64,000 nucleotides of DNA from assembly GCF_009796765.1 (NCBI RefSeq), contig NZ_CP047023.1, positions 3,393,501 through 3,457,500 on the forward strand, read 5' to 3'. A program made the translations under genes and the position numbers. The stretch is from Paraglaciecola sp. L3A3 (GTDB taxonomy: Bacteria; Pseudomonadota; Gammaproteobacteria; Enterobacterales; Alteromonadaceae). This document shows positions 1 to 64,000 of this stretch, piece by piece; positions within the stretch are counted from its first letter, which is position 1; each line of letters starts with the position of its first letter. The notes below the pieces were generated by a model that was not told where the DNA came from, did not search any database, and worked only from the letters and a program-made list of their open reading frames with translations.

Positions 1-132
1 GAGTGCCAACTTATTTAAGCCATCAGCATTTGGCCAGTGATTAATCTCACTTAGGGAAAATAGTTGCTCCAGCTTTGCCATGGGTAACATAGCCAATTGT
101 TCTACATATTGTTTATGCCACTTATCACTCAT
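1..132 (-). CDS. 5' end of a cut-off gene, possibly DUF3025 family
   Basis: An ATG at 132 on the reverse strand opens a frame that runs without a stop to the window edge (44 codons). The peptide starts MSDKWHKQYVEQL and later has SEINHWPNADGLNKLA. The WP-x(3)-GLN pattern recalls DUF3025 proteins of Alteromonadales, whose function is unknown; this assignment is from memory and weak. A GGAG lies 13 bases upstream and a purine run touches the start. It diverges from the peptidase gene at 216, leaving an 83-bp shared promoter region. Most of the protein lies outside the window. Confidence 0.5.
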   Translation of the reverse strand, partial: MSDKWHKQYVEQLAMLPMAKLEQLFSLSEINHWPNADGLNKLAL

Positions 133-215
133 TCCCTACCGCTCCAAAAAAACATGTAATAATTTATACCTAGCCTCATAATGAAGACATTATTTTCAAC
201 AACAAGAGTCAGCCT

Positions 216-1862
216 ATGAAAATTTGCCATAAACTCGTCACCTTATGTATTCCCCTTGTCATGATTTTTTCATCCTGCGAAGACAAAAAAATAGTAGAAC
301 CTGTTGTTACTGACAATTTTTCTCAGGTATATAAAAATATTAATGTCGAAGATATTAAAACACACATTAAAACCCTATCGTCAGACGAATTTGAAGGTAG
401 GTTACCGACAACTGTTGGTGAACAAAAAACATTAGATTATTTGCTCAAGGAGTTTAAGCAACTCGGTTATCAGCCAGGTAACGGCGATAGCTATTTACAA
501 GCGGTTGATTTAATTGAAATCACAGCAGATCCAAATATGGTTATGTCTATTGGTGACAACAAGCTCAATTACAAAGAACAAATGATGGCATCTAGCAAAC
601 TAGAGCAAAGTCAAGTTGAGCTAAAAGAGTCTGAATTAGTTTTTGTTGGATACGGGATCAATGCCCCTGAATATGATTGGAATGACTATTCAGACGTAGA
701 CGTCAAAGGTAAAACCGTGGTCATATTAGTCAATGATCCTGGTTTTGAAACACCTGAAAGTGGCTTATTTCAAGGTAAATCTATGACCTATTACGGTCGA
801 TGGACATATAAATATGAAGAGGCTAGCCGTCAAGGTGCTGCAGCTGCATTAATTGTGCATGAAACAAAACCTGCATCTTATGGTTGGTCCGTAGTAGCCA
901 ATAGCTGGAGCGGCCCGCAATATAACTTAGTATCAGAAAATAGCAATGCAGATAAAGTAGCGGTAGAAGGCTGGCTAACATTAGACAGTGCAGAAAAAGT
1001 ATTTGCCAGTGCAGGATTAGATTTTTTCGCCGAAAAACAAAAAGCCAAAGCAGCCAATTACAATAGACGTATGGGCGTAACAGCCTCCGTCACAATAAAT
1101 AACACCTTTAAAAAATCCACTAGTTATAACGTGATAGCCACATTACCCGGTACCAGTGCAGCAGATGAACACCTTATTTATACCGCACATTGGGATCACT
1201 TAGGAAAAGATGAAACTAAACAGGGTGACCAAATTTACAATGGCGCCCACGATAATGCCACAGGAATAGCAGCCAGTTTAGCTATAGCAAAATCATTCTC
1301 AGAATTAACTATTAAACCTAAACGAACTGTAACTTTTCTAATGGTCACAGCTGAAGAACAAGGATTATTAGGCTCAAAATATTATACCGAACACCCACTT
1401 ATTCCATTAGATAAAACCGTAGCCAATATCAATATGGATGCCATGAATGTGTTAGGTAAAACCAAAGATGTGGCGGTGGTGGGCATGGGTAAATCTGAAC
1501 TAGAAACCTATTTAAGAAAAGCGGCAAAGGCCCAAAATAGACATATTGTTCAAGAAGGCAAACCCGAGGCCGGATATTATTATCGAAGCGATCATTTCAA
1601 CTTTGCTAAAAAAGGCGTGCCAGCACTGTATGCGAAAGGCGGAAACGAACCTATTGACCAAGTCACCGCTGATTATCGCAAACGAACAAACGTGATCATC
1701 ACAGGCTGTTACCACCAAGTATGTGATCAATTCCGTGAAAATTGGGATTTATCAGGTATTCAACAAGATGCTCAACTTCTATTTAAAGTGGGTCACGACC
1801 TAGTTAATTCAAACGACTGGCCAAAGTGGACAGAAACCAGCGAATTTCAGCGACCAAGGTAA
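216..1862 (+). CDS. M28 family zinc aminopeptidase, lipoprotein
   Basis: Predicted secreted metallo-aminopeptidase of 548 residues. The N-terminus is a lipoprotein signal with a lipobox-like IFSSC (Cys21), so it is probably membrane-anchored in the periplasm or outer membrane. A PA-type insert fits residues about 130-290. The M28 di-zinc ligands and catalytic residues are all visible: His325 in AHWDHLG, Asp346 in GAHDNATG, Glu380/Glu381 in TAEEQG, Asp408 in NINMDAMN and His460 in YRSDHF. Family members cleave N-terminal residues from peptides; the substrate here is unknown. It stands alone, divergent from the gene at 1-132. The last 34 bases of the gene are part of a direct duplication that recurs at 2099, so the 3' end sits on a repeat boundary. 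Confidence 0.9.
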   Translation: MKICHKLVTLCIPLVMIFSSCEDKKIVEPVVTDNFSQVYKNINVEDIKTHIKTLSSDEFEGRLPTTVGEQKTLDYLLKEFKQLGYQPGNGDSYLQAVDLIEITADPNMVMSIGDNKLNYKEQMMASSKLEQSQVELKESELVFVGYGINAPEYDWNDYSDVDVKGKTVVILVNDPGFETPESGLFQGKSMTYYGRWTYKYEEASRQGAAAALIVHETKPASYGWSVVANSWSGPQYNLVSENSNADKVAVEGWLTLDSAEKVFASAGLDFFAEKQKAKAANYNRRMGVTASVTINNTFKKSTSYNVIATLPGTSAADEHLIYTAHWDHLGKDETKQGDQIYNGAHDNATGIAASLAIAKSFSELTIKPKRTVTFLMVTAEEQGLLGSKYYTEHPLIPLDKTVANINMDAMNVLGKTKDVAVVGMGKSELETYLRKAAKAQNRHIVQEGKPEAGYYYRSDHFNFAKKGVPALYAKGGNEPIDQVTADYRKRTNVIITGCYHQVCDQFRENWDLSGIQQDAQLLFKVGHDLVNSNDWPKWTETSEFQRPR

Positions 1863-2280
1863 TGATGATTTCTGTCAAAGGTTATAAATAAACACATTTG
1901 CGATAGTCAGATCTTTTAATCAAAGTAACTGACTATCCGTAAAGTTCTAGTTGATTAGTAGGAAGCACGGGACAAGAAGAGTTCTTGCAAAATGCTAGAC
2001 CGGCCCCCGCTTTTTTTTCTATCTAATTGTTTTCACTAAATTATTTGCACTACTAACAGGACAGCCACACTACTAACAGGACAGCCATGTTTATTACTGA
2101 CAGAAACCAGCGAATTTCAGCGACCAAGGTAATTATGATTTCTGTCAAAGGTTATAAATAAACACATTTTCGATAGTCAGATCTTTTAATCAAAGTAACT
2201 GACTATCCGTAAAGTTCTAGTTGATTAGTAGGAAGCACGGGACAAGAAGAGTTCTTGCAAAATGCTAGACCTGATCCCGC
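1829..2280. repeat. Direct duplication, two 182-bp copies 270 bp apart
   Basis: Bases 1829-2010 recur at 2099-2280 with a constant offset of 270 and only about five substitutions (for example 1864/2134, 1900/2170, 2002/2272). The first copy includes the last codons and stop of the M28 gene; the second is an orphan copy of that gene end. The copies are joined by GGACAGCC satellite units, and the sequence after each copy again ends in CATGTTTATTACT. The unit therefore looks like a tandem duplication of about 270 bp whose second copy later expanded. Confidence 0.9.
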
Positions 2281-2389
2281 ACTACTAACAGGACAGCCAC
2301 ACCACTACTAACAGGACAGCCATGTTTATCACTACTAACAGGACAGCCATACCACTACTAACAGGACAGCCATACTAACAGGACAGCCA
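2052..2389. repeat. Short satellite ACTAACAGGACAGCCA, seven copies in two clusters
   Basis: The 16-mer occurs at 2052, 2072, 2284, 2307, 2334, 2357 and 2374, usually extended to CACTACTAACAGGACAGCCA. Spacing is irregular (17-27 bases) and some units are followed by TGTTTAT. The reverse complement begins TGGCTGTCCTGTT. Short dispersed motifs of this sort can be substrates of REP-associated tyrosine transposases, but no transposase gene is present here, so that link is only a guess. Confidence 0.9.
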
Positions 2390-2920
2390 TGTTTATTACT
2401 ATTGCTTTACGCCTATCTAGACGGTAAAAGGCATTCAGTCGTCATTTTCGTGGCGCAGCCATGCTTTTGACGTACCTGCGACTACAAATCCCCCATACAA
2501 AATTTGGCTTGTCGGATGGCCAGATATGGACGTTTGGGTGAAAGCTGATTATTTAGGAACGAAGTTCCGCCAGCTTGAACAGCTCAACAAGGAAGTTGAG
2601 ATTGGTTACCGATCATCAGAGATGTGTGATTTATCAATTCAAAGTTTGTTTATATTGCCGTTCTGACATAAAAGGCAATTATTTTATGGAACAGGGATTT
2701 GTCTGGAGCGCGGCCTCTTTCTGGTTACTCTTTCTTGGCTGTTGAAGAAAGAGTCACTAGCTCGAAGGGATTCGAGTTAAAAATCTATATGGATGTAGAA
2801 TGAGCTCTGCGAATGCTTAGTGCGCGCAGCACATGCTTGATGAACGAAGTGAATACCTGTTGCGCGTAGCGCTTGCCTAGTGAATAACCTTTACGCCAAA
2901 TAGCCATTAAAAAATTATAA
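2390..2920. other. Intergenic stretch with no convincing gene; repeat remnants
   Basis: No supported gene. A frame on the plus strand stays open from 2421 to a TGA at 2664-2666, but its first ATG is only at 2526. It reads NPPYKIWLVGWPDMDVWVK across 2487-2543 and may be the remnant of a protein not recognised. From about 2810 to 2885 there is GCGC-rich repeat text (TAGTGCGCGCAGC, GAACGAAGTGAATA) that recurs in diverged form at about 28420-28475. Nothing else was identified. Confidence 0.4.
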
Positions 2921-2940
2921 AGTTGGCGTAGAAATTAGTG

Positions 2941-2946
2941 TATACT
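2941..2946 (+). promoter_or_regulatory. Probable -10 box of the gatCAB-aspS operon
   Basis: TATACT matches the sigma-70 -10 consensus at five of six positions and lies 44 bases before the Asn-rich leader start, so transcription would begin near 2953. A TTGGCG at 2923 is only 12 bases upstream, too close for a normal -35 box, so the -35 element is unclear. Confidence 0.5.
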
Positions 2947-2989
2947 GTCGCGAAATTTAATCTTACCATGACCTAAAGAACTCATTTCA

Positions 2990-3043
2990 ATGACAAATAA
3001 CGCGCAAAATAATAATTGGAATGGCAATAATCTAAACTACTAG
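2990..3043 (+). CDS. Asparagine-rich leader peptide of gatCAB-aspS
   Basis: A 17-codon open frame, MTNNAQNNNWNGNNLNY, starts at ATG 2990 and stops at TAG 3041-3043. Nine of 17 codons encode Asn (AAT or AAC at codons 3, 4, 7, 8, 9, 11, 13, 14, 16). It is followed within five bases by one arm of an antiterminator and then by a terminator, as in the trp, his, leu and phe leaders of enterobacteria. The inferred role is to sense charged tRNA(Asn): a stalled ribosome leaves the antiterminator free, while a ribosome reaching the stop covers it. The downstream operon encodes the transamidosome route to Asn-tRNA(Asn), so sensor and product match. The ribosome-binding site (AAAGAA, about ten bases upstream) is weak. 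Confidence 0.8.
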   Translation: MTNNAQNNNWNGNNLNY

Positions 3044-3047
3044 GTTC

Positions 3048-3083
3048 GGAAGGTTTATTAAATTAACAAACAAAAAACCTTCC
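3048..3083 (+). promoter_or_regulatory. Antiterminator hairpin of the Asn leader
   Basis: GGAAGGTTT at 3048-3056 can pair with AAACCTTCC at 3075-3083 across an 18-base loop. The second arm is also the left arm of the terminator at 3072-3102, so the two structures exclude each other. The first arm begins four bases after the leader stop codon, within the footprint expected of a terminating ribosome. Confidence 0.75.
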
Positions 3084-3104
3084 TAATATCGGAAGGTTTT
3101 TTTT
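3072..3104 (+). terminator. Attenuator terminator before gatC
   Basis: AAAAAACCTTCC (3072-3083) pairs perfectly with GGAAGGTTTTTT (3091-3102) around a seven-base loop, and a run of eight T closes it. It is an intrinsic terminator lying between the Asn-rich leader and gatC (start 3160), the position expected of an attenuator. Confidence 0.85.
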
Positions 3105-3159
3105 GCTTAGTTGGATGTGCGGTTAGCACGAAAATGTCACACAAGGTAAAGAAATAACA

Positions 3160-3429
3160 ATGAATAAAATCATGACGGTTGATGTCTTGTCGAGTATTAA
3201 AGGGGCCAAGCCCTCAGAGACAATAAACAAGTTGTTCGACGTGATTAATAACGCTGATTTATCTACCAAGGATACAGTGAGTGATATTAGTAAAAATGCC
3301 GTGGTCGTTGATAATCTCAGAGAGGATACTGTTGTTGAAGCAAGTGAACTTGAAAAACAACTGATAATAGAAAACTTTCCTCAAGAAAAAAATGGCTATT
3401 TAGTCGTGGCAAAAGTGATAGAAGCCTAA
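3160..3429 (+). CDS. gatC: Glutamyl/aspartyl-tRNA amidotransferase subunit C
   Basis: Small subunit (89 residues) of GatCAB, which converts Asp-tRNA(Asn) to Asn-tRNA(Asn) or Glu-tRNA(Gln) to Gln-tRNA(Gln) in the cytoplasm. GatC wraps around and stabilises GatA-GatB. The family signature NLREDTV is at about residues 52-58 and the end, GYLVVAKVIEA, resembles the usual ...VPKVIE tail. An AAGGTAAAG ribosome-binding site precedes the ATG. It is first in a tight operon: three bases separate it from gatA. Expression probably depends on the upstream Asn attenuator. Confidence 0.88.
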   Translation: MNKIMTVDVLSSIKGAKPSETINKLFDVINNADLSTKDTVSDISKNAVVVDNLREDTVVEASELEKQLIIENFPQEKNGYLVVAKVIEA

Positions 3430-3432
3430 TTT

Positions 3433-4833
3433 ATGCAATCTCAAATAAAACAAATACATCAACAATTAACCAGCAAACAAATCAGCTGTGTTGATTTAGT
3501 TCAGCAAAGGCTAGACTTGCTTAAACAAAATTCCCACGGCAGTGTTAACGCATTACTTGATTCTTATGCTCTTGAACGTGCGCAAGCGGTGGATGAAAAA
3601 ATCGCTAAGGGAGAAAGCATCGGACTACTTGAAGGCATTCCTTTTGGCGTAAAAGATGTGTTTATGTTGCAGGGAACCAAGACCACTGCCAGCTCTGATT
3701 TTTTAAAGCAATATAAATCGGCCTATACAGCAAGTGCTATTCAAAAGCTGTTAGATGCAGGGGCAATTCCTATTGTTAAAGAAAACTGCGATAGTTTTGG
3801 ACACGGTTCATCTAACGAAAATACTATTTTTGGCCCAGTGAGTAACGCCCATGATCCAGCATTAGTTGCCGGTGGCTCCAGTGGCGGTTCGGCTGTGAAT
3901 GTAGCCAAAGATTACACTGTGTTTTCTATTGGTGGTGATACTGGTGGTTCGGTACGCCAACCTGCTGGTTACAACCAAGTATATGGCTTAAAACCAACTT
4001 ATGGTCGTATCTCACGTTATGGACTGATGGCCTATGCATCGTCCACAGATTGTGTCGGCCCTTTAGCTAAATCTGTAGAAGACATTCGTATTGTGCTGAA
4101 CGCCATAAGTGGTAAAGACGTAAAAGATCAAACTACTTATGAATCGACTGAAATTGCTGAAGATTTTTTAGAAAAGGCTAGCGGCATTAAAACTGTAGGT
4201 TACTTTAAAAACCTGCTGGAAAACGATGCGATGGAACCTTCCATAAAAGCTGACTTTATGTCTGCTTTAGAAAAAATTAAAGCCCAAGGAATTGAAGTTA
4301 AAGCCCTCGATTTCTTAGATTCCGACACCTTAGTATCCACCTACTACATCCTTGCTATGGCAGAGACGGCTTCTAACCTCTCGCGACTAGACGGCACCAA
4401 TTACGGTAACCGTATTAACGCTGAAAACCTAATCGAAAGTTACGCCGTGACTCGTTCAGAAAACTTTTCAGAAGAAACCAAGCGCAGAATTGTTGGCGGA
4501 AACCAAGTTTTATCTCAAGGTTTTTCTGATGATATCTACCTAAAAAGCTTAGCGATACGAGATAAGTTGTCCGCCGATTTCGAAGGATTTTTTGCTCAGG
4601 TTGATCTTATCTTGTCACCTGTTACGCCTGGTTTACCGCCTAAAATAGGGGATAGCCTTAAAGACCCTATGGCAATGTATTTGTCAGATGCCTTCACGGT
4701 TGGATTTAGTCTTGGTCAATTACCCACACTAACCGTGCCACAAGGTACAGTAACCGGTATTCAAATTACAGCAGCTAAAACCGATGATGAGCGTGTTTTA
4801 CAGTTTGCTCACTTGCTAGAAGAAACACTATAA
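3433..4833 (+). CDS. gatA: Asp-tRNA(Asn)/Glu-tRNA(Gln) amidotransferase subunit A
   Basis: Amidase subunit (466 residues) that releases ammonia from glutamine or asparagine for the GatB kinase/transamidase site. The amidase-signature catalytic residues are seen: Lys74 in GVKD, cis-Ser149 in GGSSGGSA and nucleophile Ser173 in GGDTGGSVRQPA. The spacings of 75 and 24 residues equal those I recall for Staphylococcus aureus GatA (79/154/178). It is slightly short for the family (about 485). The stop codon overlaps the ATG of the next gene by one base (TAATG), which implies translational coupling with gatB-aspS. Confidence 0.95.
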   Translation: MQSQIKQIHQQLTSKQISCVDLVQQRLDLLKQNSHGSVNALLDSYALERAQAVDEKIAKGESIGLLEGIPFGVKDVFMLQGTKTTASSDFLKQYKSAYTASAIQKLLDAGAIPIVKENCDSFGHGSSNENTIFGPVSNAHDPALVAGGSSGGSAVNVAKDYTVFSIGGDTGGSVRQPAGYNQVYGLKPTYGRISRYGLMAYASSTDCVGPLAKSVEDIRIVLNAISGKDVKDQTTYESTEIAEDFLEKASGIKTVGYFKNLLENDAMEPSIKADFMSALEKIKAQGIEVKALDFLDSDTLVSTYYILAMAETASNLSRLDGTNYGNRINAENLIESYAVTRSENFSEETKRRIVGGNQVLSQGFSDDIYLKSLAIRDKLSADFEGFFAQVDLILSPVTPGLPPKIGDSLKDPMAMYLSDAFTVGFSLGQLPTLTVPQGTVTGIQITAAKTDDERVLQFAHLLEETL

Positions 4834-7800
4834 TGGATTTGGATTATTTAAACGATTTACTCGAAAAACACGACCTAGAACTTGTTATAGGTCTTGAAAC
4901 CCATGTGCGATTAAACACCAAAACTAAGTTGTTTTGTGCTTGTCCAAACAAAGAGTCAGACACCCCTAATCAAAATATTTGCTCCGTATGTACTGGACAA
5001 ATGGGTGTACTACCAGCTCTTAACAAAGAAGCCATCAGCAAAGCGATTTATTTTGGTAAAGCGGTTAATTCTAGCTTTAGCAATTCGGTCATTTCTTGGG
5101 ATCGTAAACACTACGAGTATCCGGATAACCCAAAAAATATCCAAATCACCCAGTTTCACAACCCTATTATACCAGATGGTGAAATTTCTTGCTTCCGCAA
5201 AGACGGCTCACAGTTTACCGTTAGTTTAACTCAGGTGCATATTGAAGAAGATGCGGCCAAGTTAATGCATGAAAAAGACATCTCTTTGGTTGATTTCAAT
5301 AAGGCCGGTGTGCCGTTAATTGAAATTGTAACGGATCCTTGTGTTAGAAACATCGAAGATGCATCCATCTATGCCCAGTATATTCAGCGTATAGTACAAA
5401 GCATTGGTATCTCTGAAGCGAACTTAGAAAAAGGCGAATTTAAGTCTGATGTGTCTGTGTCTTTGCGTAAAAGAAACACCAGCGGCCTAAATCCACGTAC
5501 CGAAATTAAAAATTTGAACTCCTTCAAATTCATGGTGGAGTCATTAAAAGAAGAAGTTGAAAAGCAACTTAACTACTATCTTGAACATGAGGAATTCCGT
5601 CCTGATCAAACCACAGTGTTGTGGGATGAAGATTTAAAACAAACTAAAGTCATGCGTAAAAAAGAGTATGAAGCTGACTATCGTTTTATCTCTGAACCTG
5701 ATTTACCTTTTGTGGATATTTCACAAACGGTGCAAGGCATAGAAGTGGATTTAGCCACTTTACCTTTTGCCATTGAGTCCATCTTGATCGAAGGCGGCGT
5801 TGTTCCCCAAGATGCTAAGTTTTTCACAGCCGAATCAGTACGTGCTCAAACCTTTATGGATATCAACAATGTCCTGAAAGATCCTTTGTTTATTGCCCGT
5901 ACTTTAGTCAATGTTATCCCTGCGGACGACTATGTCAATATTCAAGATACAGCAGTCATTACCGATATTTTCGCCCAGTTTAAAGACGGCAAAGTCAACT
6001 CGGTATTGGTGCAGAAAGCCGTTAGTGAATATTTAAAAGATGCGACTTTTGACTATAAAAAATATTTCCAAGAAAACAGTATTTCGGAACAACAAATAAC
6101 TGATGCCATCAATACCGTTATTACTCAAAATGAAGCCGTTGCTGCTGAAATAAAAGCGGGTAATCAGGGTAAGGCCGGTATTCTAGTTGGCAAAGTGATT
6201 GCCATCATTGGTAAAGGCGCATCAGGTAAAGTCATTCGCGAAGGGATTTTAAAAGCGGTTAATGCTACTGGAAGCAGCGGTAATTCAGGCTCTAGTAATA
6301 AAGAACTACCCGCAGCCACAGAAGCCGCAAAGCAAAGTGCTAAACAGGTAGAAGAAAAACTGCCAGAAACACCGCTTATCGTTAAAGATCACTATCGCAC
6401 CCATAAAATATCTGAATTATCAGAGCAATCAATCTCTCAACAAGTCACCCTGTCAGGTTGGGTGGCCAGTGTACGTGATCACGGTGATTTGATGTTTATC
6501 GACTTACGTGATTCTAGCTACCAAATTTTCCAAGTACGCCTGAGTCGTGAAAGCTTCCCTAATTTTGATGAATTAGTGACTTTAAAAGCTGAGTCTGTCA
6601 TTGCCGTCACGGGGATCGTTGTTCAGCGTAGAGAAGACGATTACAACCCAGGCCTAAGAACCGGTACCATTGAGCTTGAAACAACCATTCTAGAGATTTT
6701 AAATCTAGCGAGAAGCCTGCCCTTCGAAATTGCCAGGGCAACTAAAACAAGCGAAAATATTCGTTTCCAATATAAGTATCTCGATCACAGAAACAAAGAA
6801 GTGCGTAAGGTCATTATTGACCGTCACAAGGTGATTAAACTTATTAGAGATATGCTTGATGACGAAGGCTTCTTAGAAATGGAAACGCCTATCTTAAGTG
6901 CTGGAACCGATGAAGGTGCACGTGAGTTTATCGTACCCAGCCGTAAAGAATCAGGGGCATTTTATACTTTGCCTCAAGCGCCCCAGCAGTTTAAGCAAAT
7001 GATAATGGTCAGTGGTTACGAAAAGTATTTCCAAGTCGCTCGCTGTTTCAGGGATGAGGACTCAAGAGGTGACCGTCAGCCAGAATTCACTCAGTTAGAC
7101 ATTGAAATGGCCTATGCCAGCATGCAAGACATCATCGACTTGAATACTAAAATGTTCAATACAGTGGTGAGAAAAATTTATGGCAAAAAATGGAAATTAC
7201 ATGACTTTGCAGTCATCACCTACAAAGATGCTATGGATAAATACGGTTGCGACCGTCCAGACTTGCGCTTTGGCTTACAAATGCAAGACATTACCGATAT
7301 TGTCAAAGATACAAGCTTCCAAGTATTCAGTAAGCCAATAGAACAAGGTGGTATTGTTAAGTGTATTAAAGTCTCTGCAGAAGAACAAGGTGGTAAGCGT
7401 CTATCTAAAGGGCAAATCGAAAACCTTACAGCACTTGCTCAGCAAAACGGACTGGGTGGACTGGCGTATATATTTGTCAACGAAAACGATTTGCAGTCAC
7501 CCATTATTAAGTTCTTGGGCGAAGACATTGCTGCGAAAATTATTGCTGCAAGCGACGCGCAAGTTGGCGACGTGGTGTTTTTCTCTGCTGCCAGTTATGC
7601 CGTGGCAAACAAGGCATTAGATGTGGTGCGTCAAGAGCTAGGTAAGATGCTCAAGCTAATCGATCCTAAGGAGCTTCGACCTGCTTGGGTCGTAGACTTC
7701 CCTATGTTTGAGAAAACGGATGACGGCAGATGGACCTTTACTCACAACCCCTTCTCTATGCCTGCTATTACTGACATAGAAAAACACATGAATGGTAAAG

Positions 7801-8177
7801 AAGAAGAGATAGGCAATATCATTGCCCAGCAATACGATTTAGTGCTCAATGGTTACGAAATTGGTGGTGGCTCAGTCCGTGCCCATAAACCTGAGATCTT
7901 AGAGGCTACCTACAAAAATATGGGATACAACAAAGATGATATGCTGAAAAGCGTAGGCACTTTGTACAAAGCATTCCATTATGGCGCGCCGCCACATGGT
8001 GGGATCGCCTGGGGTATCGATCGCCTAATGATGTTGTTAGGTAAGAAAAATTCTATTCGTGAGGTGATGGTCTTCCCTAAAACGGGATCCAGCGAAGATT
8101 TACTCTTTAACGCTCCTTCGAAATTATCTGATAAAAAGGTTGAAGAAATGAACGTTAAGATAATCAGAAAGCAATAA
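4833..8177 (+). CDS. gatB-aspS: GatB fused to bacterial-type aspartyl-tRNA synthetase
   Basis: A single 1114-residue frame encodes two full enzymes. Residues 1-476 are GatB (start VIGLETHVRLNTKTKLFC, GVPLIEIVTDP, C-terminal YqeY-like tail), which activates and amidates misacylated tRNA. A Ser/Gly/Asn then Ala/Lys-rich linker spans about 477-516. Residues about 517-1114 are a complete class II AspRS: OB anticodon domain, motif 2 FRDEDSRGDRQPEF from 739, GAD-type insert, and motif 3 GGIAWGIDRLMMLLG at 1056-1070. His550 in VRDHGD aligns with His31 of Pseudomonas aeruginosa AspRS, a residue linked to nondiscriminating enzymes (Escherichia coli has Leu). The usual Gly at position 82 is Asp here. 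The product should charge tRNA(Asn) with Asp and pass it to the attached amidotransferase. A strong terminator follows at 8203. Confidence 0.92.
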   Translation: MDLDYLNDLLEKHDLELVIGLETHVRLNTKTKLFCACPNKESDTPNQNICSVCTGQMGVLPALNKEAISKAIYFGKAVNSSFSNSVISWDRKHYEYPDNPKNIQITQFHNPIIPDGEISCFRKDGSQFTVSLTQVHIEEDAAKLMHEKDISLVDFNKAGVPLIEIVTDPCVRNIEDASIYAQYIQRIVQSIGISEANLEKGEFKSDVSVSLRKRNTSGLNPRTEIKNLNSFKFMVESLKEEVEKQLNYYLEHEEFRPDQTTVLWDEDLKQTKVMRKKEYEADYRFISEPDLPFVDISQTVQGIEVDLATLPFAIESILIEGGVVPQDAKFFTAESVRAQTFMDINNVLKDPLFIARTLVNVIPADDYVNIQDTAVITDIFAQFKDGKVNSVLVQKAVSEYLKDATFDYKKYFQENSISEQQITDAINTVITQNEAVAAEIKAGNQGKAGILVGKVIAIIGKGASGKVIREGILKAVNATGSSGNSGSSNKELPAATEAAKQSAKQVEEKLPETPLIVKDHYRTHKISELSEQSISQQVTLSGWVASVRDHGDLMFIDLRDSSYQIFQVRLSRESFPNFDELVTLKAESVIAVTGIVVQRREDDYNPGLRTGTIELETTILEILNLARSLPFEIARATKTSENIRFQYKYLDHRNKEVRKVIIDRHKVIKLIRDMLDDEGFLEMETPILSAGTDEGAREFIVPSRKESGAFYTLPQAPQQFKQMIMVSGYEKYFQVARCFRDEDSRGDRQPEFTQLDIEMAYASMQDIIDLNTKMFNTVVRKIYGKKWKLHDFAVITYKDAMDKYGCDRPDLRFGLQMQDITDIVKDTSFQVFSKPIEQGGIVKCIKVSAEEQGGKRLSKGQIENLTALAQQNGLGGLAYIFVNENDLQSPIIKFLGEDIAAKIIAASDAQVGDVVFFSAASYAVANKALDVVRQELGKMLKLIDPKELRPAWVVDFPMFEKTDDGRWTFTHNPFSMPAITDIEKHMNGKEEEIGNIIAQQYDLVLNGYEIGGGSVRAHKPEILEATYKNMGYNKDDMLKSVGTLYKAFHYGAPPHGGIAWGIDRLMMLLGKKNSIREVMVFPKTGSSEDLLFNAPSKLSDKKVEEMNVKIIRKQ

Positions 8178-8202
8178 TACCAATCCATCTTGATATAACC
8201 CC

Positions 8203-8228
8203 AAAGCGGCTGACAACAGCCGCTTTTT
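8203..8228 (+). terminator. Terminator of gatC-gatA-gatB/aspS
   Basis: GCGGCTG (8206-8212) pairs with CAGCCGC (8217-8223) around a four-base loop and is followed by five T. It lies 26 bases after the gatB-aspS stop and closes the operon. Confidence 0.85.
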
Positions 8229-8805
8229 GTCATAACCACTTTCACTCTTTAGTGCTCAACTAAATACTGGGCAATTAATTCTGTTCTCAAACTCGGTATA
8301 ATCAGTAACCTATCTACAAAGATAGAAATCAGAGCATACCTCTGGTTTTTATTCCTACAATATCAATTAAAAGTAAAAGCAATTATCTCAGGACTACCAT
8401 TTTGATAATTTCTAAACAAAACATCATTATTTACAAAACATGAGTCCATCCACCGCCCCTCCGTTAGTATGTATAAATTTATATAAGAAGCAGGCACTGG
8501 GATGTGTTTTAGTTAATCTGAACTCGGATTTTATATATTGTGGATACTTGATTTTTATCGATAACTCAATACCTTGAAAATAGTTTTTCATTTTCAGTTC
8601 TCATTAATGCTCACTCTATGATGATATTTTTGTGTATAGTAAGACGGACTTTCTAGTAATGAACAGTTATTGACTAGATAATCTATAACACCGCTAGACG
8701 CAATGAGATCATTAAAAATGAGATTCGGTTAACCCCAACTCAGATTAGTTATAGTGAAAACAGTAATCATGGCATGGTATAAATCTATTTTTAAAGGCGG
8801 TTTTC
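8229..8805. other. Intergenic stretch; one hairpin at 8326-8350, no gene seen
   Basis: No coding frame is supported. AAATCAGAG (8326-8334) pairs with CTCTGGTTT (8340-8348) around a five-base loop, followed by T residues, and looks like an intrinsic terminator on the plus strand. What transcript it would end is unclear; a small RNA starting after 8230 is possible but unsupported. The rest is AT-rich and holds the promoter region of the cyclase gene. Confidence 0.4.
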
Positions 8806-10131
8806 TTGAATTCTAAACATTCAAATTTGATTTATTTATCTATATTGTTGTTAATAACAATCATAGCGCTATTAAGTTACCCGCTTATACCCAAAAGAGA
8901 AATACAGCTATTACCTAATTTAGCCTATCAAACATTTAATAGAATAGATAAAAACGCCCCTTTTAACAGCGAAGCAAGATGGCTTACCGAAGATCACTCA
9001 AAATGGTATTGCCATATAAAAGCAGGCTCAAGTATTCCCTCTTGTAGTTTTGGCCAATTTTACAATCAAGATGTCAACAGCTGGTTTACTGGAATTGATT
9101 TGAGTCAATATCAAAAGCTAATTTTTGATGTCGAATACCAAGGACCGGCTTCTTTTTTTCGAATATATTTTCGTAATTTCGACCCTGATTTCAGCAAACA
9201 AAATGACTTTAATAGTGCTCAATTTATTAGCACAACTATCAGAAAAATCGATTTCAACCAGCCACTAGAATTTGACCTTAAAGAACTAAGTCTTGCGCAA
9301 TGGTGGCTGAATGAATTTGATGTCCCCAATAAATTAGCAAAGCTAAACTATGAGCATGTAATAGAGTTTGGACTCGATTTTAACGAAAGGTCTCCCTTAG
9401 GGGAACATCTATTCCAAATCAATAAAATAGCTCTCAGTGGCGCTTATATTGAAAAAGAACATTGGTATCTTGGTATCTTAATTTTATGGATGTTAGGGAT
9501 TTCCTTTCGAGTAATTTATCAATTAAATAAACTCTATAAACACTCGAAACATGGACAAATTCGGCTTACCGAAATGACAAATTACGCAGAAGCATTAAAA
9601 CAAGAATCCGCAGCCTATAAAAACATGTCAGTAACCGATGTTTTGACAAAAACCTTAAATCGATATGGTTTACAGAGACAGCTGCAATTGTTATGTCACA
9701 ATTTAAATAATAACCAGGATATAGGTCTCATAGTTTTAGATATCGACCATTTTAAAAGGATTAACGATACACTCGGTCATGATGTAGGAGATGAGGTATT
9801 AAGTAACATTGGAGGTTTATTACTTAATTCAACTCGGACTACCGATGTTATTTCACGCTGGGGAGGAGAAGAGTTTGTATTGGTTTGTCCAAATACAGAT
9901 GGTCCTGAGTTATTAGCTTTAGCAGAAAAAATTCGGATAAAAATCAGTCAATTTGAATTTTCCGAACACAAAACCTTAAAAATAACGGTAAGTGTGGGTA
10001 TTTCAGCCATAAAAAATTCTATCGATTTCGAACGGGCATTTAAATTGGCGGATGACGCTTTATTTAAAGCAAAAGAAAAAGGTAGAAATTGTTGTGTTAT
10101 GACCCCAAATTTCTTAGATAAATATAACTAA
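8806..10131 (+). CDS. Membrane diguanylate cyclase (GGDEF) with periplasmic sensor region
   Basis: Predicted to make cyclic di-GMP from two GTP at the inner membrane (441 residues). A TTG start is chosen because AAAGGCGG sits seven bases upstream and no ATG fits. Order: membrane helix about 8-28, periplasmic region about 30-220 of unknown ligand, second helix about 222-243, short coil, then GGDEF domain from about 270. The active-site motif is GGEEF at 353-357, a functional variant. The inhibitory I-site RTTD at 344-347 is intact, so product feedback is expected. The gene converges on the solute-binding-like gene at 10356. Exopolysaccharide genes lie about 2.7 kb downstream, a suggestive but unproven link. 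Confidence 0.9.
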   Translation: MNSKHSNLIYLSILLLITIIALLSYPLIPKREIQLLPNLAYQTFNRIDKNAPFNSEARWLTEDHSKWYCHIKAGSSIPSCSFGQFYNQDVNSWFTGIDLSQYQKLIFDVEYQGPASFFRIYFRNFDPDFSKQNDFNSAQFISTTIRKIDFNQPLEFDLKELSLAQWWLNEFDVPNKLAKLNYEHVIEFGLDFNERSPLGEHLFQINKIALSGAYIEKEHWYLGILILWMLGISFRVIYQLNKLYKHSKHGQIRLTEMTNYAEALKQESAAYKNMSVTDVLTKTLNRYGLQRQLQLLCHNLNNNQDIGLIVLDIDHFKRINDTLGHDVGDEVLSNIGGLLLNSTRTTDVISRWGGEEFVLVCPNTDGPELLALAEKIRIKISQFEFSEHKTLKITVSVGISAIKNSIDFERAFKLADDALFKAKEKGRNCCVMTPNFLDKYN

Positions 10132-10140
10132 CCTTAGCTC

Positions 10141-10260
10141 GAGATAAGCCTAGCCTCTCGAAAGGCTCTTTTTGCACCTAGCTGCGTTGGATTTTCTAGT
10201 AATAGCCCGCTATTACGTACGAAAAGCCGCCTTTCTATACACGAAAAATTTCGTCATCGA
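10141..10260. repeat. Dispersed repeat copy A (about 120 bp)
   Basis: This stretch, from GATAAGCCTAGCCTCTCG to ACGAAAAATTTCGTC, recurs in opposite orientation at 27949-28086 with scattered changes, and its two ends recur joined at 58034-58084. It has a short hairpin plus T run (AGCCT/AGGCT near 10150-10173) that could terminate the cyclase transcript. It has no coding frame and resembles a miniature inverted-repeat or REP-like element. Confidence 0.75.
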
Positions 10261-10355
10261 ATAAACATTACCCCAAATATAACTAGATCATATTTTTAAG
10301 TGTTTGAATTGTAGGTAAAATTCAATACGACACTCATCATCCCGAGTCTGGTTAA

Positions 10356-11234
10356 CTAATAACCAGTGTTAAACCATAATTCACTTCTGTTTATAGGTGT
10401 ATTAATTGGTAAGAAAGTATTCTCTAATGTGTATATGTTTCTATTGTTAATTTTACTTTTATCAATAAAATCCTGATAAGTTTCAACAAAAAGAGCGTCA
10501 AATTCACCATTTTTTATTGCTCGTTCCAAGCCCGTATTAATCAAATGGGCTAAGGGAGTGCTCTTCGAGTTCACGAAAAAATATACAGCAGCAGGATAAT
10601 ACAGCCCTAAAGTAGGCTGTATTATAATTTTTTTATTAGAAGGAAAGTTACTTAACTCTTCTCTAATCTCCAGCATAGAACGCGGAAAAAAATCTCCTTG
10701 CGCGCTTACTAACATTTTAGCTAACTCTGCTGGCGTTGAATTAGTCAATACATCAAAACCATTAGATTGCAAAATTTTGGTATCTGGCCAGTCACTTCCT
10801 TGAATTGGAGTGAGTTTAAGTAGATGCTCTAACTTTTGGATATACTTAAAACGCTCAGACATATCATCACGGATTAAAAACAAACGCCAACCCACCAGTC
10901 CCTTGTATATAGGTATTCGAATAGGTAAAAGTTCCTTCTCTCGCTGTTTATCTGTCATACTCCATACAACATTAATTTCTCTATTATCTTTTAATCGATT
11001 TAGATTTTTTCCTTGAGGATAAAACTTTCTGGAAGGAATAAGCTCGTATTTGACCCCCGTTTGTTGTAAAGCCAAAGCCAATACTTTTAGCGGATACTCA
11101 GAACTTTTATCACTGTCTGAACTAGGCCTAGGATAAGTAATCTTCCAAGTTGCCGACAAAACATCTGCACAAACTGTCAATAATAACAGCCCGCTTAATA
11201 TCGACAAGACTCTACGCCCTTGTTTACCCTGCAT
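10356..11234 (-). CDS. Periplasmic solute-binding-like protein (SBP family 3 type)
   Basis: A secreted protein with a Sec signal ending near VCADVLSA, followed by a fold resembling extracellular solute-binding proteins of amino-acid transporters (WKITYPRP at the first strand, ending in FVETYQDFIDKS). A GTG at 11246 also opens this frame, but ATG 11234 is preferred because a GGAG lies eleven bases before it. No permease or ATPase gene is adjacent, so a transport role is doubtful. Alteromonads carry many such orphan proteins, some thought to act in sensing; the ligand is unknown. Confidence 0.65.
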   Translation of the reverse strand: MQGKQGRRVLSILSGLLLLTVCADVLSATWKITYPRPSSDSDKSSEYPLKVLALALQQTGVKYELIPSRKFYPQGKNLNRLKDNREINVVWSMTDKQREKELLPIRIPIYKGLVGWRLFLIRDDMSERFKYIQKLEHLLKLTPIQGSDWPDTKILQSNGFDVLTNSTPAELAKMLVSAQGDFFPRSMLEIREELSNFPSNKKIIIQPTLGLYYPAAVYFFVNSKSTPLAHLINTGLERAIKNGEFDALFVETYQDFIDKSKINNRNIYTLENTFLPINTPINRSELWFNTGY

Positions 11235-11270
11235 ACGAATTAACACTCCATTTGAACAAAATAATTAAGG

Positions 11271-11945
11271 CTACTCTATACCAATAAATTTATGAGTTTG
11301 TAATGACAAACGCCAATTACGCGCTATACAAGTTTTGATTGCAAGTTCAGTTGCTCTTTTTTGCTGGCTTATCGGTTGTAGGTACACATTAGGCATAGGC
11401 TTATCATCCAATAAACTTAATACTTGGTCCAGCTCGTCTATATGTTTTTCCATGGCGATAGGATGTTTTATCTCATTGGCTCTTAGCATGGCGCTTTTTA
11501 ACACCTTTCTTCCACCAGGCATATTCACTTTAGGAGAAACTGTTACCCAAGTATCAGCATGGGCTAATATCTCGTAGGTACCACTAGTTTCAATTTGAAC
11601 TGAATAACCTTCATCAAGTAAACGACTAGTGATAGCAGTTAAATCATATAAGCATGGTTCTCCACCGGTAATCACTACATGTTTAGCCATATAACCTTGG
11701 ACAGAAAACAAAGATAATAACTGCTCGATAGTTTGTTCAAACCAAGTGTTAGATTCACTATTTTCAGCCATCACTACAGTACTAGAACGTTTGAATTCAG
11801 GATCTACTGTCCAAGTATGCTGGGTATCACACCAAGGACAGCCAACAGGACAACCTTGTAAACGTACAAAAATAGATGGCAGACCGGTGTAACTGCCCTC
11901 CCCCTGTAATGACTCAAATACTTCATTAATTTTATAAGAACTCAA
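11271..11945 (-). CDS. queE: 7-carboxy-7-deazaguanine synthase
   Basis: Radical SAM enzyme of queuosine synthesis that contracts 6-carboxytetrahydropterin to 7-carboxy-7-deazaguanine (224 residues). The cluster-binding cysteines 32, 36 and 39 are in GCPVGCPWCDT, and the N-terminus INEVFESLQGEG binds the substrate region in the family. TTG 11945 is taken as start since AAGGAGAG lies five bases upstream. It diverges from queC, which acts on its product, across 115 bp, so both probably share control. Confidence 0.93.
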   Translation of the reverse strand: MSSYKINEVFESLQGEGSYTGLPSIFVRLQGCPVGCPWCDTQHTWTVDPEFKRSSTVVMAENSESNTWFEQTIEQLLSLFSVQGYMAKHVVITGGEPCLYDLTAITSRLLDEGYSVQIETSGTYEILAHADTWVTVSPKVNMPGGRKVLKSAMLRANEIKHPIAMEKHIDELDQVLSLLDDKPMPNVYLQPISQQKRATELAIKTCIARNWRLSLQTHKFIGIE

Positions 11946-12060
11946 AAACTCTCCTTTGGGTCTAAAGACCTACCAATCATATTTTGTCACAGATATGGGA
12001 ATTTATAGCTGGATCACTTAACATTACCACCAATTAATTGATTATAGAGAAGCAAACTTA

Positions 12061-12720
12061 ATGTCTCAAAAGGTAGTGGTTATTTTTTCAGGTGGCATGG
12101 ACTCATTCACAGTGCTCAATCTTGCCCATAAACAAGGACATGAAATCTATGCCTTGTCTTTTGATTACGGGCAACGACATAAAAAAGAATTAGATTATGC
12201 CAGCCGTGCCTGTAAAGAGTTAGCTATTCATCACAAAATTGTCGATATTTCTGCAATAAACCAATTAATAGGTGGTTCATCCCTAACATCTGATATTGAA
12301 GTCGCAGAAGGTCACTATGCAGAAGACAGTATGAAAACCACAGTAGTGCCTAACCGCAATATGATCCTACTTTCTATGGCTGTGGGTTATGCAGTGTCAA
12401 TTGAGGCGAATAAAGTGTATTACGGCGCCCATTCAGGCGACCATGCTATCTACCCTGATTGTCGTCCTGAGTTTGTCCATAAAATGAATGATGTATGTGC
12501 CATAGCCAATTACGAAGCGGTAGAAATAGTCACCCCTTACTTAGAAGTGAGTAAAATAGCAATCTTAAAAGCAGGAATAGAAATGGGTTTAGATTATGGA
12601 AAAACATGGACCTGTTACAACGGCCGAGAACAAGCCTGCGGTAAATGTGGAGCTTGCCAAGAACGCTTAGAAGCTTTTACCGAAAACCAAATAACAGATC
12701 CTTTAGAATACGAAGGTTAA
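12061..12720 (+). CDS. queC: 7-cyano-7-deazaguanine (preQ0) synthase
   Basis: ATP-dependent enzyme turning 7-carboxy-7-deazaguanine plus ammonia into preQ0, precursor of queuosine in tRNA wobble positions (219 residues). The PP-loop SGGMDS is at 10-15. The C-terminal zinc site is C-x(8)-C-x(2)-C-x(2)-C in [15 protein letters not shown]. Length and both motifs are normal. It is divergently placed to queE. No preQ1 riboswitch was recognised in the shared intergenic region. Confidence 0.95.
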
Positions 12721-12831
12721 ATTGTCCTCTACAGAAAATTTAATAGCTGAATTAACTAATCTCTATTGAGCTCGCAGAACTATTCGATTAGAATTAAGTT
12801 AGTTTGGTTTAATATGCTCAAGGGAAATACA

Positions 12832-13245
12832 GTGAAAAAATTACTTATAGCTGCAAGTGCGGCATTATGTGTAGGTTTAACTCCTGCCATAGCTCAAGAA
12901 ACTCCTGGGGGTTCAAACTCTTCAGGTAACGCTTTTGGCGCAGTGGCCAAACAAACAGTTGCAGCGGCAGCGGTCGGTGGAACTTTACTTGTAGCCATGG
13001 TTTCTAACAACCGTGGTTCAACCACAGTTGTTCTGCCACCTGATGAATGTCAAGACGGTGAAATATTAGTCGGTGGTGTTTGTGTTGAAGAACCAACACC
13101 AGAATGTACTGGCAGTGATCCTCTTGTTGATGGTGTATGTATTGGTACAGGTACTACCACTACAGTAACGGGTACTGGTACTAACACTAGTACAGTTGAA
13201 ATTAATACAACTGTTACTTACCTACCAAGCATACCTTCTGCTTAA
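12832..13245 (+). CDS. yjbE: YjbE-like secreted small protein of exopolysaccharide operon
   Basis: A 137-residue exported protein. GTG 12832 is preferred over longer frames because AAGGGA lies seven bases before it and the product begins with a clean Sec signal, KKLLIAASAALCVGLTPAIA. The middle is Gly/Ala-rich. Then come two Cys-x(n)-Cys stretches with repeated DG-x-CV motifs (about 70-108) and a Thr-rich tail. Escherichia coli YjbE is a similar small, Thr-rich secreted protein heading yjbEFGH. Similarity is in character and position, not in clear sequence. Its role in that operon is unknown. Confidence 0.65.
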   Translation: MKKLLIAASAALCVGLTPAIAQETPGGSNSSGNAFGAVAKQTVAAAAVGGTLLVAMVSNNRGSTTVVLPPDECQDGEILVGGVCVEEPTPECTGSDPLVDGVCIGTGTTTTVTGTGTNTSTVEINTTVTYLPSIPSA

Positions 13246-13262
13246 TATGTTTTAAATTTTAT

Positions 13263-13287
13263 AAAGCCGCCTTTAGGCGGCTTTTTT
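13263..13287 (+). terminator. Hairpin terminator between yjbE and yjbF
   Basis: AAAGCCGCC (13263-13271) pairs with GGCGGCTTT (13276-13284) around TTTA, followed by T residues. It sits inside the yjb operon, 18 bases after yjbE, and would reduce expression of yjbFGH relative to yjbE if transcription enters from upstream. Confidence 0.85.
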
Positions 13288-13316
13288 ATTGTATTAATTT
13301 GGGTGAACCGTCTTTA

Positions 13317-14006
13317 ATGAAGTTAAGCACAATTCCTTTTATAGTATTTTCACTATTTGCTTTAACAAGTTGTAGTGGCACTTATCGAGCTTATTATCAG
13401 ACCCTGCGTATAGCTTTTGAAAATACACCAGATGCAATAGTTTCATATAAAAAAGTACAAGATTCCGAAGTTGATCTTGCTTCCATTAGACGTGGGAAGC
13501 GCCCAAAAGCAATTTTAGCCTTAGCTTATTTGGAAGATACCCAACATAAATGGGTTTCTGCAGATAACGCAATGTTCGTCATTGAAAAAGGCCGAATTGT
13601 TCGCACATTAGGGCTCAATGAAAACTTACTGTTTTTATCAAATACCGCAGAAGATCCGCTTAAAAGCTTAAACAATAATAAAAGTTGGTCCCGGATAGCC
13701 GACTGGACTGGGGATCAATATGGATATGCGATTGAATCAACTTTTTCTTCTGGTGAGAATGAAATTTTAACTGAGCTATCAGTGTCACTTGATACTGTTA
13801 AATATACTGAATATGTGACCTATACAACGCCCTCAACATATATCCAACCAAATCGTTCTTGGAGCAATACATTTTGGTTTGAGAGAAATAGTGGGACCTT
13901 AATAAAAAGTGTTCAAACATTAGTTCCGCTATCAGAAACGATTGAACTAGTTTATCTAAGTCGTATCGCACGTATTCATTCAAATGTTACCGAAAGAAAT
14001 TTATGA
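13317..14006 (+). CDS. yjbF: YjbF-type lipoprotein (GfcB/YmcC family)
   Basis: Predicted outer-membrane lipoprotein of 229 residues. ATG 13317 gives a compact lipoprotein signal with lipobox LTSC (Cys19); a TTG at 13299 would only add six residues. In Escherichia coli YjbF and the related GfcB belong to operons for exopolysaccharide or group 4 capsule export, with undefined biochemical role. It overlaps yjbG by four bases (ATGA), so F, G and H are translated as a unit. Confidence 0.82.
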   Translation: MKLSTIPFIVFSLFALTSCSGTYRAYYQTLRIAFENTPDAIVSYKKVQDSEVDLASIRRGKRPKAILALAYLEDTQHKWVSADNAMFVIEKGRIVRTLGLNENLLFLSNTAEDPLKSLNNNKSWSRIADWTGDQYGYAIESTFSSGENEILTELSVSLDTVKYTEYVTYTTPSTYIQPNRSWSNTFWFERNSGTLIKSVQTLVPLSETIELVYLSRIARIHSNVTERNL

Positions 14007-14737
14007 AAAAAATCCCATCACTTTTTTACCTTTTACTTTTATTCCTATTTACGGGTAAAAGTTCAGCAAATACAGAAATTCTGTTAAACCAACAATACCT
14101 AAAGTTCGATAAAGCCCCTTTGTTGGCTGAAGTACTCGCTAATATTGAGAATAAACAAAACATTTATTGGCCTGCGGCAACATTTTATTCAATTTCAGAT
14201 AAAAATATTGAAATAACTAGAAATATAATACTCAAAAGATTGTCAGCAATAACTAAAAATAAACAAACAGACGAAATTATAAATAGTCTTAAACGAACAC
14301 TATTGAATTGGCATATTGCAGAGAGGCTACCCATCAAAATTAATTATGATCTAGCTAGAACAGTCAATGCTCACAACCCAGTTATCACAGCAGGTCAATA
14401 TATTTTATCGGCGTATTCCCGAAGTAGCCGTGTCATTATATTTGGCGCCTTAAAAGACAAAACTGAACTAATTATCCCCCATAAAAACCACACTCTAGCC
14501 GCAGATTATATAACAGATGATATGTTGTCTTCTTTAGCAGACACTGAACAGATGGTGTTAATTCAGGCAGATGGGAGAATCATAGAAGTTGATACTTTAG
14601 ATTGGAATAAAACCCCCATAGAAGCTATGCCTGGTAGCCAGATTTATATCCCATTTAAAGTATCTTTTGGGGATAATAAAATGAAGTTACTAAATCAACA
14701 AATAATAACCCTAGCAGTTAACAGAGTAATGCCATGA
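14003..14737 (+). CDS. yjbG: YjbG-type periplasmic protein (GfcC family)
   Basis: A 244-residue exported protein with a signal peptide ending near FTGKSSA. It corresponds in position, length and export to YjbG/GfcC. GfcC is described as a periplasmic protein with beta-grasp domains akin to the polysaccharide export protein Wza. It overlaps yjbF by four bases at its start and yjbH by four bases at its end. Function: exopolysaccharide handling, inferred from the operon. Confidence 0.78.
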   Translation: MKKIPSLFYLLLLFLFTGKSSANTEILLNQQYLKFDKAPLLAEVLANIENKQNIYWPAATFYSISDKNIEITRNIILKRLSAITKNKQTDEIINSLKRTLLNWHIAERLPIKINYDLARTVNAHNPVITAGQYILSAYSRSSRVIIFGALKDKTELIIPHKNHTLAADYITDDMLSSLADTEQMVLIQADGRIIEVDTLDWNKTPIEAMPGSQIYIPFKVSFGDNKMKLLNQQIITLAVNRVMP

Positions 14738-16836
14738 TATCCCACAGAGTCATATTATTTTTCACATTACTTTTCGCTGTTTTTCATACAAAAGCAGAAC
14801 AATCCCAAATTCAGTGGAACCAAATACCTTTAGGTAGTTCCTTAATGGTGCATGGCGGAACGGGATTAATTCAAACACCTACGTCACGCATGCTTAGCGA
14901 TGGAGATTTAATCGCCAGCTATACAGATAATGATGAATATCGGTTTATGTCGGCAACAATACAATTATTTCCTTGGATGCAAACAACTGTAAGGTACACC
15001 GATGTTCGTACTCAATTATATAGTCAAGTTGACACTTTCAGCGGTAACCAAACATTAAAAGATAAAGGTATAGATGTTAAGTTTAGATTGTTAAAAGAAT
15101 CATCTTACTTTCCAGAGTTATCTGTAGGTTTTAGAGATTTTGGTGGCACTGGCTTTTTCGAAAGTGAATTTATAGGCTTAAGTAAACAAGTTGGAAAAAT
15201 TGATTTCCACTTGAATATGGGCTGGGGGTACCTAGGGACAGATAATAATATTTCTAATCCTCTGTGTGAATTAAAAGATACCTTTTGTCATCGTCCGCTT
15301 GGCTATACAGGTAATGGCGGTAAAATTGACTACCAAAGATTTTTCAAAGGAACAACATCCATATTTGGAGGAATTGAATATCAAACTCCATGGCAGCCTC
15401 TACGCTTAAAACTAGAATATGAAGGCAATAATTATGTTACCGACAGAGCAGGTCAATTATCTCAAGATAGTAAGTGGAATATAGGCGCGGCTTACCTTTG
15501 GAATGGTTTTGATTTTAGTGTTAATTACCAAAGAGGAAATACTATTGGCTTTGGAGTTAATTATAACTTTAACTTACATACCATTAAACAAGTAAAATAT
15601 GATCGCCCCCCAAGAGATATAACAAAAATTAAAAATGATTTTAATATGGATAGAGTAGACCGAACTCGACTAACACAAGATTTACTCTATCAAGGAGGAT
15701 TTGCAGTGAGTACATCTCATATTACTGCAGATACTTTTACCCTCTACGGACAACAAACTAGCTATAGAGATAAAGATGAAGCTATCCAAAGAGTCGGGAG
15801 AATTATCGCATCAGAACTACCAGAATCAATTAATCAATATAAGATAGTCAATACTTCAGCCTCTGTGCCTATAGTTGAAACAGTAATAAATGCAGATGAA
15901 TTTAAAAAGCATGCCAAATATCAAACTGTCAAACCGGATATTAAATCAACTTATTGGCGTCAAGGTCTGAGTCAAGACAGTATCGATAATTACAATCCAA
16001 CTAATAACAGTGGTTTTTTTACTGGTTTAGAAACATTCTGGATACAAACTTTCGGCAATCCTGAAGCTTTTTACCTATATCAAGCAGGTGTATTACTCAA
16101 TGGTGGCTACAGTTTTAACGGCAAATCTGCAATATCAGGTACTTTAAAAGTTAATTTGTTTGAAAATTTCGACAAATTTAATTACACCTCAGATGGCGGA
16201 GAAAGTACTTTACCAAGGGTACGTACAAATGTGCGTGAATATGTATCGAACCGAAATATAACGATGGAAAATCTGTTCTTGCACTGGAACGATAGAATAG
16301 CGACTAATTTGTATGCTCAAGTGTATGGAGGCTATCTAGAAAGTATGTATGCTGGCTTAGGTACTGAATTACTGTATAGCGCGGTTGATAGTAATTTATC
16401 TTTTGGTTTTGACATTAACTACGTACAGCAACGCTCTTATGAAAACAACTATGAGCTTTTTGATTATAAAGTGTTAACTGGGCACGCTAATATCTACTGG
16501 CAGCCTGAATTCTTAAAAGACTCCTTATTAACCTTCAATATTGGACAATATCTAGCGAGAGATAAAGGGGTTACCATAGACTTTGCCAAACGTTTCGATA
16601 GTGGCATCGTAGTTGGAGCATACGCATCAATCACCAATGCTAGCGCTGAAGATTATGGCGAAGGTAGTTTCACTAAAGGTTTTTATTTATCCATACCATT
16701 TGATCTGTTTTCACTCACTCCAGCCAAAGGGCAAGCCAAAATACCTTGGGTGCCGATTTCTCGTGATGGTGGTCAAGCACTTAATAGACCAGTAAAACTG
16801 AGAAGCTTAACCAGTGAGAGATCATCATTTAATTGA
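14734..16836 (+). CDS. yjbH: YjbH-type outer-membrane beta-barrel (GfcD family)
   Basis: A 700-residue protein with a signal peptide ending near HTKAEQ and many amphipathic strands of the beta-barrel type (for example FRLLKESSYFPELSVGFRDF). The early motif HGGTGLIQTPTSRM is characteristic of the YjbH/GfcD family. These proteins are predicted outer-membrane lipoproteins or porins involved in exopolysaccharide secretion. It ends the operon started at 12832. No polymerase or glycosyltransferase gene is in the window, so the polymer is made elsewhere. Confidence 0.88.
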   Translation: MISHRVILFFTLLFAVFHTKAEQSQIQWNQIPLGSSLMVHGGTGLIQTPTSRMLSDGDLIASYTDNDEYRFMSATIQLFPWMQTTVRYTDVRTQLYSQVDTFSGNQTLKDKGIDVKFRLLKESSYFPELSVGFRDFGGTGFFESEFIGLSKQVGKIDFHLNMGWGYLGTDNNISNPLCELKDTFCHRPLGYTGNGGKIDYQRFFKGTTSIFGGIEYQTPWQPLRLKLEYEGNNYVTDRAGQLSQDSKWNIGAAYLWNGFDFSVNYQRGNTIGFGVNYNFNLHTIKQVKYDRPPRDITKIKNDFNMDRVDRTRLTQDLLYQGGFAVSTSHITADTFTLYGQQTSYRDKDEAIQRVGRIIASELPESINQYKIVNTSASVPIVETVINADEFKKHAKYQTVKPDIKSTYWRQGLSQDSIDNYNPTNNSGFFTGLETFWIQTFGNPEAFYLYQAGVLLNGGYSFNGKSAISGTLKVNLFENFDKFNYTSDGGESTLPRVRTNVREYVSNRNITMENLFLHWNDRIATNLYAQVYGGYLESMYAGLGTELLYSAVDSNLSFGFDINYVQQRSYENNYELFDYKVLTGHANIYWQPEFLKDSLLTFNIGQYLARDKGVTIDFAKRFDSGIVVGAYASITNASAEDYGEGSFTKGFYLSIPFDLFSLTPAKGQAKIPWVPISRDGGQALNRPVKLRSLTSERSSFN

Positions 16837-16909
16837 TATAAAAAAATACTACTGAGGCTGCTGAGAAAATATGAATAAGACCAAACTACATTCAAAATGT
16901 TAATTGGTC

Positions 16910-17353
16910 TTACTCTCTGAGCAGCACTTTATCGCCAACAGTAATACCATTTTTAAGGAACCAGCCTTGGTTCATTTCCCAAGCATAAAGGACTTTACCT
17001 AAAGAACTAGTAGTCGATAGGTCATGAGGCTGCATTGCTTCAATATTCACTACTACCCCATCTTCTCGAATAAATGCCACATCTAATGGGATCAAGGTGT
17101 TTTTCATCCACATTCCCACCCCACGTACCTTTTGAAAGTTAAATAACATACCACAATCAGCACACATGGACTTTCTAAGCATTAATCCTTGTGCTCTTTG
17201 TTCGAAAGAAACAGCGTATTCAAGGGAGTATGTCTGCTGATTGACAGTTACTTGAATATCTGAAAATTCTACACCAACAGCTTTGGCTGAGAGACTGAAA
17301 AATGAAGAACTAAAAACCAGAATTAAACAAGTTGTGAAAAATTTATTAAACAT
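16910..17353 (-). CDS. DUF192 family exported protein
   Basis: A 147-residue exported protein with a Sec signal ending LSAKA. The DUF192 core is clear: GLMLRKSMCADCGMLFNF followed by MWMKNTLIPLDVAFI. The family forms a small beta-barrel of unknown function found in many bacteria and archaea. It starts 35 bases after the small lipoprotein gene at 17389, and both read in the same direction, so they may be cotranscribed. Confidence 0.88.
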   Translation of the reverse strand: MFNKFFTTCLILVFSSSFFSLSAKAVGVEFSDIQVTVNQQTYSLEYAVSFEQRAQGLMLRKSMCADCGMLFNFQKVRGVGMWMKNTLIPLDVAFIREDGVVVNIEAMQPHDLSTTSSLGKVLYAWEMNQGWFLKNGITVGDKVLLRE

Positions 17354-17388
17354 CGGGGATCAAAATAAAAATGATGGATGTCAGTAGA

Positions 17389-17622
17389 CTACAACTTTTT
17401 ACAAGAACAGCCCATATCTTTTTCACTGGTTTGCCATTCTTGAAAGTCACCCTGTACACATTGCATGTGTAACGTTCGACACTGAGACGGGTTATAACGT
17501 ACTTGTGTATCAGCCCCATCGGCAATGGCGGTACCCACAAAATGTTGTGCTTGTTTTGTGGTACAAGCACTAATAAGTGTAATACTTACGAATACAGCAC
17601 CCAAATTAATCAGTTTTTTCAT
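17389..17622 (-). CDS. Small cysteine-containing lipoprotein
   Basis: A 77-residue lipoprotein not recognised as a known family. ATG 17622 is chosen over an upstream TTG (17640) because it gives a standard signal, MKKLINLGAVF, and lipobox ISAC. The mature part has four cysteines, two in a closing CSC motif and two in CRTLHMQC, which could form disulfides in the periplasm. It precedes the DUF192 gene on the same strand. Function unknown. Confidence 0.6.
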   Translation of the reverse strand: MKKLINLGAVFVSITLISACTTKQAQHFVGTAIADGADTQVRYNPSQCRTLHMQCVQGDFQEWQTSEKDMGCSCKKL

Positions 17623-17713
17623 AATTTGTAATTTCAGCAATAATGTTGGTGTTAAGAGCTAAATATCCTCTAAAAGTTCCTCCTTGGCATTATTACTTTC
17701 AAACAAAAGGTCA

Positions 17714-17748
17714 TAAAAAAACCGGAGTAGATTGCTCTATTCCGGTTT
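17714..17748 (-). terminator. Terminator of acnB
   Basis: On the reverse strand AAACCGGAATAGA pairs with TCTACTCCGGTTT (one mismatch) around a four-base loop, followed by a T run. It is 41 bases after the acnB stop. Confidence 0.85.
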
Positions 17749-17788
17749 ATGTAATTAAGGGGAGCTTAATTATTTAGTTCAACTTTCT

Positions 17789-20599
17789 TTAGCTAGGATC
17801 CGCAATTCTCACTGCAGCGGTTGCAGTAGTCATTGCATGTGTAGGAGGTGTAAATCGAGTTAAATCGATACCTTCTACTGCCGCCTTGTACTCTTCGATA
17901 GAAGGGAAGCGACCAAGTACAGATGAAAGTACCACTAAAGGTGTAGAGCCTAATAATGATTCGCCTTTCTTCTCAGCAGAATCGGCAACAACACGGCCTT
18001 GGAATAAACGAGTTGATGTGGCTAAAACTGTATCCCCAGGTTCAGCTTTCTCTTGGTTACCCATACATAAATTACAGCCAGGGCGTTCTAAATACATGAT
18101 GTTTTCGTACTTAGTACGTGCAGCACCTTTCGGATTTGCATCATCAAATTCAAAACCAGAATACTTACGTAAAATGTCCCAATCGCCTTCAGCTTTGAGT
18201 TCATCAACAATATTGTAAGTGGGTGGAGCTACAACTAATGGTGCTTTAAATTCTACTTTGCCGTTTTGCTTTTCAATGTTGCGTAACATTTGCGCGATGA
18301 TTTGCATATCACCTTTGTGAACCATACAAGAACCAACAAATGCTAAATCTACCGGTTTACCATCGTAGTATGAAACAGGGCGGATCACGTCATGGGTGTA
18401 ACGCTTAGATGCATCTTCGTTGTTTACATCAGGGTCAGCAACCATTGGTTGGTCGATAACGTCTAAATCAATCACAACTTCTGCGTAGTACTTTGCATTG
18501 TCATCAGGAGATAACGCAGGAATAGTACCTGACTTAATGTCAGCAATACGTTTGTCAGCTAAAGTGATTAAACCGTTAAGGGTTTTAGCTTCGTTTTCCA
18601 TTCCCTTGTTGATCATTATTTGAATACGGCTCTTAGCAAGCTCAAGTGATTCAATTAATGTTTCATCTTCAGAAATACAGATAGAAGCTTTTGCTTTCAT
18701 TTCTGCAGACCAATCAGTAAAGGTGAATGCTTGGTCAGCTAATAAAGTACCAATGTGTACTTCAATGATACGACCTTGGAATACATTTTCGCCACCAAAT
18801 TGCTTAAGCATTTGTGCTTGAGTTGCATGTACAACATCACGGAAATCCATGTGAGCTTGCATGTGACCTTTAAACGTCACTTTTACAGACTCAGGGATTG
18901 GCATTGCAGACTCACCAGTTGCAAGTGCAATTGCAACAGTACCTGAGTCAGCACCAAAGGCTACACCTTTAGACATACGCGTATGTGAGTCACCACCAAT
19001 GATGATAGCGCGATCGTCAACGGTAATATCGTTTAATACTTTATGGATAACATCTGTCATTGCAGGGTAAACGCCTTTCGGGTCACGTGCAGTGATAAGA
19101 CCAAATTTATTCATGAAGCTCATTAGCTTAGGAATGTTCGCTTTAGCTTTGCTATCCCAAACTGATGCCGTATGACAACCAGACTGATATGCACCATCAA
19201 CTAATGGAGAAATAGTAGAAGCAGCCATTGCTTCAAGTTCCTGACAAGTCATTGGACCCGTAGTATCTTGAGAACCAACAATGTTTACTCTAACACGAAC
19301 GTCAGAACCTGCATGTAATGCAGTTTTTGAAGCGACACCAACAGCATTATTATTAAAGATTTTTTCAACAGCCGTTAAACCTTGGCCTTCATGCGAAATC
19401 TCTTTTGAAGGCGCATATACTGGAGTTGTTACTATGCCAAGTGTTTCAGCTGCAAATGTTTGTAATTTCTTACCAAATGTTACCGCGTAAGAACCACCCG
19501 CTTTCATGAATTCCATTTTTTGTGGTGTAAATGCAGAAGCTATATCAACAAGTTCTTCATCACCGTTTAATAATTTCTTCGCTACGGTATCGATAGTTAA
19601 TACCGTACCAGTCGCTACTGAGTAGGCTTCTTCTAAAACCGCATCGCCATTTGCGTCAACAACCGCATTACCATTTGTATCTACTTTCTTAACCCAATTT
19701 TTAAGATCAAGACCAATACCACCAGTCACATCAACAGTCGTTAAGAAAATTGGAGAAATACCGTTAGTACCCGCAACTACAGGTGCAATGTTAATAAAAG
19801 GAACATATGGGCTTGCTTGTTTACCTGCCCAAAGTGCCACGTTATTCACCCCAGACATACGAGATGAACCAACGCCCATTGTGCCTTTTTCAGCAATAAG
19901 CATCACTTTTGCTTCAGGGTGCTTAGCTTGTAATGCTTTAATTTCGTTTTGAGCTTCTGGCGTGATCATACATTGGCCATGTAACTCACGGTCAGCACGT
20001 GAATGTGCTTGATGACCCGGAGAAAGTAAATCTGTTGAGATATCACCTTCACCCGCAATATAAGTAACTACTTCAATTTTTTCAGCAACGTCAGGTAGTT
20101 TAGTGAAGAATTCAGCTTCAGCGTAACTTTCAAGAAGCTCTTTAGCAATAGCGTTACCAGCTTCATAAGCGGCTTTAATACGGCTTGTATCCGCGTCATA
20201 CAAGAATACTTGAGTTTTTAATACTTTAGCGGCAGGAACGGCAAGTGATGCATCATCAGATAATGCTAAGTCAAGTAGTACCGAAATAGAAGAACCACCT
20301 TTCATATGAGAAAGTAATTCAAAAGCAAATTCTACAGAAATTTCAGCAACAACAGCTTCACCTAAGATAATTTCTTTTAAGAATTTAGCTTTTTCACCCG
20401 CGGCACTAGTAGTACCAGGCAATGTATTGTAGATGAAAAAATTAAGTGACTCAGCACGATGCGCATGAGCTGGATCTTTAATTTGCTCGATAATTTCAGC
20501 CAATAACTCAGCACTATCAATTGGCTTAGGCGCCAATCCTAGATCTTTTTTACGACTTTCGATTTCGTCCATGTATTCTAAAAACAAACTCATATACAC
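17789..20599 (-). CDS. acnB: Bifunctional aconitate hydratase 2 / 2-methylisocitrate dehydratase
   Basis: Cytoplasmic [4Fe-4S] enzyme of the TCA cycle that interconverts citrate and isocitrate and also serves the methylcitrate cycle (936 residues). Cluster cysteines are in GSCMVHKGDM and ERPGCNLCMGN. The N-terminal HEAT-like domain and the swivel domain typical of AcnB precede the catalytic part. It is longer than the 865 residues I recall for Escherichia coli; a stretch with VDTNGNAVVDANGDAV near residue 310 may be part of the difference. It is a single-gene unit with its own terminator. Confidence 0.96.
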   Translation of the reverse strand: MYMSLFLEYMDEIESRKKDLGLAPKPIDSAELLAEIIEQIKDPAHAHRAESLNFFIYNTLPGTTSAAGEKAKFLKEIILGEAVVAEISVEFAFELLSHMKGGSSISVLLDLALSDDASLAVPAAKVLKTQVFLYDADTSRIKAAYEAGNAIAKELLESYAEAEFFTKLPDVAEKIEVVTYIAGEGDISTDLLSPGHQAHSRADRELHGQCMITPEAQNEIKALQAKHPEAKVMLIAEKGTMGVGSSRMSGVNNVALWAGKQASPYVPFINIAPVVAGTNGISPIFLTTVDVTGGIGLDLKNWVKKVDTNGNAVVDANGDAVLEEAYSVATGTVLTIDTVAKKLLNGDEELVDIASAFTPQKMEFMKAGGSYAVTFGKKLQTFAAETLGIVTTPVYAPSKEISHEGQGLTAVEKIFNNNAVGVASKTALHAGSDVRVRVNIVGSQDTTGPMTCQELEAMAASTISPLVDGAYQSGCHTASVWDSKAKANIPKLMSFMNKFGLITARDPKGVYPAMTDVIHKVLNDITVDDRAIIIGGDSHTRMSKGVAFGADSGTVAIALATGESAMPIPESVKVTFKGHMQAHMDFRDVVHATQAQMLKQFGGENVFQGRIIEVHIGTLLADQAFTFTDWSAEMKAKASICISEDETLIESLELAKSRIQIMINKGMENEAKTLNGLITLADKRIADIKSGTIPALSPDDNAKYYAEVVIDLDVIDQPMVADPDVNNEDASKRYTHDVIRPVSYYDGKPVDLAFVGSCMVHKGDMQIIAQMLRNIEKQNGKVEFKAPLVVAPPTYNIVDELKAEGDWDILRKYSGFEFDDANPKGAARTKYENIMYLERPGCNLCMGNQEKAEPGDTVLATSTRLFQGRVVADSAEKKGESLLGSTPLVVLSSVLGRFPSIEEYKAAVEGIDLTRFTPPTHAMTTATAAVRIADPS

Positions 20600-20885
20600 C
20601 TCTTTTAGGGCTACAAAATACTAATAACATTATAATTAGCAGGGTCAAAATTTCCGCTAGTTTACCTGATTTCCGATCCAATATTCATCATTTAAATGTA
20701 TAACGACTATTCGAGTTAGTTATATTGCTATTTCACTATTCACGCAATCGCTTAAAACATAATCTATCTTGCAAAAATTGCTATGAGTTCTGTGCAGTAA
20801 TCTGCAATTAAATGATAAAAATTGGCATCTTCAACCATCATGGTTAAAACTAATTTAAACGGGGTTTGTTATACGGATAGATAAA

Positions 20886-21446
20886 ATGAAAATTTACCGA
20901 ACAACATTTAGCGAATATCAACAAGGTTACATTGCGCCTTTGCATCTTTTAACCAGACCTGCAGATATTAAAAATAGTCCTGCACTAAACAGCGAGAGCA
21001 GCGATTTAGTAAAAGATATATTAAGTAAAACGGCTAAACATCTCAGCACACAGGTGATTTTAAACGGACAATCTAAAAGAGATATATCCTTGCTGCTCAA
21101 TCAAATTATTAGAGAGCTTGAAAAAGTAAAAATAGAACGAATAATATGCGTAGTAGATTGCAGTTCTCTAGCCAAAAACTATATTGGAGAGACTGAAAAA
21201 AACTTAGTCAAATTAATTGCTGAAGCTGATAATAAAAACTGGATTTTATTTTTTGACGAAGCTGATGCACTATTTGGTAAACGCACAAAAATACTAAATA
21301 CTCACGACAAATATGCAAACATGGAGGTCAGTCATTTTTGCAAAATATTGTCACAACAAAATGTACTCAGCCTATTAGAAATAAACGGTAGCCCTACTTT
21401 AGAAAAATTTAAAAGACTGCAAGTACCGGTTTTAACGGTTAGTTAA
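20886..21446 (+). CDS. AAA-type ATPase-like protein lacking a Walker A motif
   Basis: A 186-residue cytoplasmic protein. Residues 98-146 closely follow the core of AAA ATPases of the spastin/26S type: NYIGETEKNL, Walker B LFFDEADALF (121-130), then GKRTKI...THDKYANMEVSH. The P-loop is missing: the expected GxxGxGKT position reads VILNGQSKRDISLL (57-70). The region after 150, where sensor 1 and the arginine finger should be, is also unlike the family. It is therefore unlikely to bind or hydrolyse ATP normally and may be a regulatory relic or partner subunit. It meets the WYL regulator tail to tail with an eight-base overlap. Confidence 0.7.
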   Translation: MKIYRTTFSEYQQGYIAPLHLLTRPADIKNSPALNSESSDLVKDILSKTAKHLSTQVILNGQSKRDISLLLNQIIRELEKVKIERIICVVDCSSLAKNYIGETEKNLVKLIAEADNKNWILFFDEADALFGKRTKILNTHDKYANMEVSHFCKILSQQNVLSLLEINGSPTLEKFKRLQVPVLTVS

Positions 21447-22350
21447 TTCCCAACACTAATCCGCCACTGTCGATCTGGCTCACTATTTGGTTGTTAGCCA
21501 ATGCTAGCTGACAACCTTGTTGGTTGGCATTATGCTTAATAGAACAATCGACCTGCCATTGACGCAATACATAAGCTGCCACTGCCGCCCGTAATTGTAA
21601 AATCAGCTTCCCTTCCACCATAGCGTAATCCATTTCAATCGCTTTACTATGCTGTAAACTTGGATGAGGGATCAAAATAATCTCTATTATCTTTTGCCAT
21701 TGTTCATCGTAATGACTCCCTTCATGTGCATGTATTTCTTCAGCCATCACTTCTACTTGAGTGAAACGCGTACACACAAAATCTCTAAAACTATTATTTT
21801 TACGATCATAAGCTCTCACATGCCAACGATGCCCATTATTCACAATAGAATGGGGGACTAAGGCTCTTTCAGTTTCACCAGATGACACTGACACATAACC
21901 CACTTTAATGGCTTTTTTGTTATGAATGGCACGCATGATCCCAGCAATAATTTTAGGATCAGGGTGAATTAAACGCACTGCATCAAAACACTGTTCTGAG
22001 GGTTGAACACCGGTTGAAATGCCATTACCAAACCCGCGACTTAACGAAGTCAATATCACCTCTGGATCATGGTTAAACACAGGCGTAAAACTGTCAGTTC
22101 TATGATAACTCTTGGTTTGATGTTTCAACACTAGGTTATCAGGAGCTAATTCTTTATAAGCACTAAAATCTCGGGTACTAGCAGCAAGGCCTGTTTTAAA
22201 CCGTTGAATTAAATCAGTACGAGCCACATGCCCAAAGTATTGCAAACTAAAGTCGATAAAGGCTAAGCGATCCTTTTGTGCATGGGTCAACTCAGAAAGT
22301 ACTTGAGCAATATTTGGATGCAAAGTTGAATGAATAGGTTTAGTGGACAT
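21439..22350 (-). CDS. WYL-domain transcriptional regulator
   Basis: A 303-residue predicted DNA-binding regulator. The layout is an N-terminal winged helix (about 20-75), a WYL domain (about 135-200, with the HRWHVRAYD core) and a C-terminal WCX-like region (220-300). WYL domains bind ligands, often nucleic acid or nucleotides. This compact three-part form resembles the BrxR/CapW repressors of phage-defence loci, but no defence gene is visible here except the odd AAA-like protein it overlaps by eight bases. Targets are unknown. Confidence 0.8.
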   Translation of the reverse strand: MSTKPIHSTLHPNIAQVLSELTHAQKDRLAFIDFSLQYFGHVARTDLIQRFKTGLAASTRDFSAYKELAPDNLVLKHQTKSYHRTDSFTPVFNHDPEVILTSLSRGFGNGISTGVQPSEQCFDAVRLIHPDPKIIAGIMRAIHNKKAIKVGYVSVSSGETERALVPHSIVNNGHRWHVRAYDRKNNSFRDFVCTRFTQVEVMAEEIHAHEGSHYDEQWQKIIEIILIPHPSLQHSKAIEMDYAMVEGKLILQLRAAVAAYVLRQWQVDCSIKHNANQQGCQLALANNQIVSQIDSGGLVLGIN

Positions 22351-22490
22351 ATAGATAAACTCATAATGATTCGATGATAAAATACTATATCACTCCCCCT
22401 AACAATGCAATCATTTTGATTAGATCTAAATTGAAGCAACTAAAAAGCCCTTGATATTTTTACAAAAGCTTTAAAAATAAAAAATTCAAC

Positions 22491-24347
22491 TTATTTACGT
22501 TTAACTAAAATCACCCAGTCTTGGTTTTTATCTGATGGTGGAGCACCTAGCTCAAGACGCTCATATTTTTTATAACTCGTGCGGTTTTGAGTAACAGTGA
22601 CTTGTTTCACACTCCCCGTCTGTAACTTCCCACCTTGTCTCGGGTTGTACCACTGCACTGAATAATCCGCTTTACCAAAATAAATGTTCAAATTAATTTC
22701 TTTTAAGGCATCTTTGACAAACACAATATAGAACTGTCCTTCTTCACCTAATACCCAATGGCCATTAGACAAGTTATCTAAGTTTTTACCTTTTTGATAA
22801 GGCACATTAGCCATTTTGAAAAAATCTAATGCATGTTTAGCTTGGTCCCAAAACAAATCACGAGAGCGCCAATCTTGAGCAGTTAAATCTGAATGAGGAT
22901 GTGCATAACCAAAGTACCACTCTGTGCCCCAAGCACCGGCAGTTAATGCGCCCCATAAACCATTCTTCCTAGCGTCATCATGTTTGGCATCGACACTATC
23001 AGGCACCAAACTATGTTGGGCATCGCCCGGTTCATCAACCGACACAGCAAAAGGACGACCATTCACTAGTGGCCATTCACGTAACCGCTTAACTGCACCA
23101 TGAATACTGCTAAAATCAGTTCGGCTAGTTTGCACTGAAGCCCCAGTATAATAACTATCTGGTCCAGTTAAGTCGTCATAATCATTGCCATTATGGATCA
23201 CTACATGATGATGATATGGGTCATTATTATGGAAATATTTCGCCATAGCTAAACGTTGAATAGTCGATTGAGGCATAGATTTATGGTTAGGCACCCATTC
23301 GCCATTTTCTTCACCCATGTTCCAATTTAGCGCTAAGTGATGGCCAAAACGTGCGATTAACTCTCGATAATACAATTGACGTTGTAAACCTAAACCGCCG
23401 TTATCCAATAAACCTTGGTTTTCAACTTCAGAGGTTTTGAAGTGTAAAAATAGACCTTTTTTTTGTGCATGGTTAAACACTATATTCCACTGATCTAACT
23501 TAGACACATCCATACGATCCAAGGTATCGTAGTCCACGTAAGGAAACACATTTTGGTCATCGCCAATAATATTTAAAGTCAAAAACGAAATAGAGTTCAT
23601 GCCTTTTTCAGACAAATAATTCAACGCACCAATTAATGCCTTACCCTTACCTTTTTGCCATGTAGGGTCGCCTTTATTCCAATCTTTTAAATGTGGCTGC
23701 CAAGTTTTTACTAAGTTGTCTTTGTGTCCATCATTGTGAAAAGTACCGTCAAAATCCACATAAGACAGCAAATTTTCAGGAGCATCAGGGCCTGCTTTAA
23801 TAAAATACTCGCCTGTTTCAGCAAAACGTAAATACGGCTGATTGATATAATCTAAACGACCACGCTCACGAAAATCAGGATAAGATTTATCAGTGGCTTT
23901 TATATCAAAGCTACCTGTTTGGTTGTCCATAAACCCCGCAGTAGCACCCGTTAAGCCTTTATTAGATACAGCGACAAACCTACCTTTTCTAAAGGTAGCT
24001 CGCCAATTCCACTGCCCTACTTCATCAGCAGAAAAGTTAACTCGCCATTTATCTCCCGCTGTAGCACCAGTATTTGCAGCGTTACCGTCTGCGGCAAAAT
24101 AGCCGGGAACAACATACTGTTTACCAGACACTTGGTGGGTAAATTCAACATTTAATCGGTAGTTAACAAAAGGGTTATAATCATCATTCTCGGAGGTTTC
24201 AGGGCCATCAAAAGTTAACGAAACTGCGTGCCATTTTTTTAGCTCGCCGTCTAATTCCACTTTTGTATCAGCAAATGTATTACCTGTAAAAACGACCAGC
24301 GATAACACACTTATACATGCAAACCATTTTGATTTTATTGTATTCAT
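22491..24347 (-). CDS. DUF5060 domain glycoside hydrolase-like protein, secreted
   Basis: A 618-residue exported protein (signal peptide ending GNTFA). An N-terminal DUF5060 beta-sandwich (about 30-150) is followed by a TIM-barrel-like region with GMNSISFLTLNIIG and LALNWNMGEENGEW. A C-terminal small beta domain (about 525-618) resembles the putative collagen-binding domain that often closes such proteins. These architectures occur in red-algal galactan loci of marine bacteria, where some members act on carrageenan-type or hybrid polymers; I cannot place the exact family. It lies 49 bases downstream of the GH16 gene on the same strand, so the two probably form an operon. Confidence 0.8.
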   Translation of the reverse strand: MNTIKSKWFACISVLSLVVFTGNTFADTKVELDGELKKWHAVSLTFDGPETSENDDYNPFVNYRLNVEFTHQVSGKQYVVPGYFAADGNAANTGATAGDKWRVNFSADEVGQWNWRATFRKGRFVAVSNKGLTGATAGFMDNQTGSFDIKATDKSYPDFRERGRLDYINQPYLRFAETGEYFIKAGPDAPENLLSYVDFDGTFHNDGHKDNLVKTWQPHLKDWNKGDPTWQKGKGKALIGALNYLSEKGMNSISFLTLNIIGDDQNVFPYVDYDTLDRMDVSKLDQWNIVFNHAQKKGLFLHFKTSEVENQGLLDNGGLGLQRQLYYRELIARFGHHLALNWNMGEENGEWVPNHKSMPQSTIQRLAMAKYFHNNDPYHHHVVIHNGNDYDDLTGPDSYYTGASVQTSRTDFSSIHGAVKRLREWPLVNGRPFAVSVDEPGDAQHSLVPDSVDAKHDDARKNGLWGALTAGAWGTEWYFGYAHPHSDLTAQDWRSRDLFWDQAKHALDFFKMANVPYQKGKNLDNLSNGHWVLGEEGQFYIVFVKDALKEINLNIYFGKADYSVQWYNPRQGGKLQTGSVKQVTVTQNRTSYKKYERLELGAPPSDKNQDWVILVKRK

Positions 24348-24396
24348 TTAACCTCCATTAAAAATTACTACAAATTAAAATTATTCTATATACCTA

Positions 24397-25326
24397 TCAG
24401 TTTTTTGGCTGATAAGCTCGTATCCAGTCTACATACATTTTATTCAAGTTAGGATTATCTAACTGCTCTTGACTCGGTGTAATGCCATTTTTAGCTCGCC
24501 ATACATGATCTTCCATATCAAAAATCAGACGCATGGGTCTTCCAAAAAAATGGCCGTCAGGATCGGTTAAATCTGTATTACTAGACAAAGTACGCACCAA
24601 TTCACCATCTAGATAAAATTCCATGTGCTTGGGATTTTTCCAATAAAAACCAAATCGATGAAAATCTTGATTTAATAAAGCTTTGTTGGGCGTAGTGTAG
24701 TGTTTAGGTTTATGTCCGTAATCCTCTAAATAATCATTTGTTACCGGATCTCGTTTAAAAATATGGTAGTTAGTCGACATTTGTTTAGCGTTGTAGTCTG
24801 TGTCACCATAAGTTTCAGTTACATCAATTTCGTATTTATCGTCATCACTTAACATCCAAAAATTACTGGCTAAAGCTAGGCCTGATATTTTCATACTAGC
24901 TTCAACAAATATTGGATATTCGATATTCTTTTTAGCCGTTACAAAACCAGTGTAAATAGTTTTTTTAGACTTAAAGTCACCATAATTAACAACCTTACCT
25001 TGAGCTGATTCAGGCACCGACTCGGCACTTAGCACCAAACGGCCATTTACCAAGTCGCTGTGTTTGGCACTAAAATAGGTAGCACCAGGGCCTTTCCAGC
25101 CGCGTATATGGTTGTCATGCCACTTACTAAAAAACGCCGCATTTTTTGTTGTGTATGAAAAGTTGTCACTAAAATCATCCACCAATTGCCAGTTTTGTGC
25201 TGCCTGCATCTGACTAGGTAAAGGCACATCATGCCAATCTGCTTTCTCCGACTTAGTTAACTCAGAAAGCGAGCATGCACTCAATCCAGACATACACATA
25301 ACTACAAATAAATTATTCAATCTCAT
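24397..25326 (-). CDS. GH16 beta-agarase/porphyranase-like lipoprotein
   Basis: Predicted endo-acting galactanase of 309 residues. The catalytic signature ExDxxE is present as YEIDVTETYG, preceded by ASNFWMLSDDD, and followed by HFFGRPMRLIFDMEDH. Early residues WHDNHIRGWKGPGATYFS match the GPG loop of marine agarases. ATG 25326 is chosen over an upstream ATG at 25386: it gives a lipoprotein signal with lipobox LSAC, and a GGATGATG precedes it. The enzyme is likely surface- or periplasm-anchored. It lacks added carbohydrate-binding modules. First gene of a two-gene unit with the DUF5060 protein; a perfect palindrome lies at 25349. Confidence 0.85.
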   Translation of the reverse strand: MRLNNLFVVMCMSGLSACSLSELTKSEKADWHDVPLPSQMQAAQNWQLVDDFSDNFSYTTKNAAFFSKWHDNHIRGWKGPGATYFSAKHSDLVNGRLVLSAESVPESAQGKVVNYGDFKSKKTIYTGFVTAKKNIEYPIFVEASMKISGLALASNFWMLSDDDKYEIDVTETYGDTDYNAKQMSTNYHIFKRDPVTNDYLEDYGHKPKHYTTPNKALLNQDFHRFGFYWKNPKHMEFYLDGELVRTLSSNTDLTDPDGHFFGRPMRLIFDMEDHVWRAKNGITPSQEQLDNPNLNKMYVDWIRAYQPKN

Positions 25327-25348
25327 ATTAATCATCATCCACAGTAAA

Positions 25349-25360
25349 ATTGTTAACAAT
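25349..25360. promoter_or_regulatory. Palindrome ATTGTTAACAAT upstream of the GH16 gene
   Basis: A perfect 12-bp palindrome sits 22 bases before the chosen GH16 start. Its core TTGTTAACAA recurs at 52504-52513 upstream of the GH86 gene. It could be the operator of a shared dimeric regulator; this is inference from two sites in AT-rich DNA. Confidence 0.35.
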
Positions 25361-25572
25361 GTTAAACAAATTGAAAAAACTTTCAATTTAAATGCAAATT
25401 AAATAATGCATATTTAAATTCAAATATTTAACGAATTTATTGTAATATAATATTGTTAAAAGTAAACAGTCATACACGGTGAATATCAATTATCCTATTC
25501 GATTCTTTTAAAATGCTTAAGATTAGGGTTAAATTAACGCCATAAATTGACACCACTAAGGCTTACACAAAA

Positions 25573-26259
25573 ATGTTACTACAACTCACTGCACCACAAG
25601 CAAGAGTGATAGGTGTATTACTAGAAAAAGAAGTGACCACTCCTGACCAATATCCCCTTTCATTAAATGGCTTAACTTTAGGCTGCAATCAAAAAAGTAA
25701 TAGAGAGCCTGTTTTAAACCTGACTGAGTCTGATGTACAAAATATTTTGGATGAACTCAAAGAAAAAAAGCTGATTTTCGAATATACAGGCGTGGGTAGC
25801 CGCGTGGTTAAATATAAACACAGGTTTTGTAATACTGAATTCAGCGAGCTAAAATTCAATCGTCAGCAATTTGCCATAGTTTGTGTGTTGTTACTAAGAG
25901 GACCACAAACACCGGGAGAACTAAGAACCCGTACTAACCGCTTGGCTGAATTTGCCAATGTAGACGAAGTCGAGCAAGCCTTAACTCAATTACAAGATTT
26001 GAACGGTGAACAACTAGTAATAAAATTAGCCAGAGAGCCAGGCAAACGAGAATCCCGATACGCCCACTTATTTTGCGGCCAACCAGACATGGCAACCACA
26101 ACACAAACGACGTCTACTGATACAGCTAGTACTGTTACATCTACCCATTCACAGGACAATGACGCGATACAAAGGATCGAAACATTAGAACAACAAGTAG
26201 CCGAGTTAACCAGCCAGCTAGCCGAAATGAAAGAATTAGTAGAGCTTTTAGCGGAATAA
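25573..26259 (+). CDS. yceH: YceH family protein (UPF0502, DUF480)
   Basis: A 228-residue protein of the YceH family, with two winged-helix-like domains (about 5-85 and 95-165). Family text is clear: [22 protein letters not shown] and [18 protein letters not shown] Ser/Thr-rich spacer precedes a C-terminal coiled coil ([21 protein letters not shown]). The family is widespread in gammaproteobacteria and its function is unknown; the fold suggests nucleic-acid binding. Confidence 0.92.
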
Positions 26260-26301
26260 AAACAGCTAAAAGCAGAATGAAGCAAGTAAAGATCAAAGTA
26301 A

Positions 26302-26605
26302 TGTAGGTCGTGGCTTTAGCCCGTCAAGGTTAAACAATAGACGCCATAAATGGACGACCTTACCGGCCAGATTTGCACATTCCCGAGTGAGACTCTTTCG
26401 GCTCAAAAACCACAGCCTACAGTCCCGTCAATCATGGCTCATTACGAAGTCGTTATAAAGTGGGTGGGTCCATACCATTATTATTATTCCTGCATGTTGT
26501 TAGTAGGAATCCATGCCTTTGGTCTTAAGCCCCTCACTTTGATTTTGAAAGCTAAAGTAGGCCCCAAAAAAGAGAATATTGCTCACTATTTTCAACAAAC
26601 CTGAT
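26302..26605. repeat. Solo copy of the GTAGGTCG repeat plus a second dispersed repeat
   Basis: Bases 26302-26361 are one diverged unit of the tandem array found at 31012 (GTAGGTCGTGGCTTTAGCCC ... TGGACGACCT). It is followed at about 26485-26602 by another element (TCCTGCATGTTGTTAGTAGG ... TTTTGAAAGCTAAAGTAGG) that also follows the large array at about 31793-31910. The same pair of elements in the same order suggests they move or duplicate together. No gene is supported here. Confidence 0.8.
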
Positions 26606-26752
26606 CCTGCAGTTATTGGGATAAGTTGGAGCTAATTGGCTAGCTTGTTTTGAACATCCTTAGGACACTCACTGTGCAGAGCCGCATACAGGGTGTTGTG
26701 GGGGCGTTAGATGCCGCTGGCTAGCCGATGATAAAAGCCTGTTTGATGAGAT

Positions 26753-27784
26753 CTAATGACCTTCTTCTAATTTAGCTGGGAGAGGTGGCCGTCCTATTGG
26801 ATGCGGTCCATGAGGTGGGCCTTCAGGGAGAACCGTTTCCCCGTGGAAACACCCAATGAACTTATTCTCGCTTGGGCTTGCTGCGTGGTAGTGGTAACCT
26901 CTGACTTCATCAGTTTGACCGCGGCATTCATCAAGTGATTTAGCTTCCTCACCCTTAGCGTTTTTCAAAGCATAAATACCATACCCGTCTCCAGCATAGC
27001 CTACTAATGGAGCGTGTCCATCGTCGGTTGTCAATTTATCAGTACACCCTGTCGTAGAATGGTAGTGATAACCTTGGTGGACGTTGATGTGTCCGCCACA
27101 ATCATCAAAGGCAGCTATGGTATAAGCCCCTAAAATGGCATCAACAGGTGCTGCAGCCGATAACTCAGTTCCATCAAGAGCAATGCCTACAGTACGCGCT
27201 CGGCCGGTCTTCGCAGCAGTGATTGGCGTGATTGGAATAAGGAAGGTGCGAGAGAAGTTATCATCAAGATAAGACAATTCGCACTCAATACAATTTTGCA
27301 TATATTCCTCTTCAACATCAGGTTTGGCGGCACCTAAACAAGCTTCTTTCGTGGCCGTATAGCGTACCTTATTTGTCTTCGCGTCATAAACCATCCATTT
27401 TTCGTCACCATAATATTCACCAAGTTTCAGAATGAATTCACCTGTGATATCCACCAAGTCCCCTGTACCTTCTTTATTAAACCAAGCGCCACCAACATCA
27501 GCACCATCACTGGTTGTTCTAGGACAAAACGGGCCTGGTTTTCGTCCGGCTGGCGCACCATCAGTGATTAGCTGGTAACAACGCGTTTTTGTACCTTCAG
27601 CTGTTTCACAGTCAACAATTTTAGGCTCTTGAGTAAATGCCTCCTTTGTAAACAATGAAATATCCATGCCTTTGGATACAGTTACTTTCTTCTCTGACTT
27701 GTCAGTGGAGCCATTACAACCAGAAATAGTTAATGCACCAAATATAGCGACACAGATTAATGATCGACTTTTTAATACGCTCAT
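26753..27784 (-). CDS. YHYH domain lipoprotein
   Basis: A 343-residue exported lipoprotein (lipobox ISGC). The mature protein holds two copies of the YHYH motif, GYHYHSTTGCTD and GYHYHAASPSENKF, which name the domain family, plus many cysteines likely paired in the periplasm. The C-terminus is Pro/Gly/His-rich. Members are common in marine bacteria and have no assigned function; the clustered histidines suggest metal binding. It stands alone between repeat regions. Confidence 0.85.
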   Translation of the reverse strand: MSVLKSRSLICVAIFGALTISGCNGSTDKSEKKVTVSKGMDISLFTKEAFTQEPKIVDCETAEGTKTRCYQLITDGAPAGRKPGPFCPRTTSDGADVGGAWFNKEGTGDLVDITGEFILKLGEYYGDEKWMVYDAKTNKVRYTATKEACLGAAKPDVEEEYMQNCIECELSYLDDNFSRTFLIPITPITAAKTGRARTVGIALDGTELSAAAPVDAILGAYTIAAFDDCGGHINVHQGYHYHSTTGCTDKLTTDDGHAPLVGYAGDGYGIYALKNAKGEEAKSLDECRGQTDEVRGYHYHAASPSENKFIGCFHGETVLPEGPPHGPHPIGRPPLPAKLEEGH

Positions 27785-27948
27785 GAGTTTTATCCTTATA
27801 TTCAGCTATTTTTAAGCTACAAGTTTAGAGCTGAATTTTATCACTAACCTGAGTTCTGGATAAGAAGTATCGTCTAATCTGAATTTATCACTACAATTCA
27901 ATAACTTAATAACGTTCCCCAAAATCACCTCATCTGAATGATTACTCG

Positions 27949-28086
27949 GTGACGAAATTTTTCGTGTATAGCAAGGCGGATTGTCGTACGTAATAACGTG
28001 TTATTTCTAGACTCTCCTCCATCGCGGCTAGGCAGCCCAACGCCGCTAGGCACAAAAAGAGCGTTATCGAGAGGTTCGGCTTATCC
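27949..28086. repeat. Dispersed repeat copy B, inverted relative to copy A
   Basis: Reads from TGACGAAATTTTTCGTGTAT to GAGGTTCGGCTTATCC; its reverse complement aligns with 10141-10260 along the whole length. An additional internal hairpin is present (GCGGCTAGGCAGCCC / CGCCGCTAGGCAC region). It has no coding frame of its own. Confidence 0.75.
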
Positions 28087-28510
28087 AGTCGCGCCTTGTG
28101 TGACGAATAATCTCCATGTAAGACAAAGCCGAGACCCTACCCTTATATTTATTGATATTGTTGATGCTAATAGAATTAGTATTTTAAAGAAATAGTGAAT
28201 GGTGTTTGACTGGTGTTTTTTTCACTCATCTAACTGCCGTTTTTCAGTGGCGAAGCCAAGATTTTGATTTACCCCGCGACTTCAAGTTCGCTATTTTTTA
28301 TTAAAAACTCAATAGGGCAATTGGCAGGCGACCGCCAAGGATGGCGGAAGGTAGAATAACGCAAGACGCAGTTATCGAGATACAGCTTAAGAAAAGGCAT
28401 CGATGGATGCCATAAACGCAGTGCATGCTTTGTGAATGAAGTGAATAATCTTAGTGCGCGCAGCGCATAAAGTAAGGATAGTACAAAGCACACAAGTAGC
28501 ACTTACTTTA
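28087..28510. other. Intergenic repeat remnants, no gene seen
   Basis: Between the repeat copy B and the MATE gene there is no supported coding frame. Around 28418-28475 the text ATGCTTTGTGAATGAAGTGA then TAGTGCGCGCAGCGC matches, with changes, the patch at about 2815-2885. The region must also hold the end of the MATE transcript, but no clear terminator was found. Confidence 0.45.
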
Positions 28511-29899
28511 TCATTCAACTTTAAACAACCCGTAACGATAAACATTTTTTTGTTGCCTTTGGTACAACACTGCAAAGGTTAATAATAACCCTAACACCTC
28601 AGCTGTGGGGCCTGCGTACCAAATTCCCCATTCTGAAAACTGCCATGGCAAAACAAATAGTAGGGGTAATAAAAACCCATAGGTTTTTGCCATGCTCAAT
28701 AAGCCCGCACGTTTCGCATCACCTATGGCTTGAAAATACATAGTAATGATCAACAATGGCCCTAAAAGACTCAAGGCTAAAGTAGCGGTGGGGAATATAC
28801 GACTCACTTGATGAATAATCCCCAGATCATCAACAAATAAACCGCCTATTTTGTGATGATAAAGCAAGATAATCAGTTGCCAAGCTAAGCCATACAGCAA
28901 AGATGCCCATAAAGCGATTTTAATACTGGCATTAACCCGTTCAAATTTTTGCGCGCCAATATTATTTCCAACTATTGTTTGAAAGCCTAAACTTAGACCT
29001 AAAAGGGGCAAATAAATAAACGTCATTAGCCTTGTCAAAATGCCGTAAGCCCCTACCGTATCGGCGTAATTGCCTTCTCCCCAAATTTGTAAATTATAAA
29101 AAATAGCACCCGATGACAAAGCAAAGCCCAAATGGGTCAAACTAGAAGGCGCACCTATGGCTAAAAACTCAGCCCAATAATCCCGCCCTTTAGAAAAGGT
29201 AATAAACGGAATTTTTAACTGACTACTTTCTCTGTATCTAAAAATAATAATGAGTAAACAAGCACAATACTGAGCCAGCAAAGTACCTAATGCCGACCCC
29301 GCCACTCCATAATCTAACTGCACTATTAACACATAATTAAATACGCCATTTAACAAGACCGACATCAACGACGCCATGGCCATCACGGGTATATGCCCTT
29401 CACAACGCAAACTGTCACTATTGATGGTTAATAAAAACATCAGTGGTGAGCCAAAGATCATAATAGAAACGTAAAGATAACTCATATTAGCCAAGTCTAC
29501 ATTTGCATTATTTAACCCCAGTGTCAGCGACTCTCCCAGCAATAGAAAGAGTAAGATCAACACGACCGAAACTAACAAAGACAAGGTAATAGCTTGGGCG
29601 AACACCTCTTTCGCCTTATCAAACTTTTCTGCCCCTAATAACCTTGCCATCACACTAGAAAAGCCACTCGACACCAATGTCGACATAGCAATTAAAAAGA
29701 TAAAAACCGGGAACATCGAGGTCACCGCCACTAATGCATCAGCCCCAACAAATTGTCCTAAAAAGTAGGCATCCACTAAATTGAAAGAGCCATTGACTAA
29801 CATCATAAAAATAATGGGCGCCGCGGTTTTAAAAAACACCTTAGCTAAAGAGCCATGAGTAAATTGATTATCTACTTTTGCCAAACTTGTGTGTGGCAT
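28511..29899 (-). CDS. MATE family efflux transporter
   Basis: A 462-residue inner-membrane protein with about twelve hydrophobic helices and the two-fold repeated MATE pattern (LVNGSFNLVDAYFLGQFVG near the start, LLGLSLGFQTIVGNNIGA in the second half). MATE pumps export drugs or organic cations using a Na+ or H+ gradient; the substrate cannot be told. ATG 29899 is chosen because GGAG lies nine bases upstream and it follows the DUF2239 stop at once (TGATATG), implying coupling. Longer starts at 29914 and 29935 are possible. Confidence 0.9.
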   Translation of the reverse strand: MPHTSLAKVDNQFTHGSLAKVFFKTAAPIIFMMLVNGSFNLVDAYFLGQFVGADALVAVTSMFPVFIFLIAMSTLVSSGFSSVMARLLGAEKFDKAKEVFAQAITLSLLVSVVLILLFLLLGESLTLGLNNANVDLANMSYLYVSIMIFGSPLMFLLTINSDSLRCEGHIPVMAMASLMSVLLNGVFNYVLIVQLDYGVAGSALGTLLAQYCACLLIIIFRYRESSQLKIPFITFSKGRDYWAEFLAIGAPSSLTHLGFALSSGAIFYNLQIWGEGNYADTVGAYGILTRLMTFIYLPLLGLSLGFQTIVGNNIGAQKFERVNASIKIALWASLLYGLAWQLIILLYHHKIGGLFVDDLGIIHQVSRIFPTATLALSLLGPLLIITMYFQAIGDAKRAGLLSMAKTYGFLLPLLFVLPWQFSEWGIWYAGPTAEVLGLLLTFAVLYQRQQKNVYRYGLFKVE

Positions 29900-29900
29900 A

Positions 29901-30467
29901 TCAACTGACTCCATTATGCAATTGACTAATTTCAATAAATTTGTCTAACACAAAGGCTTTTATCTCATCAGGCCAAGAACCGATGGCCGCCTCTAACCCC
30001 ACTCGACTATTGCGATACAGTGCTCGACTGGCTTCTTCATACCCCACTTCATCTGCTAAAAATATCAGCATAAATTTATCTAGTTGCTGTTGTTTCAACA
30101 GAATTTGTTCTTCTATTGATGGATTTTTTTGCGCCTCTTCTACTAGCCGCCTTAAGGTGGCCGATGCGCCGCCTCTTTGGGTGGCTAACCATTCCCAGTG
30201 TCTGGGTAATAAAGTAACTTCTTTAGATTTCACCCCTAATTTAGGTCTGCCTCTTTTTGCCACTTGGCTTGGTTCGGTCAATGGTAAACTGGCCAATACC
30301 TGCTGTGTATCGCCATGCCAACTAAAATCAATTCGCTGACAAGTATCCACATCAATCACAATAGGCTCTAGTTGTGGGTCTATGGTTTTGACTTTTTCTA
30401 CCACTTGTTGCAACGAGCCTCTGGCTAACAATTGCTGTTGGAAAATAGCTAAATATTGGGCACTCAT
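29901..30467 (-). CDS. DUF2239 family protein
   Basis: A 188-residue cytoplasmic protein with the DUF2239 core GRPKLGVKSKEVTLLPRHWE followed by GGASATLRRLVEEA. The family has no known function; the GRPK text resembles an AT-hook and the rest is helical. It ends one base before the MATE start region, so both are likely one transcript. It is divergent from ridA-like 30615. Confidence 0.88.
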   Translation of the reverse strand: MSAQYLAIFQQQLLARGSLQQVVEKVKTIDPQLEPIVIDVDTCQRIDFSWHGDTQQVLASLPLTEPSQVAKRGRPKLGVKSKEVTLLPRHWEWLATQRGGASATLRRLVEEAQKNPSIEEQILLKQQQLDKFMLIFLADEVGYEEASRALYRNSRVGLEAAIGSWPDEIKAFVLDKFIEISQLHNGVS

Positions 30468-30614
30468 AATTCATCCTTTATAATGTTTACGGCAATTATT
30501 ACCCAGATAAAAATAAATAACAATAAAACCATGGTAAAAATAAAAAATTTAGTAATTCAAGACTAGGAAAGATCAGACTGATATTATTCAGAAAAATGAT
30601 TAATAAGGATTAAC

Positions 30615-30983
30615 GTGACCGATATTCAACGTAAAGAAACCAAACAACGCATGAGCCGAATTGTGATCCACCAGGGTACAGTCTACTTGTGTGGTCAAGT
30701 AGCAGCCGACGCCAGTAAAGGTATAGAAGAACAAACTCAAACCATGTTAGACAAAGTCGATGGCTTATTATTAGATGCAGGCAGTGACAGAGAACATATT
30801 TTGTCGGCCACCATTTACCTGAAAGACATGCAAGATTTTGCTGCCATGAATGATATTTGGGATAACTGGGTACCAGCAGGCCATGCCCCTGCCAGAGCGT
30901 GCGTACAAGCCGCAATGGCCAGACCTGCATTGTTAGTGGAAATATCGGTGATTGCTGCACAGAAGCAGCCTAAATCAGAATAA
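30615..30983 (+). CDS. RidA family reactive-intermediate deaminase
   Basis: A 122-residue member of the YjgF/YER057c/UK114 family. RidA enzymes hydrolyse reactive enamine/imine products of PLP enzymes. The key arginine is kept in APARACVQ and the fold signature LCGQVA...[10 protein letters not shown] is present. GTG 30615 is the start, with AAGGATTA just upstream. It carries the shorter VYLCGQV variant typical of subgroups other than canonical RidA. It is followed directly by a tandem repeat array. Confidence 0.9.
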
Positions 30984-31735
30984 GGCTGAGTGGAGCAGAA
31001 AAAATAAAAGCGATGTAGGTCGTGGCTTTAGCCCGTCAAATTCAAACAACAGACGCCATAAATGGACGACCTACAAAAAAAGAGCAGCATTAAGCAGCCT
31101 AAATCAGAATGGTGCTGAATGAAGCAGAAAAGATAAAGCGATGTAGGTCGTGGCTTTAGCCCGTCAAATTCAGACAACAGACGCCATAAATGGACGACCT
31201 ACAAAAGAAGAAAAGCAGCATGAATCAGACTAAATCAGAATGGCGCTGAATGAAGCAGAAAAGATAAAAGCGATGTAGGTCGTGGCTTTAGCCCGTCAGA
31301 TTCAAACAACAGATGCCATAAATGGACGACCTACAAAAGAAGAAAAGCAGCATGAATCAGACTAAATCAGAATGGCGCTGAATGAAGCAGAAAAGATAAA
31401 AGCGATGTAGGTCGTGGCTTTAGCCCGTCAAATTCAAACAACAGACGCCATAAATGGACGACCTACAAAAAAAGAGCAGCATTAAGCAGCCTAAATCAGA
31501 ATGGTGCTGAATGAAGCAGAAAAGATAAAGCGATGTAGGTCGTGGCTTTAGCCCGTCAAATTCAAACAACAGACGCCATAAATGGACGACCTACAAAAGA
31601 AGAAAAGCAGCATGAATCAGACTAAATCAGAATGGCGCTGAATGAAGCAGAAAAGATAAAAGCGATGTAGGTCGTGGCTTTAGCCCGTCAAATTCAAACA
31701 ACAGACGCCATAAATGGACGATCTACAAAAGGTAA
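30984..31735. repeat. Six-unit tandem array of a 128/132-bp palindromic repeat
   Basis: Units begin (GATGTAGGTCGTGG) at 31012, 31140, 31272, 31404, 31532 and 31664, so periods are 128, 132, 132, 128 and 132. Each holds an inverted pair, GTAGGTCG...CGACCTAC, about 60 bases across, able to form a hairpin, joined by AGCAG-rich spacer text. The two spacer types differ by a few bases, which accounts for the two periods. A solo unit is at 26302 and spacer-like fragments are at about 35440-35500. No coding potential. Confidence 0.92.
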
Positions 31736-32238
31736 AAGCAGGAGATAGTAGATAGTAAATAACGAGGCTCAAAAAACTCAACAACTCCGTCATTCCTGCA
31801 TGTCGTTAGCAGGAATCCATTCTTTTGGTCTTAAGCCGATCACTTTGATTTTGAAAGCTAAAATAGCTTGCAAAAAATCAATATTGCTTACTATTTCCAA
31901 CAAACTCCGCAGTTGCGAAGATAACAAGTAAGCGGACGTAGCTATTTTCTAGATTTTAGTTGTCATTTTTTACGAGAAATGAGGTTTTTATCGATGACCA
32001 TGACAGACAAGTAAACGGCATAGGACTAAAACGACATACTGCTTCGTGCGAGAAGATAGATAAAACAAATTGAATACCCCCAAAACGCTGTACTTTCGGC
32101 GCTTTTTGCAGTTAAAATTTTTCCTATATCCTATTCACTATTTCTTATCTACTACTTTTATCCTCTATCTACTATCTACTATCTCCTTTATAATCCGCAC
32201 CAATAGAATGCTCAATAAATAACGCTTAGGCAGTTTAC
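31736..32238. other. Intergenic stretch flanked by inverted GGAGATAGTAGATAGTA
   Basis: No gene. GGAGATAGTAGATAGTA at 31741 has its inverted partner TACTATCTACTATCTCC ending at 32188, so about 448 bp lie between inverted repeats. Inside are a dispersed element (TTAGCAGGAATCCATTCTTT near 31806) and an AAAACGC...GCGCTTTTTG hairpin-like segment near 32092-32117. The last 50 bases hold the srmB promoter region. Confidence 0.6.
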
Positions 32239-33498
32239 ATGTTCGAACAGTTAGAATTAGATGACGACTTAGTCCACGCAGTAGTGGATATGGGTTATAA
32301 AACCCCTACTAGTATTCAATCACTAGTGATACCAGAAGCCATGAATGGTAGAGATATATTAGCCTCTGCACCAACAGGCACAGGTAAAACGGCTGCGTTT
32401 TTATTACCCGTTTGTCAGTTTTTATTAGATTATCCAAGACGCCAGCCAGGCTCTACACGGGTTTTAATCTTAACGCCAACCAGAGAGTTAGCCTTACAAA
32501 TTTTTGAACAAGCTAAACTCATTTGTAAATATATTCCCCATATTAATTGTGGCGTGATCACCGGTGGCATTAATTACGGTACAGATCGTGATTTATTGGA
32601 AAAAAATCTGGATATTCTTGTTGCCACTCCAGGTCGCTTATTTGAACATATCGAAACAGAAAGTTTTGATTGCCGCGATATTGAATGCCTGATTTTAGAC
32701 GAAGCTGATCGCATGTTAGACATGGGCTTCTCAGCGGTGGTGAATCAAATTGCTGGTGAAGCTAGATGGCGTAAACAAACTATGTTGTTTTCGGCCACTT
32801 TGGAAGGTTCTGGTATTGCCCGTTTTTCTAAAGAATTATTAAATGATCCTGTTGAACTAGAGGCAGACTCAAGTCGTAAAGAAAAAGGTGTGATCCATCA
32901 ATGGATCCACTTGGCTGATAACGCCAATCATAAATTGGCCTTATTAATCCATATACTTAGCAATCAAGTTGAAACAGCCATAGTGTTTGTCAAAACCCGT
33001 GAGCGTTTAGCGACTTTAGTAGGTCAGCTTAATTCAGCTGAAATCCCTTGTGGTTGGTTACAAGGTGAAATGCCCCAAGATAAACGTAATGCAGCCATGG
33101 AACGTTTTCGTAGCGGCGAAGTGAAAATATTAGTGGCAACCGATGTCGCTGCCCGTGGAATCGACGTAGACAACATAAGCCATGTCATTAATTACGATAT
33201 GCCACGTACTGCAGATGTATACGTACATAGAATTGGCCGCACTGGTCGTGCAGGTAACAAAGGCACCGCTATTTCTTTAGTCGAGGCTCACGATATCGCC
33301 ATTGTGCCTAAAATCGAAAGATACACAGAACAACCTTTAAAACGTCGTGTCATTGCTGAACTTCGCCCACAAAATAAAGAAGCGAAACCACCAACTAAAA
33401 AGAAAATCAGTACAAAAACTAAAAAAGCAGCATTAAAAGCTAAAAAAACCGCCACCAGTAAAAAGAACAAGAAAAAAGGCAGAGGTAAAAAAGCGTAA
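32239..33498 (+). CDS. srmB: DEAD-box RNA helicase SrmB
   Basis: ATP-dependent RNA helicase (419 residues) that helps early assembly of the 50S ribosomal subunit. Motifs in order: Q-motif PTSIQ, Walker [27 protein letters not shown] in [13 protein letters not shown], and the second-domain motifs ending [10 protein letters not shown]. The opening [20 protein letters not shown] is typical of SrmB. The C-terminal 45 residues are very Lys-rich, suited to RNA binding. Its stop shares a base with the rdgB ATG. Confidence 0.9.
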
Positions 33499-34130
33499 TG
33501 GCAATAGAGCTAGCATTGAACAAACTAGTACTCGCTACAGGCAACCAAGGTAAAGTCAAAGAATTAAGCAGTATGCTGGCTGATTTAGGTATGGATGTGC
33601 TGGCACAAAGCGAATTCAATGTCAGCGAAGTAGCAGAAACCGGTAGTACTTTTGTAGAAAACGCCATAATCAAAGCTAGGCATGCCGCTAAAATCACAGG
33701 GTTACCAGCCATTGCTGATGATTCTGGTTTAGCGGTTAACGCTTTAGGTGGTGCACCGGGCGTATATTCAGCTCGGTATTCCTATGACCCAACAACAGAC
33801 AAAGAAGTCACCGATCAGTCTAATATTGTTAAGTTACTCACGGAAATGGCAGATGTACCAGCAGGTAAACGCCAGGCAAGGTTTTTATGTGTATTAGTTT
33901 TTATGCGTCACTCAGACGATCCCACCCCCATTATTTGTCAAGGTGAATGGGCTGGTGAAATCACTACAGTCCAACATGGCGAAAATGGCTTCGGTTACGA
34001 TCCGGTGTTTTGGGTCGCAGAAAAAAACTGTAGCTCTGCACAACTCACTAAAGAACAAAAAAATGCCTTAAGTCACCGTGGTCAAGCATTACAGCAACTA
34101 GTGGTACAACTTAAAAATTTACTCGGATAA
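33498..34130 (+). CDS. rdgB: XTP/dITP diphosphatase (RdgB/HAM1)
   Basis: House-cleaning nucleotide diphosphatase of 210 residues that hydrolyses dITP, XTP and dXTP to monophosphates and so keeps them out of DNA and RNA. Motifs: [12 protein letters not shown] near the start, [12 protein letters not shown], and [21 protein letters not shown]. It is coupled to srmB (TAATG) and lies four bases before hemW, the usual rdgB-hemW pairing of gammaproteobacteria. Confidence 0.95.
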
Positions 34131-34134
34131 GAAC

Positions 34135-35295
34135 TTGTCATCACAGCTAGATTTAACTCTGCCACCACTATCCTTATACATTCATATCCCTTGGTGTGTG
34201 CAAAAATGTCCATATTGCGACTTTAACTCCCACGGCCAAAAAGAACAGGTTCTACCAGAAACCGAGTACGTCAGCCATCTACTAGATGACTTAGAACAAG
34301 ATGCTAATTTAGTGGGCTACAGACCTATCCACAGTATTTTTATTGGCGGTGGCACCCCAAGCTTATTTTCAGCCCAAGCCATTAAATCATTATTGGATGG
34401 GGTAAAACAACGAGTCAACTTAGCCAAAGATGCTGAGGTCACTATGGAAGCCAATCCTGGCACAGTTGAAAGCCAAAGGTTTGCCGACTATGTGAGCGCT
34501 GGAGTGAATCGTATCTCCATTGGAGTACAAAGTTTTCAAGCTGACAAACTCAAAGACTTAGGCCGTATTCATGATGATCAACAAGCCTTAACCGCAGCGA
34601 CTTTGGCTAAAAAAATCGGTTTGAACAGTTTCAATTTAGATCTTATGCACGGTTTACCTAAGCAGTCATTAAGCGATGCACTGTTCGATTTAGGCCAAGC
34701 TATTCAACAAACACCACCACATTTGTCTTGGTATCAGTTAACCATAGAACCAAATACTCAATTTCACTCTAAGCCTCCCAAGTTGCCTGAAGACGAATTG
34801 TTATGGGATATTCAGGAACAAGGTGATGAATTATTACAAGCAGCAGGTTACGTACAGTACGAAATTTCTGCGTACAGCTTACCGGGTAATCAATGCCAAC
34901 ATAATCTCAACTATTGGCGTTTTGGTGATTACATAGGCATAGGTTGTGGCGCTCACGGAAAAATCACCCTAGTCGATGAACAGCAAATTATTCGCACGGT
35001 TAAGGTTAAACATCCTAAAGGCTATATGGATTTAACTCGCCCATATTTAAGCGAAAAGAGAGCTGTACTCACAGACGAATTACCCTTCGAATTTTTTATG
35101 AATCGATTTCGTTTAGTTGAACCCTGCCCTAAAGCTGATTACCAAAAATTCACAGGATTAGCATTAGATAAAAATACCTTAGCAAATCTACAAAGTGCGA
35201 TAAAAAAAGGTTTAATTACTGAGACTGCAGAGTACTGGCAAGTAACAGCCTTGGGCCGACGTTACCTGAATACTCTTTTGGAGATGATGGTGTAG
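34135..35295 (+). CDS. hemW: Heme chaperone HemW (radical SAM)
   Basis: Radical SAM protein (386 residues) once called coproporphyrinogen III oxidase-like; HemW inserts heme into respiratory proteins. The cluster motif C-x(3)-C-x(2)-C is in IPWCVQKCPYCDFNSH, and GGGTPS and EANPGT follow. TTG 34135 is the start, as no ATG fits and GGATAAGAAC stands just upstream. It is third in srmB-rdgB-hemW and is followed by repeat fragments. Confidence 0.93.
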   Translation: MSSQLDLTLPPLSLYIHIPWCVQKCPYCDFNSHGQKEQVLPETEYVSHLLDDLEQDANLVGYRPIHSIFIGGGTPSLFSAQAIKSLLDGVKQRVNLAKDAEVTMEANPGTVESQRFADYVSAGVNRISIGVQSFQADKLKDLGRIHDDQQALTAATLAKKIGLNSFNLDLMHGLPKQSLSDALFDLGQAIQQTPPHLSWYQLTIEPNTQFHSKPPKLPEDELLWDIQEQGDELLQAAGYVQYEISAYSLPGNQCQHNLNYWRFGDYIGIGCGAHGKITLVDEQQIIRTVKVKHPKGYMDLTRPYLSEKRAVLTDELPFEFFMNRFRLVEPCPKADYQKFTGLALDKNTLANLQSAIKKGLITETAEYWQVTALGRRYLNTLLEMMV

Positions 35296-35502
35296 AAGCA
35301 GTAAATAATAGATAGGGACTAGTGAATAGAAAAAGACAACAGCATTTGTCACAGAGAAAAACAAGTTGTTAGCAGGAATCCATTCTTTTGTTTTGGCTCT
35401 TAAATAGCTACTATTTTTCGCTGGTCATTCTGCCCCTCTCAGCTTTGATCTGCATTATGCTGTTTTATTCTGATTAGTCTGCTGTATGCTGCATTTTTGC
35501 TA
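35296..35502. repeat. Fragments of dispersed repeats between hemW and a GNAT gene
   Basis: GTTGTTAGCAGGAATCCATT at about 35365 matches the element at 31806. The text TGCTGTTTTATTCTGATTAG near 35460-35480 is the inverted form of the spacer of the 31012 array (CTAAATCAGAATGGCGCTG). No gene is present; the two convergent genes end on either side. Confidence 0.7.
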
Positions 35503-35979
35503 TTACTCCAGCATTTCTCGCATTTTGCGGCCGCCTACTGGTACTAGGCCATTTTGTTGATAAAACTCTACAGTGCGAGAAAACGCAGGCAAAGGTGGGG
35601 TACATAACTCAATACAGGCCCAGGCTTGTTGTTTACCATATAGCTTTACTTTCGTTAAAAGCTGCGCACCAATTTTAGTGCCGCGATATTCAGGACGTAC
35701 ATAACATTCTTGGATAACGCCCATTTTACCACCGGCATATAATGCATAGGTTTCAGTAAAAGTAGCAATCGCCACCACCTCTTGCCCAGCTAATGCCAAA
35801 AAAGCTGCATATTCACCTTGTGCCATGAGTTTTTCACAAAGTTCACTAGTTTGTTTCACCTGTTCCACCAGCTCGGCCCCCGTAGCGGCAGTAATCTCTT
35901 GGGTGAGAGCACAAACCAATTCAGCAATCACAGCTGCATCATCTAAAGTAGCCAGCCTAAAGTCATATTGTCTGCTCAT
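35503..35979 (-). CDS. GNAT family N-acetyltransferase
   Basis: A 158-residue acetyl-CoA-dependent acetyltransferase. Motif A is seen as VIQECYVRPEYRGTKIGAQLL, with the Q/R-x-x-G-x-G/A pyrophosphate loop, and the C-terminus has the usual FYQQNGLVPVGGR strand. Substrate unknown. Its ATG overlaps the stop of the upstream alkylation-repair-like gene by four bases (ATGA), so it closes a long reverse-strand gene block. Confidence 0.85.
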   Translation of the reverse strand: MSRQYDFRLATLDDAAVIAELVCALTQEITAATGAELVEQVKQTSELCEKLMAQGEYAAFLALAGQEVVAIATFTETYALYAGGKMGVIQECYVRPEYRGTKIGAQLLTKVKLYGKQQAWACIELCTPPLPAFSRTVEFYQQNGLVPVGGRKMREMLE

Positions 35980-36725
35980 CTAAAATCCTTTAGTAAAAGT
36001 AGTCTAAGCTTTTTATCGATTTTTTCTAAGGCATAACGAATAGTCGATTTTTGCATATTTTGATAATTCAATTGTAAGTATTTCACTACATCATCTGGAT
36101 CATGAATAGCAGTCACCTTAAGTAACCAGCCAACACTTTTTTGCACAAATTCATCTGCATCAGTAATCAATAGATCACAACTTTTGAAGACTAAATTTTT
36201 ATCTAAAAAATAAACCGACTTGCCCATTGGCCGCTTAATAAACTTAACCCAAGCTACGTTACTGCCACGTCGACACCATGACACATCTGAATAGGCCCAC
36301 TTTTGCGTGTGTTCAATTAAATGAGGTCGAGCCAGCAAAAATTTAAACAAGGTTTTCATACACAAGTCATCTACTAATGCCCAGTTATTGGCATAGTGCT
36401 CTAACCAAAATTCAAACCTTAGTAGCAAGTTGTCATCATAGTGTTTGTTGACAAATTTATTAATTAATCCGTAGGCCACCATCACTTCTTCACTATAAGT
36501 AGCTTGTTGCAATAAGTCTTCACTGATGACTAATACTTGTTCAGGACTTACCTGGGAGTTATCCAGATGAAACTGTTTGATGATATTTTTAATATCCACG
36601 GCGTTAGCGCCAAGACAGTGAATACCATGAGGGAAATATCGTCTTACGGATTCTGCTTTTTCTGGGGTACTAACAGTAATCAGTTGCTGTTTAAGCTGTA
36701 AGATAATGTGAGCAGAGGTTGACAT
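35976..36725 (-). CDS. DNA alkylation repair-like protein (AlkD superfamily)
   Basis: A 249-residue all-helical protein with the HEAT-like layout of AlkC/AlkD DNA glycosylases: LRFEFWLEHYANNWALVDDLCMKTL, then SVGWLLKVTAIHDPDDVVKYL. AlkD excises cationic alkyl-purines without flipping the base. The aspartate in NWALVDD and the motif RRGSNVAWVKF fit the family, but activity cannot be predicted. It is coupled to the acetyltransferase downstream and lies 32 bases after the TatD-type gene. Confidence 0.78.
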   Translation of the reverse strand: MSTSAHIILQLKQQLITVSTPEKAESVRRYFPHGIHCLGANAVDIKNIIKQFHLDNSQVSPEQVLVISEDLLQQATYSEEVMVAYGLINKFVNKHYDDNLLLRFEFWLEHYANNWALVDDLCMKTLFKFLLARPHLIEHTQKWAYSDVSWCRRGSNVAWVKFIKRPMGKSVYFLDKNLVFKSCDLLITDADEFVQKSVGWLLKVTAIHDPDDVVKYLQLNYQNMQKSTIRYALEKIDKKLRLLLLKDFR

Positions 36726-36757
36726 AACACTCCAATTTTAAAGACTTTGATTAATGC

Positions 36758-37549
36758 CTAAGCTGTAATGTTACGTAATACATCTAAGGTATTGTGTAAA
36801 CAAGCTGCTGTTAACTGTTCTGCCGATTCAGTTCTTATTTGTTGCAAACTTTGCACAATATCAACTAAATATTCGGGGCTATTTCTTTGCCCTTGCCTAC
36901 CGGCAACAGGCATATCTGGCGCATCGGTTTCTAGCACTAAACTGGATAAAGGTAATTGACTAATAGTTTGCCGTGTTTTATTTGCTCTAGGATATGTAAT
37001 ACTGCCACCTACACCAATTTTAAAGCCTAGCTGAATATAGGTTTCAGCCTGTTGCAGACTGCCGCTAAAAGCATGAATGATGCCGCCATTAGCAAACTGT
37101 TCTGTTTTAAGTATCCGCAATAATTCATTATGACTTTTTCTGTGGTGCAATATCACCGGCAAATCAAATGATTTGGCTAAACTCAACTGTTTGGTAAATA
37201 CCTCAGTTTGTAGCTGCCAATCCACAGCAATAGCTGAATCAAGTCCAATCTCTCCTAAAGCAACTAGATGATTTTTATGAGTATTAAGAAGTTGAGTTAA
37301 TTGCTCTAAGTGTTCGTTTTGGTAATCAGCTAAGAAGTAGGGATGCAAACCTAATGCAAATTTAATCGAAGGGTATTGTTGTGCTAATTCAATTTGTTTT
37401 TGCCAACCAGAGGCTTGGGTACCAGGTATTACAAACTGGCTAATAGCCAGTTGTTTACACCTTTTTATCAGCTCCAACCTGTCTTGATCAAAACAGCTAA
37501 AATCTAAATGACAGTGGCTATCGATTAAAACGGGCTGAGTTTGATTCAT
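36758..37549 (-). CDS. TatD family metal-dependent hydrolase (YjjV-like)
   Basis: A 263-residue TIM-barrel metallo-enzyme of the TatD family, whose members act as DNases or exonucleases. Metal ligands are visible: IDSHCHLD at the start, GEIGLD, LHHRKSHNELL, HAFSG and LETDAPDMP. The text is closest to the YjjV branch. ATG 37549 is preferred over TTG 37576 because it overlaps the pdxH stop (TAATG), a coupling signal. Confidence 0.88.
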   Translation of the reverse strand: MNQTQPVLIDSHCHLDFSCFDQDRLELIKRCKQLAISQFVIPGTQASGWQKQIELAQQYPSIKFALGLHPYFLADYQNEHLEQLTQLLNTHKNHLVALGEIGLDSAIAVDWQLQTEVFTKQLSLAKSFDLPVILHHRKSHNELLRILKTEQFANGGIIHAFSGSLQQAETYIQLGFKIGVGGSITYPRANKTRQTISQLPLSSLVLETDAPDMPVAGRQGQRNSPEYLVDIVQSLQQIRTESAEQLTAACLHNTLDVLRNITA

Positions 37550-38190
37550 TAGGGCATGAGACGTTCTGTGTGCCAAACACCTTGGCTGTCTTTGCTGTAC
37601 ATAAATCGATCATGCAATCGATCATCGCCACCCTGCCAAAATTCAATTTTATGAGGAACCACCAGATAGCCTCCCCAAAATGATGGCAGTGGTACTTCGC
37701 CTTTAGCAAATTTATTTTTCACTTGGGCAAATTTTTCTAATAATAATTGTCGACTTTGAATTGGCCTACTTTGTGCTGAAGCCCAAGCAGCCAATTGACT
37801 GGGTTTAGGCCGTGACATAAAATATTTAGCTACTTGAGTGGAACTCAAAGCTTGAGCCACACCGCACACTTTTACTTGTCGTTCTAAAGAATGCCAAGGG
37901 AAATGTAGTGATATTTTAGCATTATGTTTTAAGTCTTCAGCTTTTTTACTTTCTGTATTAGTGTAAAACACAAAACCTTTTGTTGAGAAGTCTTTGAGTA
38001 ACACTATACGTTGCGAAGGCTGGCCACTTGCATCGACAGTTGCTACTGTCATAGCTGTAGGATCAGTCAAACCTGCATCCACCGCATTTTGTAACCACTG
38101 TTCAAACAAGGTAAATGGTTCTTCGGTCAAGTCGGCAGAACTAAGTCCTGCTTTAGAATATTGACGACGGATATCGCTAATAGATGACAA
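37549..38190 (-). CDS. pdxH: Pyridoxamine 5'-phosphate oxidase
   Basis: FMN enzyme (213 residues) that oxidises pyridoxine or pyridoxamine 5'-phosphate to pyridoxal 5'-phosphate. Features: [28 protein letters not shown]-type strand [15 protein letters not shown], and the C-terminal PLP-site ending WHTERLMP. It is placed 39 bases after era, where Escherichia coli has recO-pdxJ, also a vitamin B6 gene. Translationally coupled to the TatD-type gene. Confidence 0.94.
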
Positions 38191-38229
38191 ACTTAGTTCT
38201 CCTATATGAATGACTTAGTCAAGCTTGGA

Positions 38230-39132
38230 TTAATTATCTAACCCATAACCTAAGCTGCGCAAAGCTCGTTCGTCATCAGCCCACCCAGATTTAACTTTAA
38301 CCCAAAGTTCTAGATACACTTTAGTCTCAAATAAGGCTTCCATATCTCTACGAGCTTCAGCGCCTATGGTTTTAAGGCGTTGACCACCTTTACCAATAAC
38401 CATGCTTTTTTGGGTGTCGCGTTCGACCAAAATTAGGCCATTGATTCTATAGATGCCATTTTCAGCCAATAAAAATTGTTCTATTTCCACTGTCACTGAA
38501 TAAGGTAATTCATCGCCAGTAAAACGCATGAGTTTTTCACGAACAATTTCAGCCGCCATAAAACGACTTGAACGGTCAGTGATATAATCTTCAGGAAAAT
38601 AAAACTCACTTTCAGGCAAAGTCGCTAAAACTAATGAACGTAACTCTTCAACATTTTTTCCTGTTTTAGCTGAAATAGGCATGATTTGCTGAAAAGTATG
38701 TTGTTCGCCTAACCATCTTAAATGGGGCAACATAGTTTCTTTATCTTTTACATTGTCAGACTTATTCACAATCAACCAGCAAGGTGCGCCAGACTGTTGA
38801 ATTTTGGTTAACACCATCTGATCATCATCAGTCCATTTTGTGCCTTCAACCAAAAACAAAACTAAGCCAACATCGCCAATCGAGCTCGCGGCAGCACGGT
38901 TCATAAAACGATTAATCGCACGTTTTTCTTCGATATGTAAGCCTGGGGTATCAACATAAACTGCTTGACGATTCTCTTCAGTATCTATGCCCATAATTCT
39001 ATGGCGAGTAGTTTGTGGTTTGCGCGAAGTTATACTGACTTTTTGTCCCAGTAACTTATTTAATAATGTTGATTTACCCACATTCGGGCGACCAACAATG
39101 GCAATCATTCCACAGTGTGTTTTATTTTCCAT
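38230..39132 (-). CDS. era: GTPase Era
   Basis: Essential GTPase (300 residues) that binds 16S rRNA and aids 30S maturation. G1 [11 protein letters not shown]3 DTPGLH and G4 NKSD are present. The C-terminal KH domain holds [13 protein letters not shown]. It overlaps the end of rnc by eleven bases, the conserved rnc-era arrangement, with RNase III processing the same rRNA. Confidence 0.97.
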
Positions 39133-39808
39133 TTGTTAGTCTCTTATAAGCTTGTCTTGCAGCTTTTTGTTCGGCTTTCCGGCGGCTGTTTCCCACACCT
39201 ATAGTTGGCTCTTTTAAGCCATTAGCAGTGCAGTTGACATGAAATATCTGGTCATGTGATTTACCCTTAATATCGATCACTTCGTATATAGGTAATGGCT
39301 GTTTTTGACCTTGTAAAAATTCTTGTAAACGAGTTTTATCGTCTTTAGACACAGCATCAGGATCTAAAGCATTTATACGTTCAGCGAACCAATCTAAGAT
39401 TAAGGCTTCACTTTTTTCCATGCCAGATTCTAAATAGATAGCCCCTATAATGGCTTCTACTGCATCAGCCAAAATTGAATCTCGTCTAAAACCACCACTT
39501 TTTAATTCTCCTGGGCCAAGTAATAATAACTCTCCCAACTCAAATTCTCTGGCAACTTCAGCTAAAGTGTCTCCTTTCACTAAACTAGAACGCATACGAG
39601 TGAGTTTGCCTTCAGGCTGTTTAGGGAAACGTTGAAACAACACTTTGGCGATAACCATGCCTAAAATAGCGTCACCTAAAAATTCTAACCTTTCATTATG
39701 AATTTTATTGGCACTTCTATGAGTTAACGCCTGAGCTAAGTTCGCCGGATCTTTAAAGGTATATCCTAACTTTCTATATAAGGGTAAATAAGGGTCAACA
39801 ATTTGCAT
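39122..39808 (-). CDS. rnc: Ribonuclease III
   Basis: Double-strand-specific endoribonuclease (228 residues) that processes rRNA precursors and regulatory RNAs. The signature [13 protein letters not shown] is at about 38-50 and [14 protein letters not shown] holds the second acidic cluster; a dsRNA-binding domain closes the protein (about 155-225). It starts directly after lepB stops and overlaps era. Confidence 0.97.
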
Positions 39809-40717
39809 TTATATAATGCCGCCCACTCGTTCAAATCTTATATCTGTCGGTACCCAACTTGGTAACCAGCTGTCTTCTGCACGTTCAAATTCAAAACTGA
39901 TCCAAATAGCGACGGCTTTACCTACTAGATTATCGTCAGGTACAAACCCCCAAAAACGGCCATCTTCACTGTTATCACGATTATCTCCCATTACAAAATA
40001 ATGACCTTCAGGTACTATCCATTCATCGACCTGTGTACCAGGCTGTTGATAATAACGACTACTAGGATTACTTCGACTGGCGGTTCGATAAATTTGGTGG
40101 CTTATTTCACCTAGTTTTTCTGTATATTTCTCAAGAGGTGCAAATTGTTGGAATACTTCCCCACGATTTTCAAACTTCAAATCTACTTTTTTTATTGGTA
40201 AACAGTTTTCTACTGAATCACAGGCAGGCTTGATACTAATTTGTTTATCACGATAAATTACAGTATCACCAGGTAACCCAACAACACGTTTAATATAGTC
40301 TAATGAAGGATTAACGGGGTACTTAAATACCACAACATCACCACGTTCTGGCGCACCTAAGTCTACAAATTTCTTACGCATGACTGGATCTTTCAAACCA
40401 TATGCGTATTTCTCAACTAAGATAAAATCCCCCACCAATAAGGTAGGCATCATAGAGCCTGATGGAATTTGAAAAGGTTCATACAAAAACGAACGTAATA
40501 CCAATACAAAAGCAATCACAGGAAATATCTGTTGCGCTGTATCCACTAACCAAGGTAGTTCAGCATCTTGCTCTAAGGCAGAAGAAGTACCTGAAGCACT
40601 ACTGGCAATAGCCATACGGTCACGACGTTTCTGCGCAAACAATAAACTATCCACTAACCAAATGATGCCTGAGGCAACAGTCAAAATTACTAAAAAAATT
40701 GAGAAATAATTCGCCAT
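39809..40717 (-). CDS. lepB: Signal peptidase I
   Basis: Inner-membrane Ser/Lys peptidase (302 residues) that removes signal peptides from exported proteins. Two N-terminal membrane segments (about 3-21 and 63-82) precede the catalytic part. The nucleophile serine is in PSGSMMPTLLVGD and the lysine in YIKRVVGLPGD; GDNRDNSEDGRFWG completes the family boxes. It lies between lepA (one base away) and rnc in the conserved order. Confidence 0.97.
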   Translation of the reverse strand: MANYFSIFLVILTVASGIIWLVDSLLFAQKRRDRMAIASSASGTSSALEQDAELPWLVDTAQQIFPVIAFVLVLRSFLYEPFQIPSGSMMPTLLVGDFILVEKYAYGLKDPVMRKKFVDLGAPERGDVVVFKYPVNPSLDYIKRVVGLPGDTVIYRDKQISIKPACDSVENCLPIKKVDLKFENRGEVFQQFAPLEKYTEKLGEISHQIYRTASRSNPSSRYYQQPGTQVDEWIVPEGHYFVMGDNRDNSEDGRFWGFVPDDNLVGKAVAIWISFEFERAEDSWLPSWVPTDIRFERVGGII

Positions 40718-40718
40718 A

Positions 40719-42515
40719 TTATTTTCCTACCTTAAGTAATGCTAAAAATGCTTCTTGAGGTAGTTCTACGTTACCAACAGACTTCATACGTTTTTTACCG
40801 TCCTTTTGTTTCTGTAACAGCTTTTTCTTACGACTAATATCGCCACCATAACATTTAGCGATTACATTTTTACGTAACTGTTTAATGGTACTACGGGCAA
40901 TAATTTGATTCCCGATCGCTGCTTGAATAGCAATATCAAACATTTGTCTTGGAATAAGCTCTTTAAGTTTTTCAACCAGTTGTCTACCACGAGTCACAGC
41001 ATTATCTTTATGGGTGATCATAGCTAAGGCATCAACACGCTCGGTATTAATTAGAATATCCAAACGAGACATTTCAGCAGCTTGGAAACGCTTGAAATTA
41101 TAGTCTAGGGAAGCAAACCCACGGCTTGTGGACTTTAATCTATCAAAGAAATCCATCACAACTTCAGCCATAGGTAGATCATAACTGACAGCCACTTGTT
41201 TGCCGTGATATGTCATATTAGTTTGCATGCCACGTTTTTCAACACACAAGGTAATCACATTACCTAAAAATTCTTGGGGCACTAAAATATGAGCTTCAAC
41301 TATAGGTTCGCGAATTTCTTCAATATCATTAACTGCAGGAAGTTTAGAAGGATTATCTACATAGATAACCTCACCACTTTTAGTTTCTACTTCGTAAACA
41401 ACAGTAGGCGCAGTGGTAATCAGGTCTAAATCGTATTCACGCTCTAAACGTTCTTGAATAATTTCCATGTGTAACATGCCGAGGAAACCAATACGAAAGC
41501 CAAAACCTAAGGCAGAAGAACTTTCTGGTTCAAAAAATAACGAAGCATCGTTCAGACTTAATTTGGCTAAAGCATCACGAAAATCTTCGTAGTCATCAGA
41601 ACTGATAGGGAACATACCCGCATAAACTTGCGGTTTAACTTTTTTGAATCCAGGCAAAGGTTCTACCGCTGGATCCCTAGCTAAGGTGATTGTATCCCCT
41701 ACTGGCGCGCCATGAATTTCTTTAATTCCAGCAATAATAAATCCTACTTCGCCAGCTCTTAAAATACCTGTGTCTTTTGCTTTGGGAGTAAAAATACCAA
41801 CCTTATCAGCTTGGTGTATACCACCTGTGGACATGATTTTTATCTTTTCGTTTTTGCGTAACTCACCTTGCATAATGCGCACAAGTGAGACAACACCTTG
41901 ATAATTATCAAACCATGAATCTACAATCAATGCTTTTAATGGCGCATCAATTTCGCCTTCTGGAGGAGGAACTTGACGAACAATCACCTCCAAAACATCT
42001 TCGATACCAATACCTGTTTTAGCTGAACACCGCACAGCATCCATAGCATCAATGCCTACTATGTCTTCAATTTCTTCTGCTACACGATCTGGCTCAGCCT
42101 GAGGTAAATCAATCTTGTTCAGAATAGGTACCACTTCCATATCCATATCAATGGCGGTGTAACAGTTTGCTAAAGTTTGTGCTTCTACTCCTTGTCCGGC
42201 GTCAACAACTAATAATGCACCTTCACAAGCAGCTAATGAACGGGAGACTTCGTAAGAAAAATCTACGTGGCCTGGAGTGTCGATAAAGTTCAGCTGATAC
42301 GTTTCACCATCTTTGGCTTTATAATCCAAAGTGACACTCTGAGCTTTAATTGTGATCCCGCGCTCTTTTTCAATATCCATAGAGTCGAGAACTTGTTCTG
42401 ACATTTCTCTAGCGGTAAGTCCGCCACAGTGTTGAATTAAGCGATCTGAAAGAGTAGATTTACCGTGATCGATATGAGCAATAATAGAAAAATTTCGTAT
42501 GTGCTTGTGTTGCAT
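40719..42515 (-). CDS. lepA: Elongation factor 4 (LepA)
   Basis: Ribosomal GTPase (598 residues) related to EF-G. The G1 loop is in [16 protein letters not shown]3 in DTPGHVDF and G4 in NKIDLP. The unique C-terminal domain ends [20 protein letters not shown]...VGK, which reaches into the ribosomal decoding region. It starts the lepA-lepB-rnc-era block. A 176-bp gap separates it from rseC. Confidence 0.97.
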
Positions 42516-42691
42516 AAAGTTTTAGAAAATTACCAAGTGTGTTTGCTTTCCCACCACCAAAACCAATAACGCCTACTGATCAAATAACTCGGGGAACAAA
42601 ATGATTAAATAGGCGGCGATTTTACAGTTTTATCAGCCACTTTGCGACACAGAAAACCAATCATTAGCTGTTTTATTGCAGAAACTTAAAT

Positions 42692-43180
42692 TTACACTTG
42701 TTTAAAATGAATATTCTGGGACTCTAGAGGTATAACTGAGAGGATTTTAGGCTGGAATTTATCGCAACTTTGTTTGTTCATATAAATATGGATCAATTTA
42801 TAAGTAACCCCTGCCATACTAAACGCCACTATTATCAGCCAAATTTCTGCTGTTAAGCCAATTATTGGTAATACACTTTGTGCAATCACAGCAGAAAATA
42901 TCAACACTAACAAAGGTAATATATAAACTAAAATAGAGGCTTTCAGTACACTCTCTTCAGCAATACCTAATTTAACTTCTTGCCCAATATCAATGGCACC
43001 ATCATATTGAAACTTAATTGATTCACGTTTATTAGCAAATACTTTAGCGATAGCACCCGTTCCACAATTTGACTGGGCCTCACAACTACCACAAGTAGAT
43101 TTAATTTGTGTTTCAACCCAGATAACTTGTGCCCCCGTTTGGTTTTCAATATTACTTACTACGCCTATTTCTTCTAACAT
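42692..43180 (-). CDS. rseC: SoxR-reducing / sigma-E regulatory protein RseC
   Basis: Inner-membrane protein (162 residues) with the N-terminal cysteine cluster CGSCEAQSNCGTGAIAKVF typical of RseC and two membrane helices (about 80-100 and 107-127). RseC has been linked to SoxR reduction and to sigma-E control, with unclear mechanism. It is last in rpoE-rseA-rseB-rseC, seven bases after rseB. Confidence 0.9.
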   Translation of the reverse strand: MLEEIGVVSNIENQTGAQVIWVETQIKSTCGSCEAQSNCGTGAIAKVFANKRESIKFQYDGAIDIGQEVKLGIAEESVLKASILVYILPLLVLIFSAVIAQSVLPIIGLTAEIWLIIVAFSMAGVTYKLIHIYMNKQSCDKFQPKILSVIPLESQNIHFKQV

Positions 43181-43187
43181 AAAAGGA

Positions 43188-44192
43188 TTATTCTCCTCTT
43201 ACGATTGAAGCAGCAATAGAACTGGCAGTCGATGCAGGTAACTTTCCGATAATAGTGATGTTTAATGGGCCTTTTTGTAAGGTAAAGAAAGTATCAGATT
43301 GACTTTTCCCTACCACATTATCCATTAAGGTATCATTACTCCGCTCTTCAATATAAACGGAAACATCCACTAAACCATCGCTTAACAATACATATTCAAC
43401 AACTTGACCAGTGATAGACAAACGTCTAAGTTCTCTTTTCACTAATTCCATACCAACAGGGATATAACCAATTTTCCACGGAGAACGGGTCAACTGGTTT
43501 TGACCTAAACTGACAGCCGCTGGCAACATAGAGGTTTCAATTTTTGCAAAAAAAGGGGCCAGTTCTTCAGTTACTTCGAGGCCCGTCACTTGAATTTGCT
43601 CTAGCAATTGGTTCTTTAGATTAAACATATTTAATTTCAGTAATAGACCAGTCTCTTGGTCTAACCAAACATTCAAACCATACCTTGTTTGGTCTTTACT
43701 AATTATTCTGATTTGCTGAGCAGCACGGCCAGAAACACGACTTCTCCCGACCATCACAAAATCATATCCAGTAAATAGCTTTTCTGGATGTTGAAAAAAT
43801 TCACTAGGAAATGGTCCATTAATAGCTGACGAAATCAAACTATATGGGGGCACATTGGGTTCAAAATAGCTGACTTTATTGCCAATTCGTACGATTTCTT
43901 TACCCGGCCCATTCAGTAAATTCAACTGCTCCATTTCAATGCCATCTGCATTTATTCCATGGCGCCAGAGGTAAGGTTGAGAGTCAACACCGGGTTTCAG
44001 TAAAACAAATGAGATTGAATAATTAAGAGATTGCACAGCCCGAGACATTTTATGTAACCAGGCTTCGGCACTATCATCAGTATATTGTTCTGCAACATAC
44101 TGAACGTCAGAAGATTGTGCTGGTTCTATGAGAGTTTGCTCTTCTTGAGCAAAGGTATAGCTAGGAAAAACTAGGCCAGATAGCAGAACCAT
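43188..44192 (-). CDS. rseB: Sigma-E regulatory protein RseB
   Basis: Periplasmic protein (334 residues from ATG 44192) that binds RseA and shields it from DegS until lipopolysaccharide or lipoprotein stress signals arrive. Core text: AWLHKMSRAVQSLNYSISFV and GYIPVGMELVKRELRRL. The start is uncertain. ATG 44192 gives a hydrophobic signal (LLSGLVFPSYTFA) without a basic front; in-frame codons upstream would add NRRYSRT and overlap rseA, making a better signal peptide. Confidence 0.88.
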   Translation of the reverse strand: MVLLSGLVFPSYTFAQEEQTLIEPAQSSDVQYVAEQYTDDSAEAWLHKMSRAVQSLNYSISFVLLKPGVDSQPYLWRHGINADGIEMEQLNLLNGPGKEIVRIGNKVSYFEPNVPPYSLISSAINGPFPSEFFQHPEKLFTGYDFVMVGRSRVSGRAAQQIRIISKDQTRYGLNVWLDQETGLLLKLNMFNLKNQLLEQIQVTGLEVTEELAPFFAKIETSMLPAAVSLGQNQLTRSPWKIGYIPVGMELVKRELRRLSITGQVVEYVLLSDGLVDVSVYIEERSNDTLMDNVVGKSQSDTFFTLQKGPLNITIIGKLPASTASSIAASIVRGE

Positions 44193-44211
44193 TAAGGTTC
44201 TGCTGTATCTT

Positions 44212-44817
44212 CTATTCAGGGATATTTTCAACAACTTCAGGCACTGCCTCTTCATTAATAGTATCTTCTGCAGTGGGTGTTGCAGTGACTTCAAATGTTT
44301 TAAAACGCATTTGCTGTTTATGATCAAGTATATAAGCATGAATTCGACGTTTTTGTTCTGCAGTATCCGTTTGCGGTAAAGAACGAGTAGCATCAAAACT
44401 AACAGGTGATAAGCCACCATTAATACCTAAAATTGGCGCTGCAGCACTGAAAGGTTGTTCAACCTCAGTTTGATTCATATGTTGCACCCCTAAAATCATA
44501 GCTACAGCAACAGATGCAGCAACTGCCATCTGTCCCCCCTGCTTAGCAAAGGGTATCACATTGCCAATCAATGGAATATCTCGCCATGTTTTCTTAGGGG
44601 CTAAAATTGCGGGTTCTGATTCTAAAGCTTGAGCCACTTTAGCTGCAATATCGAAGTTCAACTCTGTTGGTAGCTCTTGACGTAAACCATCACGAATTAG
44701 ATGGTAATTTTTCCATTTTTGCATCAAATCGGCATCACGTTTAACAGCGTCAACAACATTATCTGATGATACTTCACCATCAATAAAAGCTGATAAATTT
44801 TCAAATTTTTGCGACAT
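44212..44817 (-). CDS. rseA: Anti-sigma-E factor RseA
   Basis: Single-pass membrane anti-sigma factor (201 residues). The cytoplasmic domain opens MSQKFENLSAFIDGEVS and holds RPoE; a membrane helix at about 95-112 (GQMAVAASVAVAMILGV) is followed by a periplasmic tail read by DegS and RseB. Envelope stress triggers its cleavage and frees sigma-E. It lies 63 bases after rpoE. Confidence 0.93.
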   Translation of the reverse strand: MSQKFENLSAFIDGEVSSDNVVDAVKRDADLMQKWKNYHLIRDGLRQELPTELNFDIAAKVAQALESEPAILAPKKTWRDIPLIGNVIPFAKQGGQMAVAASVAVAMILGVQHMNQTEVEQPFSAAAPILGINGGLSPVSFDATRSLPQTDTAEQKRRIHAYILDHKQQMRFKTFEVTATPTAEDTINEEAVPEVVENIPE

Positions 44818-44880
44818 ACAATATGGTTCCCGCTAATTTAGTTCTTATTTCTGATAAATAATAGATTTATCAACTTAAAC

Positions 44881-45462
44881 TTAGTCGTTCATAAGCAAAG
44901 GTTGAATCACTTTATCTAACGCATCACGAGCCCTGAAAATTCTTGATCTTACAGTACCTACAGGGCAATCCATAACTTCAGCTATCTCTTCATAACTCAA
45001 TCCTTCTAACTCACGTAAGCTAATAGCCATTCGTAAATCTTCGGGTAATTTATCCATTGCCTCAAACAATAGCTTTTCCATTTGTTCTGACATTAAACTT
45101 TTTTCTGGCGAATTATTTTCTTTTAATGCATCGCTGCCATCATAAAAATCCGCTTCATCGGCGTCAATATCATTTGCCGGTGGTTTCCTCCCTTGAGAAA
45201 CCAAATAATTTTTAGCACTATTTACTGCGATCCTGTATAGCCAAGTATAAAATGCGCTATCACCTCTAAAATTGGGTAAAGCTTTATATGCTTTTATAAA
45301 TGCTTCTTGTGCCACATCGGCTACATCGCCTGAATTTTTTACATACCGAGAAACTAAATACGATACTTTATGCTGATACTTAACAACTAACAGCCCGTAT
45401 GCGTTTTTGTCACCTCTTTGTACTCGTTCAACAATTTGTTGATCTGTTAACTGCTCGCTCAT
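44881..45462 (-). CDS. rpoE: RNA polymerase sigma-E factor
   Basis: Extracytoplasmic-function sigma factor (193 residues) for outer-membrane stress. Region 2 is seen in YGLLVVKYQHKVSYLVSRYV and DVAQEAFIKAYKAL, region 4 in LRELEGLSYEEIAEVMDCP and GTVRSRIFRARD. It heads the rpoE-rseABC operon, divergent from nadB as in Escherichia coli, and has a matching sigma-E promoter upstream. Confidence 0.97.
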   Translation of the reverse strand: MSEQLTDQQIVERVQRGDKNAYGLLVVKYQHKVSYLVSRYVKNSGDVADVAQEAFIKAYKALPNFRGDSAFYTWLYRIAVNSAKNYLVSQGRKPPANDIDADEADFYDGSDALKENNSPEKSLMSEQMEKLLFEAMDKLPEDLRMAISLRELEGLSYEEIAEVMDCPVGTVRSRIFRARDALDKVIQPLLMND

Positions 45463-45514
45463 TCGAGCTATTACTCCTTTACGAAAATATACTACAGCTC
45501 ATGCAAGCACTAAT

Positions 45515-45541
45515 ATTGACTAACCATATTAAAAAAAGTTC
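45515..45541 (-). promoter_or_regulatory. Sigma-E type promoter of rpoE (autoregulation)
   Basis: On the reverse strand GAACTT (45541-45536) is followed after exactly 16 bases by TCAAT (45519-45515). This fits the sigma-E consensus GAACTT-N16/17-TCnAA and lies 52 bases before the rpoE start, so sigma-E most likely activates its own operon. Confidence 0.75.
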
Positions 45542-45966
45542 GATAAATAATGATCTTTTTTCAACAAACATATAAAAAGGTAAAATAACCACCCTAACAT
45601 TTGGGACTGTTGATCTTTTCTGTATAAATTTTGTTCTAACTAAACGCTTTTTAATCGCGGCGCTGGTTTACAGGCCTAATGGATTAAGTCAAAAATCAGC
45701 AACAAAGAGTAAAAAGCGTTTAGGACGAACCCTTCGGGCAGCGTTTGTGCGGCATTTCTACTGCCTCAGCACTCATTCATGTCGAACAACTACACCACAA
45801 TCGCGCTTCATTGTATAAATACCGCACAACTCGCTGTAAAACATCTAGAGAAGTTCAACAGCCCCAATGAATTTTCGCATATTATAGGCAATTAAATACA
45901 TTGATATTTGCGTAGCGTAAATTAGTATGGCCTAACAATCGACTCATTATTTGACTAGTTTACATT
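45542..45966. other. rpoE-nadB intergenic region with a 14-bp inverted repeat
   Basis: No gene. CTAAACGCTTTTTA (45640-45653) is perfectly inverted at TAAAAAGCGTTTAG (45710-45723) with 56 bases between. Further along, CGAACCCTTCGGGCAGCG and GGCATTTCTACTGCCTCAG have the look of dispersed repeat text of alteromonads, though no second copy is in this window. The nadB promoter lies in the last 60 bases. Confidence 0.6.
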
Positions 45967-47565
45967 ATGCACTCAACTATTGAACACCAATGTGACGTAC
46001 TCATCATTGGCAGCGGCGCAGCTGGACTGAGCCTCGCACTTAAAATTGCAGACAATTGTCAGGTAATTGTATTAAGTAAAAGTGAGCTTTCTGAAGGCTC
46101 GACAAAATATGCCCAAGGTGGCATAGCCGCAGTTTTCGATGAAAATGACTCTATTGAATACCATGTATCTGACACATTACTTGCTGGTGATGGTCTATGT
46201 AATGAAGAGGCGGTTCGATTTACCGCGTCTCAAGCTAAGGCTTGTATGGAATGGTTAATTGATTTTGGTATGCCTTTCGATCAAGAGAAAGATGGTAATG
46301 GCGAGTCCAAATTTCACTTAACAAGAGAAGGCGGTCATAGCCATAGACGCATTTTACATTCAGCTGATGCAACAGGTGCTGCTGTACAAGTCACATTAAT
46401 AGAAGCGGTTAAACAACATCCTAACATTCATCTGTTTCAGCGGTATAACGCTATTGACTTAATTAAGAGTAAAACCCAAAAAGATTTGTTACTGGGTGCT
46501 TATGTTTGGAACAGAAAAAAAGAAAAAGTTGAAATAATTCGCAGTCAATTTGTAACCCTAGCCACTGGCGGTGCAAGTAAAGTTTATCAATATACATCTA
46601 ACCCAGATGTTTCCAGCGGTGATGGTATTGCGATGGCATGGCGCGCAGGCTGTCGAGTCGGCAACATGGAATTTAATCAATTTCACCCCACTTGTTTATA
46701 CCATCCAGAAGCGCGAAACTTTTTAATTTCTGAAGCATTAAGAGGCGAAGGTGCTAAATTATGTCACCCAGATGGCACGCCTTTCATGCATAAATTTGAT
46801 GAAAGAAGTGATTTAGCGCCAAGAGATATAGTCGCTAGAGCCATTGATTTTGAGATGAAACGTTTAGGCGCTGATTGTATGTACCTTGATATAAGTCACA
46901 AACCTAGCGACTTTATTGTTAAACACTTTCCTAATATTTATCGTAAATGCCGCGCATTAGGCATTGATATCACTAGAGATCCAATCCCTGTAGTACCAGC
47001 AGCCCACTATAGTTGTGGAGGTGTGGTCACCGATAAATTCGCCAAAACCGACTTACAAAATTTATTTGCTATTGGTGAAGTCGCTTATACAGGTTTACAT
47101 GGCGCAAACAGAATGGCCAGTAATTCATTATTAGAATGTATTGTTTATGCCCATTCAGCTGCTGAATATATAAAGGCAAATTTGGCTAAAGACTACCAGC
47201 AGGAGCCAATTGAAGAATGGGACGAAAGTCAGGTAAGTGATTCAGATGAAGAAGTGATTATTCAACATAACTGGCACGAATTAAGGCTATTCATGTGGGA
47301 TTATGTAGGGATTGTTCGTACTAATAAAAGACTAGAGCGCGCTCATCATAGGATCAACCTATTAAAACAAGAAGTTAACGAATACTATTCTAACTTTAAA
47401 GTCAGTAATAACTTACTTGAATTGCGTAATCTACTCACAGTCGCAGAGTTGATAGTTGAATGTGCCCGTGAACGCAAAGAAAGCAGAGGATTACATTTCA
47501 ATGTTGATTACCCCTATCAAGTTGATGATCCCCAACCGACCATTATTGGTCCTTTAACTAAATAA
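45967..47565 (+). CDS. nadB: L-aspartate oxidase
   Basis: FAD enzyme (532 residues) that oxidises L-aspartate to iminoaspartate, the first step of NAD synthesis with NadA. FAD-binding [15 protein letters not shown] is at about 12-26; [17 protein letters not shown] and HFHP-region [13 protein letters not shown] mark the succinate dehydrogenase/aspartate oxidase family. Divergent from rpoE. Its end overlaps the MaoC-like gene by eight bases on the opposite strand. Confidence 0.96.
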
Positions 47566-48472
47566 TATCAGTAAATTGAATTGAGCCTATCAAATGTGGG
47601 CTCGATTCATTCTGATTAATTTGCGTCTGCACTTTAAAGTCAATTTCACCCTTACTTTTGTTACTTGTACTTGTTTGCAACATAGACACTTTTCCAGGTA
47701 AAAACAAAGGTAACTTAAACCCTACTTGCACTGAAAACGCCTTAGCGAAAGCCGCAGGATACTGCTTTTGTAATTCAGATAAACACCGTGATTTAGTCCA
47801 CATACCGTGAATAATATGTTGTTGAAAACCAAATAATTTAGCAGACCATTTAGCTAAATGAATCGGATTATAATCACCGGAAGATTTAGCATATAAACGG
47901 CCTAAATTTGTCGCTAAATTCCAATCTACAGTCAAGCTATCAACAGAAAATTCTGGGACAGGCTTTTTAGCGATCTCATCCACTTGAATTTGATGTTTAG
48001 TGCGATATAAATTCACGCTTACGCTACTCCAAACCAATTCATCATTGCTAGTACAGTCGGTAATAACCGAGAACAACCAACCTTTGTGGTGCGCGGTTAA
48101 ATCAGCTAAACGACAGGTTAATTCAAGGTTTTCGCTAAGCTCAATAGGCCTATATTGCTGAATACTATTTTCTACATGCACTAAACCCAACAAAGGAAAA
48201 GGAAATTCAGGCTGTAACAATAATTGTAAATGTAGAGGAAAAGCTAAAGTATGAATATAACAAGGATGTAAGTGTTCTCCTTGCCAATTAACCACCTTCT
48301 GAAACAAAGCTACTTTGTTACTTTGTATACAAATATCTGGCAGACAAAATTCTGTTCTAGGTAACTTTATGGGGGTGGTTTTATTCGCTTTTTTGAACAA
48401 AAACTTAAGCATCAATAATTTAATATTCGATGCCTTTTCTAATTCAACAGTTTGTATCGCATGGGGATTCAT
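47558..48472 (-). CDS. MaoC-like hot-dog fold protein
   Basis: A 304-residue protein with two hot-dog folds. The second half has the hydratase-2 motif [20 protein letters not shown], whose Asp and His act in enoyl-CoA hydration in related enzymes, followed by [13 protein letters not shown]. Family members hydrate or dehydrate acyl-CoA or acyl-ACP; the substrate here is not known. It ends inside the nadB 3' end (tail to tail) and lies two bases after ygfX, so may share its transcript. Confidence 0.83.
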
Positions 48473-48474
48473 TA

Positions 48475-48915
48475 CTAATTAACCATTTTTTGTTGCTGAA
48501 AAATAATAGCTCGGCACAAACGTCGATAATTTTGTTCTGATACCTGATCATGATAAATAAGTAACCATTTAGCATCGTTTGCATTCACCACTGAACTTAA
48601 CTTTAAAAATAAAACTAAGCTAGTCATACGAGATTGCCCACTGATTAGCCAACTACTTTGTTCTAATTGCCCTACTTCGATCCATTGTCCATCTTGGCTA
48701 AAGGTCACCGACGGTATTTTTTTATTTTTTAACTGCCGAGACAAATAAAAAAAACTCAGCACAACTATGATGGATAAAACACTTTGGATTAACCATTGCC
48801 AAACAATAATTTGTGGTTTCCAACTCCAAATTGAAAGCACAAATAAAATAGCAAGGACACTAACAAGTATCCTTTCTAGACGTGACGAGGAAAACTCAAT
48901 TCTATACTTTGACAC
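48475..48915 (-). CDS. ygfX: YgfX family membrane protein (CptA)
   Basis: A 146-residue protein with two membrane helices (about 13-29 and 38-58) followed by a soluble part with DGQWIEVG. This matches YgfX, which is encoded next to SdhE in gammaproteobacteria and was proposed as a toxin acting on MreB and FtsZ. It overlaps sdhE by 14 bases. Confidence 0.8.
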   Translation of the reverse strand: MSKYRIEFSSSRLERILVSVLAILFVLSIWSWKPQIIVWQWLIQSVLSIIVVLSFFYLSRQLKNKKIPSVTFSQDGQWIEVGQLEQSSWLISGQSRMTSLVLFLKLSSVVNANDAKWLLIYHDQVSEQNYRRLCRAIIFQQQKMVN

Positions 48916-49153
48916 GACTCAATATATGCTCAATCATTCCTTTGATAACAGGATCGTTGCAAGCTTGATGGCCCATAAACCAAGCATACAAATCGGGATC
49001 ATCAAACGTGAGTAAACGTTCAAAAATCAACTGCTCTTCATCTGACAGTTGCAAAAAACCAGTTTCAGCAAAAGGTATAAATAATACATCTAGTTCTAAC
49101 ATCCCTCGACGACATGCCCATTTTAATCGCCCATACCTTTTTTTATCGAACAT
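48902..49153 (-). CDS. sdhE: FAD assembly factor SdhE
   Basis: Small protein (83 residues) that promotes covalent attachment of FAD to succinate dehydrogenase. The RGxxE motif is in CRRGMLELDVL. ATG 49153 (MFDKKRYGRLKW) gives the normal length; a longer frame from 49186 adds eleven unlikely residues. It is coupled to ygfX by overlap and diverges from ygfZ, the usual gene order. Confidence 0.9.
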   Translation of the reverse strand: MFDKKRYGRLKWACRRGMLELDVLFIPFAETGFLQLSDEEQLIFERLLTFDDPDLYAWFMGHQACNDPVIKGMIEHILSRVKV

Positions 49154-49324
49154 AGTAAACCTCAAACCAAAAACATTTCTTACCAAGATAAGATAATTAT
49201 CTCAGATATTTTATATGCCAACATAATAGCAGGTATAATTAGTTCTTTTCAGCTCTTTCCTTGGGAAAGTAAACTATTACCCCATATAAATAACATTCAA
49301 CCAAAGGCAAATAGAGAATCAAAT

Positions 49325-50254
49325 ATGTCAGCGTCAAATAATGAATATATAACCCAAATATCTAACAAAGGGGTTATCCAGTTAAGTGGTGAGGAAAGGG
49401 TTAAATATCTACAAGGTCAAGTAACCGCTGATATCAACAAACTTCAAGCAGATAATGCATTATTGTCTTGTCATTGTGATTTTAAAGGCAAGATATGGAG
49501 TGTGTTTTACACCCTTAGCTGGCAAGACTCTATTTTATTGCTACCTCACCAATCCGTATTAGAAAAATCCTTAGCTGAACTAAACAAATATGGCGTATTT
49601 GCCAAAGTGGAAATCACCGACCAAACCCCAAATTGGCAGCTAATTGGTGGCTGTGGGGAAAAAATGGAACAAACTATTAGCCAATTTTTTGGTGACTTGC
49701 CTAAACAAAACTTAGCCACCCTAAGTAGTGAACAAGGTTTAGTATTATGTGTTGATAAAACTGCCAAACGTTATTTAGTGCTACAACCAACAAATGCCAC
49801 TACACAATTTACATCTCCATCAACTGACAGTGCTGAATTATGGGAAATAGATGAAATTAAAGCAGGACTGGCAGATATTCGTCAGCAAAGCTCTAATGAA
49901 TTTGTGCCTCAAATGCTTAACTTACAGACACTTGGGGCGATAGATTTTGAGAAAGGTTGTTACATGGGGCAAGAAGTTATTGCTCGAACTAAATATTTAG
50001 GTCGTAACAAAAAAGCAGGGTTTATCCTCACCTCACCGACCACCAACATGCCATTAGATGGCGAGCTGATTGAATATCAAATTGAAGGAAACTGGCGTCC
50101 TGGTGGTAAAATTTTGCGAAGTGCCACAAATGGTAAATTAACTTGGACATTTGCGGTGTTGTCTAATGATACAGAAACTCACACAGAATTTAGACTCAAG
50201 TCCAATACTGACGTATTATTTACCACTCAACCTTTACCCTATGAATTAACTTAG
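49325..50254 (+). CDS. ygfZ: tRNA-modifying protein YgfZ
   Basis: Folate-binding protein (309 residues) related to GcvT that supports iron-sulfur enzymes such as MiaB. The family signature K-G-C-Y-x-G-Q-E is present as KGCYMGQEVIARTKYLG. It is divergent from sdhE, as in other gammaproteobacteria, and 35 bases upstream of slyD. Confidence 0.93.
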   Translation: MSASNNEYITQISNKGVIQLSGEERVKYLQGQVTADINKLQADNALLSCHCDFKGKIWSVFYTLSWQDSILLLPHQSVLEKSLAELNKYGVFAKVEITDQTPNWQLIGGCGEKMEQTISQFFGDLPKQNLATLSSEQGLVLCVDKTAKRYLVLQPTNATTQFTSPSTDSAELWEIDEIKAGLADIRQQSSNEFVPQMLNLQTLGAIDFEKGCYMGQEVIARTKYLGRNKKAGFILTSPTTNMPLDGELIEYQIEGNWRPGGKILRSATNGKLTWTFAVLSNDTETHTEFRLKSNTDVLFTTQPLPYELT

Positions 50255-50289
50255 GCACAATTTAGTCATTTTAAAACTTTTGGAAAATT

Positions 50290-50775
50290 ATGAATATATC
50301 TAACAAAACCGTTGCAACAATCCACTTTACTGTTTGCTCAGCAGATGGCACACAAATTGACTCATCTAAAGAGCGTGAACCAATGGTTTTTCTGCAAGGT
50401 AGTCATTTTCTTATTCAAGGTTTAGAAAATGAATTAGAAGGTAAAAGTGTAGGTGATAAATTTGTTATCGATATTCCACCTGAAATGGCTTACGGAGTTC
50501 GTCATGATGAATTGGTACAAACTGTGCCTAAATCTATGTTTGAAGATATGGATGTCACACCAGGCATGACTTTTAGAGCGACCACTGATGACGGTGAACA
50601 ATCAGTAATGATAGTTGATGTTACCGAAGATGAAGTGGTAGTGGATGGAAATCATCCCCTATCAGGTTTAACACTTAACTTTGATGTAGAAGTATTAGAA
50701 GTAAGAGAAGCAACAGAAGAAGAACTCGTACATGGCCATCCACATTCCGAAGGTGGTTGTGGCCACACGCACTAA
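50290..50775 (+). CDS. slyD: FKBP-type peptidyl-prolyl isomerase SlyD
   Basis: A 161-residue cytoplasmic prolyl isomerase and metallochaperone. The FKBP part includes MVFLQGSHFLIQGLENELEG and IPPEMAYG, with the chaperone flap (IF) domain between about 70 and 125. The tail HGHPHSEGGCGHTH is a short His/Cys metal-binding end, which in SlyD binds nickel and helps hydrogenase maturation. A hairpin at 50792 follows. Confidence 0.93.
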   Translation: MNISNKTVATIHFTVCSADGTQIDSSKEREPMVFLQGSHFLIQGLENELEGKSVGDKFVIDIPPEMAYGVRHDELVQTVPKSMFEDMDVTPGMTFRATTDDGEQSVMIVDVTEDEVVVDGNHPLSGLTLNFDVEVLEVREATEEELVHGHPHSEGGCGHTH

Positions 50776-50791
50776 AATAAAGCATAAAATC

Positions 50792-50821
50792 ATAAGTGCC
50801 TAATACCTAATAGGCACTTAT
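50792..50821. terminator. Hairpin after slyD
   Basis: ATAAGTGCCTA (50792-50802) pairs with TAGGCACTTAT (50811-50821) around eight bases. No proper T run follows on the plus strand, so it may be a weak or bidirectional terminator between slyD and the convergent AraC-type gene. Confidence 0.5.
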
Positions 50822-50862
50822 TACCCCTTAAAAAATCCAATAAATAGTAAAGTGATTTAACG

Positions 50863-52068
50863 TTAATGTAATTTTTGTTGATAATGTAAAGGGCTTAAAC
50901 CTGTATGTTTTTTAAAGACAGTACTGAAATAACTAGCATTTTTAAAGCCAACAGCGTGAGACGTTTCAACCACTGAATGATTTTTTAATAATTGCTGAGC
51001 TCGTTGCAAACGATAACAAGTAATATATTGATTAATGGTTTTACCTGTCACTTTTTTAAAGGTTCTGATTAAATAAGAATCACTCACTTTTGTATAATGC
51101 GCAATTGCAGCTAACTCAATTTCTTTATTAAAGTTTGCCTTAATGTAACTTATGGCCTTATCAACTAACTCTCTATTTTTTATGGTCGGTTGATTAGAAT
51201 CTGCTTTTGTTAAACCAACCGTGTCACCTGTATTGGTATGATAAAGTTGTTCAAAGTCTTCATCTTGTAGAGGAGTCTCTAAGGATTGATGATTGGCAAC
51301 TCTTCTGTCCTGTGTAGGGATTACTTTGGGGTTAACCAATAATATATCATTCAACTCTTGTTTTAATTCTTCAGCTTGTTTTTTAACGGATTGAATATCT
51401 TCGTATCCCAAAGATAGCCAGAATACAGACAATAAAAATGCCACTGCATAAAACAACCAATACAGATCGAACACTTCCCCAATAATATACGAGCCACCAA
51501 GAACTAAGGTACTGAGTAATATCATTAATGTATTAGCTTGCAGATTATGCCTTAAATGATAATAAATCAGGTACACACTAGGAAAAACCAATAAAACAGC
51601 AGTGGTAATCATTAACATATCGCTATATGTAGCTTCGGTAAACATTAACGGTAGTAAAGATCCGTACTCTATAGGAAACAATATTTGGTAAGTACAACCA
51701 TCCCTAACCATGACAAATACCGAAGCCCCAGAAATACCTAATATGTAAGGAACAACAAAACTAAAAGTTTTTAATGTTAAGCCACAACGCATTTTGTTGG
51801 CGATCAATAAGGAAGGAAACCCAATAGCAAACAAGATGAAGAATCGTATATATAATATAAGGTGCGCGAGTGTATGACCGCTATAAAACTGTAAAGGTCT
51901 ACCAAACAAAAAAATAATAAAACATAACAAAAAACATACATAAAAAGGAAAATCAGCCCCTTTATATTGTCTAATTACCACCAAATAAGTCAAAGTTAGC
52001 AGTAAAAACAACCCTGTCATTATAGGAGTGATGTGATAAAGAATGGTCTCTAATGGGATTGAAAACAT
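50863..52068 (-). CDS. Membrane-embedded AraC family regulator
   Basis: A 401-residue protein with about seven hydrophobic helices in the first 225 residues and an AraC-type double helix-turn-helix at about 298-400 (IELAAIAHYTKVSDSYLIRTFKKV, shown here in part, and VGFKNASYFSTVFKKHTGLSP). The membrane part has no recognised ligand domain. Such integral-membrane AraC proteins sense a signal at the inner membrane and bind DNA from there. It is divergent from the GH86 gene across 559 bp, so it is a good candidate regulator of that enzyme. Confidence 0.85.
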   Translation of the reverse strand: MFSIPLETILYHITPIMTGLFLLLTLTYLVVIRQYKGADFPFYVCFLLCFIIFLFGRPLQFYSGHTLAHLILYIRFFILFAIGFPSLLIANKMRCGLTLKTFSFVVPYILGISGASVFVMVRDGCTYQILFPIEYGSLLPLMFTEATYSDMLMITTAVLLVFPSVYLIYYHLRHNLQANTLMILLSTLVLGGSYIIGEVFDLYWLFYAVAFLLSVFWLSLGYEDIQSVKKQAEELKQELNDILLVNPKVIPTQDRRVANHQSLETPLQDEDFEQLYHTNTGDTVGLTKADSNQPTIKNRELVDKAISYIKANFNKEIELAAIAHYTKVSDSYLIRTFKKVTGKTINQYITCYRLQRAQQLLKNHSVVETSHAVGFKNASYFSTVFKKHTGLSPLHYQQKLH

Positions 52069-52627
52069 ATATTACCGTTATAGATAAAAAGCTTGCCTAA
52101 ACTAAGGCACCTATCAGATTGAAAACAATTAACAATAGAGTATTACAAAAATCATAGATAATCATCCTATTTATTAATCAATTATTCCTTCTAATATCCT
52201 GAATTTAACAATACATAGTTCTCACTCAAAAATGAGGATTATAAATGGCCAACAACACAATAAAAATGAACAAAGCATTCACCATTTGGAATGATTAAGT
52301 TCAACAAAATTGAACTTGGCATTTGGTATATTGAACAAACAAAAACATAATGCATTGTTTTTATTATCAATTTATAAGTGTCAGCTTTTTAAACAACAAA
52401 TATAACTAAATAAAAAAACCACCTATAACTCGATATTATATTGGTCTAGATACCATGTTCCTTTTGCCACTTCATTCATGTAACTTAACAACTCGCCAAT
52501 AAATTGTTAACAACTTACAACAATAAATTGACAATGTCGGGCAGTAATAAAATTCTTTTAAAAGAATGCTGAACAAAATATTGCTGCCTATTTTTGGGTT
52601 ACACACATAAAGAAGAAATGGTGTTAT
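52069..52627. promoter_or_regulatory. Divergent control region between AraC regulator and GH86 gene
   Basis: The region is AT-rich with no gene. TTGTTAACAA (52504-52513) shares its core with the palindrome before the GH16 gene. A perfect 16-bp palindrome ATTCTTTTAAAAGAAT lies at 52552-52567, 60 bases before the GH86 start. TTGACA at 52528 is a consensus -35 hexamer, but a good -10 at normal distance is not evident, which would fit an activator-dependent promoter. Confidence 0.45.
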
Positions 52628-55600
52628 ATGAAAATATTTAAACTAAGCAAGCTCACACTTGCCATAGCATTAGGGCTGCCCTTAAGCTCGGCTCTGGCTG
52701 TGCCTTTTGATCCTGCATTAGCCACTGACGGCGATGCTTTTACCTTTGAAGCTGAAAGCTTTGAAAGTACCGGTGGTACAGTTCCTCAAGCTCACCTGCA
52801 AGGGATGATAAACCAAGCCTGGGGCAATCGAGATGGCGTTACATTTAGTAATCAAGGTGGCGACTGGGTTGACTATACAATCAACTTCCCGACAACAGGT
52901 TATTACCGTGTACACACACAAATTGCCTCCCATAATAATCCAACGGCAAAAATCTTACTTTATGTAGGTAAAAATAAACTCGCAGAAGAAGAGTCTGGGG
53001 CTAATGGGTGGCATGATCTTACCATCACAGACGGCATTTATATTGAAGCTGGTGAGCACAATGTGCGCTTAGAGTCACAGACCACAGGTTGGGCTTGGGC
53101 AGCAGATACAGTGACTTTCACAGCACTAAATTCAAGCGGAGAAGACTTTGATGCCGGCCCAGCAATTGTTGATGGCAAACCAGATGGTTCTAGTGGTGGC
53201 GGTGAAACTGGTGGCGGTGAAACTGGCGGCGGTGAAACTGGCGGCGGTGAAACTGGCGGCGGTGAAACTGGCGGCGGTGAAACGAATACCGCCTACCAAT
53301 CTGATACGGTAACAGTAGATATCAACTTAGATATGAGACACGAAGTTAAAGGTATATCCGACTTTAACCGTAAGAAACACATTACTATCCACTCTAACTA
53401 CACTGAAGCAGATTGGAATGGCCAAGCGGATACCATGAATTACTTAATGAACGACCTAGACGTTTATTTTGGCCGTGACAACGGCATGGCTGGCTGGATA
53501 TTCAGAGCCACAGCACAAGATCCTGATAACTTGGGTACACCTGATTTAGACGAGGTGGCAAATTTTGGTCAGTGGCATAAAGACAATATGTACGACATCT
53601 TACCTGAATCTATACGGGCCTATGAAGACCGTGCTGATGAAATGATCATGGGTATCACACCACACGGTCCTTTCCCCACCCAATCATATTGGCCCGCTCA
53701 TTTAGCAGGTAAAGACGAAGATCCTGGTAAATATATTTTACGTGATATTGAAGTTGCCGCTGAATACGTAGGTGAGTACCTCGATAAATTCATGCGTAAA
53801 TCAGACGAAACAAGTGGCTACCCTATGCCTAAATATTGGGAAGTGATTAACGAGCCTGATATGGATGTCAACGTGGGCCACACGTTTATGGTATCGAGTT
53901 TCGAGCAAATATTTGAATACCATAATTTAGTGGCCGAGCAAATTAATGATAAACTACCCGAAGGTGAACGCCCCTTAGTGGGTGGCATGACCTGGGGTTT
54001 ACATGACTTAGATGCACAGGACTTATCCACCCGTTTTAAAGATCAACAAAGTGCTATTAGAGCCCGTTATGCTGCACCGAATGATTCTCCAGAAGGTTTA
54101 GCTTTAGAAGACTTTTTACAAGACATTACCACTTCAGAACATTGGGCTACACGTACTGATCAATTCTATCAATGGGATTACTTGTGGAAAGGCTTCATGG
54201 ATGCAGCCGGTGACAATATGGATTTCTATTCAATCCATTTGTATGACTGGTCGGGTATGGATAATGACCCCCAAAAAGGCAGTAAAATTCGCAGCGGAAT
54301 GACCACAGAAGCCATATTAGACATGGTGGAATGGTATGACGCTCAAGTAAATGGTAAAGAAAATCTAAAACCTTGGGTAATTTCAGAATACGGCGCCATT
54401 GCGTCTGGTCATTCCACACTACCATTTCTACAAGAAGATTATCGTTACGCAGATTGGTTACATATTCGTTCCTTTAACCAAATGTTTATGCAATTACTAA
54501 AACGTCCTTCACAAATTGTGAAATCTATGCCGTTTATAGTAGCAAAAGCTAAATGGGGTGCTTATGCGGTGGGTGATGATGTAGTACGTTATGAACCTGC
54601 ATTAATTCAATCTGAAGCAGGAGCCGATACATTCTTCACTGAAGAATCAGAATGGTTTGTGACCGATAAAATTCAATGGTATGAATTATGGTCAGACGTA
54701 AAAGGGACACGTGTTGATACCCATTCAAATGATCCTGATGTACAAGTAGACGCCTATGTAGATGGTAATCACACCTATCTTATTTTGAACAACCTTGAAT
54801 ATTTTAATATTCCTGTTGATTTATCCTTTATGGGTGCCAATGGTAACAACGTTAAAAGTGTTAACATGAAACACTCCTACTTAGCTGAAGGATTGAGCCC
54901 AACCAACTTAGGCCGCGCTGTATTGGCCCAAGCAATGTTGAATGAGTTGCCTGAATCGGTCACTTTACAGGCTGGCTCAACCATCATTCTAGATATTGAG
55001 TTTAACGATGATGTAGCCATCACTGCGGTATCTAAAGAAAATAAATACTTCGCAGAAAGTTTATCAGGTGCCGGTAAGGGAGAAGCTGCCAAAGGTCAGA
55101 TTCACCGAGTACTAGGTGACTCTGTTACCGCCAATGTTAATGGTGTTGAAGTACCAACAGAAGGTGAAGCTAGCTTACGTATATCGGCACGTTTCTACCC
55201 ATTCCACGCCTCTAATCCTCGCTCTGATTTAAATAACTTTACTATCAATGGCCATACCTTAGCGGTTCGTAAACAAACAGATCCGAATACGCAAGGTGTT
55301 GCCACTGAGCATTTAGATTTAATGGGCGCAGATACAACAGGTCAAGGTGTGGCGATGAACTTTATCGAAATCCCTATTCCTTTAGAATATCTAAAAGAAG
55401 ATAACGTGATTACTGCTAAGATCGGACAAGGGCAAGCCTTTACTGCCATGAGTATTTCTACTTGGGATATGAGCAAAGCGCCAGCTAGAAGTAGCGGTAC
55501 TGAATGTGATCCTTGTACTGCAGCATCGAGCATGAGTATTACTGGCAACAGTGCTGTGTTTATAAAAGAAACCATTGCCTTAAAAGCTAATGTCCTACCT

Positions 55601-57367
55601 ATGGATGCAGACAATATGGTGATTGAATGGACCAGCTCTAATGTACTAATAGCCGCTGTCGATCAAAATGGTTTGGTAACAGGAACGGGCACAGGTACCG
55701 CAACCATTACCGCAAAAACAGCTGATGGTTCGATTACTGCAACCCAAGAAGTTACAGTAAGCACTATTCAGCCTTCAAGTGTTGAATTAAATATGGACAG
55801 TGCTGATTTAGGTGTCAATGACCAAGTATTACTGAATGCCAGTATTGCTCCGTTTAATGCCAGCAATAAATCATTGACTTGGTCTTCTTCTAACGAAGCT
55901 GTAGTCACTGTTAGTGCTTCAGGTTTAGTCACTGCAGTAGCAGCAGGTAGTGCCACAATTACAGCAGAAGCTGAGGATGGTGGAGCAAGTGATACAGTTG
56001 CTATTAACGTAACCAATATTGCATTAACAGATATCGAACTTGTTTCAACTGCTGTTATTGTTTTACCTGGTAACTATCAAGCAAACGTTAGTTTCACTCC
56101 AAGTAATGCCACTAACCAAGATGTCACTTGGCAATCAGCTACCCCTAGTATTGCATCAGTTAGTAATGCAGGCTTAATTAGCGGTGTTGCCGCAGGTACT
56201 ACAACTATTACTGCCACCTCTGCAGATGGTGGGTTTACAGAAACAATCACAGTAAGTGTGATTGAAGAAGCAGCTATCACTGCCACACCTGTAGATGTAG
56301 AAGCAGAAACAGTCAGCGCAACCGGTGGTGCCTTTGGTGGATTTGATACCGGTGAATTTGGTATCAATAATAACCAATCTGGTGACTGGGCCGACTTCAA
56401 CATTGATTTTGCTGAAGCAGGGGTTTATCGCGTTATCTTAGATGCCGGTACTCCAACGGATCCAGTAAACGGTGTAGAAGTCTTTATTGATGGCGTCTCT
56501 GCCGGTACTGCCAACATCCCCACCACAGGTGATTGGGATGTGATGCAAAGCACAGTTATTACTAACAACCTGTTAGTAGCAACAGCTGGCACTCATACCA
56601 TTCGTATAATGAGTATTGGTGCAGATGCTAAATGGCAGTGGAATGCAGACAAACTCACCTTTATCTTGTTAGCAGGCCTAGCAGCTGAACCAGTAGACCC
56701 TACTGACCCAACGGACCCAGTAGACCCTGCAGATATTCATCAAGCACCAGCAGTGGTAAATGACTCGGTGGTTATTCAAGCCGAAAGCTTTGCCAACACT
56801 GGCGGGACTCATGAAGGTTTTATCGCTTCAGAAGTAGGTATCAATAATAACCAAACCGGTGACTGGGCAGATTACCCAGTAAACTTTACGGCTAAGGGTA
56901 CTTATCAATTAGTCACATTACTGGGGGTGAATGGTGATGCTGCGGGTATTGAAGTATCACTTCGTGATGCTAGTGATACACCTGTATACAGTAAAACCTT
57001 GAATCCAGCACAATCTGCTTGGGAAGATTATCAACCTCTCGATCTAGGTAATGATATTGAAATTACTGAGACCGGTCTTTACACCTTACGTATCAAGAGT
57101 GTAGGTGCTGCAAATTATTGGCAGTGGAATGCTGATTACTACACTCTTACCAAAACAGCAGATGAAGGGGGGGCCGTTATGGTTACCGGAGACTATGACA
57201 GCGATGGAGATGTGGACATTAATGATGTCAGAGGGCTGGTTGGCGCGATTCAAAGTCGTGAAACCATCGATATGGCCTTTGATATGAATGATGACGGTGT
57301 TGTGAACATATTAGATTCGCGCGTGATGATGAGCATATGTACTCGCGCCCGTTGCGTAACTGAATAA
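52628..57367 (+). CDS. GH86 beta-agarase/porphyranase, multimodular with dockerin
   Basis: A 1579-residue secreted endo-galactanase. Order: signal peptide (1-24); CBM6-like module (about 38-168); six GGGET repeats (190-219); GH86 catalytic domain (about 220-780); three BIG2/Ig-like repeats (about 967-1220); two more CBM6-like modules (about 1222-1355 and 1377-1510); and a dockerin-type end (1521-1579). Likely acid/base Glu409 is in YWEVINEPD and nucleophile Glu587 in WVISEYGA, as in clan GH-A. The dockerin has two calcium loops, DYDSDGDVDINDVR and DMNDDGVVNILDSR, and ends CTRARC. Whether it cuts agarose or porphyran cannot be told. A cohesin-like gene follows 25 bases later, implying enzyme anchoring. 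Confidence 0.92.
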   Translation: MKIFKLSKLTLAIALGLPLSSALAVPFDPALATDGDAFTFEAESFESTGGTVPQAHLQGMINQAWGNRDGVTFSNQGGDWVDYTINFPTTGYYRVHTQIASHNNPTAKILLYVGKNKLAEEESGANGWHDLTITDGIYIEAGEHNVRLESQTTGWAWAADTVTFTALNSSGEDFDAGPAIVDGKPDGSSGGGETGGGETGGGETGGGETGGGETGGGETNTAYQSDTVTVDINLDMRHEVKGISDFNRKKHITIHSNYTEADWNGQADTMNYLMNDLDVYFGRDNGMAGWIFRATAQDPDNLGTPDLDEVANFGQWHKDNMYDILPESIRAYEDRADEMIMGITPHGPFPTQSYWPAHLAGKDEDPGKYILRDIEVAAEYVGEYLDKFMRKSDETSGYPMPKYWEVINEPDMDVNVGHTFMVSSFEQIFEYHNLVAEQINDKLPEGERPLVGGMTWGLHDLDAQDLSTRFKDQQSAIRARYAAPNDSPEGLALEDFLQDITTSEHWATRTDQFYQWDYLWKGFMDAAGDNMDFYSIHLYDWSGMDNDPQKGSKIRSGMTTEAILDMVEWYDAQVNGKENLKPWVISEYGAIASGHSTLPFLQEDYRYADWLHIRSFNQMFMQLLKRPSQIVKSMPFIVAKAKWGAYAVGDDVVRYEPALIQSEAGADTFFTEESEWFVTDKIQWYELWSDVKGTRVDTHSNDPDVQVDAYVDGNHTYLILNNLEYFNIPVDLSFMGANGNNVKSVNMKHSYLAEGLSPTNLGRAVLAQAMLNELPESVTLQAGSTIILDIEFNDDVAITAVSKENKYFAESLSGAGKGEAAKGQIHRVLGDSVTANVNGVEVPTEGEASLRISARFYPFHASNPRSDLNNFTINGHTLAVRKQTDPNTQGVATEHLDLMGADTTGQGVAMNFIEIPIPLEYLKEDNVITAKIGQGQAFTAMSISTWDMSKAPARSSGTECDPCTAASSMSITGNSAVFIKETIALKANVLPMDADNMVIEWTSSNVLIAAVDQNGLVTGTGTGTATITAKTADGSITATQEVTVSTIQPSSVELNMDSADLGVNDQVLLNASIAPFNASNKSLTWSSSNEAVVTVSASGLVTAVAAGSATITAEAEDGGASDTVAINVTNIALTDIELVSTAVIVLPGNYQANVSFTPSNATNQDVTWQSATPSIASVSNAGLISGVAAGTTTITATSADGGFTETITVSVIEEAAITATPVDVEAETVSATGGAFGGFDTGEFGINNNQSGDWADFNIDFAEAGVYRVILDAGTPTDPVNGVEVFIDGVSAGTANIPTTGDWDVMQSTVITNNLLVATAGTHTIRIMSIGADAKWQWNADKLTFILLAGLAAEPVDPTDPTDPVDPADIHQAPAVVNDSVVIQAESFANTGGTHEGFIASEVGINNNQTGDWADYPVNFTAKGTYQLVTLLGVNGDAAGIEVSLRDASDTPVYSKTLNPAQSAWEDYQPLDLGNDIEITETGLYTLRIKSVGAANYWQWNADYYTLTKTADEGGAVMVTGDYDSDGDVDINDVRGLVGAIQSRETIDMAFDMNDDGVVNILDSRVMMSICTRARCVTE

Positions 57368-57392
57368 CCTTATTAATAAATAGGAAAAAATA

Positions 57393-57941
57393 ATGAAAAA
57401 ATTTATAGCGACATTAGCCTTATTCGTAGGCTTACAAGCAAATGCAGGCATCATAGGCTTAGAGCTAAGTGATACCAATACCAATGTAGGAGAAAACGTA
57501 CAAGTAACTTTATCAGGTACTGGGTTTGACGCTTTTGATACATTCAACTTAGAAGTAGAGTTTGATACTAGCTTGTTCTCCTTTAACCCATTATCTGTGG
57601 GAGGCGACTTATTCGACGCCATCCCCTTTATATTTGAGGTGACTGAGCAAGCCTATGGGATAGCGATCTCATTTATAGACTTTATCCCCTTTGTAGGTGG
57701 AGATTTTACTATCGCCACCTTTGACCTAACAGCCATGGCAAAGGGTGATACAGACTTTGAGTTAGCCAACATAGAGGCATATGACTATTTTGCTCCAATA
57801 GACGCAGCTGAAGAAGCTAACCTTGATGTTTCTATAGCCATCGCTGATAGCACTACATCGACTGAAGTATCAGCCCCAGCTACTTTGGGCTTATTCGCAC
57901 TTGCCACATTTGGCATATGCGCTTTACGTCGTAAAGCCTAA
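57393..57941 (+). CDS. Cohesin-like protein with PEP-CTERM-type sorting tail
   Basis: A 182-residue exported protein: signal peptide ending LQANA, a cohesin-like beta-sandwich (about 22-150: VGENVQVTLSGTGFDAFDTF, then LEVEFDTSLFSFNPL), and a C-terminal tail SAPATLGLFALATFGICALR plus basic end, which is a PEP-CTERM-type sorting signal (SAP for PEP). Such tails are processed by exosortases and hold or release proteins at the surface. Cohesins bind dockerins, and the GH86 enzyme 25 bases upstream ends in a dockerin, so this is probably its surface receptor. No exosortase gene is in the window. A strong terminator follows. Confidence 0.8.
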   Translation: MKKFIATLALFVGLQANAGIIGLELSDTNTNVGENVQVTLSGTGFDAFDTFNLEVEFDTSLFSFNPLSVGGDLFDAIPFIFEVTEQAYGIAISFIDFIPFVGGDFTIATFDLTAMAKGDTDFELANIEAYDYFAPIDAAEEANLDVSIAIADSTTSTEVSAPATLGLFALATFGICALRRKA

Positions 57942-57961
57942 CTAAAAAGGACTTAAAAGAT

Positions 57962-57998
57962 AAAGGCGACACTGACTTGAGTGTCGCCTTTTTTTTGT
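57962..57998 (+). terminator. Terminator after the cohesin-like gene
   Basis: AAGGCGACACT (57963-57973) pairs perfectly with AGTGTCGCCTT (57980-57990) around six bases, then eight T. It ends the GH86-cohesin transcript. Confidence 0.93.
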
Positions 57999-58033
57999 AA
58001 AAAATAGGAATAATTATATTTAACCTGAATACT

Positions 58034-58084
58034 GGATCAGCCGAACCTCTCAATGACGAATTTTTTTCGTGGATAGCAATACGG
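58034..58084. repeat. Dispersed repeat copy C, internally deleted
   Basis: GGATCAGCCGAACCTCTC matches one end of copy B (reverse complement), and GACGAATTTTTTTCGTGGAT directly after it matches the other end, so the middle has been lost. It abuts the first readable codons of the pseudogene at 58084 and seems to have replaced that gene's 5' part. Confidence 0.65.
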
Positions 58085-58459
58085 TTTTTGATTATGACGA
58101 CAGTCAACTGACTTTTAGTGATTTTAGTTTTAACTTTGCTGAGTCCTTAGCAGACGATTTTATATCTGATGCTTTCGATATGGCAGCAAGTGTATTTGTT
58201 GATACTTACTGGAGTGATATGTTTTTAACCCGGCTCTAGCACCCACTGGCATATTTGAATTAGGTACTATTACCTTTGACAAATTAGTAGCCGATTTAAA
58301 TGACACAGCATTTAATCATAATGACAAGGTGTTTACCGCTGACGTACAAGGTGCTGCGTGACTTACAGCAGCCCTTCTACTGAAGTACCCGTACCACCCA
58401 CTTTTAGCTTATTAATGTTAGGTCTATTAGCAGCTGTAGGTGTACGTAAAAAACGTTAA
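58084..58459 (+). pseudogene. Broken second cohesin/PEP-CTERM protein gene
   Basis: Three frames joined by shifts read as one family member. Frame one, 58084-58239, gives VFDYDDSQLTFSDFSFNFAE and stops at TAG, echoing the FDTSLFSFN strand of the intact gene. Frame two, 58230-58361, gives GIFELGTITFDKLVADLND. Frame three, 58358-58459, gives STEVPVPPTFSLLMLGLLA and ends in VRKKR, a PEP-CTERM-type tail. The start codon and signal peptide are missing, with a dispersed repeat in their place. It is a paralogue of the gene at 57393, now disabled by truncation and two frameshifts. Confidence 0.78.
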
Positions 58460-58474
58460 TAATAAAAATAAGAA

Positions 58475-58525
58475 CGGCTTAAATCGTTCATAATAAGGTT
58501 TAATTACCTTTAGCCGGCTTTTTTT
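58475..58525 (+). terminator. Terminator-like hairpin after the pseudogene
   Basis: CGGCTTAAA (58475-58483) can pair with TTTAGCCG (58509-58516) with one bulge, followed by seven T. It probably served the pseudogene. Confidence 0.55.
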
Positions 58526-59089
58526 GCCCTTGAAACAGAGTAACGCAGCGTGAAGCTGAACGGTGCAGACTGAGGAGCATAAAGCAGAAAAGACAAAGCA
58601 AAAGCGTGTCACCGAGTTACACAGAGAAGAGTCATAATATTATTAAAATTAAAAGCTGATCAATAGCCTGACACAGGGGGAAACAGAGAAAAACAACAGC
58701 AGAACCTAGTAAATTGGGGTAGGAAATAGTTTAAAAAAATAGATTTGCTACAAGATCATCCCCCGCCCTCAAAGCCTGTTATATTCAAACATACAGCTAG
58801 CAGGAATCCATTGAGAACAGGTGCTAATTACTAGATTCATGCTACAAGGAAAAGATAAAGCAATGACCTAAAAGCCGTAAAAAAAAATAGTAAAGTTCTT
58901 TAATGATACAATATTCGCCATTTATTGAAGCGTGATAGATTCGAAAAAAATCTTCCAGTTGTATGGTATTGGGTTAATAAAATGTATTATGTTAAACAAA
59001 CGTAAATCAATCATGTAAAAAAAAAGTTAAGGTATTTAATTATCTCACTCGTTTATAAATATAAGCCTTTACTGAAAGGTAAAAGTGGA
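58526..59089. other. Intergenic region before the TonB-dependent receptor
   Basis: No gene. The first part holds repeat-like text (CAGACTGAGGAGCATAAAGC; TAGCAGGAATCCATTGAGAA at about 58798) related to the elements at 31000-31900. The last 200 bases are very AT-rich and should hold the receptor promoter; ATGTTAAACAAACG near 58987 partly resembles the GTTAAACAAA beside the GH16 palindrome. Confidence 0.5.
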
Positions 59090-62000
59090 ATGGCAAAGTC
59101 TATTATTTTCAGTCTTTCTTGCGCTGCGCTACTGACAGTTTCGACATTGACTTACGGGCAAGGACCTCAAGAAAAAAGGAAATTTGATTTTGATATTCAT
59201 TTAAAAAACGCTGACCAATCACTTATTGAATTTGCAGAACAAGCAAATCTTATTTTCATTTTACCTTTTGATGCACTTAGAGGAATAAAAGTACGTCGGG
59301 TAAGAGGGCAATATACGGTAAACGAAGCATTGAGTATCATGCTAAAAAATACCGGTTTGCAAGCTCATGTAGATGATCAAGGACAGTTAATAATTATAAA
59401 TGATCAAAACGATGAGACCATAAACATGATACAAAAAAACAAATTATCAGCGGCAGTTATTGCTGCTTTAACATCCACTACATTATTAAGCGCTAATGCA
59501 TCAGCTAATGACCAGGCAAACCAAGAGAATCTTGAAGTTATTCAAGTTAGAGGCATTCAAAGCAGTCTAACCAAAGCCATGGGCATTAAACAAGACGCAG
59601 CTGGCATACAAGACAGTATAGTCGCTGAAGACATAGGTAAATTTCCCGATCAAAACGTAGCAGAGTCACTACAACGTATTACCGGGGTGACTATTTCCCG
59701 AGAAAATGGCGAAGGTTCAAAAATTACAGTTCGCGGTTTTGGCCCTAAATTTAACGTTGTAAAAGTCAATGACCGTACATTAGCAACTACAGACGGCGGC
59801 CGAGATTTTGATTTCCAAGTTTTAGCATCTGAATTAATTTCTGGTGCAGATGTAGTAAAAACCCCCACTGCTGATCTAACCGCTGGTAGCATAGGCGCTT
59901 ACGTGAATATCACCACAGCTAGGCCTTTTGACAGTGTAGGTTTTCACGCATTGGGATCAGTAAACGCAAAGTATAATGATTTATCAGAAGAATTTGACCC
60001 TCAATATTCAGGTGTCATTAGTAATACATTCAATGATGATTCTTTTGGGGTATTGTTTGGCTTTTCTGTTAAAGAAACCAATAGTCGCATTGATAAATAC
60101 CGCACCAACCGTTGGCATGAGCTGTATGCTTTCCCAGAAAATTTAACTGGTGATGTGCGTAATGAAAATGGAGACGTAGTTGATGTAGCCGGTTTTCGTC
60201 GTCCTGGCCGAGCAGCTTTTGATGCTCACGAAGAAAAACGTGAACGTACCGGAGCTAATTTAGTTTTACAATGGGCCCCTAACGACGATATCGTATCAAC
60301 TTTTGATGTCCTATATACAGACTTAAATCGCGAAGTTATGAGCTTAGGGTATCAAATACCGACTCAGGCAACTCAGTATAGTAATGCTGTGGTCAATGAA
60401 AATGACACATTATTGTCTGCCACTATTAGCGACAATAATATTGATCTTTTAACCCGTCAGTTAGGGCAAGAATCAACCACTTGGGCCTACGGTTTTAATA
60501 CTGAATACAATAAAGACAATTTAACCGTAGAATTTGATGCTTCATACTCAAATTCTGAATCCACGCCAATCCTAAGAGAATATGTCCCACATTTTACCTT
60601 GCCTGATAACCTAGCTGGTCGTGAAATTGATATTGATTACGGAGCAGGCGATGTTCTAAACACTAGTGCAACGATTGATATCACAGATATAGATAACATT
60701 CGAGCTCATTGGAATGGCGCTAGTCATAATGAAATCGAAGACGAAGTAACTGAATTAAAGTTAGATGCAACTTACCAGTTTGATGGTGATTTTCTTGAAT
60801 CAATTCAAGTGGGTACAGCATATTTAGATCGAACCAATACCAATAATGCATTTAATATTGGTGGTGGTGGTGGTTACTGTTCACCTTGTGGGGGAGAACT
60901 CAATGCTATCTATCCTAATGCCAATGAAATATTTGAATTAAGTTCATTTAGTAACTTCCTAGGAGATGAGTCTGGTGTATTTCCTCGTAACTGGGTAATA
61001 ATTAAAGACATTAATGCATATGTAGATGCCACCCAAGCTTTAGCTGAAAAAAATTGGTATGTAGACGGTAACGGTGTGTGGCAGACTGATGATGGAACAT
61101 TAGGTTCACCTCTTGTAGCTCCTGGTCAGATGTGGAATACAGAAACCCAAGACTTAGCGGCATCATACGAAAATCAAGAGACGACTTTTTCTTTTTACGC
61201 ACGAGCAAACCTTGTGGGTGAAGTAGGTAACATCAGTTGGTCAGGTAACGCAGGTCTGCGTTATATAAATATTGATAACACTTCTTTAGGTTTTTCACAA
61301 AGTATCACTAATATCTCAATCAACCCTAGTTCGAATGCCTCTGAGTTACGCTTAGATGTAAATCGAACCGAAGCATTACCGGTATCAGAAGACTCTAGTA
61401 ATAGTTACTTATTACCTAGTATTAATGTAAATTTTGATCTTAATGATGGACTGTTTTTAAGATCAGCAATAGCTCAAACTATTTCTCGTCCAGCTATTGC
61501 TGATACCGGCGTAAATCAAAGTATAGCTGTAGATAACACTGGGCAGGTCACACGTTTAGCAGGTAATCCACAATTAAAACCTTACAAAGTTAACCAATTT
61601 GATTTGTCTTTAGAATATTATCAAGAGAACGGTAACGCCTATTCTGTCGCTTACTTCTACAAAGATATTACTGACTTTATTTCGACATTTAGTTCCCAGC
61701 AAGATTTTATTGGAAATGTCGATGCGGATGTATTAGCTCGTATTTCAGGTAACGCGCTACCTGAAACCAGTACCTCAAAAGAAAATCGTTCTGGCGGTTC
61801 GGTATCTGGCCTTGAGTTGAGCGTATTACATTATTTTGACTACCTTCCTAGTTTCTTATCTGGATTTGGTGTGCAGGCCAATTATACCTATGCTGACAGT
61901 AGTGATGATGGCGCAAGTTTAGTTAATCAACCCGGAATTACTGAACCCGGTAACGCATTAGAAGGCTTTGCTAAAAATTCGTATAACTTAATTGCATTTT

Positions 62001-62293
62001 ACGATGAAGGTGGCATACAAGCTCGACTTGCCTATAACTGGCGAAATAACTTTTTGCATGCCAGAGATGGGGCTGCAAATAGTATAGCGGCCAGTTTACC
62101 GGTTCACACCGATGCTTATGGACAATTAGACGCTAGTGTTTCTTATGACATTAACGAACGCATCACCATTTCTGCAGAGGCAATTAATTTAACTAATGAA
62201 AGCCGCTTAGAATATGTGGACATACGTGAACGTGTGAGCATAGTTGAATATTCAGGCGTACGTTATCAAATGGGAATAAGAGCCAAGTTCTAA
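59090..62293 (+). CDS. TonB-dependent receptor with N-terminal STN signalling domain
   Basis: A 1067-residue outer-membrane transducer. After a signal peptide (1-23) comes an STN domain (about 32-107, FDFDIHLKNADQSLIEFAEQ), which in FecA-type receptors signals to FecR. A second signal-like stretch follows at 113-139 (NKLSAAVIAALTSTTLLSA), then a TonB box LEVIQVRG (148-155), plug (GKFPDQNVAESLQRITGVTI) and a beta-barrel ending in RYQMGIRAKF. The plug motif is typical of carbohydrate receptors of alteromonads. Downstream lie a FecI-type sigma and FecR, so it probably imports and senses one compound; the ligand may be an agar-derived oligosaccharide, by neighbourhood only. Confidence 0.9.
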   Translation: MAKSIIFSLSCAALLTVSTLTYGQGPQEKRKFDFDIHLKNADQSLIEFAEQANLIFILPFDALRGIKVRRVRGQYTVNEALSIMLKNTGLQAHVDDQGQLIIINDQNDETINMIQKNKLSAAVIAALTSTTLLSANASANDQANQENLEVIQVRGIQSSLTKAMGIKQDAAGIQDSIVAEDIGKFPDQNVAESLQRITGVTISRENGEGSKITVRGFGPKFNVVKVNDRTLATTDGGRDFDFQVLASELISGADVVKTPTADLTAGSIGAYVNITTARPFDSVGFHALGSVNAKYNDLSEEFDPQYSGVISNTFNDDSFGVLFGFSVKETNSRIDKYRTNRWHELYAFPENLTGDVRNENGDVVDVAGFRRPGRAAFDAHEEKRERTGANLVLQWAPNDDIVSTFDVLYTDLNREVMSLGYQIPTQATQYSNAVVNENDTLLSATISDNNIDLLTRQLGQESTTWAYGFNTEYNKDNLTVEFDASYSNSESTPILREYVPHFTLPDNLAGREIDIDYGAGDVLNTSATIDITDIDNIRAHWNGASHNEIEDEVTELKLDATYQFDGDFLESIQVGTAYLDRTNTNNAFNIGGGGGYCSPCGGELNAIYPNANEIFELSSFSNFLGDESGVFPRNWVIIKDINAYVDATQALAEKNWYVDGNGVWQTDDGTLGSPLVAPGQMWNTETQDLAASYENQETTFSFYARANLVGEVGNISWSGNAGLRYINIDNTSLGFSQSITNISINPSSNASELRLDVNRTEALPVSEDSSNSYLLPSINVNFDLNDGLFLRSAIAQTISRPAIADTGVNQSIAVDNTGQVTRLAGNPQLKPYKVNQFDLSLEYYQENGNAYSVAYFYKDITDFISTFSSQQDFIGNVDADVLARISGNALPETSTSKENRSGGSVSGLELSVLHYFDYLPSFLSGFGVQANYTYADSSDDGASLVNQPGITEPGNALEGFAKNSYNLIAFYDEGGIQARLAYNWRNNFLHARDGAANSIAASLPVHTDAYGQLDASVSYDINERITISAEAINLTNESRLEYVDIRERVSIVEYSGVRYQMGIRAKF

Positions 62294-62309
62294 CACTTTA
62301 TTGGATATA

Positions 62310-62338
62310 AAAACGGAGGCACTTAGCCTCTGTTTTTT
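62310..62338 (+). terminator. Terminator of the TonB-dependent receptor
   Basis: AAACGGAGGC (62311-62320) pairs with GCCTCTGTTT (62326-62335, one G-T pair) around ACTTA and is followed by T residues, 17 bases after the stop codon. Confidence 0.8.
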
Positions 62339-62367
62339 ATTTCACCAATTTAATTCATGTGGAATTT

Positions 62368-62748
62368 ATGTCTATCAATCATCAACCACTCAAATCTTAT
62401 GTCATTGTGGGTGGAGAAACTGCTGGTTGGATTTCTGCGGCTTTACTCTGCCACGTATTACATAATAGTGAGGCCTTGGTTACATTAGTCGAATCACCGA
62501 AATCCACCAGTGGGTGTCGGTGAAGCGACGATCCCCTCTTTTGTTGATCCATTATTATTTTGAATATTTCTAAACAGACTTTTATTGCTAAAACCAATGC
62601 TACTTTTAAATTGGCTATTAAATTTGTAGATTGCAGGGCAAAAAGGACAATCTACTGGCATCCTTTTGGTAAAATCGGACTAGAGGAAAACGTTAAGCCG
62701 TTACTCAGTCATGATGAATTTATTGAAAGATTCATTGGCCACCACTAA
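62368..62748 (+). pseudogene. Truncated, frameshifted tryptophan halogenase
   Basis: Three frames together spell the N-terminus of a flavin-dependent tryptophan halogenase. Frame one (62368-62523) gives SYVIVGGETAGWISAALLC and VTLVESP. Frame two (62510-62563) gives VGVGEATIPSFVDPLLF, the GEATIP family box. Frame three (62560-62748) gives FIAKTNATFKLAIKFVDC and YWHPFGKIG. Two frameshifts and loss of about three quarters of the roughly 500-residue protein make it non-functional; the first glycine motif is also altered (GGETAG for GGGTAG). Halogenase-like genes often sit beside TonB receptors in alteromonads. Confidence 0.82.
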
Positions 62749-62867
62749 TGTGCAGAACCTATTAGCTAGCCATATTTAGTTGTTTTGTTCACAGTGAAAA
62801 TAAACTTAGGGTATAAATGATGTTAAATCGTTTTAATAACTAGTATGAAGTTGAAGAAAGCGAATCA

Positions 62868-63428
62868 ATGCTAGGTAAAAATTTCAGTTTTGTGAACTCG
62901 GTTCTATCCATAAGGCCAAATCTTATGCGTTATATTTCCAAAATTGCGCCTCCTGCGGAAGTAGAAGATATTGTTCAAGAGGCCTATGTTAAACTGTGTC
63001 AACTAGAGCATACTGAACAAGAAACCATGCAGCGTAAAAACGCTCTGCTGTATGTAATCGCTAAAAATTTAGCATTAGATCACAACAAACGCGCTGAAGT
63101 GAGGCTGGCAGATGGCGTTAATGATGAGTCAGAATATATAACGGAAGAGAACGACTCTACTTATAACTATGCAGCAACCCATGAAAGGTTTGGTCATTTT
63201 TGTGAAGTAATCCGCAGTATGCCCAAGCAATGTCAAAAAGTATTTGTATTAAAAAAAGTATATGGTTTTAGTCAACAAGAAATAGCGCAAGAATTAGGTA
63301 TTAATATTAAAACTGTAGATAGCCATGTAGTCAATGGAATGAAACTTGTCAAAGCCCATGTAGATCAATCAAAAGTAGGCACTCCCCAATACAAACGTAA
63401 AATGGTGGGTGGAAAGTATGAACAATAA
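62868..63428 (+). CDS. FecI-type extracytoplasmic sigma factor
   Basis: A 186-residue sigma-70 family protein with regions 2 and 4 only. Region 2 is in AEVEDIVQEAYVKLCQLEH and NALLYVIAKNLALDHNKR; region 4 in MPKQCQKVFVLKKVYGFSQQ and EIAQELGINIKTVDSHV. These factors are held by FecR and drive their cognate receptor gene when ligand binds. It overlaps the fecR-like start by eleven bases. Target promoters are probably those of the receptor at 59090, which is inference from order. Confidence 0.92.
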   Translation: MLGKNFSFVNSVLSIRPNLMRYISKIAPPAEVEDIVQEAYVKLCQLEHTEQETMQRKNALLYVIAKNLALDHNKRAEVRLADGVNDESEYITEENDSTYNYAATHERFGHFCEVIRSMPKQCQKVFVLKKVYGFSQQEIAQELGINIKTVDSHVVNGMKLVKAHVDQSKVGTPQYKRKMVGGKYEQ

Positions 63429-64000
63429 TGTAGTGCAATTGATAAACAACGAAGACGCAATTTTGGACCAAGCTCTACACTGGCTCACTGAGCTTGAGCG
63501 CGGACTATCACCTGAACGAGAAGTATTATTAAGAGAATGGCTAGCTCGTTCTCCTGCCCATAAAGAAGTATTCTTAGAAGTGACAGCGCTATGGGATGAT
63601 TTAGATGTATTATCTAATTTGTCTGATGTGTTTCCGTATAAAACAACTAATCGACCTTGGTATAAAACCACGGGGTTGTACCCAATTGCTGCAACTATAT
63701 TAGTATGCTTATTGTTGAGCTTTTATTATGCCGGCACCAAGGATCCGCAATTGGTAGAAACTAATAACGTCAAAGATGATAGACAACTTGTTGCTACCTA
63801 TCGCACTAAAGTCGGCGAACACAGCACCTTTAAACTGCCTGATAATTCACTGCTAACCTTAAATACTAATAGCGAAGTGAATGTTGAGTACTCTAATACT
63901 CAAAGAAACATCCATCTGCTTCATGGCGAGGTACATGTTGAGGTTGCTCACGATAATAACCGCAAGTTCTACGTTCAAGCTGGTGGCAAAGTGATTGAAG
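63418..64000 (+). CDS. FecR-type anti-sigma regulator, cut by window end
   Basis: ATG 63418 opens a frame still open at the window edge (194 codons). It has a cytoplasmic DUF4880-like part (ALHWLTELERGLSPEREVLL, EWLARSPAHKEVFLEV), one membrane helix at about 85-103 (GLYPIAATILVCLLLSFYYA), then the periplasmic FecR domain (YRTKVGEHSTFKLPDNSLLT, LLHGEVHVEVAHD). FecR relays the receptor signal from the STN domain to the sigma factor. It overlaps the sigma gene by eleven bases, so the pair is cotranslated. Confidence 0.9.
   Translation, partial: MNNNVVQLINNEDAILDQALHWLTELERGLSPEREVLLREWLARSPAHKEVFLEVTALWDDLDVLSNLSDVFPYKTTNRPWYKTTGLYPIAATILVCLLLSFYYAGTKDPQLVETNNVKDDRQLVATYRTKVGEHSTFKLPDNSLLTLNTNSEVNVEYSNTQRNIHLLHGEVHVEVAHDNNRKFYVQAGGKVIE

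Follow-up and report, generated by a model that had tools for sequence, protein, structure and literature searches.

A probable asparagine-sensing leader attenuator ahead of a gatC-gatA-gatB/aspS operon located where related genomes keep asnB

The window analysed, meaning the whole 64-kb stretch of DNA (64,000 nucleotides), raises the question of what controls the gatC-gatA-gatB/aspS operon that it contains, and of how that operon came to lie at its present site. The preferred answer, which we regard as highly probable, is that positions 2941-3105 constitute a ribosome-mediated attenuator that reads Asn-tRNA(Asn) and controls the operon, and that both were acquired from a Flavobacteriaceae-like source and stand where relatives keep asnB. 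The anatomy, conservation and homology of this element, the gene content of the operon, and the flanks that it has in common with asnB are all legible in the sequence itself.

The original prediction of a 17-codon leader with nine Asn codons was confirmed at the level of individual bases: the ORF, MTNNAQNNNWNGNNLNY, runs on the plus strand from ATG at 2990 to TAG at 3043 (2990..3043). The coordinates proposed for two overlapping hairpins ahead of gatC all held. On the same strand, an antiterminator left arm, GGAAGGTTT (3048..3056), pairs with a shared arm, AAACCTTCC (3075..3083), which serves both as the right arm of the antiterminator and as the left arm of an intrinsic terminator, AAAAAACCTTCC / GGAAGGTTTTTT (3072..3102; 12 pairs, 7-nt loop). 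A T run occupies 3097-3104, six of its eight T being taken up by the outer A-T pairs of the 12-pair terminator stem, and the distance from hairpin to gatC is 57 nt. A small plus-strand hairpin read from the sequence, AATCTA / TAGGTT (3029..3046), spans the leader stop codon; it is weak in the window (-2.3 kcal/mol), with an RNAalifold consensus of UCCUA/UAGGA across 55 leader-bearing sequences and one compensatory case, in locus L078. A putative -10-like element of the leader transcript, TATACT, lies at 2941..2946 on the plus strand, with ATTAGTGTATACT the same in all four gammaproteobacterial copies. A consensus promoter scan returned nothing for the plus strand at the leader and no good -35 was seen; 2941-2946 is put forward here as a candidate leader promoter.

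Within the window, the leader is the single ORF of 8-30 codons in which Asn occurs 8 or more times and makes up 50% or more of the codons, while comparable ORFs averaged 0.0 in 60 dinucleotide shuffles of the window and appeared in none of 2000 shuffles of 1863-3159 or 5000 of 2941-3159. Under looser limits (6 Asn, 35%) one further window ORF, with its end at 58493, qualified. The leader interval folded better than its own shuffles (z -2.23; 5 of 200 shuffles equally good). By way of contrast, a pattern scan for terminators gave no support, since the leader hairpin was listed on the minus strand only and terminator-like sites were fewer than shuffles yield (4 vs 6.0). The stronger proof of a switch comes from conservation across 55 sequences.

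The plus-strand genes downstream encode GatA, GatB, GatC and an AspRS together, the combination taken to mark tRNA-dependent Asn synthesis. The gatC product (3160..3429; 89 aa) is divergent, scoring 23.5 bits against TIGR00135 (cut-off 47.1), and shares 57-68% identity with the gatC products of Bacteroidota operons; that of gatA (3433..4833; 466 aa) scores 439.8 bits against TIGR00132 (cut-off 481.1). For both, the NCBIfam scores fall under the cut-offs, yet those families are their best. The gatB and aspS genes, initially taken to be separate, proved to be one fused gene (4833..8177; 1114 aa) that had been missed earlier, encoding a putative nondiscriminating AspRS joined to GatB. NCBIfam models score over cut-off for both domains, gatB at residues 14-476 and aspS at 520-1112, and the NCBI name for such a fusion is 'bifunctional amidotransferase subunit GatB/aspartate--tRNA ligase AspS'. 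A stand-alone GatB-like frame of 501 aa and 39% identity was observed at G039:C276:12637-13602 (same order).

The best PDB sequence match of the fusion is the Pseudomonas aeruginosa Aspartate--tRNA(Asp/Asn) ligase 4wj3, with which the fused AspRS has the RDHG motif in common. The His that follows RD in the anticodon-binding domain, presumably the position of P. aeruginosa His31 and one bearing on specificity, was present, as in 4wj3, in 84 of 84 fused AspRS, whereas Leu occupied the same position in 24 of 24 stand-alone AspRS of the host's family and in the E. coli and Thermus AspRS chains shown. At what we take to be the second reported P. aeruginosa specificity residue, Gly82, the fused AspRS of the window has Asp. 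The fused AspRS is probably nondiscriminating and would place Asp on tRNA(Asn). Passages of PMC4206432 describe a requirement of bacterial GatCAB for the U1-A72 pair, which was found in both tRNA(Asn) copies of the operon hosts G000, G003 and G009 and in one of two copies of G013, the other lying at a contig end; it is not a discriminating feature, since G001 and G002, relatives without the operon, have it too. Eight short Bacteroidota stretches searched for tRNA(Asn) contained no tRNA. In G066, two AspRS copies with identical scores were noted 15 kb apart in opposite orientation (C3:1122486 and C3:1137434), representing either a duplication or an assembly artefact.

From this arrangement we infer translation of the leader, stalling, termination and readthrough, together with the enzyme activities, in the following scheme. 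When Asn-tRNA(Asn) is plentiful, the ribosome would reach the UAG at 3041-3043 and cover the left arm (3048-3056), leaving the shared arm (3075-3083) to pair with the sequence from 3091 onward, and transcription would end short of gatC. Under scarcity of Asn-tRNA(Asn), a ribosome stalled at an Asn codon would leave the left arm free to capture the shared arm while the terminator is still incomplete, such that gatC-gatA-gatB/aspS would be transcribed. The fused AspRS would then charge tRNA(Asn) with Asp, and GatCAB would amidate it to Asn-tRNA(Asn), thereby restoring the sensed product.

Comparative data were drawn from 79 Bacteroidota loci with a gatC start in hand, taken from the best 80 of 338 fused-protein matches. 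A homologous leader, with the same switch, was present in 51 of these 79 operons and missing from 28. The original prediction had taken the same operon without a leader in relatives as evidence against it, and the 28 leaderless operons count against it in part. Leaderless loci (e.g., L022, L024, L080 and L086) have another upstream region with no attenuator, and in several, such as L022, a TAnnTTTG-like sequence was seen by eye near gatC. Placed on the fused-protein tree, the leader label required eight changes, four of them forced by well-supported branches, which indicates that the regulator is separable from the operon.

The typical Bacteroidota leader takes the form M..NNNNNNFNNPNF, that is MTxNNNNNNFNNPNF or a version with NNNNRN. 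Among gammaproteobacteria, the host genome and G003 both have MTNNAQNNNWNGNNLNY, G009 has MLNNALNNNWNGNNLNY and G013 has MINNAQHNNWNGNNLNS. Each of the 55 leader-bearing sequences (51 Bacteroidota plus four gammaproteobacterial) contains 6-10 Asn codons. At positions -10 to -12 from the stop, AAT and AAC were both used while Asn was kept in 48-49 of 51 leaders, a variation that favours selection at the level of the amino acid; AAT is nearly always the codon at the remaining Asn positions, so that selection on the RNA is possible too. The sequence TAnnTTTG, which we take to be the Bacteroidetes promoter motif, was located 13-20 nt ahead of the leader start codon in 51 of 51 Bacteroidota, compared with 42 of 1020 random 70-mers.

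An independent RNA model built from 21 Bacteroidota leaders, with no gammaproteobacterial sequences, recovered 30 of 30 held-out leaders at 96-124 bits and all four gammaproteobacterial leaders at 51.4, 50.7, 49.2 and 43.0 bits (E 2e-6 to 1e-4). The window copy is that scoring 43.0 bits, 4.4 above the next match, a leader before a trpE-like gene in L082; given this margin, position and the better-scoring sister copies form part of the basis for linking it to the Bacteroidota leaders. At E values up to 1, the same model gave no plus-strand match upstream of gatC in the 28 leaderless loci, and it gave none in four asnB neighbourhoods. RNA model R1 matched in 4 of 40 relatives, in 1 of 296 Bacteroidota genomes (G040, a training genome) and in 12 of 120 Flavobacteriaceae, in all 12 before gatC, at least two of these being training genomes.

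Folding retained both helices and all three arms in 55 of 55 leader-bearing sequences. The shared arm reads CCTTCC, flanked by a left and a right partner, in every case; the regular expression used for this count itself requires CCTTCC, which the alignment shows as well. Six core pairs of the antiterminator were kept in 50 to 55 of the 55. The pair beside the terminator core was G-C in 44, A-T in 8 and G-T in 3, and the inner terminator pair A-T in 25, G-C in 16 and non-standard in 12, with terminator pairs varying in step at two positions. As the antiterminator base facing the variable terminator pair is T in 55 of 55, and can pair with either partner, both folds survive the G/A change. A count conducted on alignment A2 used an RNAalifold structure that comprises the Asn codons paired with the strand after the left arm, the stop hairpin and the terminator, excludes the antiterminator, and was itself obtained from these related sequences; in none of 500 shuffles did the paired cells or the covariation score reach the observed values, and 3 of 28 pairs changed on both sides, a value as high in 120 of 500 shuffles. 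The covariation check proposed at the outset was thus answered in part: leader and hairpins are kept in all 55 sequences and two terminator positions vary in step, but the covariation, which appears real at a few terminator pairs, is modest overall.

The terminator was the more stable fold in 53 of 55 sequences (medians -16.3 vs -11.6 kcal/mol). When the ribosome edge was assumed to lie 12 nt from the A-site codon, measured from its first base, the antiterminator was permitted in 475 of 481 simulated Asn stalls and, with a ribosome at the stop codon, in 0 of 55 sequences; the same split was obtained with edges of 11-14 nt, and at 15 nt the figures were 467 of 481 stalls vs 0 of 55 at the stop. 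A ribosome at the stop still permitted the antiterminator in 15 of 55 sequences at 10 nt, 45 at 9 nt and 54 at 8 nt, such that the switch fails in silico with an edge of 8-9 nt. The expectation that a ribosome finishing the leader should cover the first arm, which in the window begins 4 bases past the stop, is consistent with these data, the left arm beginning 3-5 nt past the stop in 54 of 55 sequences and the covering holding in silico for an edge of 11-14 nt. At equilibrium and full length, a stalled ribosome still left the terminator as the fold of lowest energy in 52 of 55 sequences, so any decision must be kinetic and made during transcription. In the absence of a ribosome, the 5' part favoured the antiterminator in 52 of 55; shut-off would therefore need efficient translation of the leader, yet no clear Shine-Dalgarno sequence was seen by eye before it.

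The proposed attenuation mechanism, with Asn codons as the sensor, draws comparative support from the presence of those codons and of all three arms in 55 of 55 sequences, and it is against this that other readings have to be weighed. Were the hairpin a plain terminator of an upstream transcript, the Asn-rich ORF would be a by-product of AT-richness and the gatC promoter would lie past the terminator. The region is indeed AT-rich, 28 of 79 Bacteroidota operons have a leaderless upstream region, and the terminator scan found no excess of sites, but this account sits poorly with the zero count of such ORFs in shuffles, the retention of Asn across AAT/AAC changes in relatives, the second hairpin with a common arm in 55 of 55 sequences, and the promoter motif right before the leader in 51 of 51 Bacteroidota; it is considered improbable.

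Arrest peptides exist, and the strongly conserved NFNNPN of the Bacteroidota leaders could suggest a leader that stalls the ribosome, or feeds ribosomes to gatC by translation coupling, with no sensing of tRNA. The gammaproteobacterial peptide (NNNWNGNNLNY), however, differs while keeping Asn and geometry; the pairing of the CCT Pro codon with the stop region may account for the retention of Pro; and a terminator together with 57 nt between hairpin and gatC points to transcriptional control, so that little credence is given to such a mechanism. Least credible, and very improbable indeed, is a T-box or some other tRNA- or metabolite-binding RNA: although a T-box in Clostridium acetobutylicum reportedly acts on the same pathway, the codons of the leader ORF are conserved, no Rfam family reached its gathering score in the window, and the host's own locus (L104) gave no Rfam match at the leader at E 0.5.

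An Asn-reading attenuator, the preferred interpretation, would be a new member of an old mechanism class, that of ribosome-mediated attenuation, to which trp, his and other leaders belong; we know of no trp, his, leu, ilv, thr or Phe attenuator that senses Asn. Open-access literature on leaders and attenuation, on the enzymes and on T-boxes, with subscription journals mostly outside its range, yielded no Asn leader-peptide attenuator, and the string 'asparagin' is absent from the main text of PMC2965389 and PMC2864571. The Phe leader RF01859 and the proteobacterial trp, his, leu, ilv and thr attenuators are of the mechanism class proposed for the Asn leader (compare PMC1183508). RF01859 gave a sub-threshold score at the Asn leader of L105 (34.8 bits against a gathering score of 55; E 0.041) and no match in the window. 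The nearest described RNA is Bacteroid-trp (RF01692), the tryptophan leader of Bacteroidetes, which likewise combines a short leader of cognate codons, a stop, alternative hairpins and a terminator; the Asn leader differs from it in having Asn rather than Trp codons and other stem sequences, and in controlling tRNA-dependent synthesis. RF01692 gave no match at the Asn leaders of L104, L105, L021 and L029.

The Bacteroidota-only Asn model cross-matched the leader MKFNTKNIWWWNSLNS before the trpE-like gene of L082 (38.6 bits). Ahead of an ilvD-like gene on the minus strand of L117 (1540-1660) stands a further leader, MRNQILISISIIVIVIISQG. GGAAGG..CCTTCC..GGAAGG and a T run come after it, and the whole would be a branched-chain attenuator sharing its chassis with the Asn leader. 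These cross-matches of Asn models to trpE (L082) and ilvD (L117) leaders suggest one Flavobacteriaceae chassis with differing sensor codons. Two further elements were seen in these loci: a Bacteroid-trp leader, MKKIINNTWWWNSLI, before a trpE-like gene lying divergently beside the Asn leader in Polaribacter vadi (L021 3746-3861, minus strand), and a SAM-II riboswitch before a metK-like gene (L117 1742-1819).

A T-box binds tRNA directly and has no translated leader. One reportedly controls the tRNA-dependent amidation genes of C. acetobutylicum, the subject of work by Saad in 2012 and 2013, and would thus act on the same pathway and the same tRNA as the Asn leader. The claim that no well-described Asn-tRNA attenuator acts on GatCAB therefore stands for leader peptides, as far as the open-access literature extends, but the pathway already has a precedent for tRNA-based control. 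Passages of PMC4206432 describe the AsnB of C. acetobutylicum as split and not functional under normal conditions; they also describe an extra AspRS and GatCAB that serve Asn synthesis beside AsnRS in Thermus/Deinococcus, and bacteria, including some Bacteroidetes, that have AsnRS and GatCAB without an Asn synthetase, these passages mentioning no leader. The extra AspRS of Thermus/Deinococcus is of archaeal type, whereas that of the window is of bacterial type, fused to GatB and apparently attenuator-controlled.

The distribution of the operon is uneven. The full fusion was found in 4 of 22 host-genus genomes (the host's own and 3 of 21 others) and in 0 of 18 further relatives outside the genus, while the fused protein occurred in 1 of 369 genomes of the class (the host's own) and in 3 of 296 Bacteroidota genomes. 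The comparison set originally suggested, related Alteromonadaceae, was accordingly for the most part ill chosen, the operon's nearest kin being in Flavobacteriaceae. The closest fused relatives outside the genus, among the best 80 of 338 matches, are from Bacteroidota, with 76-79% identity over 1107-1114 residues, and 76 of the 79 Bacteroidota loci are labelled Flavobacteriaceae, the exceptions being L046, L070 and L087. In a tree of 84 fused proteins, prepared by a quick method and midpoint-rooted for drawing, the four gammaproteobacterial copies grouped together (SH-aLRT 100%), with a long branch separating them from the Bacteroidota. Operon presence needed two changes on a poorly resolved tree of host AspRS, which does not establish that the four operon-bearing hosts form a single clade. 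Horizontal transfer of the operon would be the simplest reading, and its direction, from a Flavobacteriaceae-like source to gammaproteobacteria, is that which we infer for operon and attenuator alike.

Examination of the flanks linked the operon to asnB. On the left lies a plus-strand peptidase-like gene (216..1862) with weak aminopeptidase matches, which we take to encode an M28 peptidase, its product being 72% identical to that of the gene left of asnB in L170 (G012). On the right, a minus-strand pair (10356..11945) comprises genes that we presume to be solute-binding-like (a short protein, 10356-11246) and queE-like (11271-11945). The host's order is peptidase, operon, GGDEF gene, solute-binding-like gene and queE, and that of G012 is peptidase, asnB, two genes, solute-binding-like gene and queE. 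In G001 and G016, asnB adjoins the solute-binding-like gene, followed by queE; in G002 it lies about 2.6 kb from that gene, again with queE next in order; and in G003, G009 and G013 the operon is beside, or one gene from, the pair. In tblastn searches the right-flank pair matched on the right side of asnB in L168 and L171, likewise in L169 and L170 but after an interval of ~2.6 kb, and on the right side of the operon in L101, L102 and L103.

The right flank is therefore common to all eight loci read, which include 4 of 18 asnB loci. The left flank matches only between the host and G012: the peptidase was matched neither within 4.1 kb on the left side of asnB in L171 (G016) nor to the left of the operon in L101, L102 and L103 (G003, G009 and G013), the stretches of L168 and L169 (G001 and G002) lying outside this comparison. 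A search for asnB remnants beside the operon yielded only a 24-residue match (E 0.56). At this site, asnB seems to have been replaced by the operon together with its Asn attenuator.

Gene content within the genus follows a similar pattern. Short-type asnB, matching profile 1-386 to 1-388 in frames of 561-613 aa, was detected in all 18 host-genus genomes that lack the operon and in none of the 4 that have it; these 22 genomes, being related, do not count as independent. All 22 genus members, the host included, have a longer AsnB-family frame (589-677 aa), and the host's AsnB-family gene over cut-off (C1:4251224; 648-aa frame) is of this longer type, so a second Asn route is possible in the host. 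Among 40 operon-bearing Bacteroidota genomes, an AsnB-family match at E 1e-30 was found in 13 and none in 27, and a separate AspRS was present in 40 of 40 searched. The idea that the leader marks genomes in which the operon is the only Asn route was rejected, TIGR01536 matching in 7 of 20 leader-bearing vs 6 of 20 leaderless genomes. A search run with positive controls found asnA in 0 of 62 genomes, and asnS (AsnRS) was present in 47 of 47 genomes tested.

The possibility that the asnB of relatives has an Asn leader of its own was likewise discarded, since in all 18 cases the 230 bases upstream were free of Asn-rich ORFs; the swap, if real, thus changed control as well. Upstream of asnB in L180-L195, L170 and L171, inspection by eye showed two features that recur in the 18 relatives, namely a promoter region resembling TTGCTTTTTT and an element resembling TGTAAGAAAAT / TGTAAAAAAATTACAGTTT, perhaps a regulator site.

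The data suggest that the attenuator crossed phyla with its operon and kept its geometry. The broader interpretation, which on balance we favour, if with some reserve, is that of a portable self-regulated module that moved from Flavobacteriaceae-like bacteria, displaced asnB at its own locus and brought with it a sensor of Asn-tRNA(Asn), changing chemistry and control in one step. If the attenuator acts as proposed, asparagine would join the amino acids sensed by leader-peptide attenuation, and a tRNA-dependent pathway would gain a control that reads its own direct product. The locus would then represent a natural swap between asnB and gatCAB-aspS at a common site in some species of one genus, through which the choice that bacteria make between the synthesis of free and of tRNA-bound asparagine could be tested.
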